The notes beneath the pieces are model-generated. The model ran no database searches. It was not told where the DNA came from and saw only the letters and a program-made list of their open reading frames with translations. Source: Alphaproteobacteria bacterium (GTDB taxonomy: Bacteria > Pseudomonadota > Alphaproteobacteria > MPNO01 > VGEU01). Taken from it: a DNA stretch of 48,750 nt. The position numbers and the translations under genes were made by a program. Within the stretch, counting starts at the first letter, position 1, and every line of letters begins with the position of its first letter. The stretch spans positions 1 to 48,750 of the forward strand of contig VGEU01000015.1 of assembly GCA_016869145.1 (NCBI GenBank), in the 5' to 3' direction. Shown here piece by piece: positions 1 to 48,750 of this stretch.

Positions 1-1224
1 GCCGCCGACCGCCCGGCCCAGGAAGCGCAGATCCCGCGCGCCCCGGATCCGATCCCGCCGGGCGTCGTCATTCCCGGTCCCGTCGCGCCGCAGCTGGTCG
101 GGCCGGGGTCGGTCGTGCCGGGCCCCGTCGCGCCGCAGCCTGTCGCACCCGGTCCAGTCGCACCGCAGCCTGTCGCGCCCGGGCCGGTCGGCCCCGGGGC
201 AACGGGACCGGTCGCGCCGCGCGCACCGACCGAGCCGGCGGCGCCGCAGCCGCAGCCGCCGTCCGATCTGCCTCAGCCGCCTGCCGACCGGGCGCGGCCG
301 GGCGAGCGCACGCGCGAGACGCCGCAGGAGGAAGCCCTCCTCGAGGCGGGCGCGATCCTGCTGCCGCCCGGGCGCATGCAGCTCGAGACCACGATCGACT
401 ACACGCACTCGTCGTCGAACCGCATCAATATCGGCGGGTTCACGATCTTCGAGGCGATCCTGATCGGGACGATCCGCGTCGACGATCTCAAGCGCGACAT
501 CCTGACCAGCTCGACCACCGCGCGGCTCGGCCTGTTCCGCCGCCTGCAGGGCGAGGTCCGCGTGCCCTATGTCTATCGCACCGACGACGAGGTGCTCGGC
601 GCCGGCACCAACGACCAGCGCATGCGCAACGTCACCGGCAACGGGCTCGGCGATGTCGACGCGACGCTCACCTACCAGCCGGTGATCGCGAGCGGCTGGT
701 GGCCCAACATCCTGACCCGCGCCCGCGTCCGCATCCCGACCGGCAAGAACCCGTTCGAGATCCCGAGCGTGACCACCGGCCAGACCGGCGAGACGCGCCT
801 CGCCGAGGCGCCGACCGGCTCGGGCTTCTACGCCTTCTCGGCCGGCGCGACCGGCGTGTGGCGGAGCGACCCGGCGGTCTTCTTCGTGAGCGGCGGGTTC
901 ACCTATACGCCGGAGCGGCGCTTCACGAACGCCGGCGCGATCGATCCGGGCGAATCCTTCGACTTCAGCGTCGGCCTCAACGTCGCCCTGAGCGACAAGG
1001 TCGCGATCAACATGGGGTTCTCGGAATCCTTCACGCTCGAGACCAAGCAGAACGGGCGCAAGAGCCCAGGCTCGGGCACGAACGACGCGCGGCTCTCGCT
1101 CGGCACCTCGATCGGCATCTCGCCGTCGTTCTCGCTCCTGGTCTCGGCGAGCATGGGGCTCACCGAGGACGCCTCGGACTTCTCGTTCCAGGTGAGCGTG
1201 CCCTACAGCTTCAACCTGTTCTGA
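1..1224 (+). CDS. Proline-rich outer-membrane beta-barrel, FapF-like candidate (5' partial)
   Basis: The frame is open from the first base, so the true start lies left of the window; 407 residues are visible. The first ~100 visible residues are a low-complexity Pro/Val/Ala/Gly linker, after which residues from LLPPGRMQLE onward alternate polar and hydrophobic positions in about a dozen short strands. The protein ends in SVPYSFNLF, a C-terminal aromatic typical of BAM-inserted barrels. The barrel resembles the phenol-MetA-degradation/transporter-type porins and could be the export pore of the amyloid locus at 2522-6264, as FapF is in pseudomonads. FapF has a coiled-coil N-terminal region, whereas this one has a polyproline linker. 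It converges with the next gene over a shared terminator. Barrel call fairly sure; FapF role inferred from context. Confidence 0.6.
   Translation, partial: AADRPAQEAQIPRAPDPIPPGVVIPGPVAPQLVGPGSVVPGPVAPQPVAPGPVAPQPVAPGPVGPGATGPVAPRAPTEPAAPQPQPPSDLPQPPADRARPGERTRETPQEEALLEAGAILLPPGRMQLETTIDYTHSSSNRINIGGFTIFEAILIGTIRVDDLKRDILTSSTTARLGLFRRLQGEVRVPYVYRTDDEVLGAGTNDQRMRNVTGNGLGDVDATLTYQPVIASGWWPNILTRARVRIPTGKNPFEIPSVTTGQTGETRLAEAPTGSGFYAFSAGATGVWRSDPAVFFVSGGFTYTPERRFTNAGAIDPGESFDFSVGLNVALSDKVAINMGFSESFTLETKQNGRKSPGSGTNDARLSLGTSIGISPSFSLLVSASMGLTEDASDFSFQVSVPYSFNLF
79..240 (+). repeat. Degenerate VAPGPVAPQP-coding repeat
   Basis: The DNA repeats blocks of the type ccgtcgcgccgcagcc about every 24-30 bases, coding for VAPGPVAPQP-like units. 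It forms an extended linker ahead of the barrel and is not a CRISPR array: units are in frame, contiguous and degenerate at third positions. Confidence 0.7.
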
Positions 1225-1249
1225 GCCGCCGCGACCGGGCCGCAAACGA

Positions 1250-1275
1250 AACGGGGCCGCAATCGCGGCCCCGTT
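1250..1275. terminator. Bidirectional intrinsic terminator
   Basis: An 11-bp perfect stem (arms 1250-1260 and 1265-1275) with loop AATC lies between the convergent barrel gene and binding-protein gene. Read on the minus strand the stem is followed by TTTCGTTTG; on the plus strand by the weaker CGCGTTTCTG. Confidence 0.75.
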
Positions 1276-1294
1276 CGCGTTTCTGACGAGCGCG

Positions 1295-2359
1295 TCAGTT
1301 GGCGCGCGCGGTCTGCAGATTGCGGACCGCGGTCTCGGCGAAGCGGTTGTCGACGAGGCCCGCGAGCTTCGGCACCGCCTTGAGGACCTGGCCGGTGATC
1401 AGGCCCCAGCCGTTATACTCGGCGTCGGCGATCTCGGCCTGGCCCCAGACGAAGCGGTCATATTTGGTCGTCTGGACCCACGCCTCGGCCTGCTGCGGCT
1501 GCACGACTACGCCCTGGCGGTGGAAGAAGATCGTCAGAAGGCGCGCGGCATCGACCGGATCCTGGCGGATATAGGTCATCGCGCGCACCCAGCCGTCGAC
1601 GAAGCGCTGCACGACCTGCGGCTCCTGCTCGATCATCGCGTTGCGCGCGACGAGGGCCTTGGCATTGATCAGGCCGAGCGTGTTCACGATGTCGCCATTG
1701 GCAATGAGCGTCCGCGCCTGGTTGGTGGCGCGCAGGAGATCGGTGAAGTGCTTCGATTCGATGACCGCATCCGCCAACTTCTTCTCGAACGCGGAAGTGA
1801 GATCGACGGGCTCGAGGAAGACGATCTTGACGTCCTGCGGGCGGAGCCGCGCGGTGTTGAGGAGCCGGATCAGGATCGGGTGCGCGTCCGAGCCGACCCC
1901 GAGCGCGACGGTCTTGCCCCTGAGATCGGCGAGCGAGTTGATGGTGGCGCCCTGTGACGGGACGACCATCTCGATCTCGGTGCCATAGCCCGCGACGGCG
2001 ATCAGCTTGGCCTCGACCTCGGCGCCGGCCATGGTCAGGAACACACGCTGCGGCACGGCGGCGATGTCGCTCGAGCCGACGCCGATCGAGCGGATCACCG
2101 TCAGCGCGTTGCTGATCGGCACGCCGCTGATCAGGAGGTTCTGCTGGGCGAAGAAGCCGCGCTCGATCCCGACGATGGCCGGCAGCGCGTCCCAGCCGCT
2201 CGCGTAGGACAGGCGCACCAGGCTCACGTTCTGGGTCTGGGCGGCGGGCTGCTGGGCCGGGGCCGCCTGCCGCTGCTGGCCGCGCTGCTGCGCCAGGGCA
2301 GGGGCGGCGACGATCGTCACCGCCGCGACGAGCACACAAGCAAGACGCCAGTTCTTCAT
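1295..2359 (-). CDS. NitT/TauT-type ABC transporter substrate-binding protein
   Basis: A 354-residue periplasmic protein with a signal peptide (residues 1-23, cleavage after PALA) and a Gln/Ala-rich linker to about residue 45. It then has the SsuA/NMT1-like fold: LSYASGWDALPAIVGIERGF, an internal SLADLRGKTVALGVGS motif and a C-terminal helical part. It would bind a small ligand for an ABC importer. No permease or ATPase gene is adjacent, so it is an orphan here; the nearest complete set is at 19578-22372. It lies between the barrel gene and the rest of the amyloid-like locus, in the same direction as the latter, 162 bases after 2522. Family call secure; ligand unknown. Confidence 0.85.
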   Translation of the reverse strand: MKNWRLACVLVAAVTIVAAPALAQQRGQQRQAAPAQQPAAQTQNVSLVRLSYASGWDALPAIVGIERGFFAQQNLLISGVPISNALTVIRSIGVGSSDIAAVPQRVFLTMAGAEVEAKLIAVAGYGTEIEMVVPSQGATINSLADLRGKTVALGVGSDAHPILIRLLNTARLRPQDVKIVFLEPVDLTSAFEKKLADAVIESKHFTDLLRATNQARTLIANGDIVNTLGLINAKALVARNAMIEQEPQVVQRFVDGWVRAMTYIRQDPVDAARLLTIFFHRQGVVVQPQQAEAWVQTTKYDRFVWGQAEIADAEYNGWGLITGQVLKAVPKLAGLVDNRFAETAVRNLQTARAN

Positions 2360-2439
2360 CGGGAAGTGCTCCTCGGATTGCGCCGACCTCGGGCGCGCCG
2401 ACTATACTTAGGGAGGCCGGCGGCCGGAATATAGGCAAA

Positions 2440-2460
2440 CTCAACGTGATTTAGGTTGAG
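2440..2460. promoter_or_regulatory. Short inverted repeat upstream of the binding-protein gene
   Basis: CTCAAC (2440-2445) and GTTGAG (2455-2460) form a 6-bp inverted repeat with a 9-base spacer in an AT-richer patch 80 bases upstream of the 2359 start. It could be an operator for 1295-2359. A weak terminator for the lipoprotein gene is the alternative. No T-run follows. Confidence 0.3.
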
Positions 2461-2521
2461 ATTGTCTGAACCGAGACCCTTGCCCATCGCGGCACGAGCT
2501 CCGTCAGGGCCGCGCCGGCCC

Positions 2522-3256
2522 CTAGAACCGGGGCACCGCGGTATTGAGGAGCGACGGCAGGCTCGGAATGCCCGAGGCATCGTTCAGGATATTGACCTGT
2601 ACGAACAGGTTGTTGTTGACGACGTTGAAGCTGCCGGGAACCTGAGCGATCTGGAAGATGCCGGTCGCGCCCTGGAAGTTGCGGATCACGGTCTGGATCT
2701 GGACGTCGCCGTTATTGCCGACGTTGACGTTGGGCGACGGGGCCGTCGTCGTGCCGCTGCCGCCCGAGTTGTTGACCGCGAGGTTGCCGGTCGCCGCGCC
2801 GTTGCGGTCGAAGGTGCCGTTGAACAGCACGCTGAACGAGATGCCGTTGAAGGCGCCGCGCTTGCCGGCGAGCACGCTCTCGTCGACCTCGGTCGCCCAG
2901 CTCGTCCTCGGCGTGAGCGAGGCGACGTCGGCGACGCCGAGGTTCTTGCGGGGCGTCGCCTTGGCGGTGGCCGCAGGCTTGGCATTCTTCGATGCGGCGG
3001 CCTGCGGCGAGGCGGATTTGGGCGAGGCGGCCTGGCGGATGCTGTCGCCCGAGCCGCAGCCATAGAGGAGCGCGCCGGGGAGGACGAGGATCGCGAGCAA
3101 GGCGGCGGCGCGACGAAGTCCGCCGAGCCATCGGGCGGCCGCTCCGGCGCGCGGGGCGGCACTGTCGGCGGGTCTACGCGCTACGCGTCTCACGGTCGTC
3201 ATCCTCTCGGTCTGGTCCCCGCCCTGCGGCGAGGGGTCGGCGGTCGGTCCCGGCAT
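2522..3256 (-). CDS. Lipoprotein of the amyloid-like locus carrying one repeat unit
   Basis: The start at 3256 is chosen because GGGGAG sits 7 bases upstream and the preceding gene stops one base earlier (TGA-C-ATG). A later ATG at 3202 has no spaced Shine-Dalgarno. The 244-residue product has an Arg-rich N-terminus, a hydrophobic stretch and a lipobox LLYGC (Cys67), followed by an Ala/Ser/Pro/Lys tether. Residues ~189-224 read RNFQGATGIFQIAQVPGSFN... and align with the repeat unit of the two amyloid-like proteins upstream, especially the third copy in 3962-4858. It could anchor or cap a fibre at the outer membrane. In Fap terms it occupies the FapE place, but I cannot show homology. The C-terminus is VPRF; the main subunit ends GNRF. 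Confidence 0.6.
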   Translation of the reverse strand: MPGPTADPSPQGGDQTERMTTVRRVARRPADSAAPRAGAAARWLGGLRRAAALLAILVLPGALLYGCGSGDSIRQAASPKSASPQAAASKNAKPAATAKATPRKNLGVADVASLTPRTSWATEVDESVLAGKRGAFNGISFSVLFNGTFDRNGAATGNLAVNNSGGSGTTTAPSPNVNVGNNGDVQIQTVIRNFQGATGIFQIAQVPGSFNVVNNNLFVQVNILNDASGIPSLPSLLNTAVPRF

Positions 3257-3257
3257 G

Positions 3258-3965
3258 TCAGAACTCCCCGGCCTGCCGACGCATGGTCGGCCCGATGCGG
3301 TCGAGGAGCGTGAAGATCTCGTCGACCGCCGCCTTGAGGGTGCGGTCCTGGGCGAACTCACCGTTGCGGTCGCGCGTGTTGCTGAGGATCATCAGCACGA
3401 TCTGGTCCCAGCCCGCGGCGAACTCGGCGACCGGGCGCGCGATGTGGCCGAACGCCGGGTCGGCGATCAGCACGTTGCCGTTCTCGACGCCCTTGATCAC
3501 CACGAAGTGGGCGTAGCCGCGGGTGTTGGTGAGCGTGATCACCGGCGCCTCGAGCCTGGTGACCTCCTCGGGCGAGTTCAGCTTGAAGCCGCTGACGACG
3601 TAGCCCTTCTCCTCGACCGCGCGCTTAATCTCGAGCATCGAGAAGCCCTGGCGCTTGATCCGCTCCTCGTCGCCGACGCGCAGCATGTCGAGGACGAGCT
3701 GCCGCTCCTCGATCGCGTCGCCGTAATAGTGGGTGAGGATGGTCGCCGCGGCGGCGGCGCCGCTCGAGACATCGAAGCCCTGGCGCACGATGTCCTTGAA
3801 CTTGAGCTGTGTGAGCCCGAGCACCGGCACCTGGACGCGGAGCGGGCTTCCCGGCATCGGCAGTGTCACCGCGCCGGCCGGTGCAACGAGACAGAGGGGC
3901 GCGACGAGACAGAGGGGCGCGACGACGGCGGCGAGGAGCGCGGCGCGGGGGCGGCGGATGCTCAT
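3258..3965 (-). CDS. C39-peptidase-like protein (FapD-like) with Cys-to-Ser at the active site
   Basis: The 235-residue exported protein has a signal peptide to about residue 32 and a C39 papain-like fold. The oxyanion Gln62 is followed at the canonical spacing by VSSGAAAAATIL, where the family has SCGAAALATLL, so the nucleophile position is Ser68 (codon AGC). His153 (GYAHFVVIKG) and Asp169 (IADPAFG) are present. C39 enzymes process or escort secreted peptides, and FapD in pseudomonad amyloid operons belongs to this family. Here it may be a non-catalytic chaperone or an atypical serine enzyme. The start overlaps the stop of the upstream repeat protein by 4 bases and the lipoprotein follows one base after its stop, so the three genes are translationally coupled. 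Confidence 0.75.
   Translation of the reverse strand: MSIRRPRAALLAAVVAPLCLVAPLCLVAPAGAVTLPMPGSPLRVQVPVLGLTQLKFKDIVRQGFDVSSGAAAAATILTHYYGDAIEERQLVLDMLRVGDEERIKRQGFSMLEIKRAVEEKGYVVSGFKLNSPEEVTRLEAPVITLTNTRGYAHFVVIKGVENGNVLIADPAFGHIARPVAEFAAGWDQIVLMILSNTRDRNGEFAQDRTLKAAVDEIFTLLDRIGPTMRRQAGEF
3887..3922 (-). repeat. Perfect 18-bp tandem duplication in a signal-peptide region
   Basis: The 18-base unit cgagacagaggggcgcga occurs twice in a row (3887-3904, 3905-3922) and codes a doubled PLCLVA in the signal peptide of the C39-like protein. The duplication is in frame and lengthens the hydrophobic core. Confidence 0.8.
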
Positions 3966-4858
3966 CGGCCGATCCCCGGCACGATGCCCGAGAACCCGGT
4001 CGAGGGCAGCGCGATGGTCGCGCGGTTGCCGACGACATTGGCATTGCCGGCCGACTGGGTGACCTGGGCGATCCCGGTGAAACCGATGAAGGAATTGGTG
4101 ATCGTGTCGGCGCGCCGGGTCTTGGTGAGATCCTCGACGCCCGACTGCTCGACGGTGCCCTGGACCGCGCCGACGCCGCTCAGGGTCTCGCTGCCGAGCT
4201 TCACGAACTCCTCCGGGTCGAGCCTGATCCCGACTCCGATGACGAGGATGTTTTGCTGCTGGTTGGCCGCGCCGGCCGACTGGTTGACGGCGACCGTGCC
4301 GGTCGATCCGCCGAAGCTGTTGTCGATCGTGTCGAGGCGCCGGCCGCCGACCGAGACGACGCTGTTGCCTTCCGCGCGCACCGTGCCGGCGAGCGCGAGA
4401 TCATCGAGCGTCGTCTCCTGCTGGAACTGCTCGGCGCCCAGATCGCGGATCACGAGCACGAGCGCGTTGAGCTGGTTGTTGGCGATGCCGACTTTCTGGT
4501 TGAAGGCGAAGACGCCGCGGCTGACCTGGAACGAGCGCTCGACCAGCGCCTCGCGCTTGAAGCCGGGATCCTCGACCGGCGGCCGTCCGGGTACCTTGAT
4601 GATCCCGGGCACCAGGCGGTCGGTGATGGTGACGTTGGTGATCGACTGCTCGAAATAGGCGCGCGCGCCGGATGGCACCGCGTCGGCGATCGCCGAGACG
4701 CCGGTGATCGAGGAGGAAAGGGGGGTGTCGGTGCCGGTCGTCGGCAAGGGCGGCAGCGTCTGCGCCGCGGCCGGCAGGGCGAACGCGGCCACGACCGCCA
4801 TGATGCCAGCGATGCGCGTCGCGACCGTCCGCCAGGGAAGTGGGCCCCACATCCTCAT
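3962..4858 (-). CDS. Exported repeat protein, FapB-like amyloid nucleator candidate
   Basis: 298 residues with a signal peptide (cleavage near residue 32, PAAA/Q). Three copies of an Asn/Gln-rich unit lie at about 104-138, 175-209 and 250-284. Each has the pattern S-F-x(3)-[ST/R]-G-[ITV]-x-x-[VF]-[NT]-Q-x-x-G-x-x-N, best seen as TVAVNQSAGAANQQQN in copy 2. Copies are separated by ~40-residue linkers. Regularly spaced N/Q ladders around conserved glycines are typical of functional amyloid subunits, and the same unit recurs in 5374-6264. Being first in the operon with the C39-like and lipoprotein genes suggests a nucleator or minor-subunit role. No cysteine is present. Repeat structure is read directly; the amyloid role is inference. 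Confidence 0.65.
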   Translation of the reverse strand: MRMWGPLPWRTVATRIAGIMAVVAAFALPAAAQTLPPLPTTGTDTPLSSSITGVSAIADAVPSGARAYFEQSITNVTITDRLVPGIIKVPGRPPVEDPGFKREALVERSFQVSRGVFAFNQKVGIANNQLNALVLVIRDLGAEQFQQETTLDDLALAGTVRAEGNSVVSVGGRRLDTIDNSFGGSTGTVAVNQSAGAANQQQNILVIGVGIRLDPEEFVKLGSETLSGVGAVQGTVEQSGVEDLTKTRRADTITNSFIGFTGIAQVTQSAGNANVVGNRATIALPSTGFSGIVPGIGR

Positions 4859-5280
4859 GATCTCTCGCCTGCCTTCATCCCGGCGTGGTCCGGGCCAAAC
4901 GCCGGTCGTCGACTATGCGAAGGCGCTGTTAACGGGGCCTGAACGCCAGCCCCGAGGAGCCTGGCGCGGGCGACCGCGCGGAGCCCGATTTCGAGCGCGC
5001 CGCGTGGGGCGGGGCGCGCCGCGTCGGTCGTCGCGCGCATCGGCGCCTGTCGTGCCCGCCGCTGCGGGGGGGCCGACCGTTCGGAGGGCACCGACCGTCC
5101 GTCCGGATGATCGGTGGCCACGCACTGTCCGCTCACCGTCCATCGCAACACCACCAACGAGACCCGTACACGCAAGGATTACATCAGTATCCGTGAACAC
5201 GAACAAATCAAGAGCGCGTTATTTCTCTGTTATCGGTAGCGCGGAGATTTGCCGCATCGTTGCGAATATATGAAAACGAA
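4859..5280. other. Gene-free upstream region of the 3-gene amyloid-like operon
   Basis: About 420 bases between the 4858 start and the terminator at 5281. The half next to the gene is very GC-rich with no convincing ORF. The distal part (about 5150-5280) is AT-rich. On the minus strand a weak -35/-10 pair, TTGATT (5206-5211) and TACTGA (5184-5189) with a 16-base spacer, could drive the operon and would give a long leader. Confidence 0.4.
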
Positions 5281-5306
5281 CAGGCGACACCTTGCGGTGC
5301 CGCCTG
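5281..5306 (-). terminator. Intrinsic terminator of the main amyloid-subunit gene
   Basis: An 11-bp stem with one mismatch (CAGGCGACACC / GGTGCCGCCTG, loop TTGC). On the minus strand it is followed by TTCGTTTTCATATATT. It lies 70 bases past the stop of 5374-6264 and separates that gene from the next operon. Confidence 0.75.
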
Positions 5307-5339
5307 CCGCTGTATCCGGGTAGCCCCGGAAGGAAGTCA

Positions 5340-5362
5340 GGAGGAGGGACGGGCCCTCCTCC
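5340..5362 (-). terminator. GC-rich hairpin just after the subunit stop codon
   Basis: A 9-bp perfect stem (5340-5348 with 5354-5362, loop of 5) lies 11 bases past the stop of the main repeat protein and has no T-run. It probably acts with the hairpin at 5281-5306, either as tandem terminator or as 3'-end protection of an abundant message. Confidence 0.5.
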
Positions 5363-5373
5363 CGTTGGTCCGG

Positions 5374-6264
5374 TTAGAACCGGTTGCCGAGCACGCCCGG
5401 GGCGGCCTGATTCGAGCCGACTGTGCCCGACCACGCGATGGTCGAGGACTGGCTGTTCAGGTTGCCCGACGTCTGGTTGACGTGGGTCATGCCCTGGTTG
5501 TTGTTGACCGCGTTGGTGACCAGCGCGGTGTGCTGCATCGTCGACGACACGACGGTGTTGCTGGCGGTGGTCTGGCCCAGCGCCGCCTCGGACAGCGCCG
5601 CGGTGCCGCCGATGCCGACCGCGAGCGAGATCGAGTTGGTCTGGTTGTTCGCCGTGCCCGAGGTCTGGTTGACCCCGGTGATGCCGGTCTGATTGTAGAC
5701 CGTATCCTGCAACGTCGTCGTCCGGCGCGAACGGAACACGACGCCGCCCGGCGCCTTGCCGTCCGTCGTCGAGGCGTTCGCCGTCGTCGTCGAGCCCGAC
5801 TCGGTGACCAGCGAGTTCACGTTGTACTGCTCGGTCTCGGCCTGCGAGTCGGCCAGCGCCGTGGCGCTGTTGGTCGAGCCGAACGACACCAGGTTACCCT
5901 GGTTGTTCATCGAGCCCATGTCCTGGTTGACGCCGACTACGCCGGAGTTGTTGTAGACGGCGTTGACCAGGTTGAGGTCGAGACGGACGCTCGTCGCGCC
6001 GGTCGAGCCGGCCGCAACGTAGCTGACGGCCGAATGGCCGACCACGGCGATCGCCGCCGCTTCCGCGGCGCCGATCGGCATGATCATCGGCGAGGCGTTG
6101 AGGAACACGGCCTTCTCACGGCCGATGTTCTCGATGACGTTCAGGGTCTTGTCGAAGGCGATCACCGCCTTGACGTCGGCATTGCCGACCTGGGCGAGCG
6201 CCGCACCGTTCAGGAGACCCAGCCCCATCACGAGGGCGGTGGTTCCAAGAAGTGCCTTCTTCAT
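5374..6264 (-). CDS. Exported repeat protein, FapC-like main amyloid subunit candidate
   Basis: 296 residues with a clean signal peptide (1-24, cleavage after AALA). Three units lie at about 98-128, 184-216 and 247-279, each containing GVNQTSGTANNQTN-like cores (copy 1 GVNQDMGSMNNQGN, copy 3 HVNQTSGNLNSQSS). Linkers between units are rich in Ser, Thr and Ala. There is no Cys, Asn and Gln are abundant in the units, and charge is low. It carries a strong ribosome site (AAGGAG 8 bases before ATG) and its own terminator, as expected for a highly made structural subunit beside the operon of accessory genes. Curlin also has Q-x-G-x2-N units, but here the spacing is Q-x2-G-x2-N and the neighbours (C39, barrel) fit Fap better. 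Fibre formation is inferred. Confidence 0.7.
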   Translation of the reverse strand: MKKALLGTTALVMGLGLLNGAALAQVGNADVKAVIAFDKTLNVIENIGREKAVFLNASPMIMPIGAAEAAAIAVVGHSAVSYVAAGSTGATSVRLDLNLVNAVYNNSGVVGVNQDMGSMNNQGNLVSFGSTNSATALADSQAETEQYNVNSLVTESGSTTTANASTTDGKAPGGVVFRSRRTTTLQDTVYNQTGITGVNQTSGTANNQTNSISLAVGIGGTAALSEAALGQTTASNTVVSSTMQHTALVTNAVNNNQGMTHVNQTSGNLNSQSSTIAWSGTVGSNQAAPGVLGNRF

Positions 6265-6293
6265 CGCATATGCTCCTTAACTTCGATCTGTGA

Positions 6294-6953
6294 CGGGTTC
6301 AGCAGAGCTGTCTGCCACAAATCGATCAGTTGCCGACCGCGCCGCCGGCCTGGAACGACGACAATCTGCGCAGCGTCTCGGAGCAGATCCGCTCGGCGCT
6401 GTTCTTCGCCCATGTCCGCGCCTCGACCGGCACCGCGACCTCGCGCGCCAACTGCCATCCGTTCCGCCATGGCCGCTGGCTGTTCATGCATAACGGGGCG
6501 ATCGGCGGCTTCGAGGACATCCGGCGCGAGATCGACCTGATGATCCCGGCCGCGCTCTACCGGCACCGGTCGGGGACGACCGACAGCGAGGCGCTGTTCC
6601 TGCTCCTCCTCGCCAACGGCCTCGAGACGGACCCGGCCGCCGCCTTCGCGACGACGATGGCGGCGATCGTCGGCACCATGGCCGCGGCCGGGATCGCGGC
6701 GCCGCTCCGGGTCACCGCGGCGGCGACTGACGGCGAGGAGATCGTCGCGCTTCGCTACGCGAGCGATCGCCAGTCGCCGACGCTCTATTACGGTCATACC
6801 GAATTCGACGGCGGCGCGCAGGGGCAGGGCGCGATCCTGGTCCTCTCCGAGCCGCTCGATTCGAACCCCGGACACTGGGTCGAGGTGCCGGACTCCCATC
6901 TCCTCGTCGCCGGCGACGGCGCGGTCGCGATCGAGCCGTTCGCGCCGGCCTGA
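6294..6953 (+). pseudogene. Class II glutamine amidotransferase lacking its N-terminus
   Basis: The readable part matches YafJ/EgtC-type class II amidotransferases from PAWNDDNL onward. It has HVRASTGTA, NCHPFRHGRWLFMHNG and TTDSEAL, i.e. the glutamine-binding Arg, the oxyanion Asn-Gly and the Asp. Members normally begin MCR..., with the nucleophile Cys at residue 2 and about 75-80 residues before PAWNDDNL. Here the frame is closed by TGA at 6291-6293 and the upstream DNA is the promoter and body of the divergent amyloid-like gene. The only possible start is a TTG at 6330 without a clear ribosome site. The Ntn nucleophile is therefore missing and the gene is probably dead. The 3' end is intact. 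Confidence 0.75.
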
Positions 6954-7049
6954 GCGCCGCGCCGTAGTGACAGGCGCGTCGGGGCTCCGCATAATGCCGG
7001 CCCCGCCCAATCGCTGCCGCCGCGCCCCGAGACGCGCCGAAGGACCGTC

Positions 7050-8213
7050 ATGGAAGTCTTCTCGTTTCACCTGATGCCCTATGCCTATCTCGATCTCGAC
7101 TACGGCAAGGCCCACAAATCGCCCTGGGTCACCTACCCGAACAGCAATTTCGATCCGGCGCGCGGTCACGAGCTCTACAACCGCTATCTCGACGAGCTCG
7201 AGTTCTCCGAGGCGGTCGGCTTCGACGGGCTGTGCATCAACGAGCACCACCAGAACGCCTACGGGCTGATGCCGTCGCCGGTGGTGATGGCCGCGGCGCT
7301 GGCGCGGCGGACCCGTACCGCCAAGCTCGCGATCCTCGGCAACGCGTTCAATCTCCGCGAGCACCCGCTGACGCTCGCCGAGGAGCACGCGATGCTCGAC
7401 TGCATCACCGGCGGACGCCTGATCACCGGCATGGTGCGCGGGATCGGCATGGAATATTTCAGCCTCGGCGCGAACCCGACGCTTTCGCATGAGCGCTTTC
7501 ACGAGGCGCATGACCTCGTGATCCAGGCCTGGACCCGCCCCGGCCCGTTCGCCTTCGAGGGCAAGCACTATCACTTCGAGTACGTGAACGTCTGGCCGCG
7601 GCCGTACCAGAAGCCGCACCCGCCGATCTGGATCCCCTCGCTCGGCTCGGGCGAAACCATCGCGTGGGCCTCGCACCCGAGCCGCAAATACACCTATGTT
7701 CAGACCTTCAGCCCCTACAAGGCGGTGCTCCGCTTCCTCAAGGCCTATCGCGAGGCCGCGCTCCACCACGGCTACACCGCGACGCCGCGCCAGATCGCCT
7801 GGTGCGCGCCGATCTACGTCGCCGAGACCGACGCCCGGGCCCGCGACGAGGCCGCGGTCCATGCCGAGAACTTCTTCAACCGGTTTCTCAGCTTCACCCG
7901 CGAAATGGGCATGCCGCCGGGCTACATGACGCTGCCCTCGATGAAGAACCTGATGCGGCACAAATCGAGCCTCAAGAATGATCACACGATCGATTCGCTG
8001 ATTGGGGAAGAGGTCATCCTCTGTGGTTCACCCGATACGGTAAGAAGGAAGCTGATCCAGTATCACAAGGACGTCGACTTCGGGACGCTGGTGCTGATGC
8101 CGCAATTCGGCACGCTGCCGCACGACCTCACGATGCGGAGCATCGCGCTGATCGGCCACGAGATCCTGCCGGCGCTGAAGCCGCTCGGGCTCCGGGCCGC
8201 AGCTGCCGAATGA
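7050..8213 (+). CDS. LLM-class (luciferase-like) flavin-dependent monooxygenase
   Basis: 387 residues of the bacterial-luciferase TIM-barrel family, which oxidises substrates with reduced F420 or FMN. Typical stretches are GFDGLCINEHHQNAYGLMPS near the N-terminus, TAKLAILGNAF, and GGRLITGMVRGIGMEYF. The length fits the family, and AAGGA stands 7 bases before the ATG. A free flavin reductase is often needed; an NADPH-dependent FMN reductase is encoded at 32538. The deacetylase-family gene follows 48 bases downstream on the same strand, so the two may be co-transcribed. Substrate unknown. Confidence 0.9.
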   Translation: MEVFSFHLMPYAYLDLDYGKAHKSPWVTYPNSNFDPARGHELYNRYLDELEFSEAVGFDGLCINEHHQNAYGLMPSPVVMAAALARRTRTAKLAILGNAFNLREHPLTLAEEHAMLDCITGGRLITGMVRGIGMEYFSLGANPTLSHERFHEAHDLVIQAWTRPGPFAFEGKHYHFEYVNVWPRPYQKPHPPIWIPSLGSGETIAWASHPSRKYTYVQTFSPYKAVLRFLKAYREAALHHGYTATPRQIAWCAPIYVAETDARARDEAAVHAENFFNRFLSFTREMGMPPGYMTLPSMKNLMRHKSSLKNDHTIDSLIGEEVILCGSPDTVRRKLIQYHKDVDFGTLVLMPQFGTLPHDLTMRSIALIGHEILPALKPLGLRAAAAE

Positions 8214-8261
8214 CCGCAGCGTCCTTCGACCAGCTCATGAACCTCTGACGGGAGAGCCTTA

Positions 8262-9164
8262 ATGCATTACGACTATGTGCCCATGCCACAGCGCAAGCCG
8301 TTGCGCTGGCCGAACGGGGCACGCATCGCCGTCATCCTCACCATCAACCTCGAGTTCTGGGATCTGACGATCGATTCGCCCAACACGTTCTATGCCGGCG
8401 GCCCGCAGCTCCTGCCCGACCCGCTGCCCGGCAACGTGCCGGACTGGCCGAACTATTCGTGGCGCGAATACGGCCAGCGTGTCGGCATCTGGCGCATGAT
8501 CGACCTGTTCGACAAGTTCGGGCTCCGCGCGAGCTGCACGACCAACGCCAAGACCTGCCTCGAGCGCCGGCCGATCATCGACGCGGTGAAGGAGCGGGGC
8601 TGGGAGCTCGTCGCCCACAACTATGTCCAGACCGAGCTCCTCACCAACTACACGTTCGACCCGGCGAAGGAGCGCCAGATCATCGGCGAGACGCTCAAGG
8701 TCTATGAGCGCGTGGTCGGCAAGCCGGCCAAAGGCTGGCTGTCGTCGTCGATGCGCTGCACCTCGAACACGCCGGAGATCCTGCGCGAGTACGGGCTCAT
8801 CTACCAGGCCGACTGGCTCAACGACGACCAGCCGTTCCTGGTCCATACCGATCGCGGCCCGCTGGTCTGCATCCCCTACACCAACGAGTGCAACGACTTC
8901 GCGACCTTCTTCCGCCGCGGCATGACCGCGCGGCAGTCCTTCGAGGTGTTCAAGGACCAGTTCGACGTCCTCTATCGCGAAGGCGCGAAGACCGGCATGG
9001 TGATGAACCTCGGCCTTCACCCGCATGTCGTCGGGCAGCCTTTCCGGATGCCGGCCCTCGCCGATTTCCTCGCCTATATCAAGCAGTTCGACGACGTCTG
9101 GGTGACGACGCGCGAAGAGATCGCCGACTGGTATCTCGCCAATCACAAGTCGCATATCGGCTGA
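8262..9164 (+). CDS. Polysaccharide-deacetylase (NodB-fold) family protein, atypical metal site
   Basis: 300 residues without a signal peptide, in the cytoplasmic NodB-homology branch that includes allantoinase-like PuuE proteins. The barrel starts at RIAVILTINLEFWD, where classical deacetylases have a TFDDG-type motif; here the acidic position is NLE. The His region is VAHNYVQTEL instead of HSxxH, and the arginine/proline motif is replaced by SSSMRCTSNT. It probably hydrolyses a C-N bond in a small molecule rather than trimming polysaccharide. A GGGAGAG ribosome site precedes the ATG. It is paired with the LLM monooxygenase and converges with a Rieske oxygenase gene. Confidence 0.8.
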   Translation: MHYDYVPMPQRKPLRWPNGARIAVILTINLEFWDLTIDSPNTFYAGGPQLLPDPLPGNVPDWPNYSWREYGQRVGIWRMIDLFDKFGLRASCTTNAKTCLERRPIIDAVKERGWELVAHNYVQTELLTNYTFDPAKERQIIGETLKVYERVVGKPAKGWLSSSMRCTSNTPEILREYGLIYQADWLNDDQPFLVHTDRGPLVCIPYTNECNDFATFFRRGMTARQSFEVFKDQFDVLYREGAKTGMVMNLGLHPHVVGQPFRMPALADFLAYIKQFDDVWVTTREEIADWYLANHKSHIG

Positions 9165-9166
9165 GC

Positions 9167-9189
9167 GCCGGCGGGCGCCGCCCGCCGGC
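9167..9189. terminator. GC hairpin between convergent genes
   Basis: A 10-bp perfect stem (GCCGGCGGGC, loop GCC) lies just after the deacetylase stop and 50 bases from the Rieske stop. There is no T-run on either side, so its termination strength is uncertain. Confidence 0.45.
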
Positions 9190-9241
9190 CTCGGATCGCG
9201 CGTGTCTCGTGCGGGCGCGTCTTGCGCGGCTTCGCGGGGCG

Positions 9242-10288
9242 TCAGGCGCGGCGGAGAAGCGGTGTTTCGCCGCGCGCCTCCGCGGCGAGCGCGGTCGCGA
9301 TCAGGCGCCGGAGCGCGAGGCCGGGCGCATCGACATTGATGTCGATCTGCGGCGCATTGCGGAACACGTCCATGTTCTTCTGCTGCGCGCCGATCGCCAC
9401 GACGTCCTGGCGGAACACGCGCTGGAAGTCGCGCGCGTAGATCTCGTCGACCTCGGCGCTCGCCTGCGCGAAATGGCGGGCGTGGGCGTAGAACTGGAAG
9501 CAGGACCTCTCGGTCTCGGGTGTCGCGGCGTTGACGTTGTGGAACTCGAGACCGCCGCGGCGCACACCTTCCTCCTGGCCGAGCCCGGTATCGACCATCC
9601 CGATATGGACATCGCTGAAGCACGGCACCGTCGAGGTGACGATCTGCCAGCGGTCGACATTGCCGCGGAACTTGCCGATGTCCTGGTAGAGCGGCGGGGC
9701 AGGGCGGTCGATCGTCCAGCGCGTCATGCAGACGCCGGTCTCGAAGCGCTCGGTCCGGATCGGGAACTCGAGCTGGGCGAGATTGCCGATCGTGTCGCCG
9801 TGGATATAGGACGTGTGCGAGAGGTCGAGCAGGTTGTCGTTGACGAGCTCGTAGTGGCCGGCGATCGGCAGCACCGGTCCGATGACCGGGCGCCACGCCG
9901 GATGATCCATCCACCACCAGTCGGGGACGAGCGCCGGATCGGCCTTCGCCGGCTCGCCCATCCAGATCCAGACCGCCTTCCAGCGCTCGACGACCGGATA
10001 GCTCCGGATCCGGCTTCCGGGCGGCACCGTGGTCTGCCCGGGGATCTGGATGCACTGGCCGGCGGGATCGAAGACGAGCCCGTGATAGCCGCATTGGAGG
10101 TTGTTGCCGGTTCGCCGGCCCATCGAGAGCGGCATGCTGCGATGGCAGCAGCGGTCCTCGAGCGCGGCCGGGCGGCCATCCTCGCCGCGGTAGAGGACCA
10201 CCGGCTCGTTGAGGAGCGTGCGGGCGAGGAGCCCGTCTCCGAGCTCGTGGCCCCACGCGGCGAGATACCAGGAGTTTCGTAGAAACAT
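9242..10288 (-). CDS. Rieske non-heme iron oxygenase, alpha subunit (VanA-type), copy 2
   Basis: 348 residues. The Rieske [2Fe-2S] ligands are Cys47-x-His49 and Cys66-x2-His69. The mononuclear iron site is in NDNLLDLSHTSYIH, with Asp155, His158 and His163. The length and the opening FLRNSWYLAAW are those of vanillate O-demethylase / phthalate-dioxygenase-like monomer-type oxygenases, which hydroxylate or demethylate aromatic acids. It lies 30 bases after an almost superimposable paralog, and both appear to be in the operon beginning with TRAP transporter genes at 15533. No ferredoxin-reductase partner is encoded nearby. It is the last gene of the run. Confidence 0.92.
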   Translation of the reverse strand: MFLRNSWYLAAWGHELGDGLLARTLLNEPVVLYRGEDGRPAALEDRCCHRSMPLSMGRRTGNNLQCGYHGLVFDPAGQCIQIPGQTTVPPGSRIRSYPVVERWKAVWIWMGEPAKADPALVPDWWWMDHPAWRPVIGPVLPIAGHYELVNDNLLDLSHTSYIHGDTIGNLAQLEFPIRTERFETGVCMTRWTIDRPAPPLYQDIGKFRGNVDRWQIVTSTVPCFSDVHIGMVDTGLGQEEGVRRGGLEFHNVNAATPETERSCFQFYAHARHFAQASAEVDEIYARDFQRVFRQDVVAIGAQQKNMDVFRNAPQIDINVDAPGLALRRLIATALAAEARGETPLLRRA

Positions 10289-10318
10289 CGCGGTCGGACC
10301 CCTCGTGCCGCGCGCCGC

Positions 10319-11371
10319 TCAGGCGCGACGGCGTTCGGGTCCGGCCTCTTCGGCCGTGATCAAGTCGAGGAGCGCCTTCCGCATCGCAAGACCCGGCGCA
10401 TCGACATTGATGTCGATCCACTTGAGGTCGGTCGCGCGATCCATGCGGTCCTGCTGCGCTTCCATGATGACGACGTCCTCCTGGAACACGCGCAGGAAGT
10501 CGCGCTTGTAGACCATGTCGATCTCCGCGCTCGTCAGCATGAACTGGCGCGCGTGGGCATAGAACTGATAGGTGGAGCGCGCGGTCTCGGGCGTGCCGAT
10601 CGAGAGCGCGTGGAACTCGGCGGTGTCCTTCGCGTTGTTCGGGGCGTTCTCCGGCGTCGCGCCCTGGCCGGCGTGGGCGCAGCCGATCCAGACGTCGCAA
10701 TAGGACGGCGCGGTGGCGTCGACGATCTGCCAGCGGTCCACATTGCCCTTGAACCAGAGATGCTTCGCATAGAGCGGCGGCGGCGGGCAGTCGATGATCT
10801 GGCGCGTCATGCGCGCGCCGTCCTTGATGCGCTCGGTCTTCACCGGCTGCTCGGCGACCGCCTCGTTGCCGATCGTGTCGGCGTGGACGAAGGTCGTGTG
10901 CGACAGATCGAGCAGGTTGTCGTTGATGAGCTGGTAGTTGCACTTGATGTGGAGGACCGGCCCCTTGACGACCTGCCAATCCGGGCTCGACATCCACCAC
11001 CAATTGGGGATCAGGTCGGGGTCGGCGAGCGCCGGATCACCCATCCAGATCCAGATCCACTTCCAGCGCTCGACGACGGGAAAGCTCCTGATGCGGCCGC
11101 CCGGTGGGACCGCGGTCTGGCCGGGGACCTCGACGCAGCGTCCCGACGGGTCGAAGACGAGGCCGTGATAGCCGCATTGGAGGTTGTCGCCGACCCGCTT
11201 GCCGAGCGAGAGCGGCATGCTCCGGTGACAGCACCGATCCTCGAGCGCGACCGGCTTGCCGTCGCCGGCCCGGTACAGAACGACCGGCTCGTCGAGAAAA
11301 GTGCGGGCGACGAGGCCGGCATCGAGCTCATGATCCCAGGCCGCCACATACCAAGCGTTGCGCAGGTACAT
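10319..11371 (-). CDS. Rieske non-heme iron oxygenase, alpha subunit (VanA-type), copy 1
   Basis: 350 residues from the ATG at 11371, chosen over an upstream in-frame ATG because GGAGGAGAG stands 4 bases before it and the product then starts MYLRNAW like its paralog. Ligand spacing is identical to the downstream copy: Cys47, His49, Cys66, His69 for the cluster and Asp155, His158, His163 for the iron. The two differ mainly in the C-terminal substrate-binding half. This suggests a tandem duplication followed by specialisation, or a hetero-oligomer. It lies 97 bases after the TRAP permease gene on the same strand. Confidence 0.92.
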   Translation of the reverse strand: MYLRNAWYVAAWDHELDAGLVARTFLDEPVVLYRAGDGKPVALEDRCCHRSMPLSLGKRVGDNLQCGYHGLVFDPSGRCVEVPGQTAVPPGGRIRSFPVVERWKWIWIWMGDPALADPDLIPNWWWMSSPDWQVVKGPVLHIKCNYQLINDNLLDLSHTTFVHADTIGNEAVAEQPVKTERIKDGARMTRQIIDCPPPPLYAKHLWFKGNVDRWQIVDATAPSYCDVWIGCAHAGQGATPENAPNNAKDTAEFHALSIGTPETARSTYQFYAHARQFMLTSAEIDMVYKRDFLRVFQEDVVIMEAQQDRMDRATDLKWIDINVDAPGLAMRKALLDLITAEEAGPERRRA

Positions 11372-11468
11372 CGCCCTCTCCTCCGCCAACAAGCGCTCGA
11401 TTTAATCGCTATCGACCGATCGGCGTCAAGTTTTCGCCCCGCGCGGCCCCGCCCGCGGCGGGCGGTCC

Positions 11469-12785
11469 CTACCAGAGACCGGCCCCGACCAGCGAGATCG
11501 CCGGGAACACGGCGAGGAGGATGATCCTTAAGACGTCGGCGCCGACGAAGCCGAGGACGCCGACATAGGTCTCCTGCAGCGGCACGGTTTTCGACATCGC
11601 GTTGATGACGAATATGTTGAGTCCGAATGGTGGTGTGATCATGCCCACCTCGACCGACACCAGCGCGAGGATGCCGAACCAGATCGCCACCTGCTCCTTG
11701 GTCAGCCCGAAATCGAGCGAGAACAGGATCGGGATGAACACCGGGAGCGTCAGGAGCACCATCGCGAGCGAGTCCATGACGCAGCCGAGGATGAGATAGA
11801 TCAGCAGCATCAGGAACAGGATCGCGAGCGGCGGCAGGCCGAGGCTGCCGATCCAGCCGGTGATCTCCGCCGCCATCTGGGTCAGCGCGATGAAGGCGTT
11901 GAAGATCTCGGTCCCGATCAGGATCAGATAGATGAGCGCGGTCGTCTCGGCCGTGTCGACGAGACAGGACCGGAACTCGCGCCAGCGCATGCCACCGACG
12001 GTGATCGCGAGCACGCCCACCGCGAAACAGCCGATGGCGGCGCCTTCGGTCGGCGAGAACCAGCCGTTGTAGATGCCGCCGATGACGAGCAGGAAGACGA
12101 CGACGACCAGCCAGATCTCCTTCATCGCCATGAGCCTCTGGCGGAGCCTCAAGGGCGCGATGGCCGGACCGGAATTCGGCGCGATCCGGACATAGATCGC
12201 GACCACAATCATGTACTGAACGGTGGCGATAATGCCGGGAATAAAGGCGGCCAAGAAAAGGAAGCCGATCGAGGTCTCGGTATAGATCGCGTAGATGACG
12301 AGGATGATCGAAGGCGGGATCAGGATCCCGAGCGTGCCGCCGGCGGCCAGCGTGCCGGTCGTGAGCGCCCCCGAATAGTTGTAGCGCCGCATCTCCGGCA
12401 TCGCGACCTGGGACATGGTCGCGGCGGTGGCGAGCGAGGAGCCGCAGATCGCGCCGAACGCCGCGCAGCCGCCGATGGTCGCCATGGCGAGCCCGCCGCG
12501 CCAGTGTCCGAACCAGGCGCTCGCGGCCTTGAACAGGGCACGGTTGATGCCGGCCTTGGTCGCGAGCTGGCCCATGAAGATAAAGAGCGGAATGACCGAC
12601 AGGTTGTAGTCGGCGAGCCGCGAGTATGTCGAGTTGTTGAGCGTGAACATGAGCGGCTGCCAGCCGACCATGATCGAATAGCCGAGCGCGCCCATCACGA
12701 ACATCGCGATGCCGACCGGCATGCGCGACAGGATCAGGACGATGGTCAGCGCAAAGAAGAGAAGCCCAAGCTCGAAGTTCGACAT
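11469..12785 (-). CDS. dctM: TRAP transporter large permease (DctM/YiaN type)
   Basis: 438 residues starting MSNFELGLLFFALTIVL, two bases after the stop of the small permease. It has about a dozen hydrophobic segments and family signatures: GGCAAFGAICGSSLATAATM, GTLAAGGTLGILIPPS and GMITPPFGLN near the C-terminus. It forms the sodium-driven translocation subunit for a carboxylate delivered by the periplasmic binding protein. The start at 12785 is preferred because the upstream in-frame stretch is out-of-frame coding sequence of the small permease. Confidence 0.95.
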   Translation of the reverse strand: MSNFELGLLFFALTIVLILSRMPVGIAMFVMGALGYSIMVGWQPLMFTLNNSTYSRLADYNLSVIPLFIFMGQLATKAGINRALFKAASAWFGHWRGGLAMATIGGCAAFGAICGSSLATAATMSQVAMPEMRRYNYSGALTTGTLAAGGTLGILIPPSIILVIYAIYTETSIGFLFLAAFIPGIIATVQYMIVVAIYVRIAPNSGPAIAPLRLRQRLMAMKEIWLVVVVFLLVIGGIYNGWFSPTEGAAIGCFAVGVLAITVGGMRWREFRSCLVDTAETTALIYLILIGTEIFNAFIALTQMAAEITGWIGSLGLPPLAILFLMLLIYLILGCVMDSLAMVLLTLPVFIPILFSLDFGLTKEQVAIWFGILALVSVEVGMITPPFGLNIFVINAMSKTVPLQETYVGVLGFVGADVLRIILLAVFPAISLVGAGLW

Positions 12786-12787
12786 AC

Positions 12788-13357
12788 CTAGAACTCTTCG
12801 ACCCCGGCATGAGTGCGACGATAGGCGCCGATGATGCTGGCATAGGCGGTATAGAGGCAGACCGCGCACCAGACGATCGAAAAGATCGAGGCCGCGAAAT
12901 AGCCGAACCACAGGGGGATGCGCAGGAACATCGAGTTGTCGTCGCGGGCAAACGCATTGAGCCCGCCGGCCATCAATCGCCATGCGAGCAGCAGCACGAC
13001 CACGGCGAAGATCGTGTTCATCACCGCGTCGATCACGTTGCGCCATTTCTCGGGCAGCGGCTGCGTGAAGACGTCGGCGACGATGTTCGACCCGCGAATC
13101 TGGCAGTAGGGCATGAAGGCGAAGATCGCGAACGAGCAGCCGTACTCGACGAGCTCCTGGTCACCGAGGATCGGCGCGTTGAGCGCCGTCCGCCCGATCA
13201 CGCTCGCGGTGGTGAACAGCGTGACGAAGGTGAGAGAGAGGCCGCCGAGGACGGCGAGCGCCTCGCTGATGATCTCGAGCGGACGCCGGATCGACTGCGC
13301 GGGCACACGCGACGGCGGAGCCCCTCTCGCGAGGGGCTCCTCAAGACCGTCGTTCAT
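12788..13357 (-). CDS. dctQ: TRAP transporter small permease (DctQ type)
   Basis: 189 residues with four membrane helices (roughly 32-56, 73-93, 109-133 and 147-172) and the family pattern ELVEYGCSFAIFAFMPYCQ followed by VDVFTQPLPEKW-like sequence. It pairs with the large permease, which starts two bases later, and follows the binding protein by 6 bases. Its first codons contain a strong hairpin (13317-13340). Confidence 0.92.
   Translation of the reverse strand: MNDGLEEPLARGAPPSRVPAQSIRRPLEIISEALAVLGGLSLTFVTLFTTASVIGRTALNAPILGDQELVEYGCSFAIFAFMPYCQIRGSNIVADVFTQPLPEKWRNVIDAVMNTIFAVVVLLLAWRLMAGGLNAFARDDNSMFLRIPLWFGYFAASIFSIVWCAVCLYTAYASIIGAYRRTHAGVEEF
13317..13340 (-). promoter_or_regulatory. 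Strong stem-loop at the binding-protein / permease junction
   Basis: A 10-bp perfect stem GGAGCCCCTC / GAGGGGCTCC with loop TCGC, starting about 15 bases inside the small-permease gene and 24 bases past the binding-protein stop. Such intercistronic stems in transporter operons stabilise the upstream message and lower permease expression. The hairpin codes for EEPLARGAP. Confidence 0.5.
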
Positions 13358-13363
13358 CGCGGC

Positions 13364-14398
13364 TCAGCTGCCGGCCTTGTGCTTCTGCACGAGGGCCTGC
13401 AATTCGTTGAACATCTTGCGGCCGTTGAGGCCCTTCTTGTTGACCTCCGTGATCCAGTCCTCGTAGACCGACTTCGATGTCTCGCGCCAACGGGCCTCCT
13501 CGGCCGGCGTCAGCTTGATGATCTCGTTGCCGCGACGGACCGCGTCGTCCCGGCTCGTCTTCGAATTGTCGTCCCAGCGCTTGCCGTAGACGCGGCCGAA
13601 CTCGGGTCCGATGCTCTTGTCGATCCCCGCCTTCTGCTGCGCCGTCAGGCTCTCATAGGCCTTGACGTTCATGACCATGAGCAGGGTCGAGTTGTACATC
13701 GACACTTCGGTGTGGAACTTGACGACCTCGTTGATCTTGAAGGTCACCATGATGATCCACGGCAGCATCGTGCCCTGGGTCTGGCCGCGCGACAGCGACT
13801 CGTAGACGTCGGTCAGCGGCATCTGCACCGGCGCGCCGCCGAGTGCCTCGACCGCCATCCCGATATAGCGGCCCGCAACGCGGACCTTGAGGCCCTTGAA
13901 GTCCTCCATCTTGCGGATGGGCGTCTTGGTCGTATGCACGAAGCCCGGATCGATCGCGTTGACCGAGATCAGCTTGAGCCCTTGCAGTTCGCTCTTCGCC
14001 TGGTTGGTGATCCAGTCCCACGCCACCTTGCTCATCATCTCGCCCGAGCCGCCGACGAACGGGAGCTCGATCGCCTCGAGGATGGCGAAGCGCCCGGGGT
14101 GGTAGCCGGGAAGGGTGTAGGAAATGTCGACGACGCCGTTCGTCGCCTGGTCGATGAGGTCGCGCGCCTTACCGCCGAGCGCCATGCTGTAGTAGAACTG
14201 CAGCTTCAGCGTATTGTCCGAGTGCTTCTCGACGTCGGCGGCCATCGGCTCGAAAATGAATCCCGTCTCGACCGAACGGGGCACATTCCACGTATGCACG
14301 CGGAGCGTCTTGGCGCCCTGCGCGACCGCGGGCGACGGCACCGCGAGCGCGCCGGCGGCGACGAGTGCGGTCGCGGCGACAACGGCTTTCAGCTTCAT
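13364..14398 (-). CDS. dctP: TRAP transporter substrate-binding protein (DctP family)
   Basis: 344 residues with a signal peptide to about residue 26 (SPAVA/Q). The mature part has the DctP fold: LRVHTWNVPRSVETGFIFEP, GVVDISYTLPGYHPGRF, the signature MEDFKGLKVRVAGRYIGMAVEALGGAPVQM, and the long C-terminal helix. The Arg in KVRVAGR normally pairs with a carboxylate of the ligand. It is followed at 6-base spacing by both permeases, so this is a complete TRAP system. Downstream Rieske oxygenases suggest an aromatic or related acid as ligand (inference). Confidence 0.93.
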   Translation of the reverse strand: MKLKAVVAATALVAAGALAVPSPAVAQGAKTLRVHTWNVPRSVETGFIFEPMAADVEKHSDNTLKLQFYYSMALGGKARDLIDQATNGVVDISYTLPGYHPGRFAILEAIELPFVGGSGEMMSKVAWDWITNQAKSELQGLKLISVNAIDPGFVHTTKTPIRKMEDFKGLKVRVAGRYIGMAVEALGGAPVQMPLTDVYESLSRGQTQGTMLPWIIMVTFKINEVVKFHTEVSMYNSTLLMVMNVKAYESLTAQQKAGIDKSIGPEFGRVYGKRWDDNSKTSRDDAVRRGNEIIKLTPAEEARWRETSKSVYEDWITEVNKKGLNGRKMFNELQALVQKHKAGS

Positions 14399-14510
14399 CG
14401 TGAAGTCCTCCCTCGGCTCACCGCGACGCTGAGCTGCGACGCGACGGGTTCTGATGTCGCGCGTAGACTATCCCATTTGCCCCGGGGCCGCCAAGACGGC
14501 GGAAGGAGGC

Positions 14511-15533
14511 TCAACGCCGCACGGCGTCGCCGCGGACCAGATCGTCGAGCGCATCGAGGAGGGCCGGGCCGTCGCGGCCACGGCGGTCGATGTCGGCGAC
14601 CCAGGCGCTCCGCATCGCCGCCGCCACGGCCGCCCATCGCCCGGCATCGGCCGGCACGAGCGGGCGGATCCGATCGCCCCGCGCCACGGCGAAGGCCCGG
14701 GCGTAGGCGGCACCTTCGTCCCACAGCCGTCCGTGCTCGGCCGGGGTCACGGCCGCCGCCGCGCGATCGATCGCCGCCCGTAACGTGGGGTCGAGCCTCG
14801 CGAACCGATCGCGGTTCATCAGGGTCGTGAGGACAGCGTGCTGGGCCGGCAGGTCGGCATGAGTAAAGGCGCCGTCGAGGAGGCGCCGGGGCACCACATC
14901 GGTCCACGCCGCGACCACCGCGTCGTGATCGCCGCGCATCAATCCGGCGACCGTGGCGTCGAGCGATATCGGCACCTTCAATGCGTCCAATGCCACTGCG
15001 AGCCGTTCGGTTGGTCGCGTCCCGACACCGAGCAGTATCCCTTTCAGCGTATCCGGGCCCGCGATCAGGCCGCTCCTCGCGTGCATCGCGTAGGCGTCGG
15101 CCGCGCTCAGATGAAGAAGCATGAACGGCGCGAGCTCGTCGGTCGCGTGGCCCCGGGCGTAGTCCCAGGCGATGCGGCTCATCGCCTCGGCGCTCGGGGC
15201 GCCGAGCGGGAGCTCGAGACCCTCGAGGAGCGGGAACGTATCGGGAAACCGGCCGGTCCGCACGAACGCGATGTCGATCGCGTCCCGCCTGAGACGCTCG
15301 ACGAGATCGGCCGCGGCCGTCGGGGTCTCGGCGACGATGCGGATCTGTATCCGATGGCCGCTCGCACGCTCGATGCGCCGGGCCAAGGGCTCGATCAGGG
15401 CGCCCAACTCGAAGGCGCCGGGGGCGGCATCATGATGCCAGCGGAACTCGATCCCCGCCGCCGACGCGGTGCCGGCGATCGCGCCGAGCGCCACGGCAAA
15501 AAGCGGCACGCAGACCTTGCTTCGGACCGACAC
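14511..15533 (-). CDS. Second, divergent TRAP-type substrate-binding protein
   Basis: 340 residues with a signal peptide to about residue 25 (TASA). The DctP fold is recognisable (DAIDIAFVRTGRFPDTFPLLEGLELPLG, then LKGILLGVGTRPTERLAVALDALKVPISL) and aligns with 13364-14398. However, the usual LKGxKVRxxG arginine segment reads LKGILLGVGTRP. It is upstream of the canonical binding protein in the same direction, 112 bases apart. It may give the same permeases a second specificity or act as a sensor-type binding protein. Confidence 0.8.
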   Translation of the reverse strand: MSVRSKVCVPLFAVALGAIAGTASAAGIEFRWHHDAAPGAFELGALIEPLARRIERASGHRIQIRIVAETPTAAADLVERLRRDAIDIAFVRTGRFPDTFPLLEGLELPLGAPSAEAMSRIAWDYARGHATDELAPFMLLHLSAADAYAMHARSGLIAGPDTLKGILLGVGTRPTERLAVALDALKVPISLDATVAGLMRGDHDAVVAAWTDVVPRRLLDGAFTHADLPAQHAVLTTLMNRDRFARLDPTLRAAIDRAAAAVTPAEHGRLWDEGAAYARAFAVARGDRIRPLVPADAGRWAAVAAAMRSAWVADIDRRGRDGPALLDALDDLVRGDAVRR

Positions 15534-15630
15534 CAGTCCCCCCGAACGGAGCGTTGTCTCGCCGGCTGTTTAGCATCTAGCCTGGGCCGACGCCCGACCG
15601 TTTCGAAACCGACGATTCGTGGAGACGACG

Positions 15631-16443
15631 ATGACCGACCTGCCCGCCCTCGATACATCGCGCCTGGGCCCCCGGCCCGGCAGCCGCGTCGCCGTCGTCG
15701 GCGGCTGCGGCTCGATCGGGCGCGGCTATGTCGCCGCCTGCCTCGCCGGCGGCGCGCGGATCGCCGCGATCGACCTTCCGGCCTCGCACGCACAGAACCC
15801 GGTGCCCGCCGGCGTCGAGGCGATCGCGCTCGATGCGACCGACGAGCAGGCGGTCGGGCTCGCCTTCGAGCGGCTCGACCGGGCCTGGCGTGGCCTCGAC
15901 GTCTTCGTCCATCTCGCCGGCATCACCCACGTGCCGCCGAAGCCGCTCGAGGAGATCGAGTCCGCGGTCTGGGACGAGGTGATGGGGATCAACCTCCGCT
16001 CGGCCTATCTGACGGCGCGTGCGGCGATGGGGCTCCTCCGCAAGGCGGGCGGCGGCGCGATCGTGCTCACGTCCTCAGGCCTCGCCCTCAATGTCGAGAA
16101 GGGGCTCGGTGTCTATTCCGTGACCAAGGCCGGCATCATCGGCCTCACTAAGGTGCTCGCCAAGGAGGGCGCGCCCGATATCCGCGCCAACGCGATCGCC
16201 CCGGGGGCGGTCGAGACGGCGTTCATGTCGGGCGGCACGGGGCGCGGCGGCGCCGACGGCAAGCGCGGCTGGTGGCACGACCATCTCGGGACGCGCGGCA
16301 TCGACATCACCAAGACGATCCCGATGGGCCGCCTCGCGGTGGTCGATGACGTGGTCGGGCCGATGCTTTTCCTGTCGGGGGATGCCTCGCGCTACATGTC
16401 CGGCCAGGTGCTGCACATGAACGGCGGCCGGCTGACGCCCTGA
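15631..16443 (+). CDS. SDR-family NAD(P)-dependent oxidoreductase
   Basis: 270 residues from the ATG at 15631, which has GGAG 7 bases upstream; an in-frame GTG at 15619 is an alternative. The cofactor loop VGGCGSIGRGYVA, the catalytic Ser in VLTSSGLAL and YSVTK (Tyr/Lys) are all present, as is the C-terminal GQVLHMNGGRL. It is a classical SDR that oxidises an alcohol or reduces a keto group. It is divergent from the TRAP genes with about 100 bases between, which may hold both promoters. Confidence 0.9.
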   Translation: MTDLPALDTSRLGPRPGSRVAVVGGCGSIGRGYVAACLAGGARIAAIDLPASHAQNPVPAGVEAIALDATDEQAVGLAFERLDRAWRGLDVFVHLAGITHVPPKPLEEIESAVWDEVMGINLRSAYLTARAAMGLLRKAGGGAIVLTSSGLALNVEKGLGVYSVTKAGIIGLTKVLAKEGAPDIRANAIAPGAVETAFMSGGTGRGGADGKRGWWHDHLGTRGIDITKTIPMGRLAVVDDVVGPMLFLSGDASRYMSGQVLHMNGGRLTP

Positions 16444-16581
16444 CCGCACGCCTTAACCATGATCACCGTCGGTCGATTTTACATCCGGCTGCCATAGTTC
16501 CGCCCAAGTTGCTGTGGCTCAATGATTCACCCGACTGGCACGACAGTTGCGTCGGGTGCCACGGCAGCGGGCGTGGTTACC

Positions 16582-17008
16582 ATGCGGCACTGGCTGATCG
16601 GCGGTATCGTCGGACTGTCCCTGGGTGTCGCAGCCATGCCCGATAGCGCGCGCGCCGGCGCCGGTCGCCGGCCTCGACCTCGTCGCGATCGAGTTCGCCC
16701 ACTGGTCGCATGCGTTGTGGCCGATGGAGGGCGGCGACGGCGACGGCGCCGACGCGACGTCCTCGTTCGATCGTTTCGCCGCCACGCTTCTCAGCGCCGA
16801 GGCGCGCGCCGCCGGCGATTTCGGCCACGCGCTCCTGTCGGGGATCGCCGGGCTGAGCGGTGCGCCCGATGAGACGGTGCTCGTCATGCCGCAAGAGCCC
16901 GCCCCGGTGCCGGCATCGCCGGCGCGGAACGCGGGATCACCGAGCCCGGGGGCGCTCGCGCTGGGGCTGTCGCTGCTCCTCGCCCAGCACCTCAAATCCC
17001 GACAATAG
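16582..17008 (+). pseudogene. Possible frameshifted small exported protein
   Basis: Frame 1 from the ATG at 16582 gives a signal-peptide-like MRHWLIGGIVGLSLGVAAMP...ARAGA. After a GC dinucleotide run near 16648-16666 the plausible coding frame shifts to frame 2, giving PVAGLDLVAIEFAHWSHALW... and ending ALALGLSLLLAQHLKSRQ, a hydrophobic C-terminal tail. Together they would make a ~140-residue exported protein. No homolog is recognised and no good ribosome site is seen. The end overlaps the convergent SDR gene by 17 bases. It could be a true frameshift, a sequencing slip in the GC run, or non-coding. Confidence 0.3.
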
Positions 17009-17753
17009 TCACCCCGCCGTTCGGCGCCACCACCTGGCCGGTCATGAAGTCGGCCTCGGTGGACGCGAGCCAGGCGACGGCGTAGGAGATCTCGATCGGC
17101 TGCGCGAGGCGGCCGAGCGGGACCTCGCTTTCCATTTTCCGGATGCGCTCGAGGCCGAGGCTGCCGCGGGTGAGATCGGTCTCGAGAAGCCCCGGCGCGA
17201 TGGCGTTGACCATGATGTTGTGGGGGGCGAGCTCGCGCGCCCACGACTTGACGAGGCCCGACAACGCCGACTTGGCCGAGGCGTAGTGGCTCGCAAAGGC
17301 CGAACCACCCATCGCGAAATTGGACGAGATGTTGATGATCTTGCCGTAGCGGCGGGCTTTCATGCCCGGCACGACCGCCTGGGTGGCGAAGAACGTGCCC
17401 TTGACGTGGACGCCATACATCCGGTCGAACGTCGCCTCGTCGATCTGCTCGAGGAGGAGGCCCTGGCCGGCGACGCCCGCGTTGTTGACGAGGATGTCGA
17501 TGCGGCCCATCGCGGCCTCGGCAGCGGCGATGTCGCGCTTGAGGTCGGCGACCTTCTGCACGTCGCCCACCATCAGATGCGCACGCCGGCCCTTCTGCCG
17601 GACGAGCTCCGCGGTCTGGCGGGCCGCGTCCTCGCGAATGTCCTGGACGATCACGTCGGCGCCGCGCTCGGCCAGGAGCGTCGCGTGCGAGCGGCCCATG
17701 CCCGCGCCCGCGCCGGTGACGAGGGCGATCCTTCCATCGAGGGCGAGCGACAT
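16992..17753 (-). CDS. SDR-family oxidoreductase (FabG-like)
   Basis: 253 residues with TGAGAGMGRSHA for the cofactor, NNAGVAGQG, and the catalytic Ser...YASAK set. The C-terminus DFMTGQVVAPNGGVTIVGI is typical of 3-oxoacyl-ACP reductase-like SDRs. It starts 13 bases after the stop of the acyl-CoA ligase gene, so the two form an operon and probably work on the same CoA-activated acid. The stop overlaps the plus-strand reading at 16582-17008. Confidence 0.92.
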   Translation of the reverse strand: MSLALDGRIALVTGAGAGMGRSHATLLAERGADVIVQDIREDAARQTAELVRQKGRRAHLMVGDVQKVADLKRDIAAAEAAMGRIDILVNNAGVAGQGLLLEQIDEATFDRMYGVHVKGTFFATQAVVPGMKARRYGKIINISSNFAMGGSAFASHYASAKSALSGLVKSWARELAPHNIMVNAIAPGLLETDLTRGSLGLERIRKMESEVPLGRLAQPIEISYAVAWLASTEADFMTGQVVAPNGGVTIVGI

Positions 17754-17765
17754 GGGGTCTCCTTT

Positions 17766-19337
17766 TCAGATCGAGGGATTCGCGTCGGCCCAGCGGCGGG
17801 CAAGTGCGTTGCGGTCGATCTTGCCGCGCTCGTTGCGCGGGATGATGTCGACCATGAGGAGGTGCTTGGGGAGCTTGGTCGGCGGCAGCCGTGCCTTGCA
17901 GTGGGCGATCAGCGCCTCGAGCGCGACGCTGCGCCCGGGCTTGGCGGCGACATAGGCGATGACCTCCTCGCCGAACACCTTGTCGGGAACGCCGACCGCG
18001 GCCGCCTCGGCGATGTCGTCGTGGTCCATCAGCACCTTGTCGATCTCGAGCGGCGAGATATTGACGCCGCCGCGGATGATCAGGTCCTTGAGCCGGCCGG
18101 TGATGTGGAGGCAGCCGTCGTCGTCGAAATAGCCGAGATCGCCGGTCTTGAGCGGCGTATTGCGGATCGGGACGATGGAGCGGTCCTCCATCAGATAGCC
18201 GTAGGCGATCTGCGGTCCGGCGATCTGGATCTCGCCGACCGCGCCGCGCGGCAGGTCGCGGCCGTTCTCGTCGACGACGCGCATGTCCTGGTAGACGCAG
18301 GGCCGCCCGACGCTGCCGATCTTGCGCGCGGCCGGATCGTTGCCGGCGAGCATGCCGCCCTCGCTCATGCCGTAATGCTGGACGAGGGGGAGGCCGTAGC
18401 GCGCCTCGAACCGGCGGAGCTCCTCCTCGTGGAGCGGCGCCGTGCTGCACGACATGAAGCGGACGCCTTCGAGGATCGAGCGGTCGATCTCGACCTGCCT
18501 GTTGAGGAACATGTTCACGACCGCCGGGATGCCGAGGATGATGGTCGGCCGGACGCTCCGGATCCAGTTGAAGAACCGGCTGTGTGAGAACTTGCGGGCG
18601 ATCGCGACAGAGGCGCCGGCCTGCACCGCCGGCATCAGGCTCAGCGTGTGCGTCGAGGCCCAGGCGAAGGAGCGGTATTCGAGGAGGCGGTCGGACGCCG
18701 TCAGCCGCCACAGGACGACACAGGCCTCGGGCACCTTCGGGTAGCTGTCGAAGTGGTGGATGACCCCCTTGGGCGCGGCCGAGGTCCCCGACGTGAACCC
18801 GATATTCGACTCGCAGTCGGGGCGGCCGACGAACGGGACCGCGGGGTGCGCAGGCACGTCGCGGAGCCGCGTGAACAGCTCGTCCGGATCGCCATCGACG
18901 GCGGGCAACCGGTCGAACCGGACGCGATCGGCCCCGGTCGCGGCGGCGAAGGCGGCGATGTCGGCGCCCCCGCGCCAGAGGACGAGGCGCGGCTCGAGCC
19001 GCGCGAGGAGCTCGGCTATCTGGTTGGCCGAGGTCTCGACGTCGATCGGGCAGGCGGTCGCGCCACGCCGGAATACGGCGAGGAACAGGATCATCGCCTC
19101 GACGACATTGTCCGACAGGATCACGACGCGATCGCCGGCGCCGATGCCGCGATCGGCGAGGAATCGGGCGAAGCGATTGCAGATGTCCTCGAGGTCGCGC
19201 CACGTGAACGCGACCCCCTGGTCGATCGCGATGAGCGCGGTCTTGTCGGGGAGGCGCTGGGCGTTGCGCTCGAGCCAGTCCTTGAAGTTCTGCCGCTCGG
19301 TATCGAGCGCGAATGCGGTCTCGGCCGCGCCGGTCAT
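17766..19337 (-). CDS. Class I adenylate-forming acyl-CoA ligase
   Basis: 523 residues from the ATG at 19337; longer in-frame openings exist but the family homology begins right here (FALDTERQNFKDWLERNAQRLPDKTALI). The P-loop motif is FTSGTSAAPKGVIHHFDS, the adenylate region YGMSEGG, the hinge GDLGYFDDDGCLHITGRLKD and the catalytic C-terminal Lys in ERGKIDRNAL. It activates a carboxylic acid to its CoA thioester. Divergent from the ABC importer at 19578, which may supply the acid, and co-transcribed with the SDR at 16992. Confidence 0.92.
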   Translation of the reverse strand: MTGAAETAFALDTERQNFKDWLERNAQRLPDKTALIAIDQGVAFTWRDLEDICNRFARFLADRGIGAGDRVVILSDNVVEAMILFLAVFRRGATACPIDVETSANQIAELLARLEPRLVLWRGGADIAAFAAATGADRVRFDRLPAVDGDPDELFTRLRDVPAHPAVPFVGRPDCESNIGFTSGTSAAPKGVIHHFDSYPKVPEACVVLWRLTASDRLLEYRSFAWASTHTLSLMPAVQAGASVAIARKFSHSRFFNWIRSVRPTIILGIPAVVNMFLNRQVEIDRSILEGVRFMSCSTAPLHEEELRRFEARYGLPLVQHYGMSEGGMLAGNDPAARKIGSVGRPCVYQDMRVVDENGRDLPRGAVGEIQIAGPQIAYGYLMEDRSIVPIRNTPLKTGDLGYFDDDGCLHITGRLKDLIIRGGVNISPLEIDKVLMDHDDIAEAAAVGVPDKVFGEEVIAYVAAKPGRSVALEALIAHCKARLPPTKLPKHLLMVDIIPRNERGKIDRNALARRWADANPSI

Positions 19338-19465
19338 TGTCGAAGCCCCTCGTTCGGGCCCGAGCATAGCGGCTCGCCTGTCGCCGTCCAGCGCGACCCT
19401 CGCCGGCGCGAGGCAAGACCCGCGCCGCTCGCCGGCGCGAGGCGAGACCATCGTATTCAGCGATA

Positions 19466-19493
19466 TTGCCTTGTTCGGTTAATTTAGTATTCT
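19466..19493 (+). promoter_or_regulatory. Candidate sigma-70-type promoter for the ABC importer
   Basis: TTGCCT (19466-19471) and TATTCT (19488-19493) with a 16-base spacer sit in an AT-rich patch of the 240-base divergent region, about 85 bases upstream of the importer start. Confidence 0.35.
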
Positions 19494-19577
19494 CCCGCGT
19501 CCGAAATGGCTCGGTCAATGACGAAGAACTCATGGCGGACGCCATGGGGCGACGGGCCGCGATCGAGGGAGGAACGC

Positions 19578-20636
19578 ATGAGCACGCTGAGCCGTCGGGA
19601 TTTCATGGCAGGGGCGGGTGCTGCAGCCGGTGGCGCGGTGATCCTCTCCTTGTCCGGACCCGCGCTCGGCCAGAGCGGCGAGGTCCAGGTCGGCATCCCG
19701 GCCGAGACGTCGAACAACCTGCCGATGATGCTCGCCGGCGCGCTCGGCTATCTCAAGGACGAAGGCATCACCGGTCGCGTCCTCTCGACCGGCGGCGGCG
19801 TCAACGTCCGCCAGATGGTCGCCGCCGGTCAGATTCAATACGGCATGGGCGACGTCGCCCACCCGCTCGCGATCACCGGCGCCGGCAAGCAGGCCAAGGT
19901 GCTGATCGCGATCGACAAGCTCGCGACGGTCGCCAACGTGATGGTGCGCAAGGAGCTCTGGGACCAGGGCATCCGCACGGTCGAGGACTTCGGCAAGTGG
20001 AAGAAGCCGGACGGCACCAAGCCGTCGCTCGGCGTCACCCGCGTCGGTTCGGCGACCTGGCTCTATGGCAGCTTCATCTTTTCGCAGGCCGGACTCATCG
20101 ACAACATCAACTTCGTCTCGGTCGGCGACGGCGCCCCGATGCTGGGTGCGTTCCGGACCGGCAAGATCGATGCGCTGATGGCGAACATCGTCACCTATTT
20201 CTCGGTGCTCGACGAGGACATGGGGAGGCCGATCTTCGACGTCACCCAGAAGGGCGCGTGGGACAAGTATTTCGGCAGCGCCATCCCGAGCCAGTGCCTG
20301 TTCGCGCTCGAGGACCAGATGAAGGCGCAGCCCGCGATGACGCAGGGCATCGTCAATTCCTGCTACCGGGCGCTCAAGTTCATCGAGAAGACCTCGGCGA
20401 AGGAGCTCTTCGCGGCCATCGAGGGCAAGTACATGAGCGCGTTCAAGCCCGAGGTCGCGGTGCGCGAGATGGAGTTCATGAAGCCGATCTTCGACTATGA
20501 CGGCTCGATCACACCCGAGATGTACAAGAACGGCGCCAAGATCTGGTTTACCGAGGAGACCAAGATCCGACCCCAGCCTTATGAGCGGATGGTCGACCTG
20601 TCGCTGCTCCAGGTCGCGAAGAAGAAGTTCGGCTGA
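19578..20636 (+). CDS. NitT/TauT-type ABC substrate-binding protein with Tat signal
   Basis: 352 residues from the ATG at 19578, preceded by GGGAGGAACGC. The signal contains SRRDF at residues 5-9 and a weakly hydrophobic Ala/Gly core, i.e. a Tat-type leader, with cleavage near GPALG/Q. The mature part has the NMT1/SsuA-like fold (AETSNNLPMMLAGALGYLKD, MGDVAHPLAI, SLGVTRVGSATW). It is the first gene of a three-gene importer with ATPase 2 bases and permease 3 bases further on. Ligand unknown; relatives bind sulfonates, nitrate, pyrimidine precursors or aromatic acids. Confidence 0.92.
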   Translation: MSTLSRRDFMAGAGAAAGGAVILSLSGPALGQSGEVQVGIPAETSNNLPMMLAGALGYLKDEGITGRVLSTGGGVNVRQMVAAGQIQYGMGDVAHPLAITGAGKQAKVLIAIDKLATVANVMVRKELWDQGIRTVEDFGKWKKPDGTKPSLGVTRVGSATWLYGSFIFSQAGLIDNINFVSVGDGAPMLGAFRTGKIDALMANIVTYFSVLDEDMGRPIFDVTQKGAWDKYFGSAIPSQCLFALEDQMKAQPAMTQGIVNSCYRALKFIEKTSAKELFAAIEGKYMSAFKPEVAVREMEFMKPIFDYDGSITPEMYKNGAKIWFTEETKIRPQPYERMVDLSLLQVAKKKFG

Positions 20637-20638
20637 CG

Positions 20639-21499
20639 ATGGCGCCGGTCAACGACATGGATATGCTGGCGCATAGGCCCGCGGCGGCGCAGCCTGCGGC
20701 CGCCGCCTCGGTCCGCCAGCGGATCGAGGTCCGCGACATCACCAAGGTCTTCCCCCTGCACGGCGAGGATCTCGTCGCCGTGGAGAAGGTCTCCTTCTCG
20801 ATCCGCGAGGGCGAGTTCGTCGCCCTGCTCGGGCCGTCGGGATGCGGCAAGTCGACCATCCTCAACATGATCGCGGGCCTCATCACAATCACCGGCGGGG
20901 CGGCCTATCTCGACGGAAGGAGCGTCGCCTATGGCAAGGTTGATCCGCAGGTCGGCTACGTCTTTCAACGCGACACCGTGTTCCCGTGGCGCACCGTCCG
21001 GCGCAATATCGGCTACGGGCTCGAGCTCAGCCGCCTCGCCAAGGCCGAACGCGAGGCGCGCGTCCTCGAGGTGATCCGCCAGGCCGGGCTCAAGGGCTTC
21101 GAGGACGCCTATCCGCTCGCGCTCTCGGGCGGCATGCGCCAGCGCGTCGCGCTCATGCGCACGCTCATCATGCAGCCGCAGATCCTCCTGATGGACGAGC
21201 CCTTCGGCGCGCTCGACACCCATACCAAGCTCGAGATGCACAAGTTCCTGCTCGAGATCTGGGAGCACGAGCGCCAGACGGTCCTGTTCGTGACCCACGA
21301 TCTTTCCGAGGCGCTGACGCTGTCGGACCGGATCATCCTCCTCTCCGCCCGCCCGGGCCGGCTCAAGGAGGACTTCGAGGTGCCGTTCCCGCGCCCGCGC
21401 GACGCCATCCGGCTCCGAGAATCGCGCGAGTACAGCGAGCTCTTTGCCAAGGTCTGGCATTCGCTCGGCGACGAGTTCGCCAAGACGAAGGCGGAATAG
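20639..21499 (+). CDS. NitT/TauT-type ABC transporter ATP-binding protein
   Basis: 286 residues. Walker A is GPSGCGKST (65-73), the Q-loop VFQRDTVFPW, the signature LSGGMRQRV and Walker B ILLMDEPFGALD, followed by the switch His in LFVTHDLSEAL. An N-terminal extension of about 28 residues precedes the domain. It energises import through the permease encoded 3 bases downstream. Confidence 0.96.
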   Translation: MAPVNDMDMLAHRPAAAQPAAAASVRQRIEVRDITKVFPLHGEDLVAVEKVSFSIREGEFVALLGPSGCGKSTILNMIAGLITITGGAAYLDGRSVAYGKVDPQVGYVFQRDTVFPWRTVRRNIGYGLELSRLAKAEREARVLEVIRQAGLKGFEDAYPLALSGGMRQRVALMRTLIMQPQILLMDEPFGALDTHTKLEMHKFLLEIWEHERQTVLFVTHDLSEALTLSDRIILLSARPGRLKEDFEVPFPRPRDAIRLRESREYSELFAKVWHSLGDEFAKTKAE

Positions 21500-21502
21500 G
21501 CG

Positions 21503-22372
21503 ATGTCCAAGGGGACGTTCATCAACGTCTGCCGCTTCGGCCTCCTCCTCGTCCTTCTGGCGATCTGGGAGTGGGGCTGGGATCTCCGGAAGCACGTAAG
21601 CTGGATCGTGCCGACGCTGCTCGATCCCTATTTCATCTCCAAGCCGTCGCTGATATGGACGCGGTTCCTCGAGATGGGCTGCTTCGCCAACACGCGCGGC
21701 GACTGGTTGATCAACATCGATGGCACATTCATGAAATGCGTCTACGCCGGCAAGGGAAGCCTCTGGACCCATACGCTGGCGACGCTCAAGAACACGTTCT
21801 GGGGCTTCCTCGTCGGCGTCGGCTCGGGCATCGGCGTCGGCATGCTGCTCGGCCGGTCCGAGATGCTCGCCAAGATCTTCGAGCCCTACATCGTCGCCTT
21901 CAACTCGCTGCCGCGCGTCGCGCTGGTGCCGCTGATCATCATCATGTTCGGCCTCGGCGATGTGTCGAAGATCGTGACGGCGCTGACGCTCGTGTTCTTC
22001 GTGGTGTTCTTCAACACCTTCGAGGGCACCCGCGGGGTCGACCGCGACCACATCAACGCCGCGCGCTTCCTCGGCGCCAATGCCTGGCAGGTCACGTGGA
22101 CGATCTACGTCCCCTCGGCGCTCGCCTGGGTGTTCGCGTCGCTGACGCCGGCGGTCTCGTTCGCGCTGATCGGGGTCATCGTCGGCGAGTTCATCGGCTC
22201 GGAGCGCGGCCTCGGCAAGGTCATCATCGAGGCCGAGGCGACGCTGCAGACGGCCGACATGATGGTCGCGCTGTTCGTCCTGATGGTGATCGGCGTCGTG
22301 CTCGTCCTTGGGGTGCGCGAGGTGCAGCGCCGCCTCTTGCGCTGGCAGCGCCACCACGCCGAGACGTTCTGA
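21503..22372 (+). CDS. NitT/TauT-type ABC transporter permease
   Basis: 289 residues with an N-terminal helix, a ~60-residue loop, and about five further helices in the binding-protein-dependent permease domain. The EAA-like coupling loop is NAARFLGANAWQVTWTIYVP. GLGKVIIEAEATLQ near the C-terminus is typical of the SsuC/TauC branch. It ends 4 bases before the convergent UbiD-family stop, with no terminator between them. Confidence 0.94.
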   Translation: MSKGTFINVCRFGLLLVLLAIWEWGWDLRKHVSWIVPTLLDPYFISKPSLIWTRFLEMGCFANTRGDWLINIDGTFMKCVYAGKGSLWTHTLATLKNTFWGFLVGVGSGIGVGMLLGRSEMLAKIFEPYIVAFNSLPRVALVPLIIIMFGLGDVSKIVTALTLVFFVVFFNTFEGTRGVDRDHINAARFLGANAWQVTWTIYVPSALAWVFASLTPAVSFALIGVIVGEFIGSERGLGKVIIEAEATLQTADMMVALFVLMVIGVVLVLGVREVQRRLLRWQRHHAETF

Positions 22373-22375
22373 GCA

Positions 22376-23926
22376 TCACGCGTAGCCGGTGTCGGCGAGG
22401 AAGCGGTAATAGGGGTCCTGCGCCGCCCGCATCGCCTTCATGTCCTCGGCCGAGAACCAGCGCGAGAAGTCCATCTTCTCGACCGGGTAGCGCGCGCGCT
22501 GGAACTGATCCTTCTGCTCGAGCGGCACCGTCGCGTCGATCCCCATGCCGCCGTCCGAGACCGAGATCTGGCCGGTCTTGAACTCGGAGGGCTGATAGGC
22601 CTGGCCGCGGCTGTACTCGTTGAAGATCACGTAGTCCTTGCGCGGGCTGGCGCGCGATTCGACCGCCCACATCACGTCCTCGGGCTGCCAGATGTCGATG
22701 TCCTCGTCGACGACGATGCAGAGCCGGAGCCCGCGATGGGTCGTCATGATGGCGCCCATGATGTTGCGCTGGAGGCCCTCGTCGCTGCGCTTGGTCTTCT
22801 TCACCTGGACGACGACGCCGCCCCAGATGGTGAGACCGGTCCACAGCGCCACGTCCTGGACGAAGCCGGGCGCCATGCGCTCGCACATCTCGTAGATCGA
22901 GGCACACACATAAGGCGCCTGGTACCAGACCGAGCCGAGGACCGGGGTGTAGTAGATCGGCTTGTTGCCGCGATGGGTGATCGCGGTAAGCTCGAACCCC
23001 CTCGGTGTCCGGTAGGCGCGGCCCATGAAGCGCGCCCATTCAGGGTGGAGCTTGCCGACACCCTGCTTGCCGATCTTCTCCGCCTCGTCGGTCTCCCACA
23101 CCCGCGCGCCGTCGACGATGTAGCCCTCGAGCACCCACTCCGACTGCGCGATCGCATAGGCATCGACCGTCTTCGCCTTGACGATCTCGACCGGCGAGCC
23201 CTGGAGCGCGCCGGCCATGCCGATCTCGTCGGTGAAGCCCGGGAAGATGATCGGGTTGAAGGTCGAGAAGCCCATCATCTCGATCGCCGGCGGCGGGCAG
23301 ATGTTGACGGTGACGGGGATCTTCTGCCCCTTGTACCGCTGGCAGATCAGATCGCCCTGGCCGCCCGGCACCATGTTGATCGAGGCGAGCGGCTGGTTGT
23401 CGCGAAACGACATCCGGTAGAACGAGAACTGGGTGCCGTTGCCCGGCACCCAGGGCGGGCCGATGAAATGGACGCCGGAGCCGAAGATCCGCATCCCGTC
23501 CTCCTCGGTGTGGAGGACCATCGGCAGCCGGTCGACGACGCGTCCGATCCGGTCCTTCTCGATCACGACCTCCTGGCACGGTGCCTCGCGCGCGGCGACC
23601 TCGCGCGGCGCGACCGGGTTCTTCAGGGCGTCGAGGATCTTGAACTTGATGTCGCGGAAGTGCTCGACACCGACGAGCTTGGCGCAGCGCTCGCGAGTCG
23701 CCCACAGATTCGCGATCATCCGCGCGTTCGGATAGCCCGTGATGTTGTTCGCGACCAGCGCCTTCGCGTTGTCGAAAGCCTTGGCGATCGACGTCATCTC
23801 GAGCACGGGGTCGACCTTGGCGTCGATGTAGTGGACGTCCTCGCCGAGCCAGTCGAGCGTCGTGCGGAGGCTCTTGAAGGCCTCCTCGCGCGTCGCGGTC
23901 GGTGTCGTCCTGCGGGCGAGCGTCAT
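22376..23926 (-). CDS. UbiD-family (prenyl-FMN) decarboxylase, divergent copy
   Basis: 516 residues from the ATG at 23926, with GGAG 9 bases upstream. UbiD features include NAKALVANNITGYPNARMI, ICQRYKGQKIPVTVNICPPPAIEMM and VDEDIDIWQPEDVMWAVESR in the C-terminal half. The usual catalytic EGPFxExTGY segment is replaced by EGYIVDGARVW..., followed ~35 residues later by HPEWARFMGRAYRTPRGFEL. The acidic network may therefore differ from UbiD. It is the third gene of an operon with a second UbiD paralog and a zinc-ribbon protein. The family (de)carboxylates aromatic or unsaturated acids and needs UbiX-made cofactor; no ubiX is in the window. Confidence 0.9.
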   Translation of the reverse strand: MTLARRTTPTATREEAFKSLRTTLDWLGEDVHYIDAKVDPVLEMTSIAKAFDNAKALVANNITGYPNARMIANLWATRERCAKLVGVEHFRDIKFKILDALKNPVAPREVAAREAPCQEVVIEKDRIGRVVDRLPMVLHTEEDGMRIFGSGVHFIGPPWVPGNGTQFSFYRMSFRDNQPLASINMVPGGQGDLICQRYKGQKIPVTVNICPPPAIEMMGFSTFNPIIFPGFTDEIGMAGALQGSPVEIVKAKTVDAYAIAQSEWVLEGYIVDGARVWETDEAEKIGKQGVGKLHPEWARFMGRAYRTPRGFELTAITHRGNKPIYYTPVLGSVWYQAPYVCASIYEMCERMAPGFVQDVALWTGLTIWGGVVVQVKKTKRSDEGLQRNIMGAIMTTHRGLRLCIVVDEDIDIWQPEDVMWAVESRASPRKDYVIFNEYSRGQAYQPSEFKTGQISVSDGGMGIDATVPLEQKDQFQRARYPVEKMDFSRWFSAEDMKAMRAAQDPYYRFLADTGYA

Positions 23927-23943
23927 GGCGGAATCTCCGTCCT

Positions 23944-24126
23944 TCAACCCCTGATGATCTCGCGCGCCTCGCCGGGGAGGAACGAGGCCTGGCATTGCGG
24001 GCAGCGGAGCGCGACATCGCCCCGGTCGACCAGCGCGTCGGTGACGTGGAACCAGGCGGCGCAGGCCGGGCAGGAGACCCAGACCGTGTTGCCGTCCTTC
24101 TCGTGCGGGGATCCTTCGTCGCTCAT
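23944..24126 (-). CDS. Small four-cysteine zinc-ribbon protein, putative decarboxylase D-type subunit
   Basis: 60 residues from the ATG at 24126; the ribosome site GAGG overlaps the stop of the upstream UbiD gene, so translation is coupled. Cys19-x2-Cys22 (CPAC) and Cys42-x2-Cys45 (CPQC) form a compact zinc ribbon. Position and size match the small D subunits (BsdD/VdcD type, also with two Cys pairs) of multi-subunit hydroxyarylic-acid decarboxylases whose C subunit is a UbiD homolog. Sequence similarity beyond the cysteines is not obvious. A general MJ0042-like zinc finger is the alternative. Confidence 0.75.
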   Translation of the reverse strand: MSDEGSPHEKDGNTVWVSCPACAAWFHVTDALVDRGDVALRCPQCQASFLPGEAREIIRG

Positions 24127-24134
24127 CTCGGGCC

Positions 24135-25589
24135 TCAGGCGCGCGGCCATTGGCGCGTGTCGACCGCGCCGAGAAGAGCCGTCGCCTTGTCGAGCGCGGC
24201 GGTATCGACGCGGTTGGGCGGCGACACGGGCCGCGGCGCGTCAGGCCGCTTCGCCTGCGGCAGCGTCGCATCGATCGCGATCTTGCTCGCGGTCGTCCAG
24301 CCGCGCGGCAGCGTCGGGTCGAGATAGGGCGCCGTGAGGCCGTCGATGCGCATCAGGTCGCGGTGCCACTGCGCACGCGTCGCGAGCGCCCACATGACGT
24401 GGCGGTCATCGAAGATATCGATGTCGGTGTCGACGGCGACGACGAGCTTGAGCCGGCGATAGGAAAGGGCGGCCGCGAGCGTGTCGCGCACCTCGCCGCG
24501 CCGGGCCTCGCCGAACTGCAGATAGGCGTGGTAGCGCCGGCCGGAAAACGGCACGTGCACATTGACGAGAGCGGGCGCCGCGCTCCGGCACACGGCGTAG
24601 ATCGAGCCCTCGAGCGACAAATTATCCGGGATCAGGTGATCGGGGAGGCCCGAACCGCAGTCGACATAGATCGCGTCGCGGCGCTGCGTGATGCAGGCGA
24701 TCTCGATCACCGGGTTGGCGAGCTGCGGCCCGGTATAGCCCGTGTACTCGGCGAACGGCCCCTCGGCTTCGAGCCGGTTGGGCGGGATGAATCCCTCGAT
24801 CACGATCTCGGCGTCGGCCGGGACCATGATCTGCTCGCCGTGGGTGATCGAGGGGACGAGGCGGAGCGGCGCCCCGATCGTGCCGCCCGCGGCCGACCAG
24901 TGGCTCGCCGGATAGGCCTGCTTGGTCTGCGCGCCGATCGAGACGGCCGGGTGGTGGCCGAGCCAGATCGCCACGGGGCACGGCTCGCCGCGGGCCCAGA
25001 ACTTCCGCATGTTGCGGTAGTTGTGCGAGATCTCGGTGAGATAGCAGCCGAGCAGGCGGGGCCCGCGGATCAGGCAGCGCTGGATGCCCGCGTTGTCGGT
25101 GCCGCTATCGGGGTCACAGGTCGTGAGGTGGCCGGCCGAGATGTAGTGCCCGGCATCGCCGACATGCTGGCGGAAGGCGGGAAGACGGGTCGCATCGGCG
25201 TCGCTGCCCTGGAAGACGACCGCCTGGACCGGCGCATCGGCGCGCGCGACGACGACCGGCGCGATCGGGCGCGCGGCGAGCTGGGCGAGGCTGCGGGCCG
25301 CCTCGCGATGATCGGCGATGCCGAGCGCCGCCGCGCAGAGGGCGCGGCTCGCGAACAGGTTGGTGACGACCGGCATGGCGCCGAGCGTGCCGTCGGCGAG
25401 ACGCGGGCGGTCGAGGCGGATGACCGGCTGGGCGGCGGCCCGCCACAGCGCATGCTGGAGGGCGGTAATCTCATGGACGACCGACAGCGGCGCCGGCGGG
25501 CGGAACACCGCGTGATCGTGCTCGGCGAGGAAGCTGCGGAGATCGGGCGGCAAGCGGGCGAGGTTCCCCTCCGCGTCGGCCGACGGCAC
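24135..25589 (-). CDS. UbiD-family (prenyl-FMN) decarboxylase, canonical copy
   Basis: 484 residues, GTG start at 25589 with GGAGG 4 bases upstream. The core has QRCLIRGPRLLGCYL, the catalytic region EGPFAEYTGYTGPQ near residue 276 and the DIDIFDDRHVMWALATR segment near residue 390. These correspond to the prFMN and metal sites and the Glu-Arg-Glu network of UbiD. It is the first gene of the UbiD / zinc ribbon / UbiD operon, with 8 bases to the next start. It likely (de)carboxylates an aromatic acid. The CoA ligases around could act on the product or on a parallel branch. Confidence 0.92.
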   Translation of the reverse strand: MPSADAEGNLARLPPDLRSFLAEHDHAVFRPPAPLSVVHEITALQHALWRAAAQPVIRLDRPRLADGTLGAMPVVTNLFASRALCAAALGIADHREAARSLAQLAARPIAPVVVARADAPVQAVVFQGSDADATRLPAFRQHVGDAGHYISAGHLTTCDPDSGTDNAGIQRCLIRGPRLLGCYLTEISHNYRNMRKFWARGEPCPVAIWLGHHPAVSIGAQTKQAYPASHWSAAGGTIGAPLRLVPSITHGEQIMVPADAEIVIEGFIPPNRLEAEGPFAEYTGYTGPQLANPVIEIACITQRRDAIYVDCGSGLPDHLIPDNLSLEGSIYAVCRSAAPALVNVHVPFSGRRYHAYLQFGEARRGEVRDTLAAALSYRRLKLVVAVDTDIDIFDDRHVMWALATRAQWHRDLMRIDGLTAPYLDPTLPRGWTTASKIAIDATLPQAKRPDAPRPVSPPNRVDTAALDKATALLGAVDTRQWPRA

Positions 25590-25652
25590 CGTGCCTCCGG
25601 TCGCGGAACGGCCGGGATGCTAGAGCATGCCATGCCGGATGGGAATCGCCGG

Positions 25653-27101
25653 CTACGCGGCGCGGGCCGCCGGGCGGGCGAGGCCCGTACAATAGCTCTG
25701 GATCCGGTCCTTGAGATCGTCGCCGATGTCGAAGGCGACGCGTGTCGCATCCGGGTCGATGCCGACGACGCGGGCCCGGAACCACCCAAACTCCGCCAGC
25801 TCGACGCCGATCGGCGTGCCGACCGCGACATCGAGCGGCACGCCGAGGCGCATGCCCCCGCCGGACAGATCGACCGCGACCACCGTCTCGGCCCTCCCGT
25901 CGATCTCGATGGTGACCGAGATCGGGTGCGCGACGCGGCGGTGGCGGCGTCGGTCGGTGAACTCGGAATCGCGGATCACCTTGTGCAGCCGGTGCTGGAG
26001 GTCCTGCATCTGATCCGAGATGGCCGACGCCGAGAGCTGGAGCGCATGCGCGAGCGCGCTCGCGCCGTTCGCCTCCGCAGCGACGCGGACGATGCTGCCG
26101 GTGACCTCGCGGCTTCCCGCGGCCGCGGTCTGGACCGAGGCCGCGATCTGCTTCGTCGCGGCGTCCTGCTCCTCGACGGCGGAGGCGACCGACGACGTCA
26201 TCTGGTGCATCTCGCCGATCAGCGCCGCAACCTCGCGCGTCGCCTCGACCGATTCGCGCGTCGCCGACTGGATCGCCGCGATCTGCGCCGTGATCTCGTC
26301 GGTCCCCAACGCGGTCTGGTTGGCGAGCGTCTTCACCTCGGCGGCGACCACCGCGAAACCCTTGCCGGCCGCGCCCGCGCGCGCCGCCTCGATCGTCGCG
26401 TTTAGGGCGAGGAGATTGGTCTGGCTCGCGACGTCGTTGATCAGTCTCACGATGTCGTCGATCTTGCGGATCGCGGCGGCCAGGCCGGAGACCTTGGTCG
26501 AGGTCGATTCGACCTGGGCGCGGCCGCGTTGCGCGACCTCGCTGCTCTTGACGACGATGGCGGCGATCTCGGAGACCGAGGAGGCGATCTCGTCGGCCGC
26601 GGTGGCCACCGTCTGGGCGCTGGTCGACGCCTGGCCCGAGGCCTCGTTGGCGATCGTCGTCTGGCGCGACATCTCGCTCATGCACCCGGCGAGCTGCATC
26701 GCGCTCTCGCACAGCGCGGCGAGCCGATCGTCGATATCGAGGATCGAGGAATCGAGGAGCCCGTCGATTTCGTCGGAGAGCTGCTGCATCGAGGCTGCGA
26801 TGATCTCGCGCTCGCGCCGTTCCGCGAGCGCGCGCTCGGTCGCGTTCCTCTCGCGCTCGGCGATCAGCGTCTCTGCGCTCTCACGCTCGCGATCCTCGAG
26901 CGCCCGCTTGGCGTGCGCCGCCTCCTGGAACACCAGGACGGCGCGCGCCATGCCGCCGATCTCGTCCGACCGCTCCCGGTGCGGCACCGCGACGGCGAGC
27001 TCGCCCGAGGCCAGCGCCCCCATCGTCCCCGTTAGGTCGGTGACCGGCCGTGCGGCGCGCGTGCCGAGAACGCAGCCGGCGCCGATCACCAGCGCCATCA
27101 C
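25653..27101 (-). CDS. Chemoreceptor, C-terminal part: HAMP - MCP signalling - PilZ (frameshifted from 27098-28147)
   Basis: Begins GTG-ATG overlapping the stop of the upstream sensory half. The first residues [12 protein letters not shown] continue a membrane helix, followed by a HAMP domain ([21 protein letters not shown]), a coiled coil, and the MCP core with the tip [19 protein letters not shown]. It ends in a PilZ domain with RRRHRRV (RxxxR) and DLSGGGM, so c-di-GMP could tune signalling. With the upstream half it would be one receptor of about 830 residues, split in the middle of its second membrane helix. The downstream domains are undamaged, so the break is recent, a sequencing error, or genuinely bridged. 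Confidence 0.85.
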
Positions 27102-28147
27102 GCGAGCAGCGTGAGGAGGAGGCCGTTGAAGACATGGTGCCAGATCGCGAACACCTCGGCTGCCGGAGCGCGCACGATCACCGTCCAGCCGAGGCCGGGG
27201 AAGTCGAGAAACCCGACGGACCGCGCGAAGCCGGCGGCGATGGGTTCACCGGTCTTCGGCGCGTCATAGGCGATCGCGCCGTGGTTCGCCTCGCGCGAGC
27301 GGATCGCGGGCGGGAGTTCCTCGGCGACGAGATTACGGTCGCGGGCGAGGACGCCGTCGGCGAGACCGCCGCGCTCGGCGAGGACGCGCCCCTCGCGATC
27401 GAGGAGCGTGATCGTCGCCGCGTCGATACCCTGGCCGGAGATGGCGCGCTGCGTATGGGCGATGAGTTCCTCGATCGCGGCGAAGTCGATCAGGTTGATC
27501 CAGACGCCGAGGAAGGTGCCGCTCGAATCGTGGATCGGCGCGGCGAAGGCGAGCGTCAGCCCGTCGCGGCCTGCGATATCGACGACGGCCGCCTCGCGAT
27601 AGGGTCCGTGCACATAGGTGCCGGTGAGGCCATTGCGACCGTCGAGGAATTCCCCCTTCATCGGCCGCGCGATCCACGGCGCGCCGAGGAAGTTCGCGGC
27701 GTAGAGGCGCCTCGTGTCGATCGGCCGGCAGCGCGCATCGATCGAATTGACCGCGAGCACGCGCCCGTCGGGCGCGACTATCATCGTCAACGCATAGACG
27801 CCGTAGAGCTGGACATAGCCGTTCATCGCCAGCACGAGTTCGTTCTTCGCGTCCGGGCTGCCCCAGTTGACGGCGTCGAACGCGGCGCGGTTCATGGCGA
27901 AGGCCTGCGCGTCGCCGTAGCGCTCGGAGAGATGGAGATCGACGACCTGGGCGAGCGTGACGGCGGCGCCGCCGAGCTTGACCATGAGACCGTCCTTGAC
28001 CGTCGCGCTCTGGATCGAGAGGACCGAGAGAACCGCGGCCGCCGGAATGAGGCCGAACACCACGAGGAGAATGACGAGCTTGGCGCGGATGTTCCAGTGG
28101 GACGGGCGATTCGATGCGCCGGACAGGCCGTGATCGGGGTCGGGCAT
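27098..28147 (-). CDS. Chemoreceptor, N-terminal part: TM1 - dCache sensor - half TM2
   Basis: Start at 28147 chosen for GGAGG 5 bases upstream; an ATG four codons earlier is possible. A short cytoplasmic lead and TM1 ([20 protein letters not shown]) precede a ~280-residue periplasmic dCache domain with a PAS-like [20 protein letters not shown]. The reading ends in [10 protein letters not shown] then TGA, inside what should be TM2. Restoring one base just before the stop would read [12 protein letters not shown] and join the HAMP-MCP-PilZ half. Confidence 0.85.
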
Positions 28148-28342
28148 GGCGGCCTCCAAATCGTCCTGGTCGCCCCGGCCGGCACGTCTTGCGTGTGCCG
28201 ATCCTCAGGCGCAATGCATACGTGAGTATCCATGCCCGTTATTCACGATGCACGTTAAGCGTGTCTGAAATCGATGGTTGCAAAGATCAGCGCCAATCGG
28301 ACGAGCATCACAAGTATTCGTGCCGTCGAGCGGGCCGATCAA

Positions 28343-29539
28343 TCAGGAACCGTTGTCTTGCGATCCCACCAAGGTTTGTGGCGTTGGTCCTAGGACTTCT
28401 CGCCGATCATCGAGTTGCGGCCGTCCGCGGTCATGCGTTGCCGGGGGCGGCAGCGTCCACGGCGAGGTGAACATGTCTGCCGCGATGTATTGCTTGGGCC
28501 AGGGCAGGCCCTTGTAGCCGAGCGCGCGGGCGGCGTGGCGGGTGTAGAAGGGGTCATAGAGATGGCCGCGCGCCATCATGCAGAGATCGGCCTCGCCGTT
28601 GTCGACGACGCGGTTCATCTCGTGCGGGCTCGCGAAGGCACCGACGGTGATGGTCGGAACGCCGACCTCGCGGCGGATGCGGGCGCTGAACGGGGTCTGG
28701 AACAATCCCGGCAGGCGCGGGCGCGGCTCGGCGGTGACGCTCCCGGTCGACACGTCGAGGATGTCGATCCCGGCCTTCTTGAGGAGCCGCGCGATCTCGA
28801 CCGCATCGTCGATCGTCGTGCCGCCGTCGATCCAGTCAACCGCCGAGATGCGAACCGAGATCGGCTTCCGGTCCGGCCACACGGCGCGGACGGCGTGGAA
28901 GATCTCGATCGCGATCTGCATGCGGTTGATGAGCGAACCACCATACTCGTCGGTGCGGTGGTTGGTGAGCGGCGAGATGAAGCTCGACACCAGATAGCCG
29001 TGGGCGAAGTGGAGCTCGATGATGTCGAAGCCGGCCTCGTCGGCCATGCGGGCGGCCCGCACGAAGTCGTCGCGGAGCTGGGCGATGTCGGCCTTGGTCA
29101 TCTCGCGCGGCGTTTGGCTGTGTGGCAGGAGCGGCAGCGGCGACGGCGCGACAAGCGGCCAGTTGCCGTCGTCGCGCGGCTCGTTGGAGGCCTCCCACAT
29201 CTTCTTGGTCGAGCCCTTGCGCCCTGCATGGCTGAGCTGGATGCCGATCTTCGCGGCGGTCGTGTTGTGCACGAAGTCGACGATCCGTCGCCACGCCGGC
29301 ACATGCGCGGGCTTGTAAATGCCGGCGCAGCCGTCGGTGATGCGCCCCTCGCGATCGACATCGGTCATCTCGGTGAAGACGAGGCCCGCGCCACCCATCG
29401 CGAAGCCGCCGAGATGGACGAGGTGGAAGTCGTTGGGCGTGCCGTCCTCGGCCGAGTACATGCACATCGGCGATACGGCGACGCGGTTGGGGACGGTGAG
29501 GCCGCGCAGTGAGAACGGCGTGAACATCGGCGGTGTCAT
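28343..29539 (-). CDS. NADH:flavin oxidoreductase, old-yellow-enzyme family
   Basis: 398 residues; an FMN-binding TIM barrel with FTPFSLRGLTVPNRVAVSPM, IGIQLSHAGRKGS, the active-site FDIIELHFAHGYLVSSFISP, and NHRTDEYGGSLINRM. Such enzymes reduce activated double bonds, including in CoA esters. There is no C-terminal Fe-S extension, so it is the short, YqjM-like type. The last ~40 residues (after TLPPPA) are low-complexity and may be read-through tail. It is 36 bases downstream of the racemase-fold gene, in the same direction. Confidence 0.92.
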   Translation of the reverse strand: MTPPMFTPFSLRGLTVPNRVAVSPMCMYSAEDGTPNDFHLVHLGGFAMGGAGLVFTEMTDVDREGRITDGCAGIYKPAHVPAWRRIVDFVHNTTAAKIGIQLSHAGRKGSTKKMWEASNEPRDDGNWPLVAPSPLPLLPHSQTPREMTKADIAQLRDDFVRAARMADEAGFDIIELHFAHGYLVSSFISPLTNHRTDEYGGSLINRMQIAIEIFHAVRAVWPDRKPISVRISAVDWIDGGTTIDDAVEIARLLKKAGIDILDVSTGSVTAEPRPRLPGLFQTPFSARIRREVGVPTITVGAFASPHEMNRVVDNGEADLCMMARGHLYDPFYTRHAARALGYKGLPWPKQYIAADMFTSPWTLPPPATHDRGRPQLDDRREVLGPTPQTLVGSQDNGS

Positions 29540-29575
29540 CGGGGCCTCGCGCGTCGGGGTGCCGGGGGGCTCGGC

Positions 29576-30331
29576 TCAGAACTCTTCCATCAGCCGACCG
29601 AGGCCGCGCACCTGGTCCTGGATGCCGTTGGTGCGGAGCGCGTGCCAATAGGTCGTCGTGTTGATGCCGAGGACGGGCTTCCTGAGCCAGCGCTCCGCCT
29701 CTGCCGCGACGAAGGCCATCGGCAGATTGGCGCCGAACTGGACGATCGCCTCGACATCGGGGCCGTCGATCTCCTGCAGCGAGCGCCGCAGAACGTCCTC
29801 CGGCACGTGACCGATATTGACCGGGCTGTCGCAGCAGAGATGCTTCATCCGAACGACGTCGTAGCCGATTTCGGCGGCGTAGGCGCGGAGGTGCTTCTCC
29901 GCCGTCGGCTGATACGGCGTCAGCATCGCGATCCTGCCGCGGATGCCGAGCTTCTTGAGCGCGATGGGAAGCGCGTCCGCCGCCTGGGTGATGCCGATCG
30001 GCTTGCCGGCACGCTTGAGGATGCGCTGGTCGATCGCGCGCGCCGACTTGAGGCTGCCGCCCCAGATGCTCTCGGCCGAGATGCCGAGGATGATGTGGTC
30101 GGGGTGGCAGGTCATGACCCGGTCGATCGCCTCTTCGAGCGCGACGTCGATGCGCCGGATCAGCTCGTCGAAGTCGGCGTCGTTGCGGATCGGGTCGTCC
30201 GGAATGTGCATGCGCGCGATGTGGTTGGTGACGCCCTTGGGGCGCAGCATGTCGTAATTGGGCTGTACGATCGTGTTGGTCGACGGGGTCACGATCCCGA
30301 ACTTCATCCGCCATCCCCAGGTGTCGACCAT
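29576..30331 (-). CDS. Asp/Glu-racemase-fold protein (maleate isomerase / arylmalonate decarboxylase-like) lacking the usual cysteines
   Basis: 251 residues opening with MKFGIVTPSTNTIVQPNYDML, the ligand-binding start shared by maleate isomerase and arylmalonate decarboxylase. The two half-domains normally supply catalytic Cys after strands ending ...ACTS and ...SCTN. Here they read IILGISAESIWGG (80-92) and IVQFGANLPM (around 198-205), without Cys. The Cys residues present (75 and a CC pair in MKHLCCDSPV) are elsewhere. It may use different chemistry or only bind a dicarboxylate. It is between the OYE reductase and a benzoate-CoA-ligase-like gene. Confidence 0.82.
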   Translation of the reverse strand: MVDTWGWRMKFGIVTPSTNTIVQPNYDMLRPKGVTNHIARMHIPDDPIRNDADFDELIRRIDVALEEAIDRVMTCHPDHIILGISAESIWGGSLKSARAIDQRILKRAGKPIGITQAADALPIALKKLGIRGRIAMLTPYQPTAEKHLRAYAAEIGYDVVRMKHLCCDSPVNIGHVPEDVLRRSLQEIDGPDVEAIVQFGANLPMAFVAAEAERWLRKPVLGINTTTYWHALRTNGIQDQVRGLGRLMEEF

Positions 30332-30358
30332 GTCGTTCCTCCCGTTCGATCTCGCGTG

Positions 30359-31963
30359 TCAGCGTCTTCCGGACAGGGTCCGGAGCCGGAAGCGCTGGAT
30401 CTTGCCCGAGGCCGTCTTCGGCAGCTCGTCGACGAACTCGATCCAGCGCGGATATTTGAACGGCGCGAGGCGCGCGCGCACGAAGGTGACGAGGTCGGCC
30501 CGCAGCGTCTCGTCCGCCTGGCCCCCCGGCTTCAGGACCACGAAGCCCTTGGGCTTGATCAGCCCGTTCTCGTCCGGCGCGCCGATGACGGCGGCCTCCA
30601 TCACGGCGGGATGGGCGGCGAGCGCGGATTCGACCTCGAACGGCGAGACCCAGATGCCGCCGACCTTGAGCATGTCGTCGTCGCGGCCGGAAAAGAAGTA
30701 GTAGCCGTCGGCATCGCGCCAGCACGTGTCGCCGGTGAAGAACCAGCCGCCTCGCATCTGCTGCGCGGTCTTCTCGGGCTTGTTCCAGTAGTAGGTCGCG
30801 ACGCTCGCGCCGCGGATCGCGAACTGGCCGGGCTCGCCGGCGGGCACGTCGTTGAAGCTCTCGTCGCAGATGCGACCCTCGTAGCCGGCGACAATGCGCC
30901 CGGCCGAGCCGAGCCGCACCGAGCCCGGCAGGTTCGAGGTGTAGAGATGGAGCGCCTCGCTCGAGCCGATCGCATCGAGGAGCTCGAGGCCGGTGAGCCG
31001 CTTCCAGTCCTCGTAGACCGCCGGCGGCAACGCCTCGCCGGCCGAGACGCACCAGCGGAGCGAGGAAAGATCGGCCTTGTGGCCCTGCTCGAGCGCGGCG
31101 ACCTGCATCGCATAGAGCGTAGGGATGCCGAAATAGACGGTCGGCTTTGACCAGGTGATGAGGTCGAGCGTGTTCTGCGCCGTCGGCCGATCCTCGAGGA
31201 GCACGATCGGCGCGCCCGTCCACAGCGGGAACGAGAGCGAGTTGCCGATGCCGTAGGCGAAGAAGAGCTTCGGCGGCGACAGCATCACGTCGTTCTCGCC
31301 GATGCCCGCGACGCGGACGGCGTAGAGCTCGGAGGTGTAGACCATGTCCTTGTGCTGGTGCACCGATGCCTTCGGCGCGCCCGTCGAACCTGAGGAGTAG
31401 AGCCAGAACATGTCGGACGCCGCGGTCGTTGCCGCCGGCGCGATCTCGTCCCGCTCGGCAGCGAGGAGCGCGTCCATCGCGATCCAGCCGGGCGGGCTCG
31501 CGTCGGCGCAGATGCGATGCTCGACCGCGCTCGCCGGGCTCGCGAGCGCGGGCTCGAGCTCGGGCAGAACGTCCTTCGAGGCGAGGACCACCTTTGCCTT
31601 CGAATCGCCCAGCATGTAGCTGTAGTTGGCGGCGCGGAGGAAATAGTTCACCGGCACCGCGATCGCGCCGAGCCGCACGGTGCCGAGAAAGCCGAAATAG
31701 AACGAGGGCGAATCCTTGCAGAAGAGCATCACCCGGTCACCCGGCCCGACGCCGAGCCGGCGGAGCGCGTTCGCCATCCGCGCCGCGCCGGCGGCGATCT
31801 CGCCGACCGTGAGCCTGCGGTCACGCCAGCGTGCGATGACCCGTCGGGCCCGGCCTTCCTCGAGATGCTTGTCGAGGAAGGGCACCGTGACGTTGAAGGT
31901 GTCGGCGAAGGTGAGCCTCGACAGCGGCTCTGAGCGATCGACGAGAACGGTATGCGCCTTCAT
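30359..31963 (-). CDS. Benzoate-CoA-ligase-type adenylate-forming enzyme
   Basis: 534 residues; FNVTVPFLDKHLEEGRARR at the start is characteristic of the benzoate/4-hydroxybenzoate-CoA ligase branch. The P-loop is YSSGSTGAPKASVHQHKDM, the adenylate motif IGSSEALHLY, the hinge GDTCWRDADGYYFFSGRDDD and the catalytic Lys KTASGKIQRFRLR. It would activate an aromatic carboxylic acid. The ATG overlaps the stop of the thioesterase gene by 4 bases. Confidence 0.93.
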   Translation of the reverse strand: MKAHTVLVDRSEPLSRLTFADTFNVTVPFLDKHLEEGRARRVIARWRDRRLTVGEIAAGAARMANALRRLGVGPGDRVMLFCKDSPSFYFGFLGTVRLGAIAVPVNYFLRAANYSYMLGDSKAKVVLASKDVLPELEPALASPASAVEHRICADASPPGWIAMDALLAAERDEIAPAATTAASDMFWLYSSGSTGAPKASVHQHKDMVYTSELYAVRVAGIGENDVMLSPPKLFFAYGIGNSLSFPLWTGAPIVLLEDRPTAQNTLDLITWSKPTVYFGIPTLYAMQVAALEQGHKADLSSLRWCVSAGEALPPAVYEDWKRLTGLELLDAIGSSEALHLYTSNLPGSVRLGSAGRIVAGYEGRICDESFNDVPAGEPGQFAIRGASVATYYWNKPEKTAQQMRGGWFFTGDTCWRDADGYYFFSGRDDDMLKVGGIWVSPFEVESALAAHPAVMEAAVIGAPDENGLIKPKGFVVLKPGGQADETLRADLVTFVRARLAPFKYPRWIEFVDELPKTASGKIQRFRLRTLSGRR

Positions 31964-32382
31964 CGGCTCTCCGCATCGAGGAGGGCGTAGGTCGAGCTCG
32001 CGCTCGCGACCACATCGCCGGTATCTGCGTTCTTGAGCACCATCTCGCCGAACACGAGCCGACGGCCGAAGCGAAGAATGCGCGTCTCGCAGTCGATGGT
32101 GCCGAGCGCGGGTCGCATGAAGTTCATGCCGAGCGAGACCGTCGCGACCGAGCGGAACCCATCATAGGAGGCGACCGCCATCACCATCGAGGTGTCGGCC
32201 AGCGCCATGAGCGACTGGCCGCTGACGACTCCGTTGGTGTGGACGATGCGCGCGTCGTGCGGCAGGCGGAGACGGACAAATCCCTTCTCGATCGCCTGGA
32301 CCTTCATGCCGAGCACGTTGACCCAGGGCGCGGCCCGGGCCGCGAACCGCGCGTCCGCCTCGTCGATGGTCGGTGTCGTCAT
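31960..32382 (-). CDS. PaaI-type hotdog thioesterase
   Basis: 140 residues with the hotdog helix motif IVHTNGVVSGQSLMALADTSMV and the long strand VATVSLGMNFMRPA. PaaI-like thioesterases release CoA from dead-end acyl- or aryl-CoA esters. Encoded directly before, and overlapping, the benzoate-CoA-ligase-type gene, it probably recycles CoA in that pathway. Confidence 0.9.
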   Translation of the reverse strand: MTTPTIDEADARFAARAAPWVNVLGMKVQAIEKGFVRLRLPHDARIVHTNGVVSGQSLMALADTSMVMAVASYDGFRSVATVSLGMNFMRPALGTIDCETRILRFGRRLVFGEMVLKNADTGDVVASASSTYALLDAESR

Positions 32383-32537
32383 ACTAGATACTCGCGCCTT
32401 TCGGCCCCGGCGCTCGTTATGCCGGCGCTCGTTGTGGTCCCCGACGCCATGCTTGACGGTAGCCTAGCGGTCCGAAAATATGCGGTCAATTCGCCCGGCC
32501 GCGCCGGCCGTTTCCCCCCGAGCATCGGAGAACCCGC

Positions 32538-33113
32538 ATGACTGCGAGCAACCAGCGTCCCGTCCATATGCTCGCCATCTGCGGCAGCCTGCGGCGGAAC
32601 TCGTACAATCGTGGGCTCCTGCGTGCCGCCCAGAAAGTGAAGCCCGAGGGCGTGACGATCGAGGAGTTCGATCTGATCGATATCCCGATGTTCAACCCCG
32701 ACGCCTTCGACGCGACCGGCTTCCCCAAGGCGGTGCAGGACTTCCGGGCTCGGATCAAGGCGGCGGACGCGATCCTGATCGCGACACCCGAGTACAATTA
32801 CTCGCTGCCGGGGGTGCTCAAGAACGCGATCGACTGGGCGTCGCGTCCACCCGAGCAGCCGTTCGCGAAGAAGCCGATCGCGATCATGGGCGCGACCCTG
32901 GGCGCATGGGGCACCACCCGCGCGCAGTATCACCTACGCCAGGTGTGCGTCTTCCTCGACATGCTGCCGATCAACAAGCCCGAGGTCCTGGTGCCGCTCG
33001 CGGCGCAGAAGTTCGACAAGGAGTCCAACCTGACCGACGAGGCGACGATGGGTTTCGTCCGCGATCTCGTCGTCAGTCTCGCGACCTGGACCAATCAGCT
33101 CCGCGCCGGCTGA
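32538..33113 (+). CDS. NADPH-dependent FMN reductase (flavodoxin fold)
   Basis: 191 residues with the phosphate-binding loop CGSLRRNSYNRGLLRAA and the flavin-contact TPEYNYSLPGVLKNAIDWASR typical of the ChrR/YieF/SsuE-like group. It can supply reduced flavin or reduce quinones. It may partner the LLM monooxygenase at 7050, although it is far away. It is divergent from the thioesterase operon with about 155 bases between. Confidence 0.93.
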   Translation: MTASNQRPVHMLAICGSLRRNSYNRGLLRAAQKVKPEGVTIEEFDLIDIPMFNPDAFDATGFPKAVQDFRARIKAADAILIATPEYNYSLPGVLKNAIDWASRPPEQPFAKKPIAIMGATLGAWGTTRAQYHLRQVCVFLDMLPINKPEVLVPLAAQKFDKESNLTDEATMGFVRDLVVSLATWTNQLRAG

Positions 33114-33231
33114 CGGCGGGCGGGCACCGGGACCACTGGTAACACCACCGGTAACAAGGGGTTAGCCTTGGCGCGCTAGAAGGGCGGGGCCGGGCGTCCC
33201 GTCCGCCCCCCATTGCAGCGCCTCCGAGACG

Positions 33232-33648
33232 ATGGCGAACCTCGTGATGTTCCGACGCACGCTCGCCGAGCATGGTCCGCAGATGGTCCGTTTCGCGATC
33301 GTCGGCGTCATCAACACGGCGATCGATTTCGCGATATTCAGCGCCCTCCATTTCGGCGTCGGCTTCGGCATCGTCGCCGCCAACGTGCTTGCGTTCCTGG
33401 TCGCGGTCACCAACAGCTTCATCATGAACCGCGCCTGGACCTTCGCCGGCCGCAAGGGGAGCGGCCGCATCCGCTATCAGCTACCGATGTTCGTCGCCCT
33501 CAACACGGTCGGCCTCGTGCTCTCGACCGTGACGGTCCTCGCTCTGTCCGAGATGATGCAGGTCCTCGCCGCCAAGGTCTGCGCGATCGTCGTCGTGTTC
33601 CTGTGGAACTACGCGACCATCCAGCGCTTCGTCTACCGGGCCGACTGA
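33232..33648 (+). CDS. GtrA-family four-helix membrane protein
   Basis: 138 residues with four hydrophobic segments (about 20-40, 47-66, 82-101 and 108-127) and the family pattern RFAIVGVINTAIDFAIF ... NSFIMNRAWTF ... NYATIQRFVYR. GtrA proteins are thought to flip polyprenyl-linked sugars, but no glycosyltransferase gene is adjacent, so its role here is open. Confidence 0.9.
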   Translation: MANLVMFRRTLAEHGPQMVRFAIVGVINTAIDFAIFSALHFGVGFGIVAANVLAFLVAVTNSFIMNRAWTFAGRKGSGRIRYQLPMFVALNTVGLVLSTVTVLALSEMMQVLAAKVCAIVVVFLWNYATIQRFVYRAD

Positions 33649-33719
33649 GCGGCCCTTGCCGGCGCGCGCCGGGGCGGGCGAGAAAGGCGGCGATCAATCG
33701 ACCCGCCGAGGGAGGCTCC

Positions 33720-34115
33720 ATGACCGACATCACGCTCGTCGTCCCGCCGGGGATGCAGAACATCTATGACCAGAAGCGCTACGCGCCCGGCGTGCGGGTC
33801 GGCGATCTCCTGTTCGTGTCCGGCATGCTGGGGCGCGACGAAGCGCTTCGCGTCATCGCCGATCCCGAGGCCCAGTTCGCCCAGGTGTTCGAGAACACGC
33901 TCAAGGTGCTGCGGGCGGCGGGGGCGGATTTCTCCGACGTGGTCGAGTTCGTCGGCTATTTCACGCATCTGCAACGCGACTTCGCGCTGTTCCAGAGAGT
34001 GAAGGACCGCTACGTGACGAAGGACTTCCCGGCGCAGACGGCGATCGGTGTGACCGAGCTGTCGACGCCGGGTCTCCTGGTCGAGCTCAAATGCGTGGCG
34101 CGCCTACGCCGCTAG
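33720..34115 (+). CDS. ridA: RidA-family enamine/imine deaminase
   Basis: 131 residues from the ATG at 33720, with GGGAGG 4 bases upstream. The YjgF/RidA fold shows KRYAPGVRVGDLLFVSGMLG, FENTLKVLRAAGADFSDVVEF, and FPAQTAIGVTELSTPGLLVEL. The conserved Arg of RidA deaminases (usually in R-[TSV]-x-V) is here replaced around QTAIGV, so it may belong to a non-deaminating Rid subgroup. The 3' end overlaps the convergent regulator by 12 bases. Confidence 0.85.
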   Translation: MTDITLVVPPGMQNIYDQKRYAPGVRVGDLLFVSGMLGRDEALRVIADPEAQFAQVFENTLKVLRAAGADFSDVVEFVGYFTHLQRDFALFQRVKDRYVTKDFPAQTAIGVTELSTPGLLVELKCVARLRR

Positions 34116-34766
34116 CGATCGGTCGGTCGCGTGACCGGAGGCGATGAGGGCGGCCCGCGTCCGGTTGGTGACGCCGAGCCGCTGCAGGATCGCCGTGATG
34201 TGGACCCGGACCGTCTTCTCGGATAGTCCGAGGGCGGTTGCGATCTCGGTGTTGGATTTGCCGAGACCGAGCTGGCCGAGCACCTCGCTCTGGCGCGGGG
34301 TGAGCCGGGCGAGGACATTGGAGGGCATGATCGGCGGTGCGCTGCCCTGGATCGCGGCGGCCGTCGCGGGCGGATCGAGGAGCTTGCGCGGCACATAGAC
34401 ATCGCCGTCGAGGACATGGCGCACGGCGCGGCAGAACTCGTCGACCGCGATCGACTTCGGAATGAACCCGGCCGCGCCGGCGTCGAGCGCGGCGAGCGCC
34501 TCGTGGCGCATCCCGCACGGGGCGGTCGCGTGTATCGGGGTTGCGGGGCATTGCGCCCGGAGCGTCCTGAGGCCGCCATGGCGCTCGACGCCCGTGATCG
34601 CAATATTGGCGATGATCAGGCCGACATCAGGTCGGTGGGCGACGTGCTGGATGGCCTGCTCGAGCGATGTGGCCCGTGCCACCTGGACGCCCGGCTCGAG
34701 GCAGGTGAGCGCCGTTTCGATACCAATCTGCCAGATCGAGTTGTCATCGATGACGAGGACGTGCAT
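34104..34766 (-). CDS. LuxR-type regulator with a receiver domain lacking the phosphoacceptor Asp
   Basis: 220 residues: receiver domain 1-120 and LuxR/GerE helix-turn-helix about 150-215 (LTPRQSEVLGQLGLGKSNTEIATALGLSEKTVRVHI). The acidic pair Asp7-Asp8 and Lys104 are present, but the strand that should carry the phosphorylated Asp reads LIIANIAI (50-57). It is therefore a pseudo-receiver, controlled by ligand or partner binding or constitutively active. It lies near a second receiver protein (35095) but in a separate unit. Confidence 0.88.
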   Translation of the reverse strand: MHVLVIDDNSIWQIGIETALTCLEPGVQVARATSLEQAIQHVAHRPDVGLIIANIAITGVERHGGLRTLRAQCPATPIHATAPCGMRHEALAALDAGAAGFIPKSIAVDEFCRAVRHVLDGDVYVPRKLLDPPATAAAIQGSAPPIMPSNVLARLTPRQSEVLGQLGLGKSNTEIATALGLSEKTVRVHITAILQRLGVTNRTRAALIASGHATDRSLAA

Positions 34767-35094
34767 GCCGTCGCTCCTGTCCGACTATCAGCGTTTACGC
34801 GGCTATTGCTCGTGCATAATTTCGACTACCTACGCGGCCCCGGCGTAGACATTCGCCCCAACCGGGATACGCAACGGAACCAATCAATTGTCGCAAGATT
34901 TGCATCGATTGCTGAATGAATGGTCAATGCCTACCGTTGTGTGGAGGTTTCTCGCCTCCCCTGACGGGCGCGGCGTGGAAGATCCTGTTCGGGCTGCCGG
35001 CGGTCGCGGCGATTGCCCGGCCGGCCTGTCACGACAGCGCGCTATCCAGCCGGTGGCGATGGCGCTCGGCGTCGGCGCCTTGCCCTTAGAGGGC
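34767..35094. other. Gene-free spacer upstream of the LuxR-type regulator
   Basis: 328 bases. The part next to the regulator start (34800-34930) is AT-richer and probably holds its promoter. The remainder is GC-rich with a small GGAGG...CCTCC inverted repeat near 34942-34960. No convincing ORF, tRNA or repeat was found. Confidence 0.5.
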
Positions 35095-36021
35095 TCAGGC
35101 GGGGCCGCCGAGGACGCTCGCGATCTCGCGGCCGATCGACACGGTGTTGCGCGATGGCCTGATGGCGGCCCGCAAGCCGAGCGCGGGGTGCTTGAGGATC
35201 GCGATCTGCTTCTCGTTCGGCCCGCCGTCCTCGGCGCTCAACCGGTAGGCGTGGCTCCGGATGGCGTCGGCCATCGGCACGACGTGCTCGAACTTGGGCT
35301 CCTGCACGCGCGCATTGAGGTCGAGCGCGAGCTCGGTGATGCGCTCGAGCCGGGCCGCGAGCATGTAGCGCTCGCCGGAGGCCATCACGCGCGGCAGGTC
35401 ATCGGCGATGTTGCCGAGCTCGACGGCGATGCTCTCGATCTTGCGCGCGCTGATGCTGCCGATGGCGACCTCGAGCTGGGCGCGGCCGGTTTCCTCGTCC
35501 CACTGGCCGAGGGCCTTGGCGCGCACCACGTTGGGCGGCCGGAACATCGGCGTGTCGAGCCCCGGCCGGGCCTGGGTTCGCCGGTCGGGGCCGACATAGT
35601 GCGGCGTGACCACGAAGAGCTTCCGCTTCTGGATGATCGACCAGACGCGGGCGAGGATCTGGTTCGGCGCGACCGGGGCGGCGAGCAGGAAATCGGTGCC
35701 GCAGTCGATGGCGCCGCGGACGACGTCGCCGGTCGCCTGCCAGGTCATGTAGATGACCGGGAGAAACGGGTCGAGCCCGACCTCGTGATGGCGGAGCGTC
35801 GCGATGAACTGGTTCACGTCGCCGCCGCGGAGATCGGCGTCGCAGATCAGGAGATCGGGCGGCGGGTTCGCGTAGAGGACGTCGGTCAGCTCATGGATGT
35901 CGGCCGTGTCGATCACGTGGCGGAAGCCGCAGTCGTTGAGCGCCATCTTGACGCTGTGGCGGACGAACGCGCGCGAGTCGGCGAGGACGATGCGGATATC
36001 CTGAAGCTTCAACTGCGCCAC
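35095..36021 (-). CDS. Receiver-domain protein with a helical C-terminal region
   Basis: 308 residues (GTG start). The receiver domain covers about 1-135 with the phosphoacceptor Asp61 in PDLLICDADL. The conserved Lys-Pro near the end of the domain reads FLLAAPVAP, so the Lys is missing. It is followed by YVGPDRRTQARPG, a PDRR motif common after receivers in alphaproteobacterial chemotaxis-linked regulators, then a long helical segment without a DNA-binding domain. It is probably a two-component output or scaffold protein; partner unknown. Confidence 0.78.
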   Translation of the reverse strand: MAQLKLQDIRIVLADSRAFVRHSVKMALNDCGFRHVIDTADIHELTDVLYANPPPDLLICDADLRGGDVNQFIATLRHHEVGLDPFLPVIYMTWQATGDVVRGAIDCGTDFLLAAPVAPNQILARVWSIIQKRKLFVVTPHYVGPDRRTQARPGLDTPMFRPPNVVRAKALGQWDEETGRAQLEVAIGSISARKIESIAVELGNIADDLPRVMASGERYMLAARLERITELALDLNARVQEPKFEHVVPMADAIRSHAYRLSAEDGGPNEKQIAILKHPALGLRAAIRPSRNTVSIGREIASVLGGPA

Positions 36022-36213
36022 GCCGGCCGACCGTCGCGAGGGTTTCGGAGCATTTCGGGCAAAAGCTGGTATGGAACCGTGAAGGTTCGGTTAGGAGCCC
36101 CGGGCCGGCCGAGAAAATCGCGCGAGATAGGGCTTTCAACCCGGGGGCGGTCGGGTGATACTCGCCGGCGCATGCCCGCGGCGGTAGCGGTGCCGGTCTC
36201 TTGGAGGCTAAGG

Positions 36214-37455
36214 ATGGATACGGGTACGGAGAGTTTTCGCGAATTGCCGATCAAGCAGATGGATCGTCGGACCTCGACGTCGGATGTCCTCGTCCATGCC
36301 GCGCGCCAGGCGCGCGATCGCCACTATGAGGACTATCTGATCATCGACGTCGATGCGCATCATTTCGAGTCCGAGTCCTGGAAGGAGGTCATCGACTACA
36401 TCCAGGACCCGGTCATCAAGGACCTCGGCAAGAGCATGGAGCGGCTCGACGGGACCAATCCCGGCTCGCTCCTCAACGCCCAGCCGGGCCTCAACTTCCA
36501 GAACGTCGGCGGCCGCATCCCGCACTCGGGCGGCCTCCGCGGCGAGCCGATCGACGACAAGTCCGTGCACCGTGACGTCATCCTCGCCCGGCGGGCGATG
36601 GAGAATCTCGGCATCGACTACCAGGTGATCTTCCCGACGCCCATGCTCGGCCTCGGCCTGCACCCGCAGCCGAACCTCGAGATCGAGATCTCGTTCGCCT
36701 ATAACCGCTGGCTCACCGAGCGCATCCTGTCCGGCGACGACCGGCTGACCGCCCTCATCTATCTGCCGATGTGCGATCCCGAGGCGGCGATGAAGACGGT
36801 CGAGGAGTTCGGCGACAAGAAGGGCGTCGTCGGCTTCAACATCACCTCGGTCCGGCACAAGCCGGTCCACTACAACCAGTACATGAAGCTCTATCGCGCC
36901 ATCGAGGAGCGCGGGCTCACGCTCGGCTTCCACGCCGGCCCGACCTGGGAGGACGAGTGGACCTCGCAGCTCGACCGCTTCATCGGCATCCACGCGATCT
37001 CGTTCGTGCTGTGCAATCTCGTGCACATGACCAACTGGGTGCTGCACGGCCTGCCGGAGCGCTTCCCGAAGCTGCCGGTGATGTGGATCGAGAGCGGGCT
37101 CGCCTGGGTGCCGTTCATGATGCAGCGGCTGGACAACGAGTATCTGATGCGGAGCTCCGAGGCGCCACTCCTCAAGCGGCTTCCGAGCGAGTACATGCGC
37201 GAGATGTACTACACCTCGCAGCCGATCGAGCGCACCAACATGAAGCTCCTGCAGTCGACCTTCGAGGCGATCAAGGCCGATACGCAGCTTCTCTATGCGT
37301 CCGACTGGCCGCACTGGGACTTCGATGCGCCCTCGACCATCATGGACATCCCGTTCCTGACCGAGCAGGCCAAGCGCAACATCCTCGGCCTCAACGCCAA
37401 CCGGCTGTTCAAGCTCGACCTGCCGAAGGAAAAGAAGAAGTTCGCCGCCGAGTAG
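36214..37455 (+). CDS. Amidohydrolase family 2 (ACMSD-like) metal-dependent hydrolase/decarboxylase
   Basis: 413 residues from the ATG at 36214, with GGAGG 7 bases upstream; the frame is open further left but without coding character. The metal-binding N-terminal strand is DVDAHHFES, followed by GLTLGFHAGPTW (His), MWIESGLAWVPFMMQRLDNEY, and ASDWPHWDFD with the catalytic Asp. Related enzymes decarboxylate 2-amino-3-carboxymuconate semialdehyde, resorcylates or salicylates. In this setting an aromatic-acid decarboxylase is likely. It ends at a strong terminator. Confidence 0.9.
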   Translation: MDTGTESFRELPIKQMDRRTSTSDVLVHAARQARDRHYEDYLIIDVDAHHFESESWKEVIDYIQDPVIKDLGKSMERLDGTNPGSLLNAQPGLNFQNVGGRIPHSGGLRGEPIDDKSVHRDVILARRAMENLGIDYQVIFPTPMLGLGLHPQPNLEIEISFAYNRWLTERILSGDDRLTALIYLPMCDPEAAMKTVEEFGDKKGVVGFNITSVRHKPVHYNQYMKLYRAIEERGLTLGFHAGPTWEDEWTSQLDRFIGIHAISFVLCNLVHMTNWVLHGLPERFPKLPVMWIESGLAWVPFMMQRLDNEYLMRSSEAPLLKRLPSEYMREMYYTSQPIERTNMKLLQSTFEAIKADTQLLYASDWPHWDFDAPSTIMDIPFLTEQAKRNILGLNANRLFKLDLPKEKKKFAAE

Positions 37456-37475
37456 AGCGCCGACGCCATAACGAG

Positions 37476-37504
37476 AGGGCCGGCGACCAATGGTCGCCGG
37501 CCCT
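37476..37504 (+). terminator. Strong intrinsic terminator of the amidohydrolase gene
   Basis: A 13-bp perfect stem (37476-37488 with 37492-37504, loop AAT) followed by TCGCTTTTGATC, 20 bases past the stop codon. Confidence 0.85.
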
Positions 37505-37561
37505 TCGCTTTTGATCCCTTCGCTTTTGATCCGTTCGCTCTTGAGCCGTACGCTTTTGGTC
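37502..37561. repeat. Four tandem 15-bp units behind a terminator
   Basis: ccttcgcttttgatc occurs twice exactly (37502-37516, 37517-37531), then as cgttcgctcttgagc and cgtacgcttttggtc. Each unit repeats the T-rich tail of the terminator that overlaps the first unit. Confidence 0.8.
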
Positions 37562-37569
37562 CGTCGCGG

Positions 37570-37671
37570 TCAGCCCGCGGCGACGGCGAGGGCGACGGCG
37601 GTCATCCCGATGCCGGCGGCGAGGCTGGAGCGGACGAAGATCGAGTGAAGACCACGCGGCCTGTATTTCAT
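37570..37671 (-). CDS. Candidate 33-residue single-helix membrane protein
   Basis: ATG at 37671 is preceded by GGGAGAAAGG at 4-12 bases. The peptide opens with a basic MKYRPRGLHSIFVR and then has about 20 small hydrophobic residues ending ALAVAAG. Composition fits a small inner-membrane protein. It occupies the gap between the amidohydrolase and the decarboxylase-like gene, on the other strand. No homolog is recognised. Confidence 0.4.
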   Translation of the reverse strand: MKYRPRGLHSIFVRSSLAAGIGMTAVALAVAAG

Positions 37672-37799
37672 GACGCCTTTCTCCCAGTGGCTGGTCTAGC
37701 TGTCGCTGGCGGCGCCGATCAGAGCGCGCCCGATAGGCGTGAGGTGGTATCCCCGCCGAGCCAGGCAAGAGACAGGACGGAGAGATCGACGGAGCCATC

Positions 37800-38789
37800 A
37801 TGACGCGTCTCGCCCTCTCGCTCGCCTGCGGTCCCTATGACCGGACCGAGGCGCTCCGCCTCGGTGTCGTCCAGGTCGAGGGCGTCGATCTCACCTATGT
37901 GCCGATCCAGTCGCCGCCCGAGATCTTCGCGCGCATGGTCAAGGCGCACGCGTTCGATGCGGCGGAGATGTCCACCGCACATTATCTGACGCTCAAGGCG
38001 CGCGGCCCGTTCCCCTATGTCGCGATCCCGGTCTTCCCGTCGCGGCTCTTCCGCCACGGGTTCATCTTCGTCAACCGCCGATCCGGCATCCGCGCGCCCA
38101 ACGACCTCGAGGGCCGCCGCATCGGCGTCCAGGAGTATCGCCAGACCGCGGCGGTCTGGATCCGGGGCATACTCGCCGACGAATACGGGGTCTCGTTCGC
38201 GAATGTGCACTGGGTCGAGGGTGGGGTCGATGCGCCGCGCCGCACCGACGACGACATGGATCTCCGCCCGCTGGTCCCGGTCGCGCTGACGCGGGCCGGC
38301 GAGGGCGAGACGCTCAACGGCCTCCTCGCCGCGGGCCGCATCGATGCGCTGATCGGCGCCCGGCGGCCGTCATCGCTCGGCAGCGTGCCCGACGTCGTCC
38401 GCCTGTTCGAGGACTATCGCGCGGTCGAGCGCAGCTATTTCATCCGCACCGGCATCTACCCGATCATGCATACGATTGTGCTGCGCGAGGACCTCCTCGC
38501 ACGCCAACCGTGGCTCGCCGAGAGCCTCTTCAAGGCGTTCGTCGCGGCGAAGTCGTGGGCGCTTCGCGAGATGCGCTTCAGCGGCGCGCAGCGCTTCATG
38601 CTGCCGTGGATGTTCCACGAGATCGACGAGATCGACCGCCTGTTCGGCGGCGATCCCTGGCCCTACGGGATCGAGCCGAACCGCAAGACGCTCGAGACCC
38701 TGATGCGCTATCTCGCCGATCAGCGTTTCGTCGAGCGCGTGGTCCCGATCGACCCGTTGTTCGCGCCCATCGTCGGCTGGGAGGAATAG
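37800..38789 (+). CDS. 4,5-dihydroxyphthalate-decarboxylase-like protein (binding-protein fold)
   Basis: 329 residues without signal peptide. MTRLALSLACGPYDRTEAL, then AEMSTAHYLTLKARG, FVNRRSGIRAPNDLEGRRIGVQEYRQTAAVWIRGIL and EDYRAVERSYFIRTGIYPIMHTIVLR match the family containing Pht5-type 4,5-dihydroxyphthalate decarboxylase. This family has an ABC-binding-protein-like fold but works in the cytoplasm. Together with Rieske oxygenases and CoA ligases it hints at phthalate-like substrates, but many family members are of unknown function. Confidence 0.85.
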   Translation: MTRLALSLACGPYDRTEALRLGVVQVEGVDLTYVPIQSPPEIFARMVKAHAFDAAEMSTAHYLTLKARGPFPYVAIPVFPSRLFRHGFIFVNRRSGIRAPNDLEGRRIGVQEYRQTAAVWIRGILADEYGVSFANVHWVEGGVDAPRRTDDDMDLRPLVPVALTRAGEGETLNGLLAAGRIDALIGARRPSSLGSVPDVVRLFEDYRAVERSYFIRTGIYPIMHTIVLREDLLARQPWLAESLFKAFVAAKSWALREMRFSGAQRFMLPWMFHEIDEIDRLFGGDPWPYGIEPNRKTLETLMRYLADQRFVERVVPIDPLFAPIVGWEE

Positions 38790-39234
38790 CGCGCGCGCAT
38801 TGCCGGACCGCCGTGCGCGACCTACATCGCATTCCATGGACAGTCGGAAGCGCGATCGCGATGCCCGTCTCGGGACGGAGGAGGCCCCCGGTCTCGCCGC
38901 GTTGTGCGGCCTCGCCTCGCGATTCAATCTTCGTTAACCGGGGGTTTAAGTCGCCCTTAACACGACCTAGCTATTGAGGAGATGTTCGCGACTTCTCCCT
39001 CGTCGCGTTCAATGCGCGCCGCACCAGGGGCTTACTCCCACCTATGCCTCCCTGTACCCTGTTGCGACTGGCGGAGCCTTACAGTAGCGCAACTTTGGCT
39101 CCGTCGATTTTTTGATGACAGCACGGTTTCGATAGAGGCGCAAGACGCCGCCGTATCGCGTTGCCGATGCCGGCGCGTTCGGTCATGCTCGTGCCGTCGC
39201 GCTAGGTGCGGCGGGTGACGGCGGCGGGAGCGCC
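38790..39234. other. 445-base intergenic region with a CtrA-type site
   Basis: It contains the TTAA cluster at 38934-38961 and an AT-richer stretch to about 39120 with a TTTTTT run near 39109. An ORF at 38982-39218 exists but its ATG has a ribosome site with no spacing and the composition is not coding-like. It probably carries the promoter of the VOC / ammonia-lyase operon, or an undetected small RNA. Confidence 0.5.
38934..38961 (+). promoter_or_regulatory. Candidate CtrA binding site
   Basis: TTAA (38946-38949), 7 bases, TTAAC (38957-38961) is the full alphaproteobacterial CtrA consensus TTAA-N7-TTAA. A third half-site TTAAC starts at 38934, 8 bases ahead of the first. Confidence 0.5.
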
Positions 39235-39621
39235 ATGGCGAACGGTCGGGTTCTCGGCATCGGCGGCGTCTTCTCCAAGAGCCCGGCGCCGGCGGCGCGC
39301 GCCGATTGGTATCGCCGCGTCCTCGGCCTCGATCCGGAGCCGGGCGGCGCGGTTGTGTTCACGGCCTATGATCTCGCCGACCGCGTCGGCGCCATGCAGA
39401 TCCTCGCGCCCTTTCCCGCGGACACCGACTATTTCGCGCCGTCGACCGCGCCGTTCATGATCAATCTCGTCGTCGACGATCTCGCCGCCATGCTGGCGCG
39501 CGCGGCCGCGGCCGGCGTCGTGCCGGTCTGGCGCGACGACGACGGCCCGCAGGGACGCTTTGCGCATTTGATCGACCCGGACGGAATCAAGATCGAGCTG
39601 TGGGAGCCGCGCGGGCTCTGA
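39235..39621 (+). CDS. VOC-superfamily (glyoxalase/bleomycin-resistance) protein
   Basis: 128 residues with two beta-alpha-beta3 halves: FSKSPAPAARADWYRRVLGL near the start and LIDPDGIKIELWEPRG at the end, the latter with the C-terminal metal-binding Glu. VOC enzymes include extradiol dioxygenases, epimerases and lyases. The N-terminal half seems to lack the usual His/Glu ligand (FSKS). First gene of an operon; the ammonia-lyase gene follows after 4 bases. Confidence 0.88.
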   Translation: MANGRVLGIGGVFSKSPAPAARADWYRRVLGLDPEPGGAVVFTAYDLADRVGAMQILAPFPADTDYFAPSTAPFMINLVVDDLAAMLARAAAAGVVPVWRDDDGPQGRFAHLIDPDGIKIELWEPRGL

Positions 39622-39625
39622 GCCG

Positions 39626-40828
39626 ATGGATCTCTCCGGTTTCGCGGGCACGCTCCTTCTCAATCCGCGTCACGCGCCCGAGCGCCTCGCGATCGACCGT
39701 GACGCCGGCGCGCGGGCGCGGGCGACGATCGCGTCCTGGCCGGGCTACACGCCGACGCCCGTCACCGATCTCACCCGGCTCGCCCAGACGCTCGGGGTCG
39801 GGCGCCTCGCCTACAAGGACGAAGGCGGGCGCTTCGGCCTCGGCAGCTTCAAGGCGCTCGGCGGCGCCTATGGTGTCTTCCGCGTCGTCGCGCGCAGGGT
39901 CGCGACCGAGACCGGACAGGAGCCGACCGTCGCGGCGCTTCTCGACGGACGCCACCGCGAACGTGTTGCCGCTCTCACGGTCTCGACCGCGACCGACGGC
40001 AACCACGGCCGCTCGGTCGCCTGGGGCGCATCGTTGTTCGGCTGCCGCGCGGTGATCTACATCCCGCATGATTGCAGCCCCGGCCGCGCCGCGGCGATCG
40101 CGCACTACGGCGCCGCGGTGGTCCGCACTGACGGCGGCTACGATGCGACGGTGCGGCGCTGCGCCGCCGATGCGTCTCGCGAGGGCCGCATCCTCGTCGC
40201 CGATACCGCGTGGCCGGGCTACACCGAGATCCCGGGCTGGGTGACGGACGGCTATACGCTGATGGTCGCCGAGGCGCTCGCCGCGATCGGCGGGCCGCCG
40301 AGCCATGTCTTCGTCCAGGGCGGCGTCGGCGCGCTCGCCGCCGCGCTCGCCGGGCACCTGATCGAGTGCGCCGGTCCGGGCGCGGTACGCGTGGTCGTGG
40401 TCGAGCCCGACGGCGCGGCCTGCCTTCACGCGAGCGCCGCCGCCGGCCGCCCGACCGCCGCGCGCGCACCCGTCCACAGCGTCATGGCGGGGCTCAATTG
40501 CGGCGAGGTCTCGACGCTCGCCTGGGACGTCCTCGACCGCGCCGCGTTCGCGTTCATGACGGTGCCCGATGATGTGACCGCGCCGACGATGCGGCTTCTC
40601 GCCGACCACCGGCCGCCGATCGTCGCGGGCGAGTCCGCGATCGCCGGGCTCGCCGGCGCGATCGTGGCGGCGCGCGATCCGGCGATGCGGGCGGCGCTTC
40701 AACTTTCGGAGCGGAGCGCTATCTTGCTGTTCGGGACCGAGCGGGATACCGATCCCGCGATCTACACGGAAATGGTCGGCCGCAGCGCGCCCGAGGTCCT
40801 TGAGGGGAGTGGGAGAGGCCATGGCTGA
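39626..40828 (+). CDS. dpaL: Diaminopropionate ammonia-lyase-like PLP enzyme
   Basis: 400 residues, fold-type II PLP family. YKDEGGRFGLGSFKALGG carries the Schiff-base Lys; STATDGNHGRSVAWGA is the substrate/cofactor loop. VFVQGGVGALAAALAGH is the phosphate-binding Gly loop and GLNCGEVSTLAWDVL is diagnostic for diaminopropionate ammonia-lyase. The enzyme splits 2,3-diaminopropionate to pyruvate and ammonia. It overlaps the following gene by 8 bases, so a coupled uptake or sensing function is likely. Confidence 0.88.
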   Translation: MDLSGFAGTLLLNPRHAPERLAIDRDAGARARATIASWPGYTPTPVTDLTRLAQTLGVGRLAYKDEGGRFGLGSFKALGGAYGVFRVVARRVATETGQEPTVAALLDGRHRERVAALTVSTATDGNHGRSVAWGASLFGCRAVIYIPHDCSPGRAAAIAHYGAAVVRTDGGYDATVRRCAADASREGRILVADTAWPGYTEIPGWVTDGYTLMVAEALAAIGGPPSHVFVQGGVGALAAALAGHLIECAGPGAVRVVVVEPDGAACLHASAAAGRPTAARAPVHSVMAGLNCGEVSTLAWDVLDRAAFAFMTVPDDVTAPTMRLLADHRPPIVAGESAIAGLAGAIVAARDPAMRAALQLSERSAILLFGTERDTDPAIYTEMVGRSAPEVLEGSGRGHG

Positions 40829-41792
40829 CCGGATCAAGATCACGCTCGCCGCCGGATCGGGCGTCACGTTCGGGGTCGACGACATTTCCTGCGCCACCGC
40901 GACGACCCATGGATTCTGGGAGCGCGAAGGCCTCGACGTCACCTGGATCCCGCGCCACGGCGGCGTCCAGGCGCTCGCCGCGGTGCTCGACGGCTCGGCC
41001 GATGTCTCCTATGGCGGGCTCGGACCGGTCCTCCATGCGCGCGCGAGCGGAAAGCCGGTCCGCATCGTCGTCTCGATGGCGCGCGGCCTCGCCCAGAACC
41101 TCGTCGTCCAGAAGCGCATCGCGACGCCGGCCGCGCTCGCCAGCGTGAGCTGGGCGCTCGACGGCTTCGGCGCTTTGAGCCACCACCTCGCGCGCCTCGT
41201 CCTCAAGTCCCTCGGCATCGACGAGAAGACGATCCGCTGGGAGGCGGTCGGCCCGCCGCCCGAGCGCATCGAGCGGCTTCTCGCCGATACGATCGATGCC
41301 TCGCAGATCCGGGTCGAGGAGGCGATCTCCTTGAGCCGGGCGCATCCCGAGCGGCTCCGCACGCTCCTCGGGTTCTCCGATCTGAAGCGGCTCGTCCCGG
41401 TTCAGCCGCACGGCGTGCTGGCGACCACGGAGGCCTTCGAGAAGGCGAATCCGGAGGCGCTCCGCCGGCTCGCGCGCGGCATGATGCGTGCCTCGCGCGC
41501 GCTCCATGACGAACGCGCCGTGTTCGAGACCGCGATCGCGCGCCATGTCACCATCGCGCTGACGCCCGAGGTTGTCCGCTCGATCTGGCAGCAGGAGCAC
41601 GACACCGGCGGCTTCGCGGTCAACGGCGAGCTCACGCGGAAGCACTGGGCGGAGCAGATGCGGCTCTATTTCGAGCTCAATCCCGAGCTCCGCCGCGTCA
41701 CGCGCGCGGAGGTGATCGCGGACGGCTTCGTCGCCGATGCGCTCGCGCGGATCGGCACCCATCCGGCGCCGTTCGACCAGCCGGGAACCTGA
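40821..41792 (+). CDS. NitT/TauT-type binding-protein-fold protein without signal peptide
   Basis: 323 residues from the ATG at 40821, preceded by GGGAGTGGGAGAGG and overlapping the upstream stop. The fold is that of ABC substrate-binding proteins (FWEREGLDVTWIPRHGGVQALAAVLDGSADVSYGGLGPVLHARA), but the product starts MADRIKITLAAGSGV with no signal peptide or lipobox. It would stay in the cytoplasm unless an unseen start exists. It may be an enzyme of the THI5/Pht5-like kind or a ligand sensor for the operon. Confidence 0.8.
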   Translation: MADRIKITLAAGSGVTFGVDDISCATATTHGFWEREGLDVTWIPRHGGVQALAAVLDGSADVSYGGLGPVLHARASGKPVRIVVSMARGLAQNLVVQKRIATPAALASVSWALDGFGALSHHLARLVLKSLGIDEKTIRWEAVGPPPERIERLLADTIDASQIRVEEAISLSRAHPERLRTLLGFSDLKRLVPVQPHGVLATTEAFEKANPEALRRLARGMMRASRALHDERAVFETAIARHVTIALTPEVVRSIWQQEHDTGGFAVNGELTRKHWAEQMRLYFELNPELRRVTRAEVIADGFVADALARIGTHPAPFDQPGT

Positions 41793-41814
41793 TCGCCGTC
41801 CGGCGGGGTCGTCG

Positions 41815-43392
41815 CTAGCGCGCGACGAGCGCGCGGCGGAGCACCTTGCCGACCGGGCTCTTCGGCAGCTCGGCGGTGAACTCGACCACGTGCGGCACCT
41901 TGTAGGGTGCGATGCGGGCGCGGAGAGTCGCCCGGATGTCCTCGCCGAGCGCGGCATCGGCCCGCGCGCCGGCGCGTGCGACGACGACGGCGCGGATGCG
42001 GTTGCCGATCTCCTGGTCTGGCAGCGGCACGATGCAGGCCTCGACCACGGCCGGGTGCTCGCGGAGCGCGTTCTCGATCTCGTAGGGCGAGATGAAGATG
42101 CCGCGGCTCTTGAAGCAGTCGTCGGAGCGGCCGGCGATCCAGAAATAGCCGTCGCCGTCGCGGCTCGCGAGATCGCCAGTGTGATACCAGCCGTCGTGCA
42201 CGACCTCCGCGGTCTTCTCAGGATCCTTGTGGTAGCCGAGGAAGAAGCCCGGATTGTCCGACGCGATCAGGAGGTGGCCGATCTCGCCCGGCGCGGCTGG
42301 ACGATAGCCGTCGTCGAGCACCTCGACGCGGATGCCGGGCAGCGGCACGCCGATCGAGCCCGGCCGCACCGGCTGACGCGGCCCCTGGCCGAGCACCATC
42401 TGCATCTCGGAGATGCCGTAATGCTCCCAGACGTCGCAGCCGATCCGTCGCTTCCATTCGGCGAAGGTCGCGGCCTCGAGCGCCTCGCCGGTCGCGTTGC
42501 AGCCGCGGAGCGAGGAGAGATCGAAGCGCTTCTCGACGCCGTCGATCGCGAGCACGCGGCGATAGACGGTCGCGACCGAGTAGAGGACGCTCACGCGGTG
42601 GCGCTCGATCGCCTCCAGGATGCGCTCGGGCTGCATGCGGCCCTCGAGCACGACGCCGGTAACGCCGTTCCGGAGCGGAAAAAGGACGTTGTGACCGAGG
42701 GCGGAGATGAAGCTCCACTCGCCGGTCGCGAGCGCGACATCGCCCGGCATGGTCGGGATGCGGAGCCGGTTCGCATCGCCGAGCGCGATGATCCAGCGGT
42801 GGGCGTGGACGATCCCCTTGGGCCGGCCGGTGGTGCCTGAGGTGTAGACCAGGAACGCGGGCTCATGCGCGCCCGTGTCGACGGCGGCGAGCGGGGCGGC
42901 GTCGGCCGCGGCGATCAGGCCCTCGAAGTCGGTCTCGCCCGCGACCGCGCCGCGCGCGACGATCAGCCCGAGCGGCAGGCGGTCGCGGCGGTCACGCAGC
43001 GGGGCCGCGATCTCGCCCAGCGTGATCGCCGCCTTGGCCTCGCTGTGGCCGAGGACGTAGTCGACCTCGCTCGGCCTGAGGAGCGAGTTCTGCAGCACCG
43101 GAAGTGCCCCGATCTTGATCAGCGCGAGGAAGGCGACGGGAAACTCGGGGCAGTTCGAGAGCCGGATCAGGACCGGCGTGCCGCGTCCGATGCCGCGGCC
43201 GCCGAGCGCGCGGGCGAGCGCGTTGACGCGCCCGGCGAGTGCATCATAGGTGATCGGCCCGGTCGCGGTCGCGAAGGCGACGCGCGGGCCGGCGCCGGAC
43301 GCGAGCGAGCGGTCGAGCACCTCGGCCGCGAGGTTGAGCCGCGGCGGGATCTCGCGATAGCCCTCGGGCGGCGCGACGGCGCTACTTGTCAT
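41815..43392 (-). CDS. Acyl/aryl-CoA ligase (benzoate/2-aminobenzoate-CoA-ligase-like)
   Basis: 525 residues with YREIPPRLNLAAEVLDRSLA at the start, P-loop VYTSGTTGRPKGIVHAHRW, adenylate motif YGISEMQMV, hinge GDLASRDGDGYFWIAGRSDDCFKSRG and the catalytic Lys in KSPVGKVLRRAL. The start overlaps the stop of the crotonase gene by 11 bases. The pair therefore probably activates an acid and then hydrates or cleaves its CoA ester. Confidence 0.92.
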   Translation of the reverse strand: MTSSAVAPPEGYREIPPRLNLAAEVLDRSLASGAGPRVAFATATGPITYDALAGRVNALARALGGRGIGRGTPVLIRLSNCPEFPVAFLALIKIGALPVLQNSLLRPSEVDYVLGHSEAKAAITLGEIAAPLRDRRDRLPLGLIVARGAVAGETDFEGLIAAADAAPLAAVDTGAHEPAFLVYTSGTTGRPKGIVHAHRWIIALGDANRLRIPTMPGDVALATGEWSFISALGHNVLFPLRNGVTGVVLEGRMQPERILEAIERHRVSVLYSVATVYRRVLAIDGVEKRFDLSSLRGCNATGEALEAATFAEWKRRIGCDVWEHYGISEMQMVLGQGPRQPVRPGSIGVPLPGIRVEVLDDGYRPAAPGEIGHLLIASDNPGFFLGYHKDPEKTAEVVHDGWYHTGDLASRDGDGYFWIAGRSDDCFKSRGIFISPYEIENALREHPAVVEACIVPLPDQEIGNRIRAVVVARAGARADAALGEDIRATLRARIAPYKVPHVVEFTAELPKSPVGKVLRRALVAR

Positions 43393-44281
43393 CGCCGAAA
43401 GGCCAGTTCTCGTAATAGGGGCCGCGATAGTCGGCCTTGCGCTTGCCGAGGAAGGCGCGGATGCCCTCGTGGCAGTCCTTGGTCCGCGTGATCTCCATGA
43501 TCGCCTCGAGCTCGCGCCGCCAGCCTTCCTCGCTGCGGTTGGTGTTCCAGTACATCTTCACGAGCTCCTTGGCGTAGCGGACCGAGAGATAGGGGTTGGA
43601 GGCGATCTGGCCCGCCATGGCCATCACCTCGGCCATCAGCTTGTCGTGCGGCACGACGCGCTCGACGAGCCCGATGCGCTCGGCCTCGGCGGCATCGATG
43701 ATCCGCCCGGTCAGGATCAGCTCGAGCGCCTTGCCGATGCCGACGAGCTTGGGGAGGTTTCGCGCGCCGCCGGATTCGGGGAGGAATCCGGCCGGAACCG
43801 CGACCTCGCCGAGCCGCGCCCGATCGGAGGCGATGCGGAGGTCGCAGAGCGTGCACATCTCGAGCCCGATGCCGACCGCCGGGCCGTTGATCGCCGCGAT
43901 CGTTACCGGCGGCAGGTCCTCGAGCTTCTTGAACGCCCGCTGCAGGACGGCGTGGCGGAGGTCGTTGAAGAAATAGCCGGCGAGCTCCTTGTAGGCGCCG
44001 AAATTGCCGAAGTCGAAGTCCTCGTCGCCGGCCCCGACCGGCCCCGCCTCGGTCTTGAGGTCGCCGCCGGCCGAGAAGCCGCGGCCCTCGCCGGTCAGGA
44101 TCACGACCTTGAGCGCGGCGTTGTGCCGGATCTCGTCGCACAGGATGTCGAGCTCGACCCGCATCCGCACGTCGACGGCGTTCAACGCCTCGGGCCGGCA
44201 CATCGTGATGACGCCGATGCACTTTTCATCGGGGCGGTTCGGGTTGCCGAGAACCTCCCACTTGAGGGCCTTGTAGTTCAT
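43382..44281 (-). CDS. Enoyl-CoA hydratase/isomerase (crotonase) family protein
   Basis: 299 residues. The oxyanion hole is built by GRGFSAGGDLK and AINGPAVGIGLEM; catalytic-region Glu residues appear in LCDLRIASDRARLGEVAVPAGFLPESGG. An insertion of about 25 residues after the first hole (EAGPVGAGDEDFDFGNFG...) is longer than in FadB-type hydratases. GGAG lies 7 bases before the start. Upstream of and coupled to the CoA ligase. Exact reaction (hydration, dechlorination, ring hydrolysis) not determinable. Confidence 0.9.
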   Translation of the reverse strand: MNYKALKWEVLGNPNRPDEKCIGVITMCRPEALNAVDVRMRVELDILCDEIRHNAALKVVILTGEGRGFSAGGDLKTEAGPVGAGDEDFDFGNFGAYKELAGYFFNDLRHAVLQRAFKKLEDLPPVTIAAINGPAVGIGLEMCTLCDLRIASDRARLGEVAVPAGFLPESGGARNLPKLVGIGKALELILTGRIIDAAEAERIGLVERVVPHDKLMAEVMAMAGQIASNPYLSVRYAKELVKMYWNTNRSEEGWRRELEAIMEITRTKDCHEGIRAFLGKRKADYRGPYYENWPFGDDK

Positions 44282-44328
44282 GGCGGTCTCCGTGATGTCC
44301 GGGATGTCCGGGATTCCGGTCGGTCGTC

Positions 44329-45129
44329 TCAGGTTCCGACATAAAGCGGCGCGGCGATGCCGCGGAGCGCCGCGATCACGCTGAGCGCGGTGATGCGCCC
44401 GGTCGAGGCGTGCTCGGTCGGCACGTTCTCGATCGTCATCGTGAAGCGGGCGCTGTCGGCCTCGACCGCGATTATGTGCGTGTTGCGCGTGAGCGTCGGG
44501 TCGGCCCAGATCTCGAGCCGCGTCGCGTCAGGCCCGATCCCGGCGAGCCCGAGCGCGGCGGCGACGTTGACATTGGCCGGGAAGCCGCGCGCGCCGTCGC
44601 GCGCCGATCCTTCGAACAGCTTCTTCGGCGCCGTGAGACCGGCGAGCGAGATATTGTGCTCAGCGAGATAAGGCGCGCCCTCGAGCCCGGCCGGGGGCTT
44701 CCGCGTGATCATGCGGACCTCGTGGATCGTGCCCTCGGCGGCGGCCTTGACGGCGTCGAGCCCGAGGAGCGCGCCGGTCGCGAGATGGATGCGCCCGCCG
44801 GCGCGGCGCGCGCGGTCGACGAGATCCCAGTGGTCGAGGAGACCGGCCGCGCTCACGGTGAGGAGGACCTTGCCGGCCGCGAGCACCGGCACGGCGATCG
44901 CGACGAAGGCCGCGCGCGGCACCGCCTCGGCGATGACATCGCAGCGCTCGGCGAGCGCCTCGGCGCTGACCAGCGGCACCGCCCGTCCGAGGTCGGTCGC
45001 CATCAGCGCGCGCGCCTTGTCGACGCTCCGCGTGCATACGGCCTCGAGCTCGAGCCCCTCGATCCCCTTGTCGAGCGCCCTCGCCACGACCCGGCCAATG
45101 GTGCCGTAGCCGGCGACCCCCACCTTCAC
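44329..45129 (-). CDS. nadX: L-aspartate dehydrogenase (NadX-type)
   Basis: GTG start at 45129 is chosen because GGGAG stands 8 bases upstream and gives 266 residues, the usual family length; an ATG nine codons earlier (45156) lacks a ribosome site. The Rossmann motif is GYGTIG (residues 7-12). AGGRIHLATGALLGLDAVKAA and GFPANVNVAAALGLAGIGPD are characteristic. The enzyme interconverts aspartate and iminoaspartate/oxaloacetate, often for NAD synthesis, but nadA/nadC are not here. It could serve amino-acid catabolism with the ammonia-lyase upstream. Confidence 0.88.
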   Translation of the reverse strand: MKVGVAGYGTIGRVVARALDKGIEGLELEAVCTRSVDKARALMATDLGRAVPLVSAEALAERCDVIAEAVPRAAFVAIAVPVLAAGKVLLTVSAAGLLDHWDLVDRARRAGGRIHLATGALLGLDAVKAAAEGTIHEVRMITRKPPAGLEGAPYLAEHNISLAGLTAPKKLFEGSARDGARGFPANVNVAAALGLAGIGPDATRLEIWADPTLTRNTHIIAVEADSARFTMTIENVPTEHASTGRITALSVIAALRGIAAPLYVGT

Positions 45130-45255
45130 GTCGCGTCTCCCGTCTGTCGGACCCATGGATTGCCCGTATCGCCCGGTCCGTGACAAGCGAAAATGATCGC
45201 CCTTGCGCCGCCGTTGGACGCAAGGCACCTGTTTGGAAACCGGAGGAGACGGGCC

Positions 45256-46185
45256 TTGTTGTTCCTGCTCATGCTGACCGGCGTCGAACCGGAGCCCTGG
45301 GTCGCGGGATTCCGCCGCGCGCTGCCGGAGTTGGAGATCCGCGTGTGGCCCGACCCCGGTCCGCCGGAGGCCGTCGCCTACGCGCTCCTCTGGCTGCAGC
45401 CCCATGGTCTGCTCGGCCGGTTCACCGGGCTCAAGGCGGTGTTCTCGTTCGGCGCCGGGGTCGACCGGATCCTCGCCGACCCCTCGATCCGGCCCGACAT
45501 CCCGATCGTCCGCCTGATCGATCCCGGGCTCACGACCGGCATGGTGGAATACGTGGTGCACCGCGTGCTCCACTACCACCGCCGCATCCCGGACTACGAG
45601 GCGATGCAGCGCCGGCACGACTGGCGCGAGCTCGAGCAGCCTTTGCCGGAGGATCGCACGATCGGGTTCCTCGGGCTCGGCGTCCTCGGCACCGCCTGCG
45701 CGCAGGCGCTGGCCGGGCTCGGCTTCGACGTCGCCGGCTGGAGCCGGACGCCGAAGCGCCTTCCCGGCATCGAGTGCCTGCACGGCGAGACGGGCTTCGA
45801 TGCGCTGCTCGCGCGGAGCGATATCGTCGTCGCGCTCCTGCCCTCGACCGCCGAGACGCGCGGCATACTCGGCGCGCGCGCCTTCGCCCGGATGAAGCAA
45901 GGCGCGCGCTTCATCAATGTCGGTCGCGGCTCGCTCGTCGTTGACGACGATCTCCTCGCCGCGCTCGATCGCGGCCATCTGGCGGGCGCGACGCTCGATG
46001 TGTTCCAGGTCGAGCCGCTCGCGGCCGACCATCGCTTCTGGAGCCATCCCTTGGTGTCGGTGACCCCGCATGTCGCGGCCTACAGCCAGCCCAAGACGGT
46101 GGTTCGCACCGTCTCCGAGCAGATCCGGGGCTTCGAGGCGGGCCGCGGCCTCCCCCACGTCGTCGACCGGGCGCGGGGCTACTGA
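45256..46185 (+). CDS. ghrA: Glyoxylate/hydroxypyruvate reductase A
   Basis: TTG start at 45256 with GGAGGA 8 bases upstream gives 309 residues, matching GhrA length; the reading frame extends 21 codons further without a ribosome site. The NAD(P) loop is GLGVLGTACAQAL, followed by the D-hydroxyacid dehydrogenase signatures FINVGRGSLVVDDDLLAALDRG (catalytic Arg upstream region) and VTPHVAAYSQP with the catalytic His. It reduces glyoxylate or hydroxypyruvate. GlcG, whose relatives lie in glycolate loci, is encoded 100 bases downstream. Divergent from aspartate dehydrogenase. Confidence 0.88.
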   Translation: MLFLLMLTGVEPEPWVAGFRRALPELEIRVWPDPGPPEAVAYALLWLQPHGLLGRFTGLKAVFSFGAGVDRILADPSIRPDIPIVRLIDPGLTTGMVEYVVHRVLHYHRRIPDYEAMQRRHDWRELEQPLPEDRTIGFLGLGVLGTACAQALAGLGFDVAGWSRTPKRLPGIECLHGETGFDALLARSDIVVALLPSTAETRGILGARAFARMKQGARFINVGRGSLVVDDDLLAALDRGHLAGATLDVFQVEPLAADHRFWSHPLVSVTPHVAAYSQPKTVVRTVSEQIRGFEAGRGLPHVVDRARGY

Positions 46186-46289
46186 GGGGGCGCCCTGCGG
46201 CGGGCGGTCGCAGGGGGGCAGGGCGGGTCGGCTTTCGTCGACGCGGGCCGGCGCGTAGGATCGCGGCACGCCCACCCGGAGGACTGCCC

Positions 46290-46724
46290 GTGGCCAAGCT
46301 CACCCTCGATCAGGCCGACCGGATCATCGCCGCCGCCCTCGCGAAGGCGGCCGAGCTCAAGCTCAACCCGCTCACGATCGCCGTCCTCGACGACGGCGCG
46401 CACCTCAAGGCGTTCAAGCGCCAGGACGGGCCCGGCGCGCCGCTCCGGCCCTTCGTGGCCCAGGGCAAGGCCTGGGGTGCCCTCGGGATGGGGGTTTCCT
46501 CGCGCGCCATCGAGAGCCGCCTGAAGGAGCGGCCGCACTTCCTCGGCGCCCTGATCGAGGCTTCGCAGGGCCGGGTGATCCCGGTGGCGGGCGGTGTCCT
46601 GATCCGCGATCCCGCCTCCCACGAGGTCGTCGGCGCGGTCGGCGTCTCGGGCGATACCTCCGACAATGACGAGGCGGTCGCGATCGCCGGCATCGTGGCC
46701 GCCGGTCTCAAGACCGATGCCTGA
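46290..46724 (+). CDS. GlcG/HbpS-family protein
   Basis: 144 residues, GTG start with GGAGG 7 bases upstream. LTLDQADRIIAAALAKAAEL, TIAVLDDGAHLKAFKRQDG and GGVLIRDPASHEVVGAVGVSG define the family, which includes the heme-binding HbpS and the glycolate-locus protein GlcG of unclear function. The last codons overlap the ATG of the MFS gene (ATGCCTGA). Confidence 0.9.
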   Translation: MAKLTLDQADRIIAAALAKAAELKLNPLTIAVLDDGAHLKAFKRQDGPGAPLRPFVAQGKAWGALGMGVSSRAIESRLKERPHFLGALIEASQGRVIPVAGGVLIRDPASHEVVGAVGVSGDTSDNDEAVAIAGIVAAGLKTDA

Positions 46725-47976
46725 TCGGGACCGGACGGGCGCACGCGTCATGGACGGAGCGGCGATCGCGTTGCGCCGGCGCGATGTCCGGGTCATGGGC
46801 CTGGTCGGCTTCGCCCATTTCTTCAGCCATTTCTTCCAACTCGCGCTGCCGCCGCTCTTTCCGTTCATCTACGCCGACGCCGGGTTCAACTACACCCAGC
46901 TCGGCGTCGTGATGACGCTCTTCTATGTCGCCTCCGCCGGCGCCATGACCTTCGCCGGCGTCCTCGTCGATCGGATCGGCGCCCGCAATACGCTGTTGGC
47001 CGGCCTCGTGCTCGAGGCGGCCGCGATCGGGCTCTGCGGCATCACGAGCAATTACGGGGTCCTCTGCCTCCTCGGCGTGCTCGGCGGGATCGGCAACAGC
47101 GTGTTCCATCCGGCCGACTATTCGATCCTCTCCAACACCATCAGCGAACAGCGGATGGCGCGCGCCTATAGCGTGCACAATTTCACCGGCTTCCTCGGCT
47201 ATGCGGCGGCGCCGACGACGATGGTCGCGCTCGCGACGACGGTCGGGTGGCGGACGGCGGCGATCGTCGCGAGCCTCCTCGTCATCCCGATGGTGGTCGC
47301 GGTCGCCCTGAAGGGGAACGATTTCCGCGATTTGGCCGATGTCCGCCGCGCGACCGGGGCGACCGGGCCGCAGCCGACGATGCTGCAGCTCGTCGCCCAG
47401 CCGGCCGTCCTTCTCTGCTTTGTCTTCTTCGCGCTCCTCGCCGGGGCGACGATCGGGCTCCAGTCCTTCACCGGGGCCGCGCTCAACGAGGCGATGCAGA
47501 CACCGCTCGTCATTGGCAATGCGGCGCTCACGGTCTATCTCCTCAGCGCACCGGTCGGCGTCCTCGTCGGCGGCGCCATCACCGACCGCTACAAGCGGCC
47601 CGATCTCGTTGCCGTCTTCGGCTATGGCATCGCCGCCGTCCTTCTCGTCCTCCTCGCGCTCGTCCGCCCGCCCGACTGGATGCTGTGGCCGTGGCTCGCG
47701 GTCGGCGGGTTCTGCGTCGGCCTCGTGTTTCCGGCCCGCGACATCATGGTGCGCGCGATCACGCCGCCCGGCTCGAGCGGCAAGGTATTCGGCTTCGTCT
47801 ATGCCGGCATGGATGTCGGCTCGGCGGTCTCGCCGGTCTTTCTCGGCTGGCTGATGGACAACGGCGAGCCCCGCCTCGTGTTCGTCTCGATCGCCGTCCT
47901 CACCGTGCTCGGCCTCGCCTGCCTGCTCGCCTCGCGCCGCTATGAGACGCGGGCCCGCGTCGCGCCGGCCGAGTAG
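46717..47976 (+). CDS. MFS transporter
   Basis: 419 residues from the ATG at 46717, which overlaps the previous stop (ATGCCTGA); a second ATG at 46750 is possible. About 12 hydrophobic segments. The loop 2-3 signature reads GVLVDRIGARNTLLAG and the corresponding loop in the second half GGAITDRYKRPDLVA. It resembles drug/carboxylate exporters such as the fosmidomycin-resistance-like branch. Coupling with GlcG suggests an organic-acid substrate, but this is a guess. Confidence 0.9.
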   Translation: MPDRDRTGARVMDGAAIALRRRDVRVMGLVGFAHFFSHFFQLALPPLFPFIYADAGFNYTQLGVVMTLFYVASAGAMTFAGVLVDRIGARNTLLAGLVLEAAAIGLCGITSNYGVLCLLGVLGGIGNSVFHPADYSILSNTISEQRMARAYSVHNFTGFLGYAAAPTTMVALATTVGWRTAAIVASLLVIPMVVAVALKGNDFRDLADVRRATGATGPQPTMLQLVAQPAVLLCFVFFALLAGATIGLQSFTGAALNEAMQTPLVIGNAALTVYLLSAPVGVLVGGAITDRYKRPDLVAVFGYGIAAVLLVLLALVRPPDWMLWPWLAVGGFCVGLVFPARDIMVRAITPPGSSGKVFGFVYAGMDVGSAVSPVFLGWLMDNGEPRLVFVSIAVLTVLGLACLLASRRYETRARVAPAE

Positions 47977-47997
47977 CCGGTTGCCGCCGGAGCGCCG

Positions 47998-48750
47998 GTG
48001 AACATCGTCTTCTTCGTCCTGGTGGCGGCGGGCTTCCTCGTCGCCGGCTGGCGCCAGATCGGGTGGAAAGCGCCGGCCGACGCCGGGGCGAGCCTCGCCG
48101 TGTCGCCGATGCAGGCGCTGTCGAGCGGGCTCGTCGAGGCGGCGGGCGCGGCGGTGACCCTCTCGATCGGGCTCGTCGGCATCATGGCGCTCTTCCTCGG
48201 CCTCGTTCGCGTCGCCGAGGAAGGCGGGCTTCTCCGCATGCTCGCCCGGCTGATACGGCCCCTCATGGTGCGCGCCTTCCCCGAGGTGCCACCCGATCAT
48301 CCCGCGATGGGCGCGATGATCCTCAACATGGCCGCCAATGTCGTCGGGATAGGCAATGCCGCGACCCCGTTCGGCATTCGGGCCATGCAGGAGCTCGATC
48401 GGCTCAACCCGCACAAGGGCACGGCGAGCGACGCGATGGTCCTCTTCCTCGCCATCAACACCGCGAGCGTGACCCTGATCCCGACCAGCGTCATCGTGCT
48501 GCGTGCCGCATCCGGCTCGGTCGATCCAGCCGGGATCATCGGGACGACGCTGTTCGCGACGATCTGCTCGACCGCCGTCGCGATCCTCGCGGTGAAGCTC
48601 TTGCGGCCGTTGTTCCCGCTCGGGCCCGCGACGCCCGGCGAACCGGCCGAGGCCCCGGCGCCGGCACCGGCGGCGGCGGATGCCGCGCGCGATCTGTCGG
48701 CGGCCGGCCCCGGCTATTCGCGCGCGGTCTCGATCGCCGCCTTCGGCGCG
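47998..48750 (+). CDS. SpmA-like nucleoside-recognition-domain membrane protein (3' partial)
   Basis: GTG start with GGAG 5 bases upstream; the frame stays open to the window edge (251 residues visible). The Gate / nucleoside-recognition domain is clear: LSIGLVGIMALFLGLVRVAEEGG, NMAANVVGIGNAATPFGIRA and NTASVTLIPTSVIVLRA. In Firmicutes SpmA and SpmB are separate sporulation proteins; Proteobacteria carry fused or vegetative homologs of unknown transport role. After residue ~205 there is a Pro/Ala linker and then RAVSIAAFGA, which could be the start of a fused SpmB half. Confidence 0.85.
   Translation, partial: MNIVFFVLVAAGFLVAGWRQIGWKAPADAGASLAVSPMQALSSGLVEAAGAAVTLSIGLVGIMALFLGLVRVAEEGGLLRMLARLIRPLMVRAFPEVPPDHPAMGAMILNMAANVVGIGNAATPFGIRAMQELDRLNPHKGTASDAMVLFLAINTASVTLIPTSVIVLRAASGSVDPAGIIGTTLFATICSTAVAILAVKLLRPLFPLGPATPGEPAEAPAPAPAAADAARDLSAAGPGYSRAVSIAAFGA

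Follow-up and report, generated by a model that had tools for sequence, protein, structure and literature searches.

In Pseudomonas, amyloid fibers for biofilms are built by the Fap machinery. The window analyzed here, a 48,750-nucleotide stretch of an alphaproteobacterial genome, contained between positions 1 and 6264 fapC-, fapB-, fapD- (C39 family) and fapE-like genes together with a convergent gene for a fapF-like barrel, and all of these genes were open. As the window is the entire contig, the 5′ part of fapF is missing; the host assembly consists of 247 contigs. The features of the locus were as follows.

1 to 1224 (+): fapF-like barrel of the outer membrane, 407 aa or more, truncated on its 5′ side by the contig end; NCBIfam FapF, 2.1e-43
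1295 to 2359 (−): SsuA/NMT1-type periplasmic substrate-binding protein (SBP), 354 aa, tail-to-tail with fapF; NCBIfam SsuA_fam, 3.2e-32
2522 to 3202 (−): fapE-like protein ("lipoprotein"), 226 aa, with a lipobox-like ALLYGC and a single Fap-like repeat at the C terminus
2849 to 2887 (−): degenerate double-glycine-like leader in FapE, VDESVLAGKRGAF, scoring 13.5 bits (the median of 47 other FapE leaders being 31)
3258 to 3965 (−): fapD-like periplasmic C39 protein, 235 aa, with a 4-bp overlap with fapB; NCBIfam FapD, 2.5e-38; Pfam Peptidase_C39, 7.9e-20
3762 to 3764 (−): AGC codon for Ser68 at the catalytic Cys position, from alignment with homologs
3962 to 4858 (−): fapB-like minor subunit, 298 aa, three repeats; NCBIfam FapB, 3.9e-11; aligned with Nitrospinota FapB
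5279 to 5308 (−): terminator-like hairpin with a T-rich tail 3′ of fapC
5374 to 6264 (−): fapC-like major fiber subunit, 296 aa, signal peptide, three repeats; NCBIfam FapC, 3.3e-8
5425 to 5532 (−): FapC repeat 3 (aa 245 to 280), from sequence and a low-confidence model
5617 to 5724 (−): FapC repeat 2 (aa 181 to 216), from sequence and a low-confidence model
5875 to 5979 (−): FapC repeat 1 (aa 96 to 130), strand pattern recurring in a low-confidence model
6330 to 6953 (+): class-II glutamine amidotransferase remnant, N-terminal part missing; Pfam match starting at profile position 68

A sequence-only reading of this DNA had described two repeat subunits of three units each, a C39 protein, a lipoprotein and a barrel in one locus, with the pore gene on the opposite strand, in a probable alphaproteobacterium. 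Every one of these elements was recovered: fapF (1 to 1224) lies on the plus strand and the remaining fap genes lie on the minus strand, and the kinship labels agreed with an alphaproteobacterial host. That reading had overlooked the 354-aa periplasmic binding protein between fapE and fapF. Contamination was rejected as an explanation for the locus, as its base composition was similar to that of the rest of the contig.

The FapC-like and FapB-like proteins each carry three copies of one N/Q unit (for example, NNSGVVGVNQDMGSMNNQGN and GSTGTVAVNQSAGAANQQQN), as is usual for the subunits of Fap systems. Profile searches matched both to the NCBIfam FapC and FapB models with best E values (3e-8 and 4e-11, respectively) far better than expected by chance and scores of 27 to 43 bits, below the cut-offs of 190 to 195. 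None of the proteins reached the curated NCBIfam equivalog cut-offs (27 to 149 bits versus 190 to 700), in agreement with the proposal that this system had diverged from known Fap systems. In a structure prediction of FapC, a strand pattern recurred over the repeats, but the mean pLDDT of 33.9 denotes very low confidence and nothing was built on this model. The model of FapF had a mean pLDDT of 79.7, with a predicted plug-like helix at aa 108 to 115, and matched the crystal structure of FapF (PDB 5o65) with a TM score of 0.85 by target length; the best PDB matches were all FapF, and a profile combining the window FapF with relatives matched 5o65 at 1.5e-93. FapE shares its position, leader block and repeat block with FapE proteins. 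The NCBIfam FapE model did not match the window protein, and hhalign comparison with canonical FapE gave 3e-9 using a mixed profile and a moderate 2.7e-4, with a probability of 42%, using a lineage-only profile.

Models for FilB and FilC, components of the Acinetobacter "putative pilus" Fil system, also matched the C39 protein and the barrel (5e-29 and 1.2e-14), but the FapD and FapF models scored better (2.5e-38 and 2.1e-43), the subunits matched FapB and FapC, and the top structural matches were FapF; it is extremely unlikely that the locus encodes Fil rather than Fap. The refuting outcomes named in the sequence-only reading, hits to an unrelated repeat family or neighborhoods without the C39 and barrel genes, did not arise: the neighborhood survey detected a C39 gene beside the barrel gene in 19 of the 21 other alphaproteobacterial FapF-like loci examined. 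The locus is almost certainly a divergent Fap-type amyloid secretion locus.

Trees of FapD and FapF placed the window with two Nitrospinota loci, outside both the canonical fap operons of other alphaproteobacteria and a large second Fap-like clade. This second clade, termed clade II, is our own grouping from the trees and comprises 67 FapD rows from alpha-, beta-, gamma- and deltaproteobacteria. The Nitrospinota loci belong to genomes G407 (L074 and L157) and G410 (L163); the window joined L074 at 99/96 in the FapD tree, and both L074 and L163 at 99 in the FapF tree, while the window FapC was 34 to 36% identical to two Nitrospinota FapC proteins. The earlier supposition that Fap is known mainly from outside the alphaproteobacteria overstated the novelty of the host, as canonical fap operons were present in three other sampled alphaproteobacterial genomes. 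The locus is rearranged, as claimed, with the order C-B-D-E and a convergent fapF, but this arrangement is not peculiar to the window. The same order and the 4-bp fapB/fapD overlap occur in G410, B-D-E is found in G407 (where the contig ends before fapC), and convergent fapF genes are present in G410 and many clade-II loci. The predicted lack of a FapA counterpart was borne out by a search that gave no match in the window genome (G000), G407 or G410; the G170 and G268 loci matched weakly. FapA is not required, being absent in 6 of 16 genera (PMC3792158).

The hairpin 3′ of fapC may separate expression of fapC from that of fapBDE, although such sites were no more common than in shuffled sequences. 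Predicted sigma-54 promoters did not exceed their number in shuffled sequences and none lay within the locus, and a sigma-70 scan found no site. Beyond fapC, the amidotransferase remnant is directly preceded by an in-frame stop, and no N-terminal fragment of this gene was found elsewhere in the genome; the remnant probably marks the edge of a fap island.

The SBP was tail-to-tail with fapF at three loci, those of the window, G407 and G410, and the orthologs were 46 to 47% identical. Among 18 Nitrospinota genomes, an ortholog was present in exactly the two with FapF; other SBPs there were 23 to 27% identical. Surveys of 372 alphaproteobacterial and 378 Pseudomonadota genomes, with only five candidates scored per genome, detected no ortholog outside the window genome; within the surveyed samples, orthologs were found only adjoining fapF. 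An ordinary uptake protein for sulfonate or another substrate, located beside the fap genes by chance, would fit the SsuA/NMT1-like family of the SBP and the presence of another NMT1-type protein on the contig (40800 to 41792). This explanation is improbable given the linkage and distribution of the orthologs and the fact that no ABC permease or ATPase was recognized by eye among the SBP neighbors at the three loci. The SBP, therefore, very likely belongs to the Fap module in this lineage, where it might, more tentatively, act as a chaperone or sensor.

The sequence-only reading had also missed the absence of the catalytic cysteine from the C39 protein. Cys occupied this position in 99 of 100 aligned FapD homologs, with Ser in the window protein alone, while the His and Asp of the triad were present in all 100. 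No other Cys occurs in the mature window FapD, no second FapD-like protein was found in the genome, and a plasmid search with FapD gave no hit spanning 80% of the query. FapD proteolysis is essential in the one Fap system tested, where a Pseudomonas operon with the C38A mutation no longer secreted FapC (PMC5557850); Ser68 could, therefore, mean that the system is dead or dying, or that this single assembly contains a base error. Published accounts describe the FapD substrate as unknown or unclear (PMC6173800, PMC5557850). Across FapD loci, a double-glycine-like leader, LSDEELxxLRGG, was observed in the flanking fapE and often also in fapB, and this motif is a candidate FapD site. As NCBIfam bacteriocin-leader models matched none of six proteins of these loci, the likeness to double-glycine leaders is based on the motif itself and on how enriched it is. 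A separate proposal linking Ser68 to a lipid-anchored FapE was dropped, as a lipobox-like signal occurred in 6 of 65 FapE-like proteins and the window was not special in this respect.

Decay of a laterally acquired module, in which the change to Ser killed FapD and fibers are no longer secreted, would account for the uniqueness of this substitution, the degenerate FapE leader, the closest kin being in another phylum and the truncated amidotransferase, suggestive of an insertion, at the locus edge. This outcome is, however, unlikely: every gene is open (fapF up to the contig end), Cys to Ser is a conservative change with the triad His and Asp retained, and the base composition resembles that of the host. 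A sequencing or assembly error in the codon of an ordinary cysteine peptidase is quite improbable; it would require a single base (AGC versus TGC) in a 247-contig genome that has no close relative for comparison, but the presumed substrate, FapE, also has an unusual leader. As FapD has lost the only Cys of its catalytic domain but retains the fold and the triad His and Asp, on balance it appears to be non-proteolytic. The C39-like domains of some type 1 transporters are non-proteolytic substrate receptors or chaperones, and by analogy the window FapD may have such a role.

The most likely interpretation is a working Fap-type fiber system with FapD acting without proteolysis, and the combination of a divergent Fap system, an SBP partner and a non-proteolytic FapD is likely to be the best explanation of the whole. 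FapC (major) and FapB (minor) would be exported by Sec, stay unfolded in the periplasm and pass through the FapF barrel, after which their repeats would stack into a surface fiber. FapE would begin or anchor this process and, its presumed cleavage motif also being degenerate, would stay unprocessed. The SBP would be a constant member of the module, probably acting at the FapF end, either as a chaperone or by sensing a ligand and gating export accordingly. A bolder and rather doubtful proposal is of a third Fap lineage, laterally shared across phyla, in which the SBP takes the place of FapA as a chaperone or couples export to a small ligand, one member secreting amyloid with FapD as a pseudo-peptidase and FapE left unprocessed.

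These observations widen the range of Fap-type systems to Nitrospinota and a distinct alphaproteobacterial case. The leader motif of FapE and clade-II FapB provides a precise predicted cleavage site for FapD, and the window offers a naturally occurring mutant with changes in both the enzyme and the predicted site. As a candidate for a new component of Fap systems, the linked SBP suggests that amyloid export could depend on a small molecule.

The Fil system of Acinetobacter similarly combines a C39 protein (FilB) with a barrel (FilC) but is a weaker match than Fap. The window shares with the fapABCDEF operon of Pseudomonas two repeat subunits, a periplasmic C39 protein, FapE and a FapF-type barrel; it differs in lacking FapA, in the order C-B-D-E with a convergent fapF, in the extra SBP, in a FapD without the catalytic Cys and in having no protein that passes the curated cut-offs. 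Clade-II loci also have the C39 protein and FapF-like barrel, often with a convergent fapF, and their FapE has an LRGG leader. Unlike the window, those read have a small, single-repeat FapB and a FapC with long or differently patterned repeats, and those examined had no SBP of the SsuA/NMT1 window kind. The Nitrospinota loci differ from the window in a FapD that retains Cys and a FapE that retains the leader motif and has no lipobox; G410 has two fapC genes and a sigma-54-type regulator (identified by eye), and in G407 fapF and fapE are on the same strand. They share with it the subunits, the fapB/fapD overlap, the SBP tail-to-tail with fapF, the lack of a FapA match and a FapE carrying GVFQxxQVPGxxNxVxNNLFIQ.

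The window contains a genuine Fap-type locus, whose points of interest are a substrate-binding protein (SBP) partner, a FapD protein without its cysteine and a leader motif. The following features were recognized.

5374-6264, minus strand: fapC, first in transcription order
3962-4858, minus strand: fapB, second
3258-3965, minus strand: fapD, third, with a 4-bp overlap with fapB
2522-3202, minus strand: fapE, fourth
1295-2359, minus strand: gene for an SsuA/NMT1-type periplasmic SBP, last
1-1224, plus strand: fapF, with 70 bp between its end and the SBP gene, 5′ end cut
6330-6953: class-II glutamine amidotransferase remnant adjoining fapC, N-terminal part missing

As the window spans a whole contig, the 5′ part of fapF is missing. 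The sequence-only reading of a Fap-type system was upheld by matches to the NCBIfam models for FapC (best E = 3e-8), FapB (best E = 4e-11), FapD (2.5e-38) and FapF (2.1e-43), none of which reached the equivalog cut-off, and by the predicted structure of FapF (barrel pLDDT mostly >90), for which crystal FapF ranked first among known structures and the related COG4313 channel next. Its description of two subunits with three repeats apiece and of a pore gene on the opposite strand to the remaining fap genes was also borne out; three repeat units are present in both FapC and FapB, and one in FapE.

The nucleophile position of the window FapD is occupied by Ser68 (AGC) instead of the cysteine present in 99 of 100 FapD homologues, while the His and Asp of the triad are kept. 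Exactly one catalytic-domain cysteine was found in 92 of 94 counted homologues and none in a single case, the window FapD, whose cysteines are all in the signal peptide. A search of the host genome yielded no other FapD-like protein. As a C38A mutation abolishes FapC secretion by the Pseudomonas operon (PMC5557850), the window offers a naturally occurring test of whether FapD can function by its fold alone. The signal-peptide region of fapD (3886-3921) contains a short tandem duplication (VAPLCLVAPLCLVAP).

The SBP has 46-47% identity to two SBPs from Nitrospinota genomes, G407 and G410, and its gene is tail-to-tail with fapF in all three loci. FapF was detected in two of 18 Nitrospinota genomes, the same two that have an SBP orthologue. 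With five candidates scored per genome, no orthologue besides the window's was found at E ≤ 1e-40 in samples of 372 genomes of the host's class and 378 of its phylum, Pseudomonadota. FapA, already missing from the system in the sequence-only reading, was not found in the host genome or in G407 and G410, whereas two canonical loci (G170 and G268) have weak matches to it. It is therefore a reasonable, though unproved, idea that the SBP stands in place of FapA.

A short N-terminal motif (a hydrophobic residue, 2-3 residues, an E-like residue followed by L, M or I, three residues and [RHN]G[GKRA]) was present in 58/90 genes directly downstream of fapD, 27/93 directly upstream and 20/871 of the remaining genes in these loci. 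Because the loci had been inspected before the pattern was devised, Fisher values exaggerate the surprise; the contrast is nevertheless large. Proteins in which the motif recurs are FapE, small FapB (at the N-terminus) and some FapF. The motif is a candidate recognition site for FapD and is similar to double-glycine leaders (LSxxELxxIxGG) found on C39 substrates. The Pseudomonas FapE version is ELKDQELASLRGRY, without GG. The window FapE version, VDESVLAGKRGAF, scored 13.5 bits, whereas the 47 other leaders had a median of 31 bits and one of them scored lower; the rank is biased, as those leaders were selected by the pattern.

Other loci were also noted. A diverged second FapC-like protein with three repeats is encoded elsewhere in the host genome (L021, contig C93, 6961-7758, minus strand), and no further fap genes were recognized beside it on this 13.7-kb contig. 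In the Nitrospinota genome G407, the contig with the Fap-type locus (C75) also has a second, different C39-barrel locus (L156, 4025-9536); small exported proteins nearby have leaders such as LSDEELGAVTGG and LSDQELDTIYGA. Pseudomonas aeruginosa PA7 and its kin contain a distinct pair of a C39 protein and a FapF-like barrel (L102, 5929-10568), apart from fap in the FapD tree and followed by an outer-membrane-transport-like protein.

The tetranucleotide make-up of positions 1-6300 scored 0.795 against the rest of the contig (other slices, 0.77-0.86), and the Nitrospinota loci fitted worse (0.54 and 0.24) than its own contig. The amidotransferase remnant is possibly an insertion scar. Together with the composition and the trees, it suggests that the locus may be an old lateral acquisition, in either direction. 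The adjacent genes (7050-14398) encode a luciferase-like monooxygenase, two adjacent Rieske/VanA-type oxygenases and a DctP binding protein, suggestive of a catabolic region.

A 2013 paper confined complete Fap systems to beta-, gamma- and deltaproteobacteria (PMC3792158); a later one adds 25 genera and reports that fapD and fapF are also paired in five more phyla (PMC6173800). Among 385 genomes of the host's class, probably Alphaproteobacteria, in which the host's order is thinly sampled and has no close relative of the host, FapF-like barrels were detected in 27 and FapB-model matches in four. Canonical operons were present in three (G148, G170 and G268), with weak FapA matches at those of G170 and G268. 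Most of the stronger remaining matches belong to a second, broad Fap-like group defined from our trees, clade II. The class assignment follows from the FapD tree, in which loci of the class cluster with those of Sphingomonas, Novosphingobium, Phenylobacterium, Magnetospirillum and Rhodovibrio; Caulobacter served only as a control genome. Of 21 further loci examined from the class, 19 have a C39 gene adjoining the barrel. Clade II comprises 67 FapD rows (including L058, L061, L062, L064, L066, L076, L086 and L116) and spans alpha-, beta-, gamma- and deltaproteobacteria. Where its loci were read, FapC is long or oddly patterned, FapB is small and single-repeat with a double-glycine-like leader, FapE has LRGG and fapF is often convergent.

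The FapD tree, built from 100 proteins, pairs the window sequence with one from Nitrospinota (support 99/96), apart from the canonical and clade II groups. The FapF tree placed the window and both Nitrospinota loci in one group (support 99; 45-46% identity to the window FapF). The Nitrospinota loci (L074/L157 in G407; L163 in G410) resemble the window in having fapB-fapD-fapE, the 4-bp overlap and the SBP; the G407 contig stops before reaching fapC genes, while in G410 these too lie upstream of fapB-fapD-fapE.
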